A stretch of DNA of 46,169 nucleotides from Candidatus Aegiribacteria sp. (GTDB lineage Bacteria > Fermentibacterota > Fermentibacteria > Fermentibacterales > JCC-6). Each line of letters starts with the position of its first letter. Within the stretch, counting starts at the first letter, position 1. Where the stretch lies: contig JAIORS010000211.1 of the NCBI GenBank assembly GCA_021108005.1, positions 1 to 46,169 of the forward strand, given 5' to 3'. Shown in pieces: positions 1 to 46,169 of this stretch. Under the pieces are notes generated by a model. The model was given only the letters and a program-made list of their open reading frames with translations, was not told where the DNA came from and ran no database searches. Made by a program: the position numbers and the translations under genes.

Positions 1-21
1 AATCTGAAAAAGTAAAAAGGG

Positions 22-117
22 TCAAAAAAGGGGTCAAATCTTTACTCTTGACATTAAAAATGTCAAGAGTAAAGATTTGACCCCTTTTTTGATTGACCCC
101 TTTTTTGATTTGACCCC
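22..117. repeat. Long perfect palindrome with flanking repeats, REP/RAYT-like
   Basis: Two 34-nt arms (22-55 and 59-92) are exact reverse complements around a 3-nt loop. The core reads GGGGTCAAATCTTTACTCTT. The motif TTTTTTGATTTGACCCC recurs partly at 85-100 and fully at 101-117, so the right side carries extra half-copies. It lies just downstream of the purC stop and could act as its terminator. From memory, GGGGTCA...TTGACA palindromes of this type flank REP-associated tyrosine transposases (Y1 family) in many genomes. No transposase is visible, though the window starts here and one could lie to the left. Confidence 0.75.
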
Positions 118-124
118 ACTAATC

Positions 125-1087
125 CTATATTCCTTTAAGGTTCTCTCTTAGTCTCTGCAGCGGATCATCACCGGTAGCCGGTTCGAATTCCTTGCCAGTA
201 ATCATTTCGTACAGTTTTATGTATCTTGATGAAAGCTCAACAACAAGATCATCCGGAGCTTCCGGCAGAACTTCATCATTGTACGGATCGCAGTTATCCC
301 TGAACCAGAGCCTTAAAAATTCCTTGTCGATGTTCTCAGGTTCCTGACCGTTCTGGAGTCTTTCTTCGTAACTGCCGGCTATCCAGTACCTCGATGAGTC
401 GGGGGTGTGGATCTCGTCTACCAGGATGATGTTTCCACTATCATCTTTGCCCAGTTCGTACTTGGTATCAACGAGTATCAGGCCGTTTTCTGCGGCTACT
501 TCCACCCCTCGTTTGAAAAGCTTCATGGCTATCTCGGATGTTCTGTCCCATTCCTGCGCTGTCATCAACCCCTGACTGACAATTTCCTCAGGCGTTATGG
601 ATTCATCGTGCTCTTCACTTTTAGTAGTGGGAGTAATTATAGGTTCGGGGAATTTCTGGTTTTTAACCATTCCATCCGGGAGCTTATTACCGCAGATGTT
701 TCGACTGCCTTCGTTGTAAAGGGTCCAGGCGGATGTGCTCGTGCTTCCAGTAAGGTAACCCCGCACGATGAATTCAACAGGGAAGACATCGCACTTAATT
801 GCAAGAGTGGCATTAGGGTCGGGAATGGAAATTACATGATTTGGAACGATGTCGCTGGTGTTTTCAAACCAGAACGCGCTTACCTGATTAAGAACCTGTC
901 CTTTAAAAGGAACCGAAGCCAGCACCCTGTCGAACGCACTCTGTCTGTCCGTTGTAATAAGCAGAATTCTGTCTCCAAGATCGTAACTGTCTCTTACCTT
1001 TCCCCGTTTTCCACTTGGAAGATTCAATCCGAATGTATCCGTAAGGCATCTGGAAATATTTTTATTTATTGTATCCCTGCTTAACAT
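125..1087 (-). CDS. purC: Phosphoribosylaminoimidazole-succinocarboxamide synthase (SAICAR synthetase)
   Basis: This cytoplasmic enzyme of purine biosynthesis joins CAIR and aspartate using ATP to form SAICAR. The 320-aa protein has the family signatures: GKVRDSYD in the ATP-binding N-terminus (residues about 28-35), the DRQSAFD loop, VRGYLTGS, and the catalytic-region motif DEIHTPDSSRYW. It is longer than the roughly 240-aa E. coli enzyme and matches the long (ADE1-like) subfamily. The ATG is preceded by GAGGAG at good spacing. No other pur gene is next to it. It is divergent from the MFS gene, and its stop abuts the palindromic repeat at the left edge. Confidence 0.96.
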   Translation of the reverse strand: MLSRDTINKNISRCLTDTFGLNLPSGKRGKVRDSYDLGDRILLITTDRQSAFDRVLASVPFKGQVLNQVSAFWFENTSDIVPNHVISIPDPNATLAIKCDVFPVEFIVRGYLTGSTSTSAWTLYNEGSRNICGNKLPDGMVKNQKFPEPIITPTTKSEEHDESITPEEIVSQGLMTAQEWDRTSEIAMKLFKRGVEVAAENGLILVDTKYELGKDDSGNIILVDEIHTPDSSRYWIAGSYEERLQNGQEPENIDKEFLRLWFRDNCDPYNDEVLPEAPDDLVVELSSRYIKLYEMITGKEFEPATGDDPLQRLRENLKGI

Positions 1088-1238
1088 GAAATCTCCTCAG
1101 TTGTTGTCTGGAAACCTGTTAGCGATTTTCGTCCGGAACCTGTATGATAGTCAAACTTTCCCATTTATGAAACCTTGTAAGACTTTGTGAAAAACTGGAG
1201 TTGACTGATGTCAGTTAGTACCGGCGGAGAGATAGTAA

Positions 1239-2507
1239 ATGCAGATTAAATCGGCCAGCGGCGAGAGGAGATTCTTCCGTCCCCTGGGAGGTGATGAAAG
1301 AAAATCATTCAGGATTCATCTGCTGTCAGCCATCTTCGGTGGCATATCCATGGGAGTGGTGATAAACCACGAATACATCGCGGTAAACGGATTGAATGCG
1401 TCCCACTGGCAGATAACGGCCCTTACGATGCTCTGGCCTGTGAGCAACCTGCTTGCTGTTCTTATAAATCACTGGCTTGACAGCAGGGGAAGGTACGACA
1501 GAGCTGTTCTTGTTTTCGGAGTTCTTTCCAGGCTTCCGGTGGCGCTGATGTTCTTCTCTTCGAATGTTAACCTCATGCTGCTGCTTCTCCTACTATTCTT
1601 CGCATCCAACAGCGTCATCCTTCCCGCTCAGAACACCATTATGAAGAAACGGTACTCCCGGAGTAACAGAGCAAGACTTTTCGGCTGGTGGACAAGCGTG
1701 TTCACTCTATTCAGCCTTCCAGTTGCCATGCTTGCAGGCGCTCTGCTGGATATGGATTTCCAGTACTACAGAATTCTATTCGTGGTCGAAGCCATTTTCG
1801 GAGCAGGAGAGGCAATCTTTTTATCTATGATGGCAAGGGGCATGGAATCAACTGTGGCTGAAAAATCGACAGGCAGAGGATCTGGTCACTTTTTCAAAAG
1901 CCTGTGGAATATTTTCAGGGATGACAAAGATTTCGCATGGTTCGAGACATACTTCTTTATCTATGGTATTGCATTTCTTATGATTCTACCGGTAATACCC
2001 TTCTTCGCGACTGAGAAACTTGGTCTTGACTACGAACAGTATGCCCTGGCAAAAGGCGTAATCGGGCAGCTGGGAATACTCCTTCTTTCTCCATTATTGG
2101 GAGTCCGACTTGAGAAGCTTCATCCATTCCGTTTTACCGGTATAGTATGCCTGCTTCTTGTTTTCTATCCGCTCTCGATGGCCTTCGGAAATTGGATGCC
2201 TGATATGGGCATAACATTCTTCTATATCGCTTTCGCCATATTTGCCGTGGGAATGGCGGGTGTAAGAATATCCTGGAACATTTCCAGCATGCACTTCGCT
2301 CCTGCGGGGCAGGAAGCCACATACCAGGGTCTGCATATTACACTGACTGCGCTAAGGGCAAGTTTCGCCCCGATACTGGGCAGCGTTCTTCTGCATTTCT
2401 GGGGGTATTCGGAAGCATTTCTTGTGTCTTCGGGCTTCTTTGCCCTTGCCGGTGTTCTTTTTCTGAGAAGGTACCGGAGAAGAAAGGCTGAAGGAATTAT
2501 AGCATAA
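1239..2507 (+). CDS. Major facilitator superfamily (MFS) transporter
   Basis: This is a 422-aa polytopic inner-membrane protein with about 12 hydrophobic segments. The arrangement is typical of MFS permeases, with a first transmembrane helix after a roughly 25-residue basic N-terminus, a cytoplasmic break near residue 210 between the two halves, and a basic C-terminal tail (RRYRRRKAEG). The 2-3 loop contains a degenerate MFS motif A (DSRGRYDRA). GGAGAG lies upstream of the ATG. The substrate cannot be told from sequence and the neighbours give no hint. The gene is convergent with the beta-barrel gene on the other strand, and a hairpin lies between them. Confidence 0.85.
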   Translation: MQIKSASGERRFFRPLGGDERKSFRIHLLSAIFGGISMGVVINHEYIAVNGLNASHWQITALTMLWPVSNLLAVLINHWLDSRGRYDRAVLVFGVLSRLPVALMFFSSNVNLMLLLLLLFFASNSVILPAQNTIMKKRYSRSNRARLFGWWTSVFTLFSLPVAMLAGALLDMDFQYYRILFVVEAIFGAGEAIFLSMMARGMESTVAEKSTGRGSGHFFKSLWNIFRDDKDFAWFETYFFIYGIAFLMILPVIPFFATEKLGLDYEQYALAKGVIGQLGILLLSPLLGVRLEKLHPFRFTGIVCLLLVFYPLSMAFGNWMPDMGITFFYIAFAIFAVGMAGVRISWNISSMHFAPAGQEATYQGLHITLTALRASFAPILGSVLLHFWGYSEAFLVSSGFFALAGVLFLRRYRRRKAEGIIA

Positions 2508-2512
2508 CTTGA

Positions 2513-2539
2513 AAAGGGCACGGAAATTCCGTGCCCTTT
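2513..2539. terminator. Bidirectional terminator hairpin
   Basis: Perfect 13-nt arms (core GGGCACGG / CCGTGCCC) surround a 1-nt centre, with A-rich and T-rich flanks. The hairpin sits between the stops of two convergent genes (2507 and 2557), so it can serve both strands. Confidence 0.75.
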
Positions 2540-2556
2540 AAAAGAGTTGAGATTAC

Positions 2557-3057
2557 CTAGAAATAAGTTCCAACCGTAAGCGCGAACCAGGCTTTATCGG
2601 TATCGAAGTCGACCAGGTGATATTTGATGCTTCCTTCGATATCCATGGAACCTGTTGGGAAGATCATCCCCAGATTCCCATAGGCACCGAAGTCACTGTC
2701 ACTGTCATCAATCTTTACACCAAGCAATTCATAACTGAAAGATGATATATACATACCTGCTCCGCCGCCGTAGAAGATAGGTCCTGTATAGGTTCTGATA
2801 CCTGCCAGGATCGGGATAATGCTTGCGGAGAAATCACCAAGGTCATTCTTAGATTGAAGAATCCCGTAACTTATGCTTCCCTCGATAGCGTATATCGGCA
2901 TATGAGCCAGTATATTCACTCCGAAGATGGGGCTTGTTGAATAGAAATCGCCTCCGTTACCGGTGGGGAAAAATGCTCCCGCATGGGCTCCAAATTCCAC
3001 AAAGCCAGCGAATGCCGACACTGAAAGAATAAGAAGCAGAGATACTATTTTCATCAT
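2557..3057 (-). CDS. Small outer-membrane beta-barrel protein
   Basis: The predicted protein is 166 aa and starts at the ATG at 3057, which has GAAAGG 7 nt upstream. An in-frame ATG at 3090 lacks a ribosome site. The N-terminus is a clear signal peptide (MMKIVSLLLILSVSAFAG). The mature part has alternating hydrophobic/glycine-aromatic strands and ends in an aromatic residue (GTYF), as expected for an 8-strand OmpX/OMP_b-brl-type barrel. Its function is unknown. It most likely sits in the outer membrane. Confidence 0.7.
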   Translation of the reverse strand: MMKIVSLLLILSVSAFAGFVEFGAHAGAFFPTGNGGDFYSTSPIFGVNILAHMPIYAIEGSISYGILQSKNDLGDFSASIIPILAGIRTYTGPIFYGGGAGMYISSFSYELLGVKIDDSDSDFGAYGNLGMIFPTGSMDIEGSIKYHLVDFDTDKAWFALTVGTYF

Positions 3058-3115
3058 AACACACCTTTCTGTTTGTGTTTCAGACAGCAATATACTGAAA
3101 AAGTAATCAACCGGT

Positions 3116-3817
3116 TTAACACGTTTCCATCTTCAACCATTTAGAAAGATCAGCGGTCTTCCGTATTTCCAGAATCCTCGGGCCGGGAGACGAATAATTC
3201 CCGTCCGGCTGAACGAAAACAAAATCAATTCCAGCAGCGTTTGCGGCTCCCATATCACTGCCTGCGCTGTCTCCCACGAAAAGAGTATCGAAGGTTTTTG
3301 ATTGGGCCAGTTTCATTGCGAAACGGAGTATTTCCGGGTCAGGCTTCGCTGATTCCACCTCACAGCTGAGTACGATAAGGTCCAGATATTCCATCATGCC
3401 TGATTTCTGTAGCCGTTTTCGCTGAACCGGTCCAGAACCGTTGGAAACTATTCCAATCGTGAATTTTCCATGAAGAAGTTTCAGGAGGTCGATGACACCT
3501 GGAAGTGGTTCACCATGTTCCTCGAGTCCTTCGAAGTAGAGTTCGATGAATTCATCGGGATCTGCGTTAAGCCCTGCTTTTCTGAAGGTCTGACGCATCT
3601 CATTCGAACCTGGTTCGATGGCTGACGGTTTACAGGCTTCGATATCCTGTATAACCTTCCCGTCTAGGAATTCATGAATTCTCTTGAGCGTATCCGGAGA
3701 ATCCTCAAGCTCGAGTATCTCTATAATATGTTTCGCCGCGTGCTTCTGCGCTCCGGCGTAGTCGATGAGTGTTCCGTCCAGATCGAACAGAACAGCAGCA
3801 TATTTACTGAAATCCAC
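3116..3817 (-). CDS. HAD-superfamily hydrolase (phosphatase, YjjG/phosphoglycolate-phosphatase-like)
   Basis: This 233-aa HAD subfamily I enzyme shows all four motifs: FDLDGTLID near residue 11 (nucleophile and acid Asp), VSNGS (motif II), the Lys in ESAKPDPE (motif III), and VGDSAGSDMGAANAAG (motif IV metal-binding acids). A helical cap lies between motifs I and II. It probably hydrolyses a small phosphorylated metabolite or nucleotide in the cytoplasm, but the substrate cannot be assigned. It is transcribed divergently from the Mrp ATPase gene. Confidence 0.88.
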   Translation of the reverse strand: MDFSKYAAVLFDLDGTLIDYAGAQKHAAKHIIEILELEDSPDTLKRIHEFLDGKVIQDIEACKPSAIEPGSNEMRQTFRKAGLNADPDEFIELYFEGLEEHGEPLPGVIDLLKLLHGKFTIGIVSNGSGPVQRKRLQKSGMMEYLDLIVLSCEVESAKPDPEILRFAMKLAQSKTFDTLFVGDSAGSDMGAANAAGIDFVFVQPDGNYSSPGPRILEIRKTADLSKWLKMETC

Positions 3818-3973
3818 CTGATTGACCTCCGTTACTTATAACTACAACCATGTTCAGGAAGCAATACAATGACAATGCCAGCCCGGCACCGTAGTTTCGA
3901 AATCTGCTTCAAATCGTTATATTATTTTGATTTCAAAACACTGATTAATTTAAATAGGAAAGGTTCGAATATC

Positions 3974-4771
3974 ATGAGTAACGAAAAAATGGCACCTTAT
4001 AAACTCGAAAAGTCCCCGGCGGATAAGAGTATTCTGGTGCTTTCGGGAAAGGGCGGAGTAGGCAAGAGTACCGTTGCGGCTAACCTTGCCATTTCACTTT
4101 CCCTTCAGGGTTATGCTACAGGGCTCCTGGATACGGATTTTCACGGTCCCAGCATACCAAAACTTCTTGGCATGGAGGGAACGACTCTTACATCACCCGA
4201 CGGTAAAAGGCTTAATCCCGCAGAAATTGGATCTCTGAAAGTGATTTCCGTTGATTTCATGCTCGGCAGCAGAACCGATGCTGTAATCTGGCGGGGACCC
4301 ATGAAGATGAATGTCATCAAGCAGCTTTTTGAAGATGTTAACTGGGGAGAGCTTGATTACATGATTATTGACTGTCCTCCTGGAACCGGTGATGAACCCC
4401 TTTCGGTTGTTCAGCTCATCCCTGAACCTACAGGCGCTGTTATCGTAACCACTCCACAGGAAATATCTCTCTCCGACGTAAGGCGTTCAATTCAGTTCTG
4501 TCACACCCTTAAGCTCCCGGTACTGGGAGTCATCGAGAATATGTCAGGATTCGTCTGTCCACATTGTGGTGAGAGAACAGAGTTGTTCGGCTCAGGCGGG
4601 GGAGAGAGAATGGCATCTGAAATGGGAGTGCCCTTCCTGGGAAGAATCCCGATAGAACCGGAAATTGTATTATCGGGAGACAACGGGAAACCCTTCGTTA
4701 ACCATAATGGAAATTCAGCATTCGCAAAGGATTTCAACGGTATTGTAAAGGATATAGTTGAGAAAGTCTGA
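3974..4771 (+). CDS. Mrp/NBP35/ApbC-family iron-sulfur carrier P-loop ATPase
   Basis: This 265-aa ATPase carries the deviant Walker A motif GKGGVGKST near the N-terminus, the DTDFHGPS switch, the IIDCPPGTGDE motif, and the C-terminal CPHC pair that in Mrp/NBP35 proteins bridges a labile [4Fe-4S] cluster at the dimer interface. It lacks the N-terminal DUF59/MIP18 domain of E. coli Mrp, as many NBP35-like forms do. The start at 3974 is chosen because AGGAAAGG precedes it. The in-frame ATG at 3869 would add 35 unrelated residues. The likely role is Fe-S cluster assembly or transfer. It is convergent with the lipoprotein gene with no gap between stops. Confidence 0.92.
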   Translation: MSNEKMAPYKLEKSPADKSILVLSGKGGVGKSTVAANLAISLSLQGYATGLLDTDFHGPSIPKLLGMEGTTLTSPDGKRLNPAEIGSLKVISVDFMLGSRTDAVIWRGPMKMNVIKQLFEDVNWGELDYMIIDCPPGTGDEPLSVVQLIPEPTGAVIVTTPQEISLSDVRRSIQFCHTLKLPVLGVIENMSGFVCPHCGERTELFGSGGGERMASEMGVPFLGRIPIEPEIVLSGDNGKPFVNHNGNSAFAKDFNGIVKDIVEKV

Positions 4772-5260
4772 TTACATATTCATTCCGAACTCCGTAACCT
4801 TCCACTGACCGTCTTCCTTTACAACATCGATTGTATTGGTTTCGGATTCACCCATTACAATTGTTGTTACTTCGACCCGTGCCGTGTTACCATCAATGGT
4901 AACTTCGCCTATTGATACTTCGCTGGATTCCATTAAGGATGTTATCACGGGAGAGGAAATCAAGGCCACCATGAAGTCCTTTGTGGTCATGTCGGGAATA
5001 TCCGCTGCATCTATCTCGATACCCATAGCACTCAGCTGCTGTGCAGACTGTGCGGGGGCCATCTTAATCATTTCCAGTTGTGAATCCATTTCCGAAAGAG
5101 CGCTTTCTGACATGTAAGCGACCGCTCTTTCGCCATCTCCTGCCTTCAGAGCATCGAACATTTCGGTTACAGCATCGCCAGGATTACCGGCGCTGTTGCC
5201 ATCGCCGCAAGCCATTGTGAGAGCGAACAGCAATATGGAAAATACCGCAAGCGCTTTCAT
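4772..5260 (-). CDS. DUF4878-like lipoprotein
   Basis: This 162-aa protein has a lipoprotein signal peptide with lipobox LTMAC (Cys18). The mature domain has the pattern of DUF4878/NTF2-like lipoproteins: an amphipathic start (DAVTEMFDALKAGDGERAVAYMSES), a central helical part, and a C-terminal sheet ending with the hallmark EDGQWKVTEF. It is homologous over its whole mature length to the larger protein at 34415-35071 (shared GQWKVT / NQWKVTNF ending and matching spacing). Its function is unknown. It is probably anchored in a membrane facing the periplasm. Confidence 0.8.
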   Translation of the reverse strand: MKALAVFSILLFALTMACGDGNSAGNPGDAVTEMFDALKAGDGERAVAYMSESALSEMDSQLEMIKMAPAQSAQQLSAMGIEIDAADIPDMTTKDFMVALISSPVITSLMESSEVSIGEVTIDGNTARVEVTTIVMGESETNTIDVVKEDGQWKVTEFGMNM

Positions 5261-5294
5261 GATTTCCTTTCCTGTTGGTTATCGAATGATTAGT

Positions 5295-5325
5295 TCTATA
5301 CTTAAACGTATAAATCCATTGTCAA
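5295..5325 (-). promoter_or_regulatory. Possible sigma-70 promoter of the lipoprotein gene
   Basis: On the minus strand TTGACA (5320-5325) is a perfect -35 box and TATAGA (5295-5300) a fair -10 box. The 19-nt spacer is longer than ideal. It lies 35-65 nt upstream of the lipoprotein start. Confidence 0.4.
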
Positions 5326-5339
5326 TAACGGTGTACTAC

Positions 5340-5524
5340 TTAACCCGCATCCATCACAAACACTTTACTGCAGCGATGCATATAGTCGTGTCTACTGCGT
5401 TATACTCAAGCATCCGTCCTCGACGTACTGTTCAAGTACGCCTCCGGAGTCTGCTTTCGCAAGCCTTGTATCCACAACCATCTGCAGCGCTTCGCTACAA
5501 GTGCTTGTGATGGATGCGGGTTAA
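5340..5524. repeat. 185-bp element with 26-bp terminal inverted repeats (MITE-like)
   Basis: The ends are inverted copies, TTAACCCGCATCCATCACAA at the left and its complement at the right, 26 nt each with one mismatch (5340-5365 and 5499-5524). Inside, CGTACT-GTTCA-AGTACG (5424-5440) forms a hairpin. There is no open reading frame of note. The right end contains the TAA stop of the outer-membrane gene at 5521. This looks like a non-autonomous mobile or BIME-type intergenic repeat. No target-site duplication is obvious. Confidence 0.65.
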
Positions 5525-6609
5525 AGGTTCCAGCTTAATCCGGCGGAGTAATAGGTTTCGCTGTCATCGATATTGGAAATATAGGGTTCAGGGAACGCAT
5601 ATCCTGACCTGCTTCTGCTCATCCATGAAATAGCCATATCGAGATTCATCCTGCCGAAATAGATGCAGGTTCCCGTTCCCAGACAGAGAGCTGCCCTGTT
5701 GTAATCGGTGGCTCTGACAAAGCCTACATTGTAGGTCGATCTGACGTTTGGTAACATTTCCGCCAGACAGATGAACGTTTTACCGGATACGGCGGGGTTC
5801 TTTTCTTCCAGGGATTGAAGATCGAACTCCACGCCCAGTGTGCTTCCATTCAGAATATTGAAATCCCTCTGGAATCCGAAGGCTATCCTTGAGTCGTACC
5901 TGCCTGTTTTATTCGTACCGGATATGCCGAACGTTCCGAAACTGAATGGCATGAGAAGCCCCGCATGAAAACAGAAATCGGATTCCTCCCAACTTACTTC
6001 AGTTGTATCATCGGGAGCTATAGGATTTACGATATCATGCCTGAGTGTATAAGATCCGTTTCCGAATCGCATCCCGCCGGATACACCCGCGGTAAGCCAG
6101 TCACTGATAACCACTGAAATCCCGGTATTCGCCTCCCATAGGGAGCCACGTGAATCCAGCAGATCAGTTGCGTAAATTTTATAACCGCAATATCCATACT
6201 CTTCCAGTATATTGCTGATACCGCTGAATCCGAAGTGAGAGACCCTTGATAATCCTGCGGCAATCGATACGGTTTCAGATATTTCAGTTCCCAAGGCCGC
6301 GGTTACCGTTCCAAAGTTGCCAGTGTTTAAATGATCGTAATCCAGTTCAGCGCTGGTATATGAGTGACATTCAGCAATTGCTGTGGTAATTTTGATGGAA
6401 GTACCGTCCATCATGGATAATTCCGCCGGATTAAGAAAAATGGATGCCGCTTCGCTTGATGGAAGAGCCCAGACCCCACCCATCGCGCTCTGTTTAGGGG
6501 TTATACAGATTATGGGAGTGCCGTTTCCCATGGCGTCATGGAATCCCCATGCTGAGACTGCGGATGCGAATATGATAAACGTAGCTGTAATCAGAAATAC
6601 TAATTTCAT
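5521..6609 (-). CDS. PorV/FadL-like outer-membrane protein, copy 1 of a tandem pair
   Basis: The predicted protein is 362 aa from the ATG at 6609, which follows GGGGA at good spacing; an in-frame ATG at 6657 has no such site. A signal peptide ends at VSA-WGF. The early mature sequence has the motif QSAMGGVWAL...ASIFLNPAEL, like the AMGGA...NPAGL signature of PorV/UPF0164/FadL-type barrels, followed by many beta strands and an aromatic-leucine C-terminus (LSWNL). It is a close paralog of the next gene, with exactly the same length. A 184-bp segment (6377-6560) is identical in both. The stop codon lies inside the end of the 185-bp repeat element. Confidence 0.8.
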   Translation of the reverse strand: MKLVFLITATFIIFASAVSAWGFHDAMGNGTPIICITPKQSAMGGVWALPSSEAASIFLNPAELSMMDGTSIKITTAIAECHSYTSAELDYDHLNTGNFGTVTAALGTEISETVSIAAGLSRVSHFGFSGISNILEEYGYCGYKIYATDLLDSRGSLWEANTGISVVISDWLTAGVSGGMRFGNGSYTLRHDIVNPIAPDDTTEVSWEESDFCFHAGLLMPFSFGTFGISGTNKTGRYDSRIAFGFQRDFNILNGSTLGVEFDLQSLEEKNPAVSGKTFICLAEMLPNVRSTYNVGFVRATDYNRAALCLGTGTCIYFGRMNLDMAISWMSRSRSGYAFPEPYISNIDDSETYYSAGLSWNL

Positions 6610-6684
6610 ATTGTTCCCCATTCTGTTACGAAATTTACATTGCATCTCAAGTTGCAATTAGTACAATACGCACTGGTCTGCATG

Positions 6685-7773
6685 TTATAGGCTCCAGCTT
6701 AGTCCGGCGGTGTAATAGGTTCCTCTGTCATCGATATTGGAAATGTAGGGTTCAGGGAAAGCGTTTCCCCTTCTGCTTCTGCTCATCCATGAAATACTCA
6801 GATCAAGATCCATCTTTCCGAAATCGACGCAGGCACCGGTTCCAAGACAGAGAGACGCCTTATTGGCATCAACAGCCCTGATGAAGCCTACGCTGTAAAT
6901 CGATCTGATATTCGGCATTATTTCCGGCAGATAGGCGAACGCTTTACCGGATGTGGCGCAGTTCTTTTCTTCTATGGACTGAACATCGAACTCCACGCCC
7001 AGAGTGCTTCCATTCAGAAGACTGAAATCCTTCTGGAATCCGAAGGCTACTCTTGAATCGTACCTGCCGGTTGGATTCGTGCCGGATACTGCAAATGTTC
7101 CGAAACTGAATGGCATGAGAAGCCCCGCGTGAAAACAGAAATCGGATTCATCCCAATCCACCTCGGTTGTATCATCGGGATATAAAGGATCTACGATCTC
7201 ATGCCTGAGTGTATAAGATCCGTTCCCGAATCGCAGCCCGCCGGATACACCTGCTGTAAGCCAGTCACTGATAACCACCGAAATGCCGGTATTCGCCTCC
7301 CATAGGGAGCCACGTGAATCCAGCAGATCAATTGCGTAAATCCTATATTCATTCAATCCACACTCTTCCAGTATATTGCTGATACCGCTGAATCCGAAGT
7401 GCGAGACCCTTGCTATCCCGGTACCGATTGATACCACATCGGATATTTCAGTTCCAACGGCCGCGGTTACCGTTCCCAGGGTACCCGAGTCAAAACGATC
7501 GTAATCCATGGTTCCGCTGATATACGAGTACCATTGAATGATTGCTGTGGTAATTTTGATGGAAGTACCGTCCATCATGGATAATTCCGCCGGATTAAGA
7601 AAAATGGATGCCGCTTCGCTTGATGGAAGAGCCCAGACCCCACCCATCGCGCTCTGTTTAGGGGTTATACAGATTATGGGAGTGCCGTTTCCCATGGCGT
7701 CATGGAATCCCCATGCTGAGACTGTAGACGAAAATATGATAAGCGAAGCCACAAACAGAAGTACTAACCTCAT
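6685..7773 (-). CDS. PorV/FadL-like outer-membrane protein, copy 2 of a tandem pair
   Basis: This 362-aa paralog of the gene at 5521 has the same signal peptide style, the same AMGG...NPAEL motif and a C-terminal LSWSL. The start is the ATG at 7773 behind GGAGA; the in-frame ATG at 7797 is less likely. It is upstream of copy 1 with a 75-nt gap, so the pair is probably one transcript from the promoter at 7825-7853. PorV-like proteins in T9SS organisms help bring cargo to the surface, but that role here is only suggested by the T9SS cargo genes nearby. Confidence 0.8.
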   Translation of the reverse strand: MRLVLLFVASLIIFSSTVSAWGFHDAMGNGTPIICITPKQSAMGGVWALPSSEAASIFLNPAELSMMDGTSIKITTAIIQWYSYISGTMDYDRFDSGTLGTVTAAVGTEISDVVSIGTGIARVSHFGFSGISNILEECGLNEYRIYAIDLLDSRGSLWEANTGISVVISDWLTAGVSGGLRFGNGSYTLRHEIVDPLYPDDTTEVDWDESDFCFHAGLLMPFSFGTFAVSGTNPTGRYDSRVAFGFQKDFSLLNGSTLGVEFDVQSIEEKNCATSGKAFAYLPEIMPNIRSIYSVGFIRAVDANKASLCLGTGACVDFGKMDLDLSISWMSRSRRGNAFPEPYISNIDDRGTYYTAGLSWSL

Positions 7774-7824
7774 TCTGTTCTCCATTTCATTGTGCAATTA
7801 TCATTAAAATCAGAATTAGCTATA

Positions 7825-7853
7825 ATAATATTCGATTGTTCTTAACATTACAA
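7825..7853 (-). promoter_or_regulatory. Sigma-70-type promoter for the outer-membrane gene pair
   Basis: On the minus strand TTGTAA (7848-7853) and TATTAT (7825-7830) are separated by 17 nt, about 52 nt upstream of the ATG at 7773. Confidence 0.6.
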
Positions 7854-7883
7854 GAGTCATATTCAGGTAAGGATTTGAAAGGG

Positions 7884-7907
7884 CGGAGGGGGCGACTGCC
7901 CCCTCCG
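7884..7907 (-). terminator. GC-rich terminator hairpin of the propeller-protein gene
   Basis: A perfect 10-bp stem (CGGAGGGGGC / GCCCCCTCCG) with loop GACT lies 12 nt past the stop of the gene at 7919. On the minus strand it is followed by CCCTTTC, a weak U-tract. Confidence 0.75.
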
Positions 7908-7918
7908 ATGGTGATGGG

Positions 7919-9637
7919 TTATCGTCCGAGCACTACTACGTTTGAAGTTTCTCTTGAGCCTTCTTTTTCGAAAAGGATCGAGTAAGCACCGGCAGGCAGC
8001 CCGGAAGAGACATTCCAGTAGAATCCACCGTCTTCCGACTCGATACTTCGCTCAAGCACAACCCTTCCGGAGAGATCGTAGATACTGATGTTTCCGGAAC
8101 TGTTGCCTGTGTTAATCCAGGTACCGCTTCTTACCGGGTTGCTTTCAGCGAAGAAATCTTCATTTGCTTCATTCTCATCGTGGCCTGCAATTGGAACATA
8201 CATGTAACTTGTATTTCCAGAAAACCATATCTCATGGGCAGGCGACAGGGCAGCCGGCGGGCCATGACCTCCGGCATCGAGATTACTATCTATTTTTGTC
8301 CACACAAGGTCGTAGCCCTCGGTGTACATCGCGGCCTTCTTCGTTGCTTCGGATGGGAACAGGTCGTCATGAGCTACATCCATGGAGATGTTTTCCCAGC
8401 CGAACCACGAAGGAGAAACAGCTATTCTGTGCGCCTGGAAGATCTCATAGTCCATGCCATCCCAGGCTTGCCAGGCCGTATGAAGCATATCGAACTGGTC
8501 GCAGGCTATAGAAGGGAATTCGTTGTCAATCATTCCGCTGGATACTGTTTCAAAGGGTATCCATACTCCGCCGTATCTGTTGCTGTAGCGGATTTCCTGC
8601 GTTATTTCCGCGTACATTCCGGCAAGTGGTCCCGGGAAACTTGTGGGAACGGTAGGGTCGAAGCCCGGCTTGTAAGGTCCAGGTGAGTCAGGATCATGAG
8701 GTAATACTCCATGCATCCATACAACGTGCGGGATGTCTTCCCTGCTTACTGTAAGTGAAGGATATCCATCTTCGCTGTTACTTCCGGACTGGATCGACAC
8801 ATTCTCGGATACATTCCATGAGAATCCGGCGTCGGGACTGCTTCGGTAATAGATATTCGGTGGAGAAGAAGCCAGATCGTCATTCCATACTACGTGAACC
8901 TGATCCGAATAGTAAGTGAACTGTGAAGGCGGATCCATGAAATCGATCACAGTTGCCACATCCGGCATCTGGCTGTTCGTTGACGGGGTCTGGCTGATGT
9001 CAGTAAGGTTTGTCCAGCTAATGCCATGGTCGGGGCTCATCAGGTACAGTATTTCCGAATACAAACCTTCGTAATCCTCCTCCTGCCATACTACATGAAG
9101 AAGGTTGCCCAGTGAACAGTCGATATCCGGGACTAGCGAGTTGCGTGGACTTGTGTAAATCGGAACCGGCATTCCCCACGCGTCGGGAGGCGGGTTTTGC
9201 ATGTTAGGACACGATACGTACCAGATATCGTATACACCGGACATATCATCCTTATGCTGCCATACAACATGAAGTGTATCGTCATCACTTGGATTCAGTG
9301 CTGAACCGTGTTCTATGGCGATTGATGGATACCTGTCATCCTCTGGCATAGAAGCAATGGGGAAAGGTGGTGTCCAGTCCATTGATGAAGTGGGTGGTGC
9401 CGGTAGAATGGTATGACTGTAGAAAATATCGCAGGGGCCGCCCGGAGTTGCATCGGGATTAATCTGGGTATGGTAGACCATGTGAAAATACCCATCGGCA
9501 TCCCTCACGATGCTCCTGGCATTGTTAAACCCTGTAGCTTCCCATTCACTCGACAGGTCTCCATCCACCTGATGACCCTGTGCCAGTACTATGGAAGTAC
9601 AGGCAAAGAGTACGAGTAAGAAAAGGTTCGTTTTCAT
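7919..9637 (-). CDS. Secreted BNR/sialidase-like beta-propeller protein with T9SS sorting domain
   Basis: This 572-aa protein has a cleavable signal peptide ending at VLAQG. The body repeats a strand motif of the type hHVVWQ at least five times (LHVVWQHKDD, LHVVWQEED, VHVVWNDD, PHVVWMHG, LHTAWQAWD), as in BNR/sialidase-like propellers. No catalytic sialidase residues can be claimed. The last 80 residues form a T9SS type A sorting domain (NPVRSG, ISIYDLSGRVV, GLPAGAYSILF, VVVLGR). It is probably exported and displayed on the surface or released. AAGGAG precedes the ATG. Confidence 0.8.
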   Translation of the reverse strand: MKTNLFLLVLFACTSIVLAQGHQVDGDLSSEWEATGFNNARSIVRDADGYFHMVYHTQINPDATPGGPCDIFYSHTILPAPPTSSMDWTPPFPIASMPEDDRYPSIAIEHGSALNPSDDDTLHVVWQHKDDMSGVYDIWYVSCPNMQNPPPDAWGMPVPIYTSPRNSLVPDIDCSLGNLLHVVWQEEDYEGLYSEILYLMSPDHGISWTNLTDISQTPSTNSQMPDVATVIDFMDPPSQFTYYSDQVHVVWNDDLASSPPNIYYRSSPDAGFSWNVSENVSIQSGSNSEDGYPSLTVSREDIPHVVWMHGVLPHDPDSPGPYKPGFDPTVPTSFPGPLAGMYAEITQEIRYSNRYGGVWIPFETVSSGMIDNEFPSIACDQFDMLHTAWQAWDGMDYEIFQAHRIAVSPSWFGWENISMDVAHDDLFPSEATKKAAMYTEGYDLVWTKIDSNLDAGGHGPPAALSPAHEIWFSGNTSYMYVPIAGHDENEANEDFFAESNPVRSGTWINTGNSSGNISIYDLSGRVVLERSIESEDGGFYWNVSSGLPAGAYSILFEKEGSRETSNVVVLGR

Positions 9638-9773
9638 TGTATTCTCCTTTCGATTGGTGAAATAACTATCACTAATACCTATAGCAATTTGAATGCCAGG
9701 ACTCTATGCGCAACTCCGACAAGCACTAATGGCAAATTCAGCACAATTCAATGAAAAATGGATAGGTGAATAA

Positions 9774-9796
9774 TTCCCTATTAGGGAAATATTCCC
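9774..9796. promoter_or_regulatory. Palindromic TTCCCT repeats, possible operator
   Basis: TTCCCT (9774-9779) faces AGGGAA (9783-9788), and a third TTCCCT follows at once. Related TCCCTAT words occur again shortly before the start at 9927. They lie in the AT-rich gap (9638-9926) between the propeller gene and the sigma-54 regulator. No protein can be assigned to them. Confidence 0.3.
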
Positions 9797-9841
9797 TGAT
9801 ATATTACTTGAATCTCCAATCGATCATCCTGCATTCTAACA

Positions 9842-9871
9842 TTGCAAATATTATAGAATAATTATTATTAT
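9842..9871 (+). promoter_or_regulatory. Possible promoter of the sigma-54 regulator
   Basis: TTGCAA (9842-9847) and TATTAT (9866-9871) are spaced by 18 nt in a very AT-rich stretch, about 55 nt before the ATG. Confidence 0.4.
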
Positions 9872-9926
9872 AAATCCCTATAGACATTTGAATATGTATG
9901 ACATATTTTCCCTATGGAGGTTCGTA

Positions 9927-12900
9927 ATGTCAGAAAAACCCGGTTTTACAGGTAAAGTGCTTTCAAGAAAACACCTCTCAGAAGGTAGAATTGAAGTCCG
10001 ATTTTCAACTCCATCCGGTGAATTGCGTCTTGGAAGGGTTTTCAGTTTCAGCGGCGGTACAAGTACTGCAAAGAACGTATTCAACCTTCTGAAGAGCATG
10101 GATGTTAAGGATGTTATCTTTCCGGATAGACTCGATTCACTTGAAGATGGCAGATACTGTCTTTCAGTTCCCGAAGGGTCTATCTCTTCGTATTCAGGTC
10201 CTGCTCTGTCAGTAAAGCAGCTTATAGCTCCTCTTGTCTCGATGCATGAAAAGGGGTGGGTTCATTACGATATCTCACCTCGGTGTTTCGTCAGAAAAGA
10301 TGGTGATCTACATCTGATATGTTTTGGAGAAGCGCTATTCACACGCGGAATTGTTGAGGGTTCGGAACTCGCTGCCGGTATTCCGTCATCTATTTACTAT
10401 GACCTGTCACTATTTGGAAGAAGCATCAGACAGGGAAGTGGACATCTCTGGTCAGGTGACAACGCTGAATCTGTTGAAAGGATGTGTTCCGGTTCCATCA
10501 GCGAAAGGATAGACGCGTTCACGAAAATCTGCGGAAATGCTGAAAATTTGTACGGTCATAATAGGGACAGTATAAAGGCAGGGGATGATCAATCCGTTAT
10601 CCTGCTGCATGGAGGATCCTGGCGGGAACGTGACCGTATCGCATCCATCTATTCCACCGATGCCATCGACAGAGGCTGGATTGTAAGATTCGTCCGCTGT
10701 TCACCCATTGAATCTCAAAGACCACTTCCGGGCCGTTTTCCTTGTGGAGAAGCATGTATCGATTCGGGATCCTCGCTTATCAGTGAGCTATTCCCATCAA
10801 TGAGCGGAGTGAACAGGCTTCTCGTTATCGATCAGATAGAATACGCATCGGAAGATCTGGCTGCGATATCAGCCGGACTCAGCAGATCTTCATCTGCCGG
10901 ATTGAATCTGCTCATTACTTCATCCAGTCAGGATTCACTGGATAACTTCAATCTTAACAGGATCATAGAAGTTAAGGGTAAGCGGGAAAGAGCTATAGAA
11001 TGGCAGTTAGATCAGCTCCCACCCGATGTACTGGGAAAAGGATACCCGCTTCTTTCAGGTAACGGGCCACGCTATCGATGTGGTGAAGGCTCAGAAGTTC
11101 CTGAACAGATATCTCTTACAACTGAAGATCTTTTCAGGGAAGGTGCATACAGGATACTGAGCGGATCCGTCAGTTATAGTGACCACGACCGTGAGTTCGC
11201 AATCGAGAGTCTTCTGAAACTTGGCAGGTATGATGAAGTACTCGAATATACGGACGACGCATACCTTTCACAGAGAGCGGAAGCTCACCTGGCGCTTGGG
11301 AATGCCGTAGAAGCGAGAGAAATGGCTCTCGAATCGCTTAATTCCGATCCCGACAGTAAGAAAAAAGCGTTACTGCTGGCCCGTGCGCTTTGTGAGCTTA
11401 ACGAATACGATTATGCAGAAAGCCTCCTGTTGAAGCTTCATGGAACTGAATCTGTTCTACTCCTTGCGAGGATACTTGATCGACAGGGCAGAGGATCTGA
11501 AGTTCTTCCTCTTTTTCGGAAAGCTTTTGAATCAGCTGAAAACGGGGACAAAGTAAGGCTGCTTTGTTCCGAAGTGAATATTCAGATGAGAATGGGCGAT
11601 TACAGAAAAGCAAGGGATCTTTCTCACGAAGCCGTTGAAATGGCCTTCAGCCTGTCGGATATCGGTCTGATAATCAGCAGTCTCAGGGAAAGGGGCAGGA
11701 TAAAAGAAGTCCTGGGATTGTGGAATGATTCCCTTGATGATTACAGGTTAAGCCTGTCATTCAGTGCTGAAGATCCGGATCTGGAAAGCTCGTACGCTCT
11801 TGTGGATCTTTTTGTGCTTGAGGTTAAAACAGGGGATCTCAAGGCAGCGGAGAATACGTTCAACGAATTGACAATATACCTCCGGGGGAAAGCTACCGAT
11901 ACAGATATTCAGCTCATCAGCCTTCTGAAGGCGCATAAGGGGGCACTCCTCGGTCTGGGTTCCATTTCACTCAGAAGCGCTTCGAAAGCGGCTGCAATTG
12001 CGTCATCAGACAGGATGAATTTGAAACATGCGCTCAGCTTGCTGTACCTTGGGCAGTTGCAGATTCAGAGTGGTGACAGCAGCGCGGGTTTCAGCAGCCT
12101 GAATCAGGCAAGGGCCGAAGCCGGGTTTATGGGCGATCGACATCTTATGCTTCTTATTGATCTGGCATCATCCATTGGGGGAAAGGAGGTTGATGCATCG
12201 GAGATTGTCATGGAGGCAGGTGAGCTGGGGCTTAAGATCGAGAAGCTTGAAGGTGAGCTGATTGCAGCGGAAAAAGCTGAGGAATTCAGTCTGTTGCTTG
12301 CAGAAATGCTGAACGTCCCTTTCCCGCTGAAAGTAATTGAAATCACATCAAAATTCGGTCTTCCTGAGAATAAAAAACTCTCTAACAGGATTCTGAACAC
12401 ATTCGGTAATATTTCAGATAAACTCGAAGGGGAAGAACTAACGGCATTTCTGGATAATCATGGTTATCTGGTTGAAGAACTCGAAAAACTCTCCTACAAC
12501 AATATGATAGAGCTTATTCGAAATGGAATTGAAAAAACCGCTGACTGGATTTCTTCCCGCTCAGGCCAGGATCTCAGATTACCTGACCTGGCTGATAAAC
12601 TCGATCTTGTCTCCCTGGATACCGAACCTTCCGGAAAACCCGGAGAGAGGAAGGTTTGTGAAGATCCTCCCCTCTACGCCAGCGGAAGTGATCTCGGGCT
12701 GATTGAGATCCTTGGACCGGTGATAGCTTCCGTTTCGGGTATTCGACCTGCTGAAATTCCGATGAAGGGAGAAGCTGCCGAAATGTTTCCGGAGATAATT
12801 GGGAATTCGAACATCGTAGTGGAGCTCAAAAGGAAGATGAGAAGGATTTCCAGAATGCAGATTCCCGTGCTTGTTACCGGGGAGACTGGAACCGGTAAGG

Positions 12901-13214
12901 AACTGGTAGCAAGGGGAATCCATTCGGAAAGTTCCCGCGGAGACCGTTCACTGGTTTCAGTGGACTGCGGAGCTATTGCGGAAAATCTGCTTGAGTCAGA
13001 GCTTTTCGGGGCTTCAAAAGGTGCGTACACCGGAAGCGGATTGGATAGAGAGGGTTTGATGGAAGCCGCAAATGGCGGTACGCTATTTCTTGATGAAATT
13101 GGTAATCTATCTCCCGCACTGCAGGTTAAGCTTCTTCGGGTTCTTGAAACGGGCAAAGTAAGAAGGCTTGGTGAGACTAGAGAGAGAAGCATAGATTTTC
13201 GAATTATCATATAG
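9927..13214 (+). CDS. Sigma-54-dependent regulator with pseudokinase and TPR regions, N-terminal part (frameshifted)
   Basis: The start at 9927 follows a GGAGG at 9916-9920. The N-terminal 170 residues resemble a Ser/Thr kinase C-lobe: GWVHYDIS stands for the HRD loop, but the DFG motif is ICFGE and no glycine-rich loop or catalytic Lys is apparent, so it is probably a pseudokinase. A degenerate NTPase-like part (residues about 220-370) and helical TPR-like repeats (about 420-780) follow. The C-terminal part is a sigma-54 AAA+ domain with Walker A GETGTGKE (about 987), the sigma-54 contact loop GAYTGS (normally GAFTGA, about 1031) and Walker B GTLFLDEIG. The frame ends at 13214 within the AAA+ domain. 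The rest is at 13214-13708 in the -1 frame. Confidence 0.8.
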   Translation: MSEKPGFTGKVLSRKHLSEGRIEVRFSTPSGELRLGRVFSFSGGTSTAKNVFNLLKSMDVKDVIFPDRLDSLEDGRYCLSVPEGSISSYSGPALSVKQLIAPLVSMHEKGWVHYDISPRCFVRKDGDLHLICFGEALFTRGIVEGSELAAGIPSSIYYDLSLFGRSIRQGSGHLWSGDNAESVERMCSGSISERIDAFTKICGNAENLYGHNRDSIKAGDDQSVILLHGGSWRERDRIASIYSTDAIDRGWIVRFVRCSPIESQRPLPGRFPCGEACIDSGSSLISELFPSMSGVNRLLVIDQIEYASEDLAAISAGLSRSSSAGLNLLITSSSQDSLDNFNLNRIIEVKGKRERAIEWQLDQLPPDVLGKGYPLLSGNGPRYRCGEGSEVPEQISLTTEDLFREGAYRILSGSVSYSDHDREFAIESLLKLGRYDEVLEYTDDAYLSQRAEAHLALGNAVEAREMALESLNSDPDSKKKALLLARALCELNEYDYAESLLLKLHGTESVLLLARILDRQGRGSEVLPLFRKAFESAENGDKVRLLCSEVNIQMRMGDYRKARDLSHEAVEMAFSLSDIGLIISSLRERGRIKEVLGLWNDSLDDYRLSLSFSAEDPDLESSYALVDLFVLEVKTGDLKAAENTFNELTIYLRGKATDTDIQLISLLKAHKGALLGLGSISLRSASKAAAIASSDRMNLKHALSLLYLGQLQIQSGDSSAGFSSLNQARAEAGFMGDRHLMLLIDLASSIGGKEVDASEIVMEAGELGLKIEKLEGELIAAEKAEEFSLLLAEMLNVPFPLKVIEITSKFGLPENKKLSNRILNTFGNISDKLEGEELTAFLDNHGYLVEELEKLSYNNMIELIRNGIEKTADWISSRSGQDLRLPDLADKLDLVSLDTEPSGKPGERKVCEDPPLYASGSDLGLIEILGPVIASVSGIRPAEIPMKGEAAEMFPEIIGNSNIVVELKRKMRRISRMQIPVLVTGETGTGKELVARGIHSESSRGDRSLVSVDCGAIAENLLESELFGASKGAYTGSGLDREGLMEAANGGTLFLDEIGNLSPALQVKLLRVLETGKVRRLGETRERSIDFRIII

Positions 13215-13708
13215 TTGAGTCATCGGGAGGAGATTTCAGATCAGACCTGTTTTTCAGGATAGCAGTCGTAATCCTCCGAATACCGCCCTTGAGGAACAGA
13301 GTAGAGGATATTCCACTTCTTGTGAATCATTTTACCGCCGAAGCAGGGAACGAACAAGAACCTCCGAGGTTTTCAAGAGGTGCACTGACGAAGTTGTCCC
13401 GGTATTCATGGCCGGGAAATATCCGTGAGCTGAGGAATGTCGTTCAGAGGGCACTTCTATTTCATTCAGGCGATATGATAGATGCTGGCGATATTGAATT
13501 CGGAATATCTTCGATGGCGGGTATTCACTTTGTTGCAAAGACAGATCTGAAGACCCTTGAGGATTGTATCAGCGAACATGTATACCGTATTGTTCGGACC
13601 TGTGATGGCAACAAAGCGGAAGCTTCCAGAATACTTGAATGCGATCCAAAGACAGTTCGCAAGTACTGTGCTTTATTTGACAGGCATGCGAAAGGTCAGT
13701 CAAATTAG
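13214..13708 (+). CDS. C-terminal fragment of the sigma-54 regulator (rest of AAA+ domain and Fis-type HTH)
   Basis: This frame continues the regulator broken at 13214 and has no good start of its own. It opens with SSGGDFRSDLFFRIAVV, which aligns with the FREDLYYRLNVV region of NtrC-type AAA+ domains. PPLRNRVEDIPLLVNHF and WPGNIRELRNVVQRA follow, then a Fis-type helix-turn-helix (GNKAEASRILECDPKTVRKY). About six residues expected between DFRII and the FRSDL part, including the sensor I Asn, are missing at the junction. That makes a real deletion likelier than a one-base sequencing error. The gene may be a decaying pseudogene. Its stop overlaps that of hutU. Confidence 0.75.
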   Translation, partial: VESSGGDFRSDLFFRIAVVILRIPPLRNRVEDIPLLVNHFTAEAGNEQEPPRFSRGALTKLSRYSWPGNIRELRNVVQRALLFHSGDMIDAGDIEFGISSMAGIHFVAKTDLKTLEDCISEHVYRIVRTCDGNKAEASRILECDPKTVRKYCALFDRHAKGQSN

Positions 13709-15717
13709 AAAATGTTGTCTACTACACTGTCATCGGCTATTTCGGGAATTGTTATTTTCATATCAGGTTCGGCTTCCATAGCTTTTCTTATCGCGTAAAT
13801 GGCTCCCGGATTTCGAGCCCATGACCGCCTTGCCAGACCGTTTGTGACATCCCAGGTCACCATGCCGGACGCTCGTTCCGCAGCTTCCGGTGAACCGTCG
13901 AGAAGAAGGCCGAAGCCACCGTTGATTACTTCACCCCAGCCTACCCCTCCGCCGTTGTGAAGTGATACCCAGGTGGCGCCCCTGAAAGAATCGCCTATGA
14001 CATTCTGAACTGCCATGTCAGCTGTGAACATGCTTCCGTCTTTAATATTCGCGGTTTCCCTGTAGGGGGAATCCGTTCCGGAAACATCGTGGTGGTCTCT
14101 GCCGAGAACTATGGGAGCGGTAATATCACCACTGGCTATCGCCTCGTTGAAAGCCCTGGCGATATTGATTCTACCCTCCCTGTCAGCGTAGAGAATTCGT
14201 GCCTGGGAACCAACTACCATTCTGTTCTCTTCAGCTTGCCTTATCCATCGGACATTGTCCAGCATCTGTCGTTTGATCTCAGTGTCAGCTTCCTCTGCCA
14301 TTTTCTCAAGAACACTGGCGGCAATCCTGTCGGTTTTTTTCAGATCTTCATGGTCGCAGGACGTACAGACCCATCTGAACGGGCCGAATCCGTAATCGAA
14401 GCAGATGGGACCCATTATGTCTTCCACATAGGATGGGTATGCAAAAGTTCCGTCCTCGAGCAGAATTCCCTGTGCCCCTGCCCTTGATGCTTCAAGAAGG
14501 AAGGCGTTACCGTAATCCCAGAAGAACATGCCACGGTCATGAAGGGTGTTTATTGCCCTTACCTGCCGGCGGAGGGATTCATGCACCATTTCTTTGAATT
14601 CCTCAGGGTTCTCAACCATCATTCTGTTCGATTCATCGAGGGAGAGGCCGACCGGATAATAGCCGCCAAGATAGGGATTATGGAGGGAAGTCTGATCGCT
14701 TCCCAGATCAACGGAAATACCTTCGGCCACAAGCTTTTCCCATAGATCCACGATATTTCCTGTATACCCCAGAGAAAGAGGCTCTCCGGCTCTGCGTGCC
14801 TTTTCGATTCTGACAAGAACCCTGTCGAGGTCATCTTCAACTTCCTGAAGCCACCCCTGTTCGTGCCTTGTTTTTATCGCTATCGGGTTGATCTCGGCAA
14901 TCACGCATACTGCTCCCGCTATAACCGAAGCTTTAGCCTGGGCTCCGCTCATACCGCCAAGTCCCGAGGTGACAAACAGTTTTCCCGACAGGTCCGCCTC
15001 GGGAGGCAGTCCGAGGTATTTTCTGCCAGCGTTAAGAAGCGTTATGGTAGTTCCGTGAACGATTCCCTGGGGGCCTATGTACATGAAACTCCCAGCTGTC
15101 ATCTGACCGTACGATGTCACACCCAGAGCAGCCATCCTGTCGTAATCCTCCCTGGAGCTGTAATTGGGTATCACCATACCATTCGTAAGCACCAGCCTGG
15201 GCGCTTCGGGATGGGAGGGGAAAAGACCAAGCGGATGCCCAGAGTAGAGGACAAGGGTTTGATTTTCAGTCATCTCGGAAAGGTATTTCATAGTAATGAG
15301 GTATTGAGCCCAGTTCTGGAATACCGTTCCGTTGCCTCCGTAGGTTATCAATTCCTGTGGGTGTTGGGCTACGGCTGTGTCAAGGTTGTTCTGTATCATC
15401 AGCATTATCCCGGCTGCCTTGCGTGTTCTTGAGGGATACTCATCTATGGGTCTGGCTTTCATTTCGTATGTTGGCATGAATCTCCGCATGTATATCCTGC
15501 CGTCATCTTCAAGTTCAGCGGCGAATTCGGGAGCAAGTTCTGAGTGCCATTCCTTCGGGAAATAGCGAAGAGCGTTTTTCAATGCGAGTTTCTTCTCGTC
15601 AGTTGTAAGTACATCCGGTCTTGCCGGTGCATGGTTCACTCCGGGAAGGTCAGGTGGCATAGGTGGAATCGAATCAGGAATACCCTGAGAAATTTGTTCA
15701 CTGAAACTGTCTGACAT
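13705..15717 (-). CDS. hutU: Urocanate hydratase (urocanase)
   Basis: This 670-aa enzyme of histidine degradation adds water to urocanate to give imidazolone propionate, using NAD+ as an electrophile. It has the urocanase hallmarks: ITYGGNGTVFQNWAQY, the TAGSFMYIGPQGIVHGTT segment, GGMSGAQAKA of the NAD-binding fold, and a C-terminal SLHNGGGVGWGEVINGG. The length fits the longer urocanase type. The start is the ATG at 15717 behind GGAGG, rather than the ATG at 15729. No other hut gene is in the window. It supports amino acid fermentation as a lifestyle. Confidence 0.95.
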   Translation of the reverse strand: MSDSFSEQISQGIPDSIPPMPPDLPGVNHAPARPDVLTTDEKKLALKNALRYFPKEWHSELAPEFAAELEDDGRIYMRRFMPTYEMKARPIDEYPSRTRKAAGIMLMIQNNLDTAVAQHPQELITYGGNGTVFQNWAQYLITMKYLSEMTENQTLVLYSGHPLGLFPSHPEAPRLVLTNGMVIPNYSSREDYDRMAALGVTSYGQMTAGSFMYIGPQGIVHGTTITLLNAGRKYLGLPPEADLSGKLFVTSGLGGMSGAQAKASVIAGAVCVIAEINPIAIKTRHEQGWLQEVEDDLDRVLVRIEKARRAGEPLSLGYTGNIVDLWEKLVAEGISVDLGSDQTSLHNPYLGGYYPVGLSLDESNRMMVENPEEFKEMVHESLRRQVRAINTLHDRGMFFWDYGNAFLLEASRAGAQGILLEDGTFAYPSYVEDIMGPICFDYGFGPFRWVCTSCDHEDLKKTDRIAASVLEKMAEEADTEIKRQMLDNVRWIRQAEENRMVVGSQARILYADREGRINIARAFNEAIASGDITAPIVLGRDHHDVSGTDSPYRETANIKDGSMFTADMAVQNVIGDSFRGATWVSLHNGGGVGWGEVINGGFGLLLDGSPEAAERASGMVTWDVTNGLARRSWARNPGAIYAIRKAMEAEPDMKITIPEIADDSVVDNIF

Positions 15718-15752
15718 GAAAACCTCCACTGCATATATTCATAGTAACTGAC

Positions 15753-15776
15753 GTTGATTGACAGATAATAATCAAC
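15753..15776. promoter_or_regulatory. Inverted repeat between hutU and the M14 peptidase gene
   Basis: GTTGATT (15753-15759) and AATCAAC (15770-15776) are perfect 7-nt arms 10 nt apart in the divergent intergenic region, a possible operator for either gene. Chance occurrence is possible. Confidence 0.25.
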
Positions 15777-15805
15777 ATGTTCCCTTTTTCCCAGAGAAGG
15801 TAATA

Positions 15806-17989
15806 ATGAAAAATGTGGTTTTACTTCTAATTGTAACCGTCGCTTCGGTTACCGCAGGACGGTATTCTCTTCTGAATTTCAAACCTGTTAATGATACTGA
15901 AGCTCACAGACTGATGGATTCCGGCTGTGAAATTATTCATGTATACGAAGACGGCTCGGTTGATGTAATTGCCAATGAGCATGATTACACTTCTCTTCTT
16001 GCCACAGGTTTGCCTTTCACTACCCGGATCGATGACCTTGAGAGTTTTTACAGCAGTAGGCTCGATGGCGAATCCATGGGTGGGTATCTCACATGGGACG
16101 AGCTTTCCGTCTGGCTTGACGATCTTCACGATACGTTTCCGAATATCACTAGCGCGCCCACTTCGATAGGAAATACTTACGAAGGAAGGCCGCAGAGGGT
16201 GGTCAAGATATCTTCGAATAACGATTTCTGGACCGACGACCCCTCGCTGCCGAACGTCTGGTACGATGCTCTCATTCATGCAAGAGAACCGGCCAGTATG
16301 CGGAATGTCAGGTTCTTTATGCTGTGGCTCTGCGACAACTACGGGCGAAACGGTTTCTGCGGTCTGCAGGCGACCTGGTTACTTGATAATCGTGAGATCT
16401 GGTGCCTGCCATGTAACAATGTGGACGGCTACGTTTACAACCAGCAGGAGTCTCCCGGCGGTGGCGGGATGCAGAGGAAGAACATGAACTGGAGCGCGGG
16501 AGGCGACGGTGTCGACCTGAACAGGAACTGGACTGTGGGATGGGGAGGCACAGGATCGAGTGGAAGCCCTTCCTCCAGTACGTACAGGGGGACGGCAGCT
16601 CTAAGCGAACCGGAATCGAACAATATCGATGCCTTCTGGCAGAATCATCCACCGGTAGAAATGCATTCCACACACACGTACGGAAACATTCTCATAAGAC
16701 CATGGGGTTACACAGCCAGCCCTCCCCTGCACGATAGTGAATATGATGAGCATGCTGAGATAATGGTTCAATGGGGAACAGGCGAGGTTCACGGACAGTC
16801 CTGGGGCGTACTGTACGCCTCAGCCGGTAACACCCGTGACCACTCCTACGGGCTGTACGACGCCATGAGCTGGAATCACGAAACAGGAGCGGATTTTGCC
16901 GGTTTCTGGCCCTCGTTAACGGAGACTGTCAAGCTTACCCGAAGGAATCTAAGAAGCTATCTCGTAACTGCGTTTCTGGCCGGTTGTCCCCTTGATCCTC
17001 ATGTACCGGGTACTCCTGTAATTGAGAATATCGGATCGGTCAGCACACCCTTTACGATTAACTGGAGTGACGTTCCTGAGGCAGCCTCCTACGCTCTTCA
17101 GGAGCTGTCAGGGTACGAGGTTCTCCTTGATGATAACGGCAGCGGGGGACCTTTTACTATGAATAACTGGTCGACAACAACCTCTCAGTATCACTCCTCT
17201 CCGAGCTGCTACCTCTCGGGGGGAACTGGAACGATAACCTGGACAGAGACCGCCATCATACCGGAAAACGGAGGGGGAAGACTGAGTTTCTGGGCTTATT
17301 ACAACATCCCCAACGGTTCGTGTCAGGGCAGTATTGAAGTTTCAACCGATGGTGGGGCCAACTGGTACTACCTTCAGACTTTCACCCGAAATGACATGAC
17401 ATGGCGTTATAACATCCATGAACTGGACGAATGGCAGGGGGATACACTGAGTTTCAGATGGGAAACCAATGGAAATTCCAGTGATCTTTATATCGATGAT
17501 ATAAAAATAGAGATATGGGAGGAGAACGAATTCGTAGATCTTGGTGTTCCTGTCAGTTCCTATACTTTCGCAACCCATGAGAGTGGAGAATTCTGGTACA
17601 GAACAGTGGCAATGGACCCGGACTTCGGTCCCGGCTGGCCTTCCGATGCGGTTGCGGCACAGGTAACCAGCACAGGTATCTCAGGTGGTGTGGTGGGTAC
17701 TGGAATCACTCGTCTTGGTCATTTCTGCCCCAATCCAGCTTCATGTGCGACCTCGATTCCGATAACGATTTCCTCTGCATCCGAAGGGCTGACCTCACTG
17801 ACCCTTTACGACCTTGCGGGAAGGCAGGTAATTGATCTGTCTTCACAGCTTGAAGGAAGAGGATTGAACACCGTTATCTGGGATTGCAGCGATTCCCGCG
17901 GGAATGCGGTATCCGGAGGTATTTATTTCATCGTTATTGATGCGTCGGACCTTGTGCAGACAAGGAAAATTGTCGTTCTAGAACAGTAG
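15806..17989 (+). CDS. Secreted M14-family zinc carboxypeptidase with T9SS sorting domain
   Basis: The start at 15806 follows AGAAGG and begins a signal peptide (MKNVVLLLIVTVASVTAG), giving 727 aa. The M14 domain (residues about 95-400) has the zinc motif HAREP (His158, Glu161), VDLNRNW with the substrate-binding Asn-Arg, a later zinc-ligand candidate near His287 (EMHSTHTYG), and Glu359 in NHETGADFAG as the probable catalytic Glu. A jelly-roll/MAM-like domain follows (about 440-590). The C-terminal 85 residues are a T9SS sorting domain (CPNPAS, LTLYDLAGRQV, GGIYFIVID, KIVVLEQ). It probably degrades extracellular proteins or peptides. The kinase-like gene starts only 25 nt downstream. Confidence 0.92.
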   Translation: MKNVVLLLIVTVASVTAGRYSLLNFKPVNDTEAHRLMDSGCEIIHVYEDGSVDVIANEHDYTSLLATGLPFTTRIDDLESFYSSRLDGESMGGYLTWDELSVWLDDLHDTFPNITSAPTSIGNTYEGRPQRVVKISSNNDFWTDDPSLPNVWYDALIHAREPASMRNVRFFMLWLCDNYGRNGFCGLQATWLLDNREIWCLPCNNVDGYVYNQQESPGGGGMQRKNMNWSAGGDGVDLNRNWTVGWGGTGSSGSPSSSTYRGTAALSEPESNNIDAFWQNHPPVEMHSTHTYGNILIRPWGYTASPPLHDSEYDEHAEIMVQWGTGEVHGQSWGVLYASAGNTRDHSYGLYDAMSWNHETGADFAGFWPSLTETVKLTRRNLRSYLVTAFLAGCPLDPHVPGTPVIENIGSVSTPFTINWSDVPEAASYALQELSGYEVLLDDNGSGGPFTMNNWSTTTSQYHSSPSCYLSGGTGTITWTETAIIPENGGGRLSFWAYYNIPNGSCQGSIEVSTDGGANWYYLQTFTRNDMTWRYNIHELDEWQGDTLSFRWETNGNSSDLYIDDIKIEIWEENEFVDLGVPVSSYTFATHESGEFWYRTVAMDPDFGPGWPSDAVAAQVTSTGISGGVVGTGITRLGHFCPNPASCATSIPITISSASEGLTSLTLYDLAGRQVIDLSSQLEGRGLNTVIWDCSDSRGNAVSGGIYFIVIDASDLVQTRKIVVLEQ

Positions 17990-18014
17990 TGATTTGATTT
18001 AAGGGGTTATTCAT

Positions 18015-19529
18015 ATGAAGCAGCTGGACGGGATCAGAAATATTCTATCTGCTATCACAGACGCTGTTGTGCTCGTTGATTCCAAGAAACGAATAACTTT
18101 TATGAACGCGGAAGCGGAAAAACTTACAGGATTCAGCGCTGAGGATGCGGCGGGGAAGGATATCTGGGAGGTCTGCGTCTTTATCGAGCAGAATACACGA
18201 AAATCGGTTACAGATGATATAGATGAAATACTGCTAAGGGATGGATACTTGAATTTTCCCGTGGCTACTGTAATCATCCCCAGAAAGGAAGATGAAATAC
18301 TGATAAGAGGAGGTGTCTTCCTGTCAGATCATTCGCTGGGAAATCCTGATGCTATTGAAGGTGTGGTTTTCAGGAATGTCAGCTCAAGATGGTTAATGGA
18401 CACGTCTATGCAGAGAAACCAGAAGGCTGAAGCCATCAGGATTCTTGCAGGAGGTATCGCGGACAACCTGAACGATCTTCTTACAGTTCTCCTGGCGAGG
18501 TTGTCCGTGATAAGCAGAAACCATAATGACAGAACCGCCGTTTTCAGGTCCATCCGCGATTCGAAGAAGATTATCGGCAAGATCAGTTCGATGATATCCA
18601 GTCTATCTCCCAGAGAGGATCCGGGGAACATTAACAGTAAGAATATCTGTCTTTTTAAGAATGTCATCAGGAGCAGCCTGGAAATTTTTACTGCTGCTTT
18701 TCCAGATCTTAATATAGAGCTGGCCTATCCTGACCGGACAGGTTATACAAGCATTCCTTCCGGGTTTGTGGAGCAGATAGTCGTGAACCTCATTATGAAT
18801 GCCGGGGAGGCAGTCAGTGGTGATGGCACCATAAGTATCACAGCGTGCAGGATAGATCTTCCGCAGGAAATAAAACCTGTAAATGCGGGAAGCTACGTAA
18901 TTCTATCTGTAAATGACGATGGATGCGGTATTTCAGACGAGAATCTTACCAGAATTATTGATCCATTCTACACCACCAAGCGAAAGCAGGGCGGTCTCGG
19001 ATTATCTGCCGTATATTCAATTGTGAACAGTTATAAAGGCTATATCGCTGTCAGATCCAAACTTGGTGAGGGTTCGTCTTTTTCTGTATATCTGCCGGCA
19101 GCCCCTGGAATTGTTACTGAGACCGCCAGCGATGTTATCCCCGGAGTTTTTATCGCAGGCTTTGAACAAATGGAGGAACAGCTGCTCAGCAGAATTCTGG
19201 AAGCAGTTGGCTGTACAGTTTTGCCTGTAACAGCTGAAAGTATTAAGGAAAATTCGATTCCGGAAGATGCAAAGGCTGCGGAGTATAAGCTACTGCTGAC
19301 CGATTACGATTTCTATATGTCAGAAATCGACCTGTTCACAGATTTGGATATCCTGGAAAATGTGAAAATCGCTGTCATTAACGAATCTTATCATGTACCG
19401 GATAACGTGGATTCGAACATAGTGTTCATCAGAAGGCCTTTAGGGATTGACAGTGTTGCCGCGGCTGTTACCAGGTGCGCCTGGGCAAGGCCTGTAGAAA
19501 CGGTGAAGGTTGGCGGAAGTGAAGATTAA
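18015..19529 (+). CDS. PAS-histidine-kinase-like protein lacking the phospho-acceptor histidine
   Basis: The 504-aa protein has no signal peptide. Residues 5-120 form a PAS domain (ILSAITDAVVLVDSKKRITFMN). The dimerisation helix reads LAGGIADNLNDLL where kinases of this type have GGIAHDFNNLL, so the His is Asp150. The ATPase domain is well kept: N box NLIMNAGEA, G1 DDGCGIS, F box DPFYTTK, G2 GGLGLS, ending in GSSFSVYLP. The tail (about 375-500) looks like a degenerate receiver with LLLTDYDF but without the usual acidic pair. AGGGG precedes the ATG. It overlaps the first zinc-ribbon gene, which points to an operon. It probably binds ATP but cannot autophosphorylate in the normal way. Confidence 0.8.
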   Translation: MKQLDGIRNILSAITDAVVLVDSKKRITFMNAEAEKLTGFSAEDAAGKDIWEVCVFIEQNTRKSVTDDIDEILLRDGYLNFPVATVIIPRKEDEILIRGGVFLSDHSLGNPDAIEGVVFRNVSSRWLMDTSMQRNQKAEAIRILAGGIADNLNDLLTVLLARLSVISRNHNDRTAVFRSIRDSKKIIGKISSMISSLSPREDPGNINSKNICLFKNVIRSSLEIFTAAFPDLNIELAYPDRTGYTSIPSGFVEQIVVNLIMNAGEAVSGDGTISITACRIDLPQEIKPVNAGSYVILSVNDDGCGISDENLTRIIDPFYTTKRKQGGLGLSAVYSIVNSYKGYIAVRSKLGEGSSFSVYLPAAPGIVTETASDVIPGVFIAGFEQMEEQLLSRILEAVGCTVLPVTAESIKENSIPEDAKAAEYKLLLTDYDFYMSEIDLFTDLDILENVKIAVINESYHVPDNVDSNIVFIRRPLGIDSVAAAVTRCAWARPVETVKVGGSED

Positions 19530-20214
19530 CTGTACACAGTGCGGGGCAGAACAGGTTGTTATTGAAAGCAATTTTTTCCTCAGATGTCCCTACTGTGACG
19601 CCAGGATTATCGTTGATCCTCCTGAGAATACTCCGGCATTGATCGAACCAGCCGTTCGGGAAGAATATGTAAGGAGGCTCTTTCCAACAGATATGGTCTC
19701 ATCGGTGGAAATGAAATACTTTCCGTATCTGGAGAATGACCTGTCTTCCGTTAGAGAAATTCACCCCTGCTTCAGCCAGCCCTGGCAGGAGCTTGAAGAT
19801 TACCTTCCCCCGTCCGGGGACAGGAAGATATTTGATGAAAGCCTCGCGGAGCCTGACCAGCTGATACCATTTGACAAGGATATGGCTGAAGAAAGCGGGA
19901 GCAGGATAGTTTTTCACCCGTTGTATGTTGTCATGCTGAAACTTGAAGGTTACGGAGAAGGTTTGCTGGTAGACGGTGTATCCGGAAAACTCATCAGCGA
20001 ATCCCCTTTGGTGGAAAATGATGATGATTCGGTGCAGAAACTGTACAGAACTTTTTTAATAACTCTGGCTGCTGGCCTTGTTTTCACGGTTCCCGTCTAT
20101 TTCCTTACAAAGGGTTTCAGTGAGTTCTTTCTTTCCGGAATCTGGACATTCATGATCATTGTCTCTCTGGTTCTGGCATTCTATCATTTCAAGATAAAGA
20201 CTGGCAGAAGATGA
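19510..20214 (+). CDS. Zinc-ribbon membrane protein of unknown function, paralog 1
   Basis: I do not recognise the family by name. The N-terminus is a zinc ribbon (CTQC and CPYC, 17 residues between pairs). The middle is soluble and contains FHPLYVVMLKLEGYGEGLLVDGVSG, which matches a region in paralog 2 of the form Y-x-P-L-W...G...VDG-x-[ST]-G. The C-terminus has two transmembrane segments and a basic tail (KIKTGRR). The start is TTG 19510 or GTG 19519, and either overlaps the preceding kinase-like gene. It overlaps paralog 2 by 4 nt (ATGA). It probably sits in the inner membrane with the ribbon in the cytoplasm. Confidence 0.75.
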   Translation: MAEVKINCTQCGAEQVVIESNFFLRCPYCDARIIVDPPENTPALIEPAVREEYVRRLFPTDMVSSVEMKYFPYLENDLSSVREIHPCFSQPWQELEDYLPPSGDRKIFDESLAEPDQLIPFDKDMAEESGSRIVFHPLYVVMLKLEGYGEGLLVDGVSGKLISESPLVENDDDSVQKLYRTFLITLAAGLVFTVPVYFLTKGFSEFFLSGIWTFMIIVSLVLAFYHFKIKTGRR

Positions 20215-21287
20215 ACAAAGTAACAGTCGCCTTTACCTGTCCATCGTGCGCCGGACCCCTCAGTATTCGAGAAGGGGATACCCATACAATCTGCCCGAAC
20301 TGTGCCAGCAGCCTGCTGCTTCCGAATGCGGTGAGCAGATACGTGCTGCCATCAACGGTAGAGGCTATAAATATTCTCCGGTCGGTGCGAAGTGAACTTA
20401 AGAAAGTGAATTCCGACAGCATTGGGAAGGCCAGGGTAAGTAAACCGGTGCTTTATTATGTACCTTTCTGGCACTGCAACGCACAGGCAAACGGTTACAT
20501 ACTGGGAGTGGAGCCCGTTTATCATGAAAGAGAAATTCCCACAATCGATACTGACGGTCGGAATCCAGCTGCTCGTATCGTTTCAATCACCAGAAAGGTT
20601 AAGACTCGAACGGGATCCAACGCTATTGAGCGGGAGGTTCAGCTGTCCGGAAGCGTGAACATAAGCGCGGCTGACCTCGAACCCCTAGGCATCCCCACTC
20701 TTTCATCCGACTCGCAGCTTTCCATACAGGGGCTTGATATCCAACGTACTACTCTTCCTGAGGGGCTGGAAGTTCTTGAGGATGAGAGTTCCAGAAACGG
20801 TGTATTCGTTGATCCGGTCATTACCGTTGCCGATGCCCATGAGCAGACAGCCAGTTATTTCAGCAGACTTGCCTCAGGTGTCGGTTTCGGACTCGAAGAG
20901 AGGTGGGAATATATTGTCATTTCCGGATATCGTGACGCACTTGTTTATTATCCTCTATGGATAACCGATTTCAGATTCGATGGGAGATCCTATCAGGTGG
21001 TTGTTGATGGGCGTTCTGGAAGTGTTCTGCGCGGAAGGTTCCCATCCTCAGGCAAGGACAAAAAAATTATTACCATCGCTGCCGCACTGCTATGGGCCGG
21101 GATTCTTCCTTTCATTCTTGATCTTCTTTTCAGTGGACAACTCAATTACAAAACCCCCTCCGGGAATCAGTCCAGCTGTTTACCGACAATTATTCTCATT
21201 ATGAGTGCCCTGGCATACGGAACCTGGCATCTACTTAAAATACTTGGCAGAGTGGTTGGAAAAGGAAACGATCATGTTATTTACTAA
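20211..21287 (+). CDS. Zinc-ribbon membrane protein of unknown function, paralog 2
   Basis: The 358-aa protein starts with a zinc ribbon (CPSC...CPNC) and has two repeats of the triad's core motif, YYVPFWHCNAQANGYI and YYPLWITDFRFDGRSY, the latter followed by VVVDGRSGSV. The pattern resembles the Y-x-P-[VL]-W...VNGQTGK motif of other zinc-ribbon membrane proteins that I recall only as uncharacterised. Two transmembrane segments lie near the C-terminus, around LLWAGILPFILDLL and TIILIMSALAYGTWHLL. The ATG overlaps the stop of paralog 1, so they are translationally coupled. Function is unknown. Confidence 0.78.
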   Translation: MNKVTVAFTCPSCAGPLSIREGDTHTICPNCASSLLLPNAVSRYVLPSTVEAINILRSVRSELKKVNSDSIGKARVSKPVLYYVPFWHCNAQANGYILGVEPVYHEREIPTIDTDGRNPAARIVSITRKVKTRTGSNAIEREVQLSGSVNISAADLEPLGIPTLSSDSQLSIQGLDIQRTTLPEGLEVLEDESSRNGVFVDPVITVADAHEQTASYFSRLASGVGFGLEERWEYIVISGYRDALVYYPLWITDFRFDGRSYQVVVDGRSGSVLRGRFPSSGKDKKIITIAAALLWAGILPFILDLLFSGQLNYKTPSGNQSSCLPTIILIMSALAYGTWHLLKILGRVVGKGNDHVIY

Positions 21288-21310
21288 TTTTATCAGGATG
21301 GTTATTTCCG

Positions 21311-21991
21311 ATGCGACGTAATATTTCAAAGATGACTCTTCTTCGATGTTCCAACTGCGGAAGCGATCTTCGTGGGCTTTCTTCAGATGTTGTTTTTTAC
21401 TGCTCTGAGTGCGGCAGATGCTGGATTTCCGGCGAACGGTTCGAACCAGTCAGTATTGAATTCATGAGGGATAGTGATTCCAGCTCTGTTTTCCTGCCTT
21501 TTTGGAGAGTTGACGCTACCGTTACCATACACAGCCGCTTATCCCGCAAGAAATCTTTGACATCGGGAGTTAATGGACCCAGGAAATTCACCGGCAGGGA
21601 AAGAGGGCTTACAGAGTCCGACTCAGGCTATCACAAAGACAGATTCATTTTTCCGGCATTTTCGACAAGCCTGGTTCTCTCCACCGGAGTCAGAATGCAC
21701 GGAGAGAACTTCCTGCCTGAGGAAATGGAGCATGGGAAACGTTTCAGCGTAATCGGCGGTTCTGTAGGAAGGGATGATGCCGTTTCTCTGGCCAGAGGGG
21801 TTGCTGTGGGTGTTGAGGTCAACAGATCTGATTTCCTTGCATCGGTTGACCTTGATATCGAAGTTCACGCGGCAGGTATTTATGCAATCGGGTGTACGCC
21901 CGAGAAAACCGTTTTCAGTATCAACGGCTCGAAAATCGGTATTCCCTACACTGCCGCACCGGATTCCGATGAATATTTTAAGCGGAGTTAA
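21311..21991 (+). CDS. Zinc-ribbon protein of unknown function, paralog 3 (no membrane segment)
   Basis: The 226-aa protein has an N-terminal ribbon (CSNC...CSEC, then GRCW) and then VFLPFWRVDATVTIH, equivalent to the PFW motif of paralog 2. Unlike paralogs 1 and 2 it has no transmembrane segment, so it may be a soluble partner. It begins 23 nt after paralog 2 and ends the probable operon. GGATGG lies ahead of the ATG. Another start could be MTLLRCSNC, 7 codons further in. Function is unknown. Confidence 0.72.
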   Translation: MRRNISKMTLLRCSNCGSDLRGLSSDVVFYCSECGRCWISGERFEPVSIEFMRDSDSSSVFLPFWRVDATVTIHSRLSRKKSLTSGVNGPRKFTGRERGLTESDSGYHKDRFIFPAFSTSLVLSTGVRMHGENFLPEEMEHGKRFSVIGGSVGRDDAVSLARGVAVGVEVNRSDFLASVDLDIEVHAAGIYAIGCTPEKTVFSINGSKIGIPYTAAPDSDEYFKRS

Positions 21992-22019
21992 ATAAATTTT
22001 TCATATAGTTCTCACCTTC

Positions 22020-22048
22020 TTGACTGAAGAAGGTTTAATATCTAATGT
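22020..22048 (+). promoter_or_regulatory. Possible promoter of the yebC-ruv-queH operon
   Basis: TTGACT (22020-22025) is followed after 17 nt by TAATGT (22043-22048), about 52 nt before the yebC ATG. The -10 box is weak. A 7-bp hairpin (22014-22034) overlaps the -35 box. Confidence 0.35.
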
Positions 22049-22099
22049 TGATATTACAGAAGGAAGAAATCGGATAGTTTTACTGAACAGGAGTAATGC

Positions 22100-22828
22100 A
22101 TGTCAGGACACAATAAATGGAGCAGTATAAAACATAAGAAATCGAAAGCTGACGCTGCGAGGGGCAAGATTTTCAGTAGACTGGTTAAAGAGATATCTGT
22201 TGCCGCAAGGGAGGGTGGAGGAGACGTAGAAACGAACGCCCGATTAAGGGTTGGGGTAGAGACCGCGAAATCCCACAATATGCCTTCCGACAATATAGAG
22301 CGGGCTATAAAGAGAGGGACAGGCGCCCTTGAAGGCATCACTTACGAGGAAATGACATACGAAGCCTACGGCCCTGGCGGAGTCGCGATAATCATTGAAG
22401 TACTGACGGATAACAAGAACAGAACCGCAGCGGAAATAAGACATTCCCTCTCAAAGCATGGCGGTCATCTCGGTTCAAGGAACAGTGTAGCCTATATGTT
22501 CAACAGGGTCGGAAAGATAATCATCGATGGTGCCAGGTATTCCGAGGACCAGGTACTTGAGGCAGGCCTTGAAGCCGGTCTTGAAGACGTCCAGACAATT
22601 GATGATATAATAGTAGCTTCAACTTCGCCTTCAGATGTATTCGATGTTAAGAATGCCCTGGTGGAGATGGGTGTAGTACCTGAAAGCGCAGAGGTTACAA
22701 AGGAACCGGATAACTTTATAGGGTTAAGCTCCAGGGAAGCTGAAAAGGCTGTTGCTCTTCTTGAAATACTTGAAGAAAATGATGATGTTCAGGCGATTCA
22801 TACCAATTTTGAGATACAGGAGGATTAA
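22100..22828 (+). CDS. yebC: YebC/PmpR/TACO1-family protein
   Basis: This 242-aa protein starts with the family signature MSGHNKWSSIKHKK and has the conserved VAAREGG, TYEAYGPGG and NRTAAEIRH segments. The family was described as DNA-binding regulators. More recent work on YebC and TACO1 points to a ribosome-associated factor that relieves stalling at proline stretches. It is the first gene of a tight cluster with ruvC, ruvA, ruvB and queH, a common arrangement. AGGAG precedes the ATG. Confidence 0.95.
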   Translation: MSGHNKWSSIKHKKSKADAARGKIFSRLVKEISVAAREGGGDVETNARLRVGVETAKSHNMPSDNIERAIKRGTGALEGITYEEMTYEAYGPGGVAIIIEVLTDNKNRTAAEIRHSLSKHGGHLGSRNSVAYMFNRVGKIIIDGARYSEDQVLEAGLEAGLEDVQTIDDIIVASTSPSDVFDVKNALVEMGVVPESAEVTKEPDNFIGLSSREAEKAVALLEILEENDDVQAIHTNFEIQED

Positions 22829-23359
22829 TTGCCTGAAACTGGATCTTCCATCTATATGGGTATAGATCCCGGGTTGGGCACAACAGGATACGGAGTGCTT
22901 CGCTTCTCATCCGGTTACATCGAACTTCTTGACGGCGGGACAATAACATCATCAGCAAATGATACGCTTCCCGAAAGACTGAATGAACTCTATTGCGGAA
23001 TGCTGGAGATTATTAATAAATACAGCCTGGTAGCAATGGGGCTTGAGAAGATATATGCTCATTACAAGCATCCGTCTACGGCAATAAAAATGGCGCATGC
23101 CCGTGGTGTATTGAGTCTTGCGGCTGTTCGAAGTGAAGTACGCGTTGTTTCTTTGCCTTCTACAAGAATAAAGAAGCTTGTTACAGGGAACGGGAGAGCC
23201 AGCAAGGAACAGGTATCAGGCATGGTCAGGCATCTCCTTGGTTTGACCGTTGAAATACGACCGGACGATGTTTCAGATGCCCTTGCCATTGCAATAGCTG
23301 CTTACGAAAGTGAAAAAAATGATAGAAAGTTTAAGGGGCTCAGTAGAAAGAACGGTTAA
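22829..23359 (+). CDS. ruvC: Holliday-junction resolvase RuvC
   Basis: RuvC is the endonuclease that cuts four-way junctions, working with the RuvAB motor. This 176-aa protein shows the RNase H-fold catalytic acids: GIDPGLGTTGYG near residue 13, LEKIY in the middle, and DDVSDALAIA near the end. The start is a TTG directly after the yebC stop, with AGGAGG at 22818-22823 and 5-nt spacing. No ATG precedes the first catalytic Asp except Met10, which would cut into strand 1. Confidence 0.95.
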   Translation: MPETGSSIYMGIDPGLGTTGYGVLRFSSGYIELLDGGTITSSANDTLPERLNELYCGMLEIINKYSLVAMGLEKIYAHYKHPSTAIKMAHARGVLSLAAVRSEVRVVSLPSTRIKKLVTGNGRASKEQVSGMVRHLLGLTVEIRPDDVSDALAIAIAAYESEKNDRKFKGLSRKNG

Positions 23360-23918
23360 TTCCACCATTCATATTAGAACCGGTTCGTTCGTTATCGGGA
23401 TTCTGACTCCGGGCTACTTTTTCAGAAGTGTAACCGCGGGACAGGAGCTTGATATCCCGGTTTACCTGCATCTACAGCTTGAAGGTAATCGTGTAGTTCC
23501 CCTGTTGGTGGGGTTTCCAGAAGTTCGCGACAGGGAATTCTTCGAGAAATTCATCTCGGTATCCGGTGTGGGAGTTAAGGCCGCCGTTAAAGCGCTTGAA
23601 AAACCTCCTTATAGAATTGCTTCGGCAATAGCCTCGGAGGACTACGATTACCTGACAACTCTGCCCGGAATAGGAAAGAAGAGGGCCAGGCAGATAGTAG
23701 CAGGACTTCAGGAACAGATGAAGAAAATGTATGGAGCTGTTTCGTCCGTCGGTGACATTCCAGATACACATGGCGAAGCCAGAGCGGTTCTCAGGCAGCT
23801 TGGCGTGCCTGTAGCTGAAGCGGATAAATTAATTGAAATGGCCTGCAGCGAGCTTGACTCCGGAGCCGGGATATCGACTGTTGTTAAACGCGCGATGAGA
23901 ATCAGGAGCAGAAAGTGA
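23319..23918 (+). CDS. ruvA: Holliday-junction DNA helicase subunit RuvA
   Basis: RuvA is the junction-binding partner of RuvB. The 199-aa protein begins MIESLRG, matching the MIGRLRG start of the family, so the ATG at 23319 is preferred over the GTG at 23310. It overlaps ruvC by 41 nt. The two helix-hairpin-helix motifs are clear: SVSGVGVKAAVKAL and TLPGIGKKRARQIVAGL. Domain I is more divergent than usual (GYFFRSVTAGQELD instead of GYEV...), and the C-terminal UBA-like domain (GEARAVLRQLGV) that contacts RuvB is present. Confidence 0.92.
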   Translation: MIESLRGSVERTVNSTIHIRTGSFVIGILTPGYFFRSVTAGQELDIPVYLHLQLEGNRVVPLLVGFPEVRDREFFEKFISVSGVGVKAAVKALEKPPYRIASAIASEDYDYLTTLPGIGKKRARQIVAGLQEQMKKMYGAVSSVGDIPDTHGEARAVLRQLGVPVAEADKLIEMACSELDSGAGISTVVKRAMRIRSRK

Positions 23919-24946
23919 GCAGAGAATCAATCATCTCAGGAGAAGCTCAGAGGATCGATGAGACTGCTGACGAAACCACACTGCCTTCTCTCAGGCCTGA
24001 AAACCTGAATGAATACATCGGTCAGAAAGCTGTAATACAGAAGCTGACAATCGCGATAAAGGCTGCTCTTGGCAGAGGAGAACCCCTTGATCACATTCTG
24101 TTTCACGGGCCTCCCGGCCTTGGTAAAACCACACTGGCTCATATCGTTTCCAATGAAATGAACGCTGGTCTTATTTGTACTTCCGGACCCGCTCTTGAAA
24201 GGGCAGCCGATCTGGTTGGAATCCTGACCAACCTGCAGCAGGGGGATATCCTCTTTATTGATGAGATTCACAGGCTTCCCAGGGTGGTGGAGGAGTACCT
24301 CTATCCGGCAATGGAGGATTTCGTCATTGATATCGTGCTGGATCCCGGTCCCCATGCAAGAACGGTAAGACTTGATCTTGCCGAGTTCACGATTGTTGGC
24401 GCTACCACCCGCGCGGGTCTTATTACCGGACCCTTGAGAAACAGGTTCGGCCTGTCACTTCATATGCAGTTTTACAATACAGATGAATTGGCGGAGATAA
24501 TCAGAAGATCATCCCGTATACTGAACCTGGAATTGACCGATGGAGGAGCTGAAACCATAGCGTTACGGTCCCGGGGCACTCCCAGAATCTGCAACAGATT
24601 ACTAAAGAGGGTAAGGGATTTCGCCCAGGTTGAAGGCAAGGATGTGGTTACTGAGGACGTCGCTGTGGAGGCCATGGATATTCATGGTGTAGACGAAGCC
24701 GGTCTTGACAGTCTTGATAGAAAGTACCTCAGTGTCATAATAAAGCAGTATACCGGAGGCCCCGTTGGAGTCGCAGCCCTGGCGGCAACCCTTAACGAAG
24801 AAAAGGATACTCTGATCGATGTTGTTGAGCCGTTTCTTCTTATTTCAGGATTTTTAAACCGCACGAGCAGGGGAAGAATGACTACCATCAAAGCTTACAG
24901 TCATCTGGGGTTGAAGTACAGCATACAGGAAGAACTCCCTTTGTGA
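23915..24946 (+). CDS. ruvB: Holliday-junction branch-migration ATPase RuvB
   Basis: This 343-aa AAA+ motor drives branch migration with RuvA. Motifs seen are LRPENLNEYIGQ, Walker A GPPGLGKTTLAH, Walker B LFIDEIHRL, sensor I VGATTRAG with the following LRNRFG, and a C-terminal winged helix (GGPVGVAALAATL...FLNRTSRGR). The start is GTG, overlapping the ruvA stop by 4 nt (GTGA). Confidence 0.97.
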   Translation: MSRESIISGEAQRIDETADETTLPSLRPENLNEYIGQKAVIQKLTIAIKAALGRGEPLDHILFHGPPGLGKTTLAHIVSNEMNAGLICTSGPALERAADLVGILTNLQQGDILFIDEIHRLPRVVEEYLYPAMEDFVIDIVLDPGPHARTVRLDLAEFTIVGATTRAGLITGPLRNRFGLSLHMQFYNTDELAEIIRRSSRILNLELTDGGAETIALRSRGTPRICNRLLKRVRDFAQVEGKDVVTEDVAVEAMDIHGVDEAGLDSLDRKYLSVIIKQYTGGPVGVAALAATLNEEKDTLIDVVEPFLLISGFLNRTSRGRMTTIKAYSHLGLKYSIQEELPL

Positions 24947-25500
24947 AAACGGATGAATCCCTTCTACTTCACGCATGCTGCGGCCCATGTACGACTGTAG
25001 TATGTGAACAGCTTCAAATGGAGGGTTTCGAAATCACTGCCTTTTTCTACAATCCTAACATACACCCCTGGAAGGAGAGGGAGAGAAGGCTTCAGGCACT
25101 TAAAGACTACGCCGATTCAAATGAGATACCTCTTGAGATCGATGAGGAATACCCTCTTGAAGAGAATATCAGGATGCTGCTGGATTCTGATAACAGGTGC
25201 TATGCCTGTTTCGAGGACAGACTTTCGGCAACGGCTGCTCGAGCGGCGGAACGTGGAATTGAGACTTTTTCCACTACTCTTTCAGTAAGCCCCTACCAGA
25301 ACCAGGCATTTATTATGTCAGCGGGAAAGATCGCCGAGAAGAAAAGCGGCGTTCGTTTCGTATACAGAGACTTCAGGGAGTTCTACAATGAATCCATACG
25401 GATTTCCAGAGAAGCGGGAATGTACAGGCAGCCTTACTGCGGCTGCGTTTTCAGCGAACGAGACAGGTATCTGAAATTGAAATCACCAGGACAGATCTAA
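24943..25500 (+). CDS. queH: Epoxyqueuosine reductase QueH
   Basis: QueH (DUF208) carries out the last step of queuosine tRNA modification, reducing epoxyqueuosine without cobalamin. The 185-aa protein has the expected Cys sets: HACCGPC (Cys12, 13 and 16), CYACF in the middle and YCGCVFSE near the end. These bind a [4Fe-4S] cluster and a second iron in characterised members. The pattern FYNPNIHPWKER is also typical. It starts with GTG overlapping the ruvB stop by 4 nt. It overlaps the convergent FG-GAP gene by 4 nt. Confidence 0.95.
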   Translation: MKTDESLLLHACCGPCTTVVCEQLQMEGFEITAFFYNPNIHPWKERERRLQALKDYADSNEIPLEIDEEYPLEENIRMLLDSDNRCYACFEDRLSATAARAAERGIETFSTTLSVSPYQNQAFIMSAGKIAEKKSGVRFVYRDFREFYNESIRISREAGMYRQPYCGCVFSERDRYLKLKSPGQI

Positions 25501-26708
25501 TATCCTGAAAGCAGAACTACGCTTTCTGACAGGACCATACTTCCAGTAACAAACCGAACGAAGTATATGCCGGACGGTTCGCCGGAAATATCGAATCTAA
25601 AATTGTGCTCACCGGAAGTGAACTGGACGATTCCTGATTCGGATACAATCCTGCCGTTAGCGGAGTATATCCGAAGTTGCACATCGCTGTCTGCTTCAAG
25701 AAGAAAATCCACACTGAAGGGGCCGTTTGTGGGGCTTCTGGAAATGCTCAATTCACAGCAGGTGTTAAGCTCGGTGCATGCTTCGATTCCTGTAGAAACG
25801 CCATGGCACAGGTATACCCAGCCGTTGTAATCACTTAAAATGAGATCGGGGAGTCCGTCTTCGTCCCAGTCATTCACCCAGAGCCTTGATCCGTAATGAA
25901 TATCAATGATTGATCCGTTGCTTTCGAGGTACTCATAACCGCTGAATACAGGGGAGGCATTTGAACCAACATTCTCGTAGTAAAGCACTTTGCCGTAGGA
26001 TTCTCCACAGATAAGATCCTTTTTTCCATCCAGGTTGAGATCAACTATCTGCGGAGCACAGCGGGAGCATTTGATATTCGTGCTGCTGCTCTGGATCCAG
26101 GTGTATGTGGTGAATGCATGGTTTTCCGGTGTTCCGCTGTTCAGATACAGGCGTACGCTTCCCGGGGATGTGCTTTCCTGTCCCAGAATAAGATCAAGAA
26201 GCCCATCCTCATTCCAGTCAACAATAACCGGAGCGGAATTGTATCCTACATCAATGGTCGTTCCACTCGCTTTTATATTCGGTTCCGCTGTTAATACACC
26301 TGTAGCTGTACCGCGGAAGTAATTAACGAAGCCGTTTCTATCACCTACAACAATATCGAGGATACTATCGTTGTTGAAATCCACAACCTGTGGATTAGTT
26401 GCGCCGGTGCATCAACCAGAGGGCAATTTAATATCTGCTCCGTCCGACTGAATGAAGCTGTAACCGGTGAAAATTGGAGAATCGTTTGAACCGGAGTTTG
26501 CATAAAACCTTATTTTGCCATCGGTGAACTGGCCCAGTATCAGATCCTTCAGACCGTCTTCGTCCCAGTCCGCGATGCAGGGGGCTCCGTAATATCCAAC
26601 GTCAATCCTGTTTCCAGAAGCTTCAATCCAGCTGAGGGGGCCGAATGAGGGAGCACCTGCCATGATGAAACCGGATAGGAGAATGATCGCTGAAATGGCC
26701 TTTCTCAT
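25497..26708 (-). CDS. Secreted FG-GAP/VCBS-repeat protein with T9SS domain, interrupted by an in-frame TGA
   Basis: Read through one TGA (26412-26414), this is a protein of about 403 aa. It has a signal peptide (MRKAISAIILLSGFIMAG), at least four FG-GAP-like repeats with calcium-type acidic loops (DWDEDGLKDL, DFNNDSILDI, DWNEDGLLDL, DLNLDGKKDL, DWDEDGLPDL), and a T9SS sorting domain ending (GEPSGIYFVRF, ESVVLLSGY). The frame is unbroken across the TGA, and the sequence on both sides belongs to one repeat (LPSG-stop-CTGATNPQVVD). So this is a stop, not a frameshift. It may be a nonsense mutation (pseudogene), a sequencing error or recoding. Translation of the downstream part alone would need the GTG at 26384 and would lack a signal peptide. 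Confidence 0.75.
26378..26396 (-). promoter_or_regulatory. Hairpin 15 nt downstream of the in-frame TGA (SECIS-like geometry)
   Basis: On the minus strand an 8-bp perfect stem (AATCCACA / TGTGGATT) closes a GGU loop, beginning 15 nt after the TGA. The stem and G-first loop fit the loose bacterial SECIS pattern, but no selenoprotein of this family is known to me. Confidence 0.3.
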
Positions 26709-26967
26709 AAGTGTTTCCTTTCAAACAATATGTATTTCCAATAAGATTACTACGAAATTTACAATTCAGCATCAGCCCTGTCAATACACACTCAATTCAC
26801 AGCTATAAAGAACTGGATGACACTGGTCTTCTCCAGAAATGGCGTTGGACAAGCGAAACATCGGGACAAAGGTGAGAATAGTTACTATATGTATCGAAGA
26901 ATCCATTATATACGTAAGACAACGAGTTCGAATTCCAGTAATGGTTTGCGTTGTAGAAGGAGGACTC

Positions 26968-28476
26968 ATGTTAATGTTGCTGTTTACTTTGACGCTGAGT
27001 ACCGGTTTTGACTATTCCGGTGTTGCTATGACAACGTATCCTGAAGGCTACACTCCTGAAACAATGGAGGAATGGCAGGCGACACGACCTCCGACTGTAC
27101 CGCTGATTGTGAATACAGTTCTGCAAACCGGTTCTGAAAGGGATGGAACCAGTTTTCTGGTAATTCTCGAAAACGGTCTTGCTTCTGCTGTTGGTTTATC
27201 CCTGATCGAACGATGGGCTGCAGATATAAGCTGCAATGGGCTTACCGTGGAAGTCGTTGAAGTCACATACAGCACGCCGGAAGAACTGAAAGATTACCTT
27301 ATGGTTCGCCATGATCAGGGACTGGAAGGAGCTGTTTTTGTTGGAGATCTTCCCGTTGCATGGTCTATGATAGACAACGATATCCTGGATTCAAGCGAAG
27401 AGTTCCCGTCCGATTACTTTTTTATGGATCTTAATGGAAGCTGGCAGGATTTATGGATTGGATATCCGTCCGGAGGAGTATCTGGTCAGGATGGGAAGTA
27501 CGATACATGGTCGGGAGAACTTGATCCTGAGATTTACATCGGCAGGATTCTCACAAGCAATCTTGGTGATGAAGTATCACTTATAACATCGTATCTGAAT
27601 CAGAATCACAGCTGGCGCGATGAGGGTGATACCGAGCCTCTTCAGGCGCTCTGTTACGTTGATGACGACTGGGCTTTTTACGGTATCGATTTCCAGCAGA
27701 ATATGCAGCTCCTGTACCCCAATACAGATCTTGTTAACGATAACGTGGTAACTACTGACTCCGACTATGAGAACATTCGCTTACCGGCAAGCTATTCCTG
27801 GATAAGTCCTTTTGTTCATTCATGCCCTTCCTATCACCTCTGGTATCCGGGAATGTATCCAACTTACAACTACGAAATTGCTGCAATACAGCCACCGGCT
27901 CATTTCTACAATCTGTTTGCATGCTCCAACTGTAGATTTACAACCAGCGGTTATATGGGTGGAGCATACGTTTTTCAGAACAGCAATGGTCTTGCTGCTG
28001 TTGGAAGCACCAAATCCGGAGCAATGCTTCGGTTCAACTATTTCTATGCCCCCATGGGCAACGACGGATCAATAGGGGAGGGATATAGAGACTGGTGGAA
28101 TCAGATAGTCTCAAATGGGTTTGTAGGACACGAGAGATCATGGCATCTGGGAATGACGCTGATAGGAGATCCCACACTGGTTCCATCGATGGCATTGGTT
28201 TCAGTCGAGGAAGATGATGATCTTTTATCGGAATCAGTGCATATATCCGTCGTAAACAATCCCTGTTTCGGAACCGCCATATTCCACACAGGACATATTG
28301 AAGATAGCCTGTTCAGGATCCGGGATATTTCCGGTAGAATAATTGACGAGATGATCTGTAACGCAGAGGATATTCTGCTTGATGTTTCTACATACAGACC
28401 GGGAATATATCTGGTTGAGCTTATTTCCCCGGATGGAATCACCAGATGCTGCACGAAGCTTACTGTACTTCACTGA
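26968..28476 (+). CDS. Secreted gingipain-like (C25/caspase-fold) cysteine peptidase with T9SS domain
   Basis: The start is ATG 26968 behind AAGGAGG, giving 502 aa with a short signal peptide (MLMLLFTLTLSTG). The fold resembles peptidase family C25: GAVFVGDLPVAW, SDYFFMDLNGSW, PEIYIGRI, then a His in FVHSCPSYH and a Cys in LFACSNCRF as the likely catalytic dyad, followed by GGAYVFQNSNGLAAVGSTKSG and GMTLIGDPTL. A T9SS sorting domain closes the protein (FRIRDISGRII, YRPGIYLVELI, TKLTVLH). It probably acts outside the cell on proteins. The in-frame ATG at 26839 would add 43 residues ahead of the signal peptide and is unlikely. Confidence 0.85.
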   Translation: MLMLLFTLTLSTGFDYSGVAMTTYPEGYTPETMEEWQATRPPTVPLIVNTVLQTGSERDGTSFLVILENGLASAVGLSLIERWAADISCNGLTVEVVEVTYSTPEELKDYLMVRHDQGLEGAVFVGDLPVAWSMIDNDILDSSEEFPSDYFFMDLNGSWQDLWIGYPSGGVSGQDGKYDTWSGELDPEIYIGRILTSNLGDEVSLITSYLNQNHSWRDEGDTEPLQALCYVDDDWAFYGIDFQQNMQLLYPNTDLVNDNVVTTDSDYENIRLPASYSWISPFVHSCPSYHLWYPGMYPTYNYEIAAIQPPAHFYNLFACSNCRFTTSGYMGGAYVFQNSNGLAAVGSTKSGAMLRFNYFYAPMGNDGSIGEGYRDWWNQIVSNGFVGHERSWHLGMTLIGDPTLVPSMALVSVEEDDDLLSESVHISVVNNPCFGTAIFHTGHIEDSLFRIRDISGRIIDEMICNAEDILLDVSTYRPGIYLVELISPDGITRCCTKLTVLH

Positions 28477-28520
28477 CGGAGAACAGATGCATATTTCCTG
28501 TTCCTGAGATGGCGGTTGGG

Positions 28521-29507
28521 TTAAATAGTTATCTTCCGCAGAAGGAAGCATGCCTGGTCACCTTGTTTAGCGGCATTTAATTCTTCTGCTTTCTCTTGAA
28601 ACCTTACCAAATCGTTTCGGGTGAAAATGGAGCTGTCTATGCCATATTTGCAGGATCTTCTATCGTGCAGCGGAATTCCCTTTACATATTGCTCGCTTCC
28701 CCAGAATTGGAATGCATCGGAATCGAATTCAATGGATTCAATCTCAAAGCCGGCACTTTCGGATAGCAGCGTCATGCTTTTAATGGAGTGCAGGAAAAGA
28801 TGCCGCGGAGCGTCGAGCTGAACCCAGTTTGTTCTGTAATGCTTCCATGCGAATGATGAAGCAACAGGGATTCGTATCAGAACGAGCCCTTTGTCATATG
28901 CTTTCCTACGAAGTTTTTTTAATGTATCCAGCGGATCCGCAAGGTGTTCAAAAGAATGATGCAGCATAATGAATTCGAAAGACTCACTTGTTTCATCAAG
29001 GTCTCTTTTTAAGACCCTAACCCCATTCTCATAATAACAATCTTCCTGAATATACGGATCATATCCTGTTAGATCAGAAAAGCCTTTCCTGTGGAGATGC
29101 ATTAGCAGGTGGCCGGCGCCGCATCCGACATCCAGTATTCTGGAGTCCACATGAACTCCTGAGGATTTTACCCATTTTGGAAGACGTGGCTCACCAAACA
29201 GTTTCAACAGGATCCTTCCCGCAAGACCTTTGCCACTCAGGTAATAACCTGTTCTCCGGTGCTTGAGATACCACCATGCTTTGTTCGGTTTTGAGATATT
29301 CGGCTTGGAGAATGAATAGTAATCATTGGAATAGTATTTGCTTAACGTTTCAGGAATTTCAGTTGCCTGCAGGCATTCGCAATTCGAACACTGGAAATAC
29401 TCAAATTCATCTCGAGATCCGAACATCATTTCATGAAGAATGTAAGGAGTATTATTCACCGAGTTGCCACAGATTCTACATGCCCTGGACAACACAGAAT
29501 GTTCCAT
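28521..29507 (-). CDS. SAM-dependent class I methyltransferase with N-terminal zinc-binding motif
   Basis: The 328-aa protein starts with a metal-binding pair set (CRIC...CSNCEC). After a linker it has a Rossmann methyltransferase domain with motif I DVGCGAGHLL, motif II around GYDPYI, and HHSFEHLADPLDTL, the shape of Methyltransf_23. Such C-x2-C-plus-methyltransferase proteins often modify sugars or surface polysaccharide precursors, but no neighbours support a substrate here. The ATG has only a weak ribosome site. Confidence 0.82.
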   Translation of the reverse strand: MEHSVLSRACRICGNSVNNTPYILHEMMFGSRDEFEYFQCSNCECLQATEIPETLSKYYSNDYYSFSKPNISKPNKAWWYLKHRRTGYYLSGKGLAGRILLKLFGEPRLPKWVKSSGVHVDSRILDVGCGAGHLLMHLHRKGFSDLTGYDPYIQEDCYYENGVRVLKRDLDETSESFEFIMLHHSFEHLADPLDTLKKLRRKAYDKGLVLIRIPVASSFAWKHYRTNWVQLDAPRHLFLHSIKSMTLLSESAGFEIESIEFDSDAFQFWGSEQYVKGIPLHDRRSCKYGIDSSIFTRNDLVRFQEKAEELNAAKQGDQACFLLRKITI

Positions 29508-29540
29508 TTTTACTCACTTAACAATGATTATGGGGTTCTA

Positions 29541-29569
29541 AATATGTTTCCTGGTATTTCTCTGTTCAA
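29541..29569 (-). promoter_or_regulatory. Possible promoter of the methyltransferase gene
   Basis: On the minus strand TTGAAC (29564-29569) and CATATT (29541-29546) are 17 nt apart, about 35 nt before the ATG. The -35 and -10 boxes each match at 4 of 6 positions. Confidence 0.35.
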
Positions 29570-29736
29570 CTTTATCAACATAAGCAATGCGAAGTCAAGT
29601 GTCTCAAGCACAGATCAAGAGATCCTGTCAGTTCAAGAAATCCAGAATCAGCGCATTGGGTAAATCACTGTCGGAAGGCAGGATTGTCGCATAAGGGCAC
29701 GAACCAGCGGCAGGGAAGTTGAAAAAATACGCAGAA

Positions 29737-29763
29737 TACGTTATGTTAGCTGAACATAACGTA
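29737..29763. promoter_or_regulatory. Perfect palindrome in the pruA leader (operator or hairpin)
   Basis: TACGTTATGTT and AACATAACGTA are exact 11-nt inverted arms around a 5-nt centre (AGCTG), ending 24 nt before the pruA ATG. It is a good candidate for a dimeric repressor site. As RNA it would form a stable hairpin near the ribosome site. Confidence 0.55.
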
Positions 29764-29787
29764 TCGGATGAAAGGATAAATTGCACA

Positions 29788-31413
29788 ATGAACAATACGA
29801 TATTCTCAATTAAAGAGCCGGAAAACGAGAGGGTTTACAGTTACGCCAGGGGAAGTTCTGAAAGGGATCATATAGGAGAGGAACTTGAAAGGCAGGCCTC
29901 AACTGAGGTCGAAATACCACTGATAATTGGCGGCAGGGAAGTAAGGACGGGAAATACAGGAAAAGTGTTTATGCCATGTGATCACCGGCATGTACTTGCG
30001 ACTTATCATAAAGCAGGTGAAAAGGAGGTGAGAGACGCAATTGAGGCTGCAATGAAAGCCAGGGAGGAATGGGCTACACTGTCATGGGTCGAGAGAGCTT
30101 CCATTTCTCTGAAGGCGGCCGATCTCATAGCGGAGAAATACAGATATGTGATTAATGCAGCCACAATGCTTGGACAGGGGAAGAATGTCTATCAGGCTGA
30201 AATAGACGCTGCAGTTGAGACAGTGGATTTCCTCAGATTCAACGCATGGTTCGCGTCGCAGATATACAGTGGACAGCCGTCCTCAACTTCGGAGCAGATG
30301 AACAGAATAGAGTACAGACCCCTTGAAGGTTTTGTATTCACCGTCAGTCCTTTCAATTTTACAGCCATTGCATCCAACCTGAATATGTCAGTTGTACTGA
30401 TGGGCAATGTAACCGTCTGGAAACCGGCGACAACATCACTTCTTTCCAGCTACTATTTAATGAAGATATACCGGGAGGCAGGATTACCAGACGGTGTGAT
30501 AAACTTCATTCCCGGCAGGGGTTCCCTGATAGGAGATCATGTACTGGCTCATCCCGGTTTTTCAGGTTTGCATTTCACAGGTTCCAACGCCACATTCAAC
30601 GGCCTCTGGAAAAAGGTTGCAGAAAACTTGAGCGTCTATAAAAACTATCCCAGACTTGTTGGCGAAACGGGAGGAAAAGATTTTATTTTCGTACACCAAT
30701 CCGCTGACCCCATCGAAGCTGCCACCGCTATCGTGAGGGGTGCCTTTGAATATCAGGGGCAGAAATGTTCCGCTGCCTCAAGAGCGTACGTACCTGAGTC
30801 CATGTGGAACGTTGTTCGGGGTGCATTGGTGAAGATGATATCGAATATCGAAGTAGGTGATGTCATGGATAATTCTAATTTTGTCAACGCGGTCATAGAT
30901 GAGAAATCTTTTGACAACATCATGGATTATATTGAACTGGCACGGAAATCTGATTCCGCTGAAATAGTTTCGGGAGGAATCGGTGACAAGACGAAGGGTT
31001 ATTACATACAGCCTACGGTTATTCTGACGAAAGATCCTGAATTTGTAACAATGCGCGAAGAAATATTCGGACCGGTGATGACTATTTACGTTTATCCGGA
31101 TGACGATTACGAGAAAACTCTGATTATATGTAATGACACATCGCCTTACGCCCTGACGGGAGCTGTATTCAGCAGGGACAGGTATGCTTTTGTCACTGCG
31201 TGTCGCATTTTGCGTTATGCGGCAGGCAATTTCTACATAAACGACAAACCCACCGGTGCCGTCGTGGGACTTCAGCCCTTCGGAGGAGCAAGGGCGTCAG
31301 GTACGAATGACAAAGCCGGAGGACCCTTGAACCTTGTTAGATGGGTGAGTCCCAGAACTATAAAGGAGACTTTTATTCCGGCAACTGATTTTGGATATCC
31401 ATTCATGGATTAA
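29788..31413 (+). CDS. pruA: L-glutamate gamma-semialdehyde (1-pyrroline-5-carboxylate) dehydrogenase
   Basis: This enzyme oxidises glutamate semialdehyde to glutamate with NAD+, the second step of proline (and arginine/ornithine) breakdown. The 541-aa length and the start (SIKEPENERVYSYARGSSERD) match the monofunctional PruA/ALDH4-type family. Motifs are SPFNFTAIASN, WKPATTSLLSSYY, the cofactor loop FTGSNATFN, catalytic Glu in LVGETGGKDF, catalytic Cys327 in GQKCSAASR, and EEIFGPVM. I take ATG 29788 as the start because the TTG at 29719 would translate the palindrome and exceed the family length. No proline dehydrogenase gene is adjacent. Confidence 0.94.
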   Translation: MNNTIFSIKEPENERVYSYARGSSERDHIGEELERQASTEVEIPLIIGGREVRTGNTGKVFMPCDHRHVLATYHKAGEKEVRDAIEAAMKAREEWATLSWVERASISLKAADLIAEKYRYVINAATMLGQGKNVYQAEIDAAVETVDFLRFNAWFASQIYSGQPSSTSEQMNRIEYRPLEGFVFTVSPFNFTAIASNLNMSVVLMGNVTVWKPATTSLLSSYYLMKIYREAGLPDGVINFIPGRGSLIGDHVLAHPGFSGLHFTGSNATFNGLWKKVAENLSVYKNYPRLVGETGGKDFIFVHQSADPIEAATAIVRGAFEYQGQKCSAASRAYVPESMWNVVRGALVKMISNIEVGDVMDNSNFVNAVIDEKSFDNIMDYIELARKSDSAEIVSGGIGDKTKGYYIQPTVILTKDPEFVTMREEIFGPVMTIYVYPDDDYEKTLIICNDTSPYALTGAVFSRDRYAFVTACRILRYAAGNFYINDKPTGAVVGLQPFGGARASGTNDKAGGPLNLVRWVSPRTIKETFIPATDFGYPFMD

Positions 31414-31502
31414 TCCGGATCAGATCCACGATAAATGACAGGCTCGATTAAGCATCAAAATCGATGAAACGGGAGTTGCACGACTTCAGGTCTAATGTGC
31501 TA

Positions 31503-31958
31503 TTACTTTGTTGTTAGCATATCCGGGTTTACAACCGTTGCTCTTTCACAGTATTTGCATCTGTAGGTAACGGTATCCCTGTTCTCAAGCAGAAAATGTT
31601 TTCTGGCACCAAGTATGTTGGTAGCACAGTTTGGATTGGGGCATGTGAGTATATCTTTAACCGCTGAGGGCAGAGTGATCTGGCGTTTTTCCGCTACATC
31701 GCCGTCTTTGATGATATTGATTGTCGCGTCTGGTGCGATAAGGGCGATTTTGTTTGTTTCTTCATGGGACAGTTCACGGTTTTCGATCTTCAGGATATCC
31801 TTACCGATTGGTTGTTTCTCCGATCGGAATCCGATCCCGATTGTCATTATCCCCTCATTCTCCAGCCCCAGTATTCGGACTACCTTCAGGGCAAGAGGGG
31901 TTGGAATATGATCGATCACTGTACCGTTCTCTATAGAGTATACTTTGTATGTTCTCAC
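31503..31958 (-). CDS. pyrI: Aspartate carbamoyltransferase regulatory subunit
   Basis: PyrI binds nucleotides and controls PyrB allosterically. The 151-aa protein has an N-terminal nucleotide-binding domain (NGTVIDHIPTPLALKV) and a C-terminal zinc domain with CPNPNC and CKYC, the four Cys that hold the structural zinc. It starts with GTG 2 nt after the pyrB stop, so the two are co-transcribed, in the order catalytic then regulatory. Its presence shows a class B ATCase (c6r6-type). Confidence 0.95.
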   Translation of the reverse strand: MRTYKVYSIENGTVIDHIPTPLALKVVRILGLENEGIMTIGIGFRSEKQPIGKDILKIENRELSHEETNKIALIAPDATINIIKDGDVAEKRQITLPSAVKDILTCPNPNCATNILGARKHFLLENRDTVTYRCKYCERATVVNPDMLTTK

Positions 31959-31960
31959 TA

Positions 31961-32884
31961 TCAGTCCAGCCCTCCAGTTACCAGGCCGAGCAGCGCCTGT
32001 CTTGTAGGGATACCATTGTGTGCCTGAACGAAGTAGATTGCGTTGGGCATTGAATCGATCTCTTCGGCAATCTCATCAACCCTTGGGAGAGGGTGCATTA
32101 CCCTTATTTTCTTTCCCAGAAGTTCTATGGTTTCAGGTGTAATCCTGTATATACCCGCTACTTTTTCGTATTCCTGCGGATCACCGAAACGTTCCTTCTG
32201 TATTCTTGTAGCGTAAAGAATATCAAGATCGTAGTCTCCCGCTTCTTCAAGGTTTACAATACTTCTGTACCGGATATTCCTGTCATCCAGTTCTTTCAGT
32301 ATATGCCCGGGCATCTGGAGAGATGGCGGAGAAATGAATGTCAGTTCGTTGCCGAACATCGCAAGGGCATGGGCAAGGGAGTGAACAGTTCTTCCGTACT
32401 TGAGATCTCCCATCATGCCGATTCTCAGATTATCAAGGCGTCCGAATTGCTCATTTATAGTAAACAGGTCAAGAAAAGTCTGTGTAGGATGCTGGTTCGA
32501 TCCGTCACCAGCGTTTATAACCGGTGTGTTGGATAGTTCGGAAGCCATACGTGCTGCTCCTTCAACAGGATGACGTATAACGATTACGTCGCAGTAACCA
32601 GCGACAGTTTTGATCGAATCGGCAAAGGATTCCCCCTTGCTCTGTGAGGAAGCCTTGGGGTTGGCGATACCGAAAACGGATCCCCCGCTTTTGAATACGG
32701 CCGATTCAAAAGACAGGCGAGTTCTTGTTGAAGGCTCGAAGAAAAGAGTTGCTACCGTTTTTCCTTCCAGGAAGTTCGATATTTCGCCATTTTTTACAAG
32801 TTCTGTTGTTTCCACGACTTTATTCAGATCATCACGCGACATATCTCTAATGGATACAATGCTTCTATTCCTGAACGATGCCAC
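31961..32884 (-). CDS. pyrB: Aspartate carbamoyltransferase catalytic subunit
   Basis: PyrB condenses carbamoyl phosphate and aspartate, the committed step of pyrimidine synthesis. The 307-aa protein has the carbamoyl-phosphate loop EPSTRTRLSFE, KGESFADSI, the ligand part VIRHPVEGA, DGSNQHPTQTFLD and the aspartate-loop region HPLPRVDEI. It starts with GTG at 32884 behind AAGAAGG. An overlapping ATG at 32888 is out of frame. It is divergent from pepT. Confidence 0.96.
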   Translation of the reverse strand: MASFRNRSIVSIRDMSRDDLNKVVETTELVKNGEISNFLEGKTVATLFFEPSTRTRLSFESAVFKSGGSVFGIANPKASSQSKGESFADSIKTVAGYCDVIVIRHPVEGAARMASELSNTPVINAGDGSNQHPTQTFLDLFTINEQFGRLDNLRIGMMGDLKYGRTVHSLAHALAMFGNELTFISPPSLQMPGHILKELDDRNIRYRSIVNLEEAGDYDLDILYATRIQKERFGDPQEYEKVAGIYRITPETIELLGKKIRVMHPLPRVDEIAEEIDSMPNAIYFVQAHNGIPTRQALLGLVTGGLD

Positions 32885-33000
32885 TCATATACCTTCTTCC
32901 CGGTTGATGGAAACAACATGAATTAGTGATCTGAGACTGTTCCCATATTTGCACTTGGGTATATATACATCAAATATTCCATGATTGAAAAGGAGAAACA

Positions 33001-34218
33001 ATGTCAGACCTTACCGACAGATTCCTCAGGTATACCCGAACAGATACCGCTTCCGATTCATCATCTTCGGCATCACCCTCTACTAACCGGCAGATGGACT
33101 TCCTGCGGGTACTTGAGGGTGAACTCCGGGAATTAGGGATGGACGATATTGAACTTGATGAGAAGGGAACACTATACGCTTCCCTCCCAGGAGACGGACT
33201 CGGAGATACAGTGATAGGCCTTCTTGCCCATGTGGACACTTCACCGGAAGCCCCAGGCGAAAATGTGAACCCCGTTCTTCATCATAACTGGAATGGAAAT
33301 CCAATTGAGCTTTGCGAAGGAGTGGTTATCAATCCGTCGGATACCACTGATATGCTGAGATATGTTGGAGATACAATTATCACTTCAGACGGGACAACAC
33401 TTCTTGGCGCCGATGACAAGGCTGGCGTCGCAATCATTATGGAAATATTGCGAACTCTGATAAGTGACGGAAGAATACCCAGACCACCGCTGCGGATTGC
33501 CTTTACTACCGATGAAGAAGTTGGAAGAGGTATGGATAATTTCGACACCGGGAGATTCGGCGCTGATTTCGCTTATACTATCGACGGAAGTTGTGTAGGA
33601 AAAGTTGATATCCAGACCTTTAACGCCTGGTCGGCGAATTGGAATGTGAAGGGCAGAGAAGTACATCCAGGAAGCGCCAAGGGAATAATGGTAAACGCGG
33701 TAAGGGTACTGGCCGATATTGCAGGATCGATAGTTTCCGAAGAAATGCCGGAGAACAGTTCGGGCGATGAGGGATATTACTACCCCCTTTCCATATCATC
33801 TGTTACCTCTGAGGGAGTTCTGAAGATGATTCTTCGTGATTTTACATCCGAAGGAATGAAATCAAGAATTGAAACGATGAGGAGCCTTGAAAAGTGGGTT
33901 AAGGCAAAATACCCCGGAGCGGAAATATCTCTGGAGATGTCAGAGCAGTACAGGAATCCCGGAGAGATCCTTCGGGAGGACAGAAGGGCGGTGGAATTCG
34001 CTCTGAGGGGAACCGAGAAAGCTGGGCTTAATCCGGAGGAAAGCTCAATTCGAGGTGGTACAGATGGCTCCAGATTGTCTTACATGGGAATACCAACTGT
34101 TAATCTGCCAACAGGCGGAGAGCTATTCCATTCCAGAAAAGAGTGGGTTGCCACTAATGGACTTGAGCTATCCTACAGAATTGTTCTTGAAACGCTCGGC
34201 ATTTGGGGTTCTGAGTAA
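33001..34218 (+). CDS. pepT: Peptidase T (tripeptide aminopeptidase, M20B)
   Basis: PepT releases N-terminal residues from tripeptides in the cytoplasm. The 405-aa M20 metallopeptidase has LLAHVDTSPEA (His and Asp zinc ligands), GADDKAGVAI (bridging Asp), TTDEEVGRGM (catalytic and ligand Glu), a middle dimerisation domain (REVHPGSAKG), RGGTDGSRLSYMG and a final LFHSRKEW His ligand. AAAAGGAG precedes the ATG. It fits the peptide-degrading lifestyle seen in the window. Confidence 0.95.
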   Translation: MSDLTDRFLRYTRTDTASDSSSSASPSTNRQMDFLRVLEGELRELGMDDIELDEKGTLYASLPGDGLGDTVIGLLAHVDTSPEAPGENVNPVLHHNWNGNPIELCEGVVINPSDTTDMLRYVGDTIITSDGTTLLGADDKAGVAIIMEILRTLISDGRIPRPPLRIAFTTDEEVGRGMDNFDTGRFGADFAYTIDGSCVGKVDIQTFNAWSANWNVKGREVHPGSAKGIMVNAVRVLADIAGSIVSEEMPENSSGDEGYYYPLSISSVTSEGVLKMILRDFTSEGMKSRIETMRSLEKWVKAKYPGAEISLEMSEQYRNPGEILREDRRAVEFALRGTEKAGLNPEESSIRGGTDGSRLSYMGIPTVNLPTGGELFHSRKEWVATNGLELSYRIVLETLGIWGSE

Positions 34219-34414
34219 GGGAAACGGAGTGCTTCGCTTTTTCATCGGTATAATTGCTTAATCTCATTGTTCTGATTGAACTTATGGATTCAATAGATGG
34301 TGGTAAATCCGGCAACACTAGAGAAAAGCGAAATGGGTGATTTGCTCTCCTTGCTTTTATTCACTATTCTTTTTATGTGTTCGTAGGCCTTTGATATCTG
34401 AGGGGGGGGTGTTC

Positions 34415-35071
34415 TTGAGACTCATAGCATTTTTAGCGATTGTTTTAATCATCTTTTCTGCGAATCTCTGCGCACAGCCTGCCGAGGATGAACCATCATC
34501 ACAGGATTCACTTCAGATCACGGAAGAGGTTTACGTCCCGATCGACGATGAACCATCATCACAGGATTCACTTCAGATCACGGAAGTGGTTGATATCCTC
34601 GACGAAGATGTGCCTGTTGATTTAGTTCCCAACGACCCGTCGTTCGTTTTACAGGAATTTTTTCTGGCTCTTAAAGAAGGCAACAGTTTTATGTTATCCC
34701 AGCTTATCTCCAACGATGGACTGGAGGAAATAGACATAATGCTGGATATTTTAAATGAGAATATCAAGGACAACGAAGAATCTACATTATCCAGATTGAC
34801 AGCTGCCGGCTATACTGCCACTGCTGATGAGATAGATGACTGGTCAGCACTGGACTATCTGACAACCACAATGGAACTTCCCGTAATGAAAGCCCGTTAT
34901 TCACTTTATGAAATGCAGATAGGTGAGTATTCCAGCAACGGAGACGATCTTGTCATTCCACTGATATTCAGTACCGCATCGGGAATGGAGCTTCCCTACA
35001 ATGCTGTTCTTACTGAGGATAATAACCAGTGGAAAGTAACGAATTTCATGGGGCTTAACAGCTTCCCCTGA
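34415..35071 (+). CDS. Secreted DUF4878-like protein with internal 20-aa repeat
   Basis: The probable start is TTG 34415 (or GTG 34409) just after a run of eight G (34402-34409) that would serve as ribosome site. The protein is about 218 aa with a signal peptide ending at NLCAQ. Two copies of DEPSSQDSLQITE, spaced exactly 20 residues apart (60 nt; 34487-34526 and 34547-34586 identical over 40 nt), precede the globular part. That part is homologous to the lipoprotein at 4772-5260, ending in NQWKVTNF. There is no lipobox, so it is probably periplasmic or exported. Function is unknown. An ATG at 34337 is in frame but has no good ribosome site. Confidence 0.65.
   Translation: MRLIAFLAIVLIIFSANLCAQPAEDEPSSQDSLQITEEVYVPIDDEPSSQDSLQITEVVDILDEDVPVDLVPNDPSFVLQEFFLALKEGNSFMLSQLISNDGLEEIDIMLDILNENIKDNEESTLSRLTAAGYTATADEIDDWSALDYLTTTMELPVMKARYSLYEMQIGEYSSNGDDLVIPLIFSTASGMELPYNAVLTEDNNQWKVTNFMGLNSFP
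34487..34586 (+). repeat. Tandem repeat, period 60 nt, within the DUF4878-like gene
   Basis: The 40-nt block starting GATGAACCATCATCACAGGA occurs at 34487-34526 and again at 34547-34586 without change. The 20 nt between the copies differ from the sequence after the second. Confidence 0.8.
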
Positions 35072-35120
35072 TCGACATTCCCCATCGCGTTTACTCATAT
35101 CAGTTATTCAACCAGGAGCA

Positions 35121-35129
35121 TGGTATACT
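35121..35129 (+). promoter_or_regulatory. Extended -10 promoter before the osmC-pepD group
   Basis: TGGTATACT is an extended -10 element (TGn plus TATACT at 35124-35129) without a convincing -35 box, about 93 nt before the OsmC start. Confidence 0.35.
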
Positions 35130-35221
35130 ATGAGGCGGATAGAGGTTTCTATTGTATTCTCCTGTTTGTATCATAATATCGAAAATTTGGTGCTTCAAAT
35201 TCTGAGGAAACGGAGTTGATA

Positions 35222-35638
35222 ATGTTCACCAGTACAGCCGTCTGGCAGGGAGGCCTTGAATTTTCAATAAGCCAGGACGATCACAAATTCACTATCGATG
35301 GATCCGCCGAACACGGCGGTCAGGATCAAGGGCCAAGACCCAAGAATCTTTTACTTACAGCCCTGATTGGCTGTACAGGCATGGACGCGGTTTCCATCCT
35401 TGAAAAAATGAAAGTAAAGGATTTCGAGCTTACCGTAAAAGCCAGTGCTGAAACCACTGAAAAACACCCTAAAATATTCAAATACATAAATATCGAGTTC
35501 ATTTTCACCGGCAGGGATCTACCGCGCACTAAAATTGAACGGGCTGTAAGTCTTTCTCAGGAGAAATATTGCGGTGTTAGTGAGATGCTCAGGGGGAAAG
35601 TGGAACTCAGCTACGATATCATCATTGAAGAACCCTGA
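35222..35638 (+). CDS. OsmC-family protein
   Basis: The 138-aa protein has the OsmC/Ohr fold pattern with the two redox Cys in ALIGCTGMD and EKYCGVSEML. The first follows a helix and the second lies about 70 residues later. It belongs to the YhfA-like branch rather than to Ohr by its short length. OsmC proteins reduce organic hydroperoxides or handle thiol compounds in the cytoplasm. The ATG at 35222 has GGAG 6 nt upstream; a TTG two codons earlier is less likely. The next gene starts 7 nt after its stop. Confidence 0.88.
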   Translation: MFTSTAVWQGGLEFSISQDDHKFTIDGSAEHGGQDQGPRPKNLLLTALIGCTGMDAVSILEKMKVKDFELTVKASAETTEKHPKIFKYINIEFIFTGRDLPRTKIERAVSLSQEKYCGVSEMLRGKVELSYDIIIEEP

Positions 35639-35645
35639 AAAACAT

Positions 35646-36389
35646 ATGAATCCTGAAAATGTTTTAATACTCGATTATTCAGTGGATCGTTCAGAGGCGC
35701 CTCTTTTTAGAAGATGGTTCCCTGATGGGTGCAATTCAACAGCGGTTTATGTCTATTTTGGTGAAAGTCTTCCCGACCCTCTTGGGTATTCACATGTGAT
35801 GCACACAGGATCCAGCTTATCCATATGTTCAGATGCGGAATTCCTTGATGGTGCGGAAGGGATTGTAAGAAAGTGTGTTGCGGAGGGCATTCCTCAGATG
35901 GGTGTCTGTTACGGTCATCAGCTGATCTGTAGAGCTCTTTTGGGTTCGTCAGCTGTCAGCAGCTGTCCGGGCGGCCTGGAGGCTGGCTGGATTGATGTGG
36001 AAATAGCCGGTGCCGGGTTGCAGATACCTGGAATCGCACCTGTTTCCAGAGTTCTTCAATCACATTTTGACAGAGTTCTTACTATTCCTGAAACGGCTTC
36101 CGTAATAGCGAAGAACGGTCATACAGCAATCCAGGCATTTATTGACAGGAAGAAGAACCTTTTCAGTATGCAGTTCCATCCTGAATTCAGCCGCAGTGAA
36201 GGTAACAGATTCTTTTCTAAGGAGGTCAGACTCCTGAAGGATAACGGCATTGATCTGCAGTCGGTGCTTGATGATGGACCGTCAATTGACACGGGAAACG
36301 TTTTCTTCGGATATTTTCTCAGCACATTCGGATGTCCGGGGGAAAGCATACATTATAGATTCGATAGATATGAGAGGTTAGATAAATGA
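35646..36389 (+). CDS. Class I glutamine amidotransferase domain protein
   Basis: The 247-aa protein has the GATase1 catalytic triad: Cys in MGVCYGHQLICRALLG and His/Glu in FHPEFSRSEGN. This resembles the stand-alone amidotransferases near GMP synthase (GuaA-like) or peptidase C26-type hydrolases. The acceptor is unknown. It starts 7 nt after the osmC gene without a strong ribosome site and overlaps pepD by 4 nt (ATGA), so the three genes are probably one operon. Confidence 0.85.
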   Translation: MNPENVLILDYSVDRSEAPLFRRWFPDGCNSTAVYVYFGESLPDPLGYSHVMHTGSSLSICSDAEFLDGAEGIVRKCVAEGIPQMGVCYGHQLICRALLGSSAVSSCPGGLEAGWIDVEIAGAGLQIPGIAPVSRVLQSHFDRVLTIPETASVIAKNGHTAIQAFIDRKKNLFSMQFHPEFSRSEGNRFFSKEVRLLKDNGIDLQSVLDDGPSIDTGNVFFGYFLSTFGCPGESIHYRFDRYERLDK

Positions 36390-37828
36390 GAATACTGGAA
36401 AAAATCGAGCCGAAAGAAGTCTGGTACTGGTTTGAGGAAATAAGCAGAATTCCCAGACCGTCAGGTGAAGAAGAAAGGATTGCTGATTTTCTTGTTGATT
36501 TTGCGAAGAAAAGGAATCTGGAATACAAACGGGACGATGAAAACAACGTTCTTATCCATGCTGAAGGCTCAGGCAGAGCAGCTGATCACCCCGGACTCGT
36601 TCTGCAGGCTCATGTCGATATAGTTCCGGAGAAAACGGATGAGAGTAATCACGATCATTCAAAAGATCCCATCGTTCCGGTAATTCAGGATGGCTGGGTC
36701 ACTTCTCCTGATACTACTCTTGGAGCGGATAACGGGATCGGTGTTGCGCTTATGCTTGCGGTATTGGATTCCAGAGACATTTCCCATCCTCCATTGGAGT
36801 GTCTTTTTACAACCGACGAGGAGAGGGGGCTTACTGGAGCCGGGAACCTTAATCCGGAATGGATAAAGTTCAGGCGTTTAATAAACCTTGATTCGGAGGA
36901 TGAGGGAGTATTTACTGTAGGATGTGCGGGTGGAATGGATTTCTGTCTGGAAATGCCCCTGGAACGATCCAAATCTGTTAGCTGTTACCGTCTTGAAGTT
37001 GCAGGACTAAAAGGCGGTCATTCCGGAATGGAAATAGATAAGAACCGTGGGAACGCGATCCGTTTTCTTGGACGGATTCTCAGAGATCTCTGTTTGAATT
37101 ATAACTGCCGTATAGCTGGTATATCAGGAGGCACAAAGAGAAATGCAATACCACGGAATGCAGCCGCTCTTGTCCATTTCCCGAATGAAGAGCTTGATTC
37201 CGCAATTGAATATCTGAATCAGGTATCCGGGGAACTTGAACTTGAATTCATGGGCATCGAAAATGGAATTCAAGTCCGGATGGAACACGAGCCTCTTAAG
37301 GCTGAGCCGATAGATTATGCGACCGGTTTGAGAATTGCGGATTTGCTCCTTGTCCTTCCACATGGTATCGAAAAGATGAGCGGCGTGATAGACGGGCTTG
37401 TAGAAACATCGGTCAATCTTGCTATTATCTCCATGAGTGATGACATATTTACCGTTGAACTTACCGCAAGGAGTTCGCTTGCGACCGCGAAAATCGCCCT
37501 TGGAAATAAAATTGCAGCTATCGCACGGATGGCAGGATGCACATTCACCACAGGTGGTTCATATCCCGGGTGGATGCCTGATAAGAACTCCGAACTGCTT
37601 AAGAAACTGATTGAGATATACGGAGAAGTCTCGGGTGAGGAACCACGAATCGAATCCATACATGCCGGACTGGAATGCGGCATTATTGGTGATAGAGTAG
37701 GGGGAATGGATATGATATCCATGGGTCCTGATATCAGGGATGTTCACATACCCGGAGAAAGAGTCAGCATTTCTTCCCTTCAACGTTTCTGGAAGTTCTT
37801 TGTATCTATGCTTGAAACTCTTGATTAA
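36386..37828 (+). CDS. pepD: Cytosolic non-specific dipeptidase (Xaa-His dipeptidase, M20C)
   Basis: PepD cleaves a wide range of dipeptides with zinc. The 480-aa length and start (EPKEVWYWFEEISRIPRPSGEE) are typical. Metal motifs are LQAHVDIVPEK, LGADNGIGVA and TTDEERGLTGA. GLKGGHSGMEIDKNRGNA is the family's central signature, and HAGLECGII is near the end. It overlaps the amidotransferase gene by 4 nt. Together with PepT it completes breakdown of imported peptides to amino acids. Confidence 0.95.
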   Translation: MRILEKIEPKEVWYWFEEISRIPRPSGEEERIADFLVDFAKKRNLEYKRDDENNVLIHAEGSGRAADHPGLVLQAHVDIVPEKTDESNHDHSKDPIVPVIQDGWVTSPDTTLGADNGIGVALMLAVLDSRDISHPPLECLFTTDEERGLTGAGNLNPEWIKFRRLINLDSEDEGVFTVGCAGGMDFCLEMPLERSKSVSCYRLEVAGLKGGHSGMEIDKNRGNAIRFLGRILRDLCLNYNCRIAGISGGTKRNAIPRNAAALVHFPNEELDSAIEYLNQVSGELELEFMGIENGIQVRMEHEPLKAEPIDYATGLRIADLLLVLPHGIEKMSGVIDGLVETSVNLAIISMSDDIFTVELTARSSLATAKIALGNKIAAIARMAGCTFTTGGSYPGWMPDKNSELLKKLIEIYGEVSGEEPRIESIHAGLECGIIGDRVGGMDMISMGPDIRDVHIPGERVSISSLQRFWKFFVSMLETLD

Positions 37829-37847
37829 GTTTGGTGCCGGGTTCAGT

Positions 37848-39290
37848 TCAGGTTCCAATCGCATTTCTGATTGCTTCCATGGCTTTGATTTCATCGTCAG
37901 AGTACATCATGTCCAGATAATCGAGTTTCAGTTTTCCAAGTCCATGTTCGGCGGATACTGTCCCGCCCATTTCCACAGCGGCTGCCGCTATTTCTCTCAT
38001 GGCTTCATCGGCCATCCGCATCTGAATTGAATCTTCAGGTATAGCGTTGGCATGAATGTGACCCTGTCCTGCATGGCCGAATATAACGAAGGGAAGATCT
38101 CTTTCTTCCAGAACTCTCCGCGTTCTGTCGTAATATTCACTGAATCTCGATGGCGCAACCGCGCCGTCAGAGCCGTATTTGTGAATTAGAGGGTACTTCC
38201 TTCTCGATTCCGAAATACAATGGTTGACCGCTTCGGGAAGCGCATGTCTGAAGTCCTTGATCCTTTTTCTCTCGGAGGGCTCGAAACCTCCCCATGCGGT
38301 ATCCGGGCTCGCATCGGATCGGGTCAGCATCTCATCAAGAAGAACCAGAGTATCTTCAAGATGCTCATCACTGTCAGCTTCAGCTCTTAAAAGCATCACA
38401 AATGAAGCGTTCTCCGGCGGAGCGGGAAACTCCCCTGGATGCATTCGCATGAAATCGATGCACCTGTCATCCATCATTTCCAGAGCTCTTATCCGGAGCG
38501 GATATTCGGCACGCAGCAGTAAATCGTACAGTTTCCAGAAGGACGAGGCTTTTTCGGGGAAGACAGCGAGATCGATAAGGTATTCAGGTTCAGGTGCCAG
38601 TTTCAGTTCGGCCCTGGTTATGAAACCAAGTGTTCCCTCAGAGCCGATGAACAGGTCTATCAGGTCCATATAGGGATGCATGTAGTAGCCTGCGGCATTC
38701 TTAGTTGGCTGTTCTCGAGCAAGGGACGGAAGGTTAAGTGTACCCAGAACGGGGTGGGTGCAGGCAAGGTTCTTAAAAAAGTGCTGACCACGTTTAATGT
38801 TCAGAATTCTGCCATCCGGAAGAACGATCTGAAGCCCTTCCACCCATTTTCTTGTTGATCCGTAGAGATAACTGTCCGCTCCTGAGGCATCGGTGGCAAT
38901 AGTGCCGCCTACGGAAGCGGTTTCCTCTGTAGGATCGGGTGGGTAAAAGAAGCCTTTCGCGTTTACGGATAAAAAACCGTTCAATTCTTCAATCGTTATT
39001 CCCGCGGAAGCGGTAACATTTCCATTATCAAGCATTCTGATATCCTTCATAGATGATGCTGATATAACAGAACCGCCTTCCGGAAGAGCTCCTCCCGATA
39101 TACCGGTAAGTCCTCCCGAAAAGGTAAGGGGCATTCCCCTCTGTGAACATTCTCCTATGAAATCCGCGGCTTCATCCGCGTTTTCAGGCCAGGCTGCGGA
39201 TTCACACCACGCACCCGACAGGTTTGATTCATCGTGAAGAAGGTCTGCGCACATTTCCGATATGTTGTCTTTTCCGGTTACAATTCTCAT
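37848..39290 (-). CDS. FAD-binding oxidase/D-2-hydroxyacid dehydrogenase (GlcD-like)
   Basis: The 480-aa flavoprotein has an N-terminal PCMH-type FAD domain (TFSGGLTGISGGALP, DPTEETASVGGTIATDASG, EGTLGFITRAEL) and a C-terminal FAD-oxidase domain (FGHAGQGHIHANAIPE, SAEHGLGKLK). This is the organisation of glycolate oxidase GlcD and D-lactate dehydrogenases. The substrate is not known and no glcE/F-type Fe-S gene is adjacent. AAGGG lies ahead of the ATG. The C-terminus stops at AIRNAIGT, lacking the family's D-P-x2-I-L-N-P-G end. A one-base shift there would restore ALEPELNP (see finding). Confidence 0.88.
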   Translation of the reverse strand: MRIVTGKDNISEMCADLLHDESNLSGAWCESAAWPENADEAADFIGECSQRGMPLTFSGGLTGISGGALPEGGSVISASSMKDIRMLDNGNVTASAGITIEELNGFLSVNAKGFFYPPDPTEETASVGGTIATDASGADSYLYGSTRKWVEGLQIVLPDGRILNIKRGQHFFKNLACTHPVLGTLNLPSLAREQPTKNAAGYYMHPYMDLIDLFIGSEGTLGFITRAELKLAPEPEYLIDLAVFPEKASSFWKLYDLLLRAEYPLRIRALEMMDDRCIDFMRMHPGEFPAPPENASFVMLLRAEADSDEHLEDTLVLLDEMLTRSDASPDTAWGGFEPSERKRIKDFRHALPEAVNHCISESRRKYPLIHKYGSDGAVAPSRFSEYYDRTRRVLEERDLPFVIFGHAGQGHIHANAIPEDSIQMRMADEAMREIAAAAVEMGGTVSAEHGLGKLKLDYLDMMYSDDEIKAMEAIRNAIGT

Positions 39291-39327
39291 GGGAACCCTT
39301 CATGAATTGTATATAAAAAGTTCGGGG

Positions 39328-39355
39328 TTACTACTCACGGAACCGATTGTATAAT
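39328..39355 (+). promoter_or_regulatory. Promoter of the LeuC/LeuD-type operon
   Basis: A perfect TATAAT (39350-39355) lies 16 nt after TTACTA (39328-39333), a weak -35 box, and about 58 nt before the ATG at 39414. Confidence 0.45.
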
Positions 39356-39413
39356 TCGTACTATAGTGAATCGATCACAGAAGCAGGAATATTCTTAAGA
39401 AAGGTCTCGCATT

Positions 39414-40673
39414 ATGGGAGAAACTTTTGCGGTAAAAGTTCTTGGCCGGGCAGCTGGAAAGAAGGTCAGGGAAGGTGAGATAGTGTTCGTTGAACCGGAT
39501 TATATCCTTACTCATGATAACAGTTCAGCGATAATAGGCAAGTTCGAATCCACCGTTCCGGGGGGGAAGGTAAAGTATCCCGGAAGGTTGGCTATTGTGC
39601 TCGACCACGTCACACCCGCAGCTTCAAGCAAGAACGCAGCGGGTCACATGAAGATACGGGAATTTGTCAGGGAACAGGGAATAACCAACTTTTTCGATAT
39701 TGGAACCGGCATTTGTCATCAGGTCATGCCTGAAATGGGGCTTGTCAAACCAGGATCGATTGTCGTCGGCAGCGACAGCCATACATGCACTTACGGTGCG
39801 TTCAACTGCTTCGCAACCGGTATTGACAGAACCGAAGCCGCCGGTATCTGGATAACCGGCAGAACCTGGTTCAGAGTACCCGAAACGATGAATATCGAAC
39901 TTAACGGATCCTTTGATGCCGCTGTTTCCAGTAAAGACCTGATTCTAACCATAATTGGAGATGTGGGAGCGGGCGGCGCGAACTATATGGCTGTTGAGTT
40001 CAATGGTCCAGCTGTCGGAGGGCTCAGGATATCCGATAGAATGACAATCGCCAACATGGGAATTGAAATGGGTGCCAAGATCGCCGCATTCCCGGCCAAT
40101 ATGTTAACAAGTAAATACTTACAGGATCTGGGTATGGATACCAGTGGTGCCGTCTGGAGTGATCATGACGCTGAATACGCGAGTTCGCTGGAGTATGACC
40201 TTTCGGATATAATCCCTGTTATTGCATGTCCCCATCAGGTTGATAACGTTGTCCCGGTCGAAGAAATGGCCGGCATGAAGATAGACCAGGTTTTCCTTGG
40301 AACCTGCACCAACGGCAGGGCGGAGGACTTAAAAGCGGCAGCAGACATCCTCAGAGGTGAAAGGGTTCACGCAGGCGTAAGGATGATAATTGCCCCGGCT
40401 TCCAGAAAGCAATACCTCAGGGCGATGAAAATGGGTGTCATGCAGGATCTTGTTGAATCGGGAGCGGTCGTTCTGCCCCCCGGTTGCGGACCATGCCTTG
40501 GAGCGCATCAGGGAGTTCTGGCTCCCGGTGAGAAATGTCTTTCAACAGCAAACCGGAATTTCAAGGGAAGAATGGGTGAAAAAGAGGCTGAGATATACCT
40601 TTCCAGCCCGGAAACGGCAGCTGCTTCGGCCATAGCAGGCAAAATAGTGGATCCAAGGGAGGTACTCAGATGA
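39414..40673 (+). CDS. LeuC/homoaconitase-type hydro-lyase, large subunit
   Basis: The 419-aa protein is a large subunit of the aconitase superfamily of the short archaeal-type LeuC/HacA class. It has VGSDSHTCTYGAFN, the Cys ligands of the [4Fe-4S] cluster in LGTCTNGR and PPGCGPCLGAHQG, and TANRNFKGRMG. It would isomerise 2-isopropylmalate (leucine), homocitrate, citramalate or a similar acid. Sequence alone does not tell which. No leuA or leuB is in the window. The small subunit follows with a 4-nt ATGA overlap. AAAGG lies 10 nt before the ATG. Confidence 0.9.
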   Translation: MGETFAVKVLGRAAGKKVREGEIVFVEPDYILTHDNSSAIIGKFESTVPGGKVKYPGRLAIVLDHVTPAASSKNAAGHMKIREFVREQGITNFFDIGTGICHQVMPEMGLVKPGSIVVGSDSHTCTYGAFNCFATGIDRTEAAGIWITGRTWFRVPETMNIELNGSFDAAVSSKDLILTIIGDVGAGGANYMAVEFNGPAVGGLRISDRMTIANMGIEMGAKIAAFPANMLTSKYLQDLGMDTSGAVWSDHDAEYASSLEYDLSDIIPVIACPHQVDNVVPVEEMAGMKIDQVFLGTCTNGRAEDLKAAADILRGERVHAGVRMIIAPASRKQYLRAMKMGVMQDLVESGAVVLPPGCGPCLGAHQGVLAPGEKCLSTANRNFKGRMGEKEAEIYLSSPETAAASAIAGKIVDPREVLR

Positions 40674-41164
40674 CTGTGTTCTACTATCCTCAGAACGATA
40701 TCAACACCGATCTGCTCTTTCCGGGCAAGTACACCTACACCTGTGCAACAGGTCCCGAGATAAAGGAGCATCTCCTGGAAGACCTCGATCCTGCCTTTGC
40801 TGGAGCTGTTCAACCCGGAGACATAATAATCGCGGGTGAGAACTTCGGATGCGGATCGAGCAGGGAGCAGCCTTCCCTCGGATTAAAATATGTAGGCGTA
40901 AAAGCCGTAATCGCGAAATCATTCGCCAGGATATTTTATAGAAGCGCCATTAACCAGGGACTGCTTCTTGTCCAGAGTCCGGAAGCTGTGGATTATTTCA
41001 CAGAAGGCGATGAGATAGCGATAGATCCAGCCTCAGGAGAGGTGCACGTTGGCAGCAGTATATTTACTTTTCCTCCGCTGCCTGATGAGATGCTCGATAT
41101 CCTCAAGGATGGCGGACTGCTTAATCACATCAAGAAGGAATACACTACGGGAGATGAAGCGTGA
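40670..41164 (+). CDS. LeuD/homoaconitase-type hydro-lyase, small subunit
   Basis: The 164-aa protein is the swivelling small subunit that completes the active site. It has [26 protein letters not shown] and [15 protein letters not shown]. The substrate-selecting loop after PGK reads YTYT, whereas YLRT is known in homoaconitases and YLVY in isopropylmalate isomerases of the same type. The specificity is therefore open. It overlaps the large-subunit gene by 4 nt. Confidence 0.9.
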
Positions 41165-41799
41165 GATTCAATACAGTGATTCAGATTACCTTGCTCATAA
41201 TGGTCTCCGTTCTACCGAGTGCTGCATCCGATGGTATTTCGGTCAGCGTGGGGCCGATGATTTCGAATCTGGCTCCGATGGATTCGGTTTACGAAAACAG
41301 GTTTCTCACTCCTGGGACATCGGCAGGCATCGCTGTAGATATCGATGCGCCCGGGATACTGGACTTCAGAATTACAGGGGAATACTTCTGGAAAAACTCT
41401 TCCCCGATCGGCTGGGATGGCGAATTGAGCGCATTTCTGATTTCGATTATGCCCCTGGCGGAGTACAATGTTTTCAAAAAGCTCTCCGTTTTCGCGGGAG
41501 CAGGCGGAGTTTTTATAACCGGGAAGTACAGCGGAACGGATGATTTTGGAGAATATGTTGAAGCTCAGGGAAATTCAGCAGGTTTTACCTTTTCAGTTGG
41601 AGCCGAGGTAAATCTTCTCGGTCCCGTGTCCGGCAGGATGGAGTACAGGCGGTCTTTTGCCAATATAACAATGGACAGCGCAGTAATTGACGGAGTGGAA
41701 TCCTCGGTTTATCCGGCAGCCGAAGCTGATCTTGGAAGTTCCCAGTTCAGCATTACTTTCCCCGTAAGTTTATTCGGTAGTGAAGGATCGATTTTCTGA
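41161..41799 (+). CDS. Outer-membrane beta-barrel protein
   Basis: The 212-aa protein begins with GTG overlapping the leuD-type stop by 4 nt (GTGA). It has a signal peptide ([25 protein letters not shown]) and then alternating strands rich in Gly, Phe and Tyr. It ends with SQFSITFPVSLFGSEGSIF, consistent with a small OMP_b-brl barrel. Its coupling to a metabolic enzyme pair is odd and may only be shared transcription. Function is unknown. Confidence 0.7.
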   Translation: MRFNTVIQITLLIMVSVLPSAASDGISVSVGPMISNLAPMDSVYENRFLTPGTSAGIAVDIDAPGILDFRITGEYFWKNSSPIGWDGELSAFLISIMPLAEYNVFKKLSVFAGAGGVFITGKYSGTDDFGEYVEAQGNSAGFTFSVGAEVNLLGPVSGRMEYRRSFANITMDSAVIDGVESSVYPAAEADLGSSQFSITFPVSLFGSEGSIF

Positions 41800-41804
41800 G
41801 ATTA

Positions 41805-41833
41805 TTGACGATTCGTGTGTTTTTCAATAATAT
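41805..41833 (+). promoter_or_regulatory. Sigma-70 promoter for tRNA-Thr (and probably glmM-glmS)
   Basis: TTGACG (41805-41810) and TAATAT (41828-41833) are spaced by exactly 17 nt. The predicted start of transcription is a few bases before the tRNA at 41847. Confidence 0.65.
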
Positions 41834-41846
41834 CAATTGCTCCGGA

Positions 41847-41922
41847 GCCGGCGTAGCTCAGCTGGCAGAGCAGCGCATTCGTAATGCGCAGGTCAACGGT
41901 TCGATTCCGTTCGCCGGCTCCA
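41847..41922 (+). tRNA. tRNA-Thr (anticodon CGT)
   Basis: The 76-nt gene folds as a cloverleaf: acceptor GCCGGCG/CGCCGGC (7 bp, perfect), D arm GCTC..GAGC, anticodon stem GCGCA/TGCGC with loop TTCGTAA (anticodon CGT, reads ACG), T arm AACGG TTCGATT CCGTT, discriminator T and an encoded CCA end. It lies 22 nt before glmM. Confidence 0.96.
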
Positions 41923-41944
41923 CATTTCACTTCAAGGAAGATTT

Positions 41945-43291
41945 ATGAAACCAATAATCAGCGGATCAGGAATAAGGGGTATATTCGGCAAGTCCCTTAC
42001 AGTTGCCAACGCCGCGGAATTCGCTTCCGCGTTCGGGGTTCTCTCCGGCAGGGGGCCTGTTGTAGTCGGCAGAGATACCAGAAGAAGCGGACCCGCGGTA
42101 GAGGCAGCCGTATCCGCAGGTCTTATGTCCGTGGGTTGTGACCCGATTCTCCTGGGGATTGTGCCTACTCCTACCGTACAGCTTGAAGCCATGAAGGAAG
42201 GAATACGCGGAGGAATTGCCATTACCTCAAGCCATAATCCCGGTGAATGGAACGCTCTGAAACTCATCGGAGGTGATGGTGTTTTCCTGAGGTCAGATGA
42301 CAGAGAACGATTGATGGTATTACTCAGCACCGAAATGAAACATTCTGATTACAGAGAAGTCGGGATTCCCCGCGAATTGAGCGGAGCCGTGGAAAGGCAT
42401 ATCGAAGGTGTACTTTCGTTGCCATGGCTGGTTTCTGAAGGAAGACCGCTTTCAGCGGTTCTTGATGTTACTGGAGGCGCGGCTGCTCCTTTCGCTCCGA
42501 TGCTGATGGACAGGCTGGGAGTTGAATTCACCGTGATCAATTCCGAAATGACACCTTCTGGTGATTTCCCACGGGTTGCTGAACCAACCGTTGAGAGCCT
42601 CAGGGAACTGTCCGACGCGGTTAAAGATGAGAACGCCGATATTGGTTTTGCTTTTGATCCGGATGGAGACAGGCTTGCCCTTGTAGACGAGAATGGAAGA
42701 ATTATTGGCGAGGATTACACGGTTGCACTGGCAATAGATTTTATACTTGCAGAAAGGCCGGGTCCGGCTGTTGTTAACCTCTCTACCTCCAGACTGGCGG
42801 AAGATGCCGCCGGGAAACATGGCTGCAGGCTGTACCGCAGCCCGGTGGGAGAGGTCAACGTTGTGGAGGAAATGGAAAAACGTGGAGCCATCATAGGCGG
42901 CGAGGGTAACGGTGGAGTCATCGACCGGGCTTTTCACGCTGGCCGGGACAGCGGTGTGGCAATGGCCTGCGCGGTTTCATTTTTAAGAAGTTATCCCGGT
43001 TCCAGTATAGGAACCTGGGCAGAAAGCTATCCATCCTACAGCATGTTCAAGAGAAAGCTTCCATTCAAAGCTGAGTTCGAGGTCTTGAAATCCCGCCTTC
43101 TGGAAGAGTTCGGTCCGGCGGACGATACGAGAGACGGTTTATGGTATTCCCGGGATGGAGGCTGGATGCATATCAGACCATCAGGTACGGAACCTGTGGT
43201 CAGGTTCATTGCCGAGAACAGGGAAAATGGTTACATTGATAATGACTTCCGGATATTCAGTATTACAATGGAGAATTTATGTGCGGAATAG
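41945..43291 (+). CDS. glmM: Phosphoglucosamine mutase (phosphohexomutase family)
   Basis: The enzyme converts glucosamine-6-phosphate to glucosamine-1-phosphate for UDP-GlcNAc and cell-wall synthesis. The 448-aa protein has the phosphoserine loop ITSSHNP (active Ser about 96), metal loop DPDGDRLALV, sugar loop GEGNGGVI and the phosphate site IRPSGTEP. The SSHNPGEWNALK form is like the archaeal/PMM-PGM branch more than E. coli GlmM (ASHNPxxDNGIK), so phosphoglucomutase or phosphomannomutase activity is possible. The overlap with glmS (13 nt) is the main reason to call it glmM. Confidence 0.88.
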   Translation: MKPIISGSGIRGIFGKSLTVANAAEFASAFGVLSGRGPVVVGRDTRRSGPAVEAAVSAGLMSVGCDPILLGIVPTPTVQLEAMKEGIRGGIAITSSHNPGEWNALKLIGGDGVFLRSDDRERLMVLLSTEMKHSDYREVGIPRELSGAVERHIEGVLSLPWLVSEGRPLSAVLDVTGGAAAPFAPMLMDRLGVEFTVINSEMTPSGDFPRVAEPTVESLRELSDAVKDENADIGFAFDPDGDRLALVDENGRIIGEDYTVALAIDFILAERPGPAVVNLSTSRLAEDAAGKHGCRLYRSPVGEVNVVEEMEKRGAIIGGEGNGGVIDRAFHAGRDSGVAMACAVSFLRSYPGSSIGTWAESYPSYSMFKRKLPFKAEFEVLKSRLLEEFGPADDTRDGLWYSRDGGWMHIRPSGTEPVVRFIAENRENGYIDNDFRIFSITMENLCAE

Positions 43292-45114
43292 TTGGATACG
43301 TAGGAAACAGACCGGCAAGGGAAATACTTCTTGCCGGGCTCAAGCGTCTTGAATACAGAGGTTACGATTCTGCGGGGTACGCGCTTCAGAATAAAGGCAA
43401 TCTGTTTGTAAAAAAGCGTGAAGGCCGCGTCAGTGATCTCGAAAAAATCGATCCCGGAGAAGCCGATTCCTCGACTGTAGGGATAGCTCATACCCGCTGG
43501 GCTACCCATGGAGAACCCTCCTATGCTAACGCTCATCCCCATATTGACATGACGGGGAAGATAGCGGTAGTTCACAATGGAATTATAGAAAATTTCAAGG
43601 TACTCAGGCAGGAACTCATTGACTCCGGAGTCAGTTTCGAATCTGAAACCGATTCCGAGGTGTTGCCGAAGCTGATCAGTCAGGAAGTTGCAAAAGGAAA
43701 AAAACTTTTCAGAGCTGTAAAAGATGTTCTTCAAAAAGTTCATGGCGCGTACGGCATAGCAGTACTATCCGCTGATGAACCGGATACCCTTGTTGCTGCC
43801 CGTTACGGAAGTCCTCTTGTAGCTGGAGTAGGCGATGACGAGTATTTCGTTGCAAGCGATATAGCAGCTATTGTTTCACATACCAGAGACGTTGTTTACC
43901 TTGAGGAGGGCGAGGTTATAGAAGTCAGCCTCAAAGGAATTCAATCGGATAACGGCCACCCATCCCTAATTCGAGAACGTATTGAATATGTGGATTGGGA
44001 TATCACAGATATCGAAAAGGATGGTTACCCTCATTTCATGCTGAAGGAGATTTACAGTCAGCCTGAATCACTTACGAACGCTTTCAGGGGCAGGCTGGAT
44101 CTTGTCCAGGGAACAGCTCACCTTGGAGGTCTCCAGATGTCCGAAGAGGACATGAGGTCCATAAGCAGGATAGTAATAACCGCCTGCGGAACCTCATGGC
44201 ATGCTGCATCCATAGGCAAGTACCTTATCGAGTCCTATTCAAGAATACCTGTTCAGGTGGAATACGCTTCCGAATTCAGATACAGAGACCCGGTGCTGCC
44301 TCCGGATACGTTGATGATTGTAATAAGCCAGAGTGGTGAAACCGCTGATACCATTGCAGCCCTGAAACTGGCTAAAGAGAAGAAATGCCGTACTCTTGGA
44401 ATAGTCAACGTGATTGGTTCAACCATCGCCCGTGAAACGGATGCCGGTGTTTATATCCATGCAGGCCCCGAGATCGGAGTTGCTTCAACGAAAGCCTTCA
44501 CTTCACAGGTAATGGCTCTTACCCTTATTGCCCTTGCGTTTGGAAGAGCCAGACAGATTCTCGACCGTAATCAGGGCCTTGAACTGGCACATGAGATAAT
44601 GGCCATACCTGACAAGGTCAGGAAGATTCTTGAGAATTCCAGCAGTATAGCGGAAATAGCCAGAGAATTCACTTACGTAAGGAATTTCCTGTACCTTGGC
44701 AGGGGAGTGAACTTCCCTGTGGCCCTCGAAGGCGCCCTCAAACTCAAGGAAATATCCTACATTCATGCGGAGGGTTATCCTGCGGCGGAGATGAAACATG
44801 GACCCATAGCCCTTATAGATGAAATGATGCCCATAGCGGTGATTGCGGTTAAGGGTGCGGCCTATGACAAGGTTATTTCCAACATACAGGAAGTTAAGGC
44901 AAGACATGGAAGAGTTCTTGCCATAGCCACCGAGGGGGACACCGATATCGAATCGGTCTCGGACTGGATTATCAGAGTTCCCGAAACATCTGACATGCTT
45001 GTTCCTCTGCTCAGCGTGATCCCCCTTCAGCTTCTATCCTATCACATCGCTGTTGCCAGAGGCTGTGATGTTGATAAACCAAGAAATCTCGCAAAAAGCG
45101 TTACGGTGGAATAA
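43279..45114 (+). CDS. glmS: Glutamine-fructose-6-phosphate aminotransferase (isomerising)
   Basis: GlmS makes glucosamine-6-phosphate from fructose-6-phosphate and glutamine. The 611-aa length is typical. It opens MCGIVGYVG with the nucleophile Cys2, then RLEYRGYDSAG and HTRWATHGEP of the glutaminase domain. Two SIS domains follow (TACGTSWHAA, SQSGETADT, KAFTSQV) and the end is AKSVTVE. The start lies inside glmM. No glmS ribozyme is apparent upstream. Confidence 0.97.
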   Translation: MCGIVGYVGNRPAREILLAGLKRLEYRGYDSAGYALQNKGNLFVKKREGRVSDLEKIDPGEADSSTVGIAHTRWATHGEPSYANAHPHIDMTGKIAVVHNGIIENFKVLRQELIDSGVSFESETDSEVLPKLISQEVAKGKKLFRAVKDVLQKVHGAYGIAVLSADEPDTLVAARYGSPLVAGVGDDEYFVASDIAAIVSHTRDVVYLEEGEVIEVSLKGIQSDNGHPSLIRERIEYVDWDITDIEKDGYPHFMLKEIYSQPESLTNAFRGRLDLVQGTAHLGGLQMSEEDMRSISRIVITACGTSWHAASIGKYLIESYSRIPVQVEYASEFRYRDPVLPPDTLMIVISQSGETADTIAALKLAKEKKCRTLGIVNVIGSTIARETDAGVYIHAGPEIGVASTKAFTSQVMALTLIALAFGRARQILDRNQGLELAHEIMAIPDKVRKILENSSSIAEIAREFTYVRNFLYLGRGVNFPVALEGALKLKEISYIHAEGYPAAEMKHGPIALIDEMMPIAVIAVKGAAYDKVISNIQEVKARHGRVLAIATEGDTDIESVSDWIIRVPETSDMLVPLLSVIPLQLLSYHIAVARGCDVDKPRNLAKSVTVE

Positions 45115-45116
45115 TT

Positions 45117-46052
45117 CTGACTTCCGATAAAGGACTATGGCAGCTGATTTCCCTTATCAAAGCAGCATCGATAAAAAGATTCTTTCATGGATTATGGATT
45201 TTCATCAGATTCTTCAGCATAAGGCTTTATAACAGATGGAACGATGACAGCGTATTCTTCTCGGCTGCGGCCATTTCATTCAATGTTCTGATAACCGTAA
45301 TTCCTCTTGGCCTTATGATACTCATGTTCAGCGGTATAGCGCTTCAGGAGGACGAAGGCCTGCAACAGGGCCTTACGAACTGGCTTGATACAGCCAACCC
45401 TCTCATTCCCGAGACCACAAGAAACGAAATCGAAAGCACAATTCTTACAGGTAATGCGGGAATACCCGGAATAATCGGTTTCGGTTTTCTTCTATGGCTT
45501 GTCAGCAGACTGTTCGGCACAATAAGGACGGCGTTCGACAGAATATTTGATGTACCCAGGGGCCGAAATATCGTACTTGGGAAACTGTACGATTTCTTTC
45601 TGGCTCTGCTCGTAGCATTATGCTTTGTGTCCTCACTGATCTTTTCAGCAATGGCCCGGCTGGTTGTGGACAGCCCGGTGGGTGACCTTGTTTCCCAATG
45701 GCCTTTAATCGGGCATCTCACCGGAGGCGGTATAGCTCAGATACTGGGAATTACCTTCACTATGCTGTTATTCCTGACGCTTTTCAAGGCTGCTCCGAAC
45801 AGGAAAGTAGGTATCAGGCAGGCTTTACTTGCAACCTTTGTGGCGATGGTATTCACAGGCCTTGGTACCCAATCCTATATATGGGTTATTAACAATCCCG
45901 GGTGGGGAGTGGTATACGGTTCGCTTGCGAGGCTTATGGCAACTTTCTTCCTGCTTTACTGGGAGTGTGTGATACTGCTGGGCGCTGCTGAAATCAGCCA
46001 GATCGCACACGAATGGCGAAAAGTTGCCAGAACAATGAAGAACATCCGATAA
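45117..46052 (+). CDS. YihY/BrkB-family inner-membrane protein
   Basis: The family was once called ribonuclease BN; it consists of 6-helix membrane proteins of unclear function. The conserved N-terminal block DDSVFFSAAAISFNVLITVIP lies upstream of the first ATG (45315), so translation must begin earlier. No ATG, GTG or TTG is in frame between the preceding stop (45075) and 45315. The best candidates are CTG 45117, preceded by GGTGGA, or ATT 45114 overlapping the glmS stop. From 45117 the protein has 311 aa and ends TMKNIR. FGTIRTAFDRIFDVPRGR and about six hydrophobic segments fit the family. It is probably co-transcribed with glmS. Confidence 0.82.
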   Translation: MTSDKGLWQLISLIKAASIKRFFHGLWIFIRFFSIRLYNRWNDDSVFFSAAAISFNVLITVIPLGLMILMFSGIALQEDEGLQQGLTNWLDTANPLIPETTRNEIESTILTGNAGIPGIIGFGFLLWLVSRLFGTIRTAFDRIFDVPRGRNIVLGKLYDFFLALLVALCFVSSLIFSAMARLVVDSPVGDLVSQWPLIGHLTGGGIAQILGITFTMLLFLTLFKAAPNRKVGIRQALLATFVAMVFTGLGTQSYIWVINNPGWGVVYGSLARLMATFFLLYWECVILLGAAEISQIAHEWRKVARTMKNIR

Positions 46053-46092
46053 TGTGACAATCAGTTTGAACTTCGTAACTCAGGCGGTTGGA

Positions 46093-46169
46093 TCAATACT
46101 GAGAGTGTGTCACCTCACCAGTACGCATTTCGATATCTGTACGTCCTGTTCGGTCCTGAGCATCACGAT
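46093..46169 (-). CDS. Possible C-terminal end of a gene on the minus strand (partial)
   Basis: On the minus strand one frame is open from the window edge to a TGA at 46093-46095, giving 24 residues (RDAQDRTGRTDIEMRTGEVT and four more). It is too short to recognise. It may be chance. Confidence 0.2.
   Translation of the reverse strand, partial: RDAQDRTGRTDIEMRTGEVTHSQY

Follow-up and report, generated by a model that had tools for sequence, protein, structure and literature searches.

Four tightly linked genes in a stretch of 46,169 nucleotides from Candidatus Aegiribacteria sp. (Fermentibacterota; contig JAIORS010000211.1, hereafter the window) raise the question of whether a sensor kinase that lacks its phospho-accepting histidine and three neighboring zinc-ribbon proteins form a single membrane complex, as an initial annotation had proposed. 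The three ribbon genes, here ZR1, ZR2 and ZR3, recur outside the phylum, often beside a flotillin-like gene, and the trio therefore looks like an undescribed membrane-maintenance module. The kinase, on the other hand, is a local neighbor of the trio and no core part of it.

The four genes of the window

All four open reading frames were found where they had been annotated on the forward strand, and the encoded proteins are conserved in dozens of genomes. The first gene (18015..19529, + strand; 504 aa) had been described as a PAS/ATPase sensor-like protein, and Pfam indeed identifies a PAS domain (2.4e-9) and a HATPase_c domain (PF02518, 2.6e-18), which are followed by a degenerate receiver-like C-terminus. 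The protein is also His-less as claimed, since alignment with its orthologs places Asp150 (codon LAGGIADNLNDLL, 18462..18464, + strand) in the column that the phospho-accepting His would occupy. Column read-out of this alignment reveals D, G, S, Y and rarely H among the orthologs, with H occurring only in the L039/L041 clade, and the same alignment reveals conserved N, G1 and G2 ATP-binding boxes. The C-terminal part is receiver-like without the acidic pair; its Lys is replaced by Arg in the clade of the window and retained only in the clade that retained the His. No Pfam receiver match was obtained for the window protein, and hydropathy analysis revealed no transmembrane (TM) segments. Judged by its sequence, the window kinase is a pseudokinase derived from a hybrid histidine kinase. 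Because the His is replaced and the receiver is degenerate while the ATP-binding boxes persist, the ortholog pattern suggests that phosphotransfer was lost among close relatives.

ZR1 (19519..20214, + strand; 231 aa), delineated from ortholog starts, alignments and hydropathy, carries an N-terminal CxxC-CxxC ribbon, a P-F/Y core, an LVDGVSG segment and two C-terminal TM segments. The 20-nt overlap with the kinase gene originally reported relies on an alternative TTG start at 19510; ortholog ZR1 starts match the GTG at 19519 instead, measurement in the four closest orthologs (L031, L032, L034, L035) gave an overlap of 11 nt, and the overlap in the window is therefore probably 11 nt. ZR2 (20211..21287, + strand; 358 aa) combines the ribbon with a YVPFW core, a YYPLW...YQVVVDGRSG segment and two TM helices, whereas ZR3 (21311..21991, + strand; 226 aa), with a ribbon, an LPFW strand and a compact beta-rich domain, has no TM segment; both descriptions draw on alignments and AlphaFold models. 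The reported 4-nt overlap of ZR1 and ZR2 and the 23-nt gap between ZR2 and ZR3 were both reproduced, giving spacings of -11, -4, +23 and +108 nt from the kinase gene through the trio to yebC.

The genes yebC-ruvC-ruvA-ruvB-queH (22100..25500, + strand; from the gene order in L031-L065) are the downstream neighbors of the trio throughout Fermentibacterota, but they are no part of the system. Upstream lies a gene for a metallocarboxypeptidase-like secreted protein that we name CPM14 (15758..17989, + strand; its identity comes from reading alone), a neighbor of the trio in family f1 that is likewise outside the system. Promoter and terminator scans performed no better than on shuffled sequence.

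The ribbon trio and its probable SPFH partner across phyla

Alignments across Fermentibacterota reveal that the CxxC...CxxC motif is invariant in ZR1, ZR2 and ZR3 and that their P-F/L-W/Y motifs rank among the most conserved columns phylum-wide. The annotated ribbon and P-[FL]-[WY] core thus hold for all three proteins, as does the VDG-x-SG motif for the first two (LVDGVSG in ZR1, VVDGRSG in ZR2). The topology had also been read correctly, in that hydropathy reveals two C-terminal hydrophobic segments each in ZR1 and ZR2, the two membrane proteins, and none in the soluble ZR3. That the three are paralogs needs some differentiation: profile homology between ZR1 and ZR2 (hhalign E 1.5e-25) covers nearly the whole cytosolic part of ZR1, whereas the match of ZR3 (E 1.4e-10) covers only the ribbon and the P-F-W strand.

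The AlphaFold models of ZR2 (pLDDT 77.8; helices at 281-307 and 324-347) and ZR3 (pLDDT 86.6, pTM 0.83) look alike, as judged from secondary structure rather than superposition, in that the ribbon leads into long beta strands bearing P-F-W. The fold search that the initial annotation had suggested went no further than the ribbon, as Foldseek against the PDB returned no ZR2 match below E 0.06 and no ZR3 match below E 1, and the ribbon was the sole confident overlap. A plasmid search returned only distant Paracoccus zinc-ribbon proteins of about 24% identity. We rejected a defense system, for which PADLOC gave only weak stray matches, and found no earlier description of the trio in open-licence papers.

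We searched 385 genomes, of which 343 lie outside Fermentibacterota, with profiles of ZR2 and ZR3. Within the phylum, three families contain ZR1-ZR2-ZR3 in this order, to the extent that the contigs permit; outside it, a trio, a pair or a fused form, its order unchanged, occurs in about 15 families. These comprise adjacent trio genes (L081, L082, L084, L086/L087/L103, L088/L089, L090, L094, L097, L098), pairs of ZR1-ZR2 (L083/L085) or ZR2-ZR3 (L080), and a single fused ZR gene (L099, L100, L104, L137). The order of the trio is therefore conserved across phyla, while the kinase is seldom found with it. In a tree of ZR1, ZR2 and sequences resembling YdjG of Bacillus subtilis, 19 of the 21 ZR1 sequences separate from ZR2, and the duplication that gave rise to the two thus probably predates the sampled lineages; the other two ZR1 sequences group with two ZR2 sequences, all four on long branches. 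These comparisons support the view that ZR1, ZR2 and ZR3 are ancient paralogs kept as a unit across phyla.

What stands next to the trio outside Fermentibacterota is frequently a gene of the YdjI-type SPFH (flotillin/band-7) class, which has been investigated chiefly in B. subtilis, together with PspA. Such a gene (Band_7_1) lies directly ahead of the ribbon genes in L081, L090, L099, L100, L104 and L137, that is, in five of about 16 outside families. The chance expectation for this adjacency is near 1e-3 per family, and a binomial calculation with 4 of 15 families yields 6e-10 to 4e-8. In three of the five families, a gene for a LIMLP_15305-like protein of ~170 aa precedes the SPFH gene, so that L081 and L090 read small gene, SPFH, ZR1, ZR2, ZR3, and L100 and L104 small gene, SPFH, fused ZR; L099 and L137 contain SPFH and fused ZR. 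The SPFH protein of L081 pairs its Band_7_1 domain (7e-62) with a C-terminal double ribbon. The match of the small protein to the LIMLP_15305 family (8e-17) is distant and well below the model cut-off, and the single paper found to name LIMLP_15305 itself does so only because it adjoins a small RNA.

In many other genomes, among them genomes of Fermentibacterota, in which the small-SPFH pair is itself conserved, the pair stands apart from the ribbon genes. Within this phylum the SPFH gene is present but away from the trio; in the genome of the window, the pair lies on another contig (G000:C76:64537-66220). In seven genomes of several genera (G001, G006, G007, G013, G020, G022, G040), trio and SPFH gene are 30-46 kb apart on one contig, perhaps the remnant of a once closer arrangement. 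We also note that NfeD-like and slipin-like genes follow the fused ZR gene in L100 (6498-10075) and L104 (6338-10105), so that a single ribbon gene stands between two SPFH genes there, and that L126 (G054; 4107-7889) has the small-SPFH pair but no ribbon genes; the next gene there encodes a large membrane protein, which may take the place of the ribbon platform.

An initial co-occurrence test placed a strong SPFH match in 18 of 19 ribbon genomes and in 2 of 41 controls. Since these controls were hand-listed, we adopted a test over the whole sample of 343 outside genomes (ZR3 at E<1e-10; SPFH, PF13421, at E<1e-30). Here, 18 of the 20 genomes with ZR3 have a strong SPFH match, compared with 30 of the 323 without ZR3 (Fisher p 2.7e-15, ignoring kinship), and p-values of this kind overstate the case because the genomes are not phylogenetically independent. 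The table itself is slightly conservative, because G337 was scored ZR3-negative although its SPFH gene adjoins a fused ZR gene. Exceptions occur in both directions: G118 and G293 have ZR3 but gave no strong SPFH match, and G005, G011 and G023 have SPFH without the trio.

Signaling partner, nucleic-acid unit or membrane platform

If the four genes constituted one signaling system, the His-less kinase would sense ATP or a ligand and signal via the ribbon proteins. Their tight spacing (-11, -4 and +23 nt) fits this reading, as do ATP-binding boxes that are conserved despite the loss of the His, as in DivL (PMC4211667), and a linkage that is kept both in genus g1, to which the window belongs, wherever a genome has the trio on a sufficiently long contig, and in its sister genus g2. 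The kinase adjoins the trio only in these two genera, however. The trio has no kinase gene next to it in genera g3, g4 and g5, where ZR1 is preceded by a carboxypeptidase-like gene or by inserted glycosyltransferase-like genes, in family f3, where a glycosyltransferase-like gene precedes ZR1, and in every locus examined outside Fermentibacterota. Conversely, two genomes retain the kinase directly upstream of yebC with the trio missing (L118 in G011 and L124 in G005). The restriction to g1 and g2, the trio without kinase and the kinase without trio lead us to judge that the kinase is no partner of the trio but an incidental, genus-specific operon neighbor, probably with an accessory role. A joint signaling system is consequently quite improbable, and the tempting annotation of the kinase as the partner of the trio is corrected. 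Of the pattern named with the initial annotation as refuting it, ribbon genes that are scattered and never near such a kinase, one half was thus observed: the genes are not scattered, but they usually stand without such a kinase nearby. Two observations on individual loci may be added. L118 (G011:C52, 7570-9962) presents a clean loss of the trio, in which ~19 residues from the beginning of ZR1 persist after the kinase gene; the long N-terminal extensions of ZR1 in f3, considered as kinase fusions, turned out to be out-of-frame readings of the upstream glycosyltransferase-like gene.

The constant place of the trio upstream of yebC-ruvCAB-queH in Fermentibacterota could alternatively indicate a nucleic-acid-linked, membrane-tethered unit tied to yebC-ruvCAB, with a ribbon that binds DNA or RNA, all the more as the ribbons have similarity to those of RNA polymerase subunit P and of Zn-ribbon RNA-binding proteins. 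These matches span the ribbon alone, for which reason we rejected such an identity for the ZR proteins, and outside the phylum the trio has different neighbors, with yebC-ruv next to it in none of the loci examined. The yebC-ruv link is therefore lineage-specific synteny, and a role of this kind is very unlikely. Somewhat less remote, though still unlikely, is a role unrelated to SPFH, in metal or redox sensing or in envelope assembly, with adjacency and co-occurrence both stemming from the shared ancestry of the sampled phyla: the sampled genomes are not independent, and many trio loci have no SPFH gene nearby (L082, L084, L086-L089, L094, L097, L098). Against it stand the direct SPFH adjacency in five families whose flanking genes differ, the fused ribbon genes that adjoin SPFH in L099, L100, L104 and L137, and the likewise SPFH-paired YdjG-like proteins, to which the trio is related.

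We favor, with somewhat better than even confidence, the reading of ZR1-ZR3 as the membrane-platform part of an SPFH module. A membrane complex, as originally envisaged, is the likeliest reading of paralogs that are kept together and of which two are membrane-anchored; the kinase does not belong to it. From the observed gene order, conservation, homology and co-occurrence we infer complex formation, recruitment and a membrane role along the following lines. Anchored by a C-terminal TM hairpin, ZR1 and ZR2 would each bring to the inner membrane a beta-rich domain and a zinc ribbon on the cytosolic side, and the soluble ZR3 would complete the platform. The platform may then recruit or organize the YdjI-type SPFH protein, with its own double zinc ribbon, and the small LIMLP_15305-like protein, the putative role of the module being membrane maintenance or surveillance. 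It would work like B. subtilis YdjG/YdjH with YdjI, but without PspA, and would be split in the genome of the window between the trio in the window and the small-SPFH pair on the other contig. Rather more tentatively, and at slightly less than even odds in our estimate, the small protein, the SPFH/double-ribbon protein and ZR1-ZR2-ZR3 could represent an undescribed, PspA-independent membrane-surveillance system of many phyla, in which a flotillin-like assembly rests on the ribbon trio as its base in the membrane.

Relation to DivL and to YdjG/SPFH modules

The window pseudokinase resembles DivL, a known pseudo-histidine kinase (PMC4211667), in its ancestral histidine-kinase layout, in the replacement of the phospho-acceptor His and in the persistence of the ATP-binding boxes. 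Unlike DivL, it has close orthologs with Asp, Gly, Ser or Tyr at the His site and a degenerate receiver, and we found no evidence of a DivK-like partner.

For the trio, the closest comparison is YdjG of the B. subtilis pspA-ydjGHI operon, which contains two zinc ribbons, a YpeB-related domain and a TM segment (PMC11237479, PMC9239133); YdjI and PspA depend on YdjG and YdjH for their localization to the membrane, and deletion of ydjG or ydjH abolishes their membrane foci (PMC8581546). Locus L091 encodes a double-ribbon protein, PspA (1.6e-40) and SPFH in a row, the pspA-ydjGHI layout without a recognized ydjH. By virtue of this PspA/SPFH synteny, an alignment of the L091 protein and its relatives (A9) served as a stand-in for B. 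subtilis YdjG. ZR2 matches it with an hhalign E of 6.9e-26 over 255 columns and ZR1 with 1.6e-18, while the match of ZR3 (2.1e-8) covers only the ribbon and the P-F-W strand. YdjG-like genes adjoin SPFH in L142 and L143, and both PspA and SPFH in L091. We note that Fermentibacterota contain a fourth ribbon protein, of the YdjG type, beside an RND-efflux-like gene (L107, G000:C63, 5299-6456; L066, L068, L069), and that proteins with a ribbon, a TM segment and a beta-propeller-like part (L067, 43-1278; L070, 2717-3874) represent another membrane-tethered ribbon architecture in the phylum.

With YdjG, as represented by this stand-in, the trio shares the zinc ribbon(s), the P-[FL]-[WY] core, a G-x-x-Y-x-x-x-V-[DN]-G segment, the TM part and, in five families outside the phylum of the window, the adjacency to YdjI-type SPFH. 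In contrast to YdjG, it has one ribbon per protein instead of two, is divided among three proteins, and includes a soluble third member, ZR3, together with the small LIMLP_15305-like partner. PspA (PF04012) was found in none of the 32 Fermentibacterota genomes searched, nor was it seen beside the trio in the loci examined; membership of the PSP system is therefore not claimed for the trio. Its SPFH partner resembles YdjI in combining Band_7_1 (PF13421) with a C-terminal double zinc ribbon, and is present in the genome of the window. Most trio partners score ~200 bits against PF13421, compared with ~330 for the SPFH proteins beside YdjG-like proteins, which makes two SPFH subclasses likely. If our reading is true, the trio, which can also occur as a fused gene beside SPFH, travels with the ~200-bit subclass and would supply SPFH scaffolds with a membrane partner in phyla that lack PspA, and the anchoring of flotillin-like proteins would become directly testable. 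In sum, the trio is best called a variant of the YdjG/SPFH modules.
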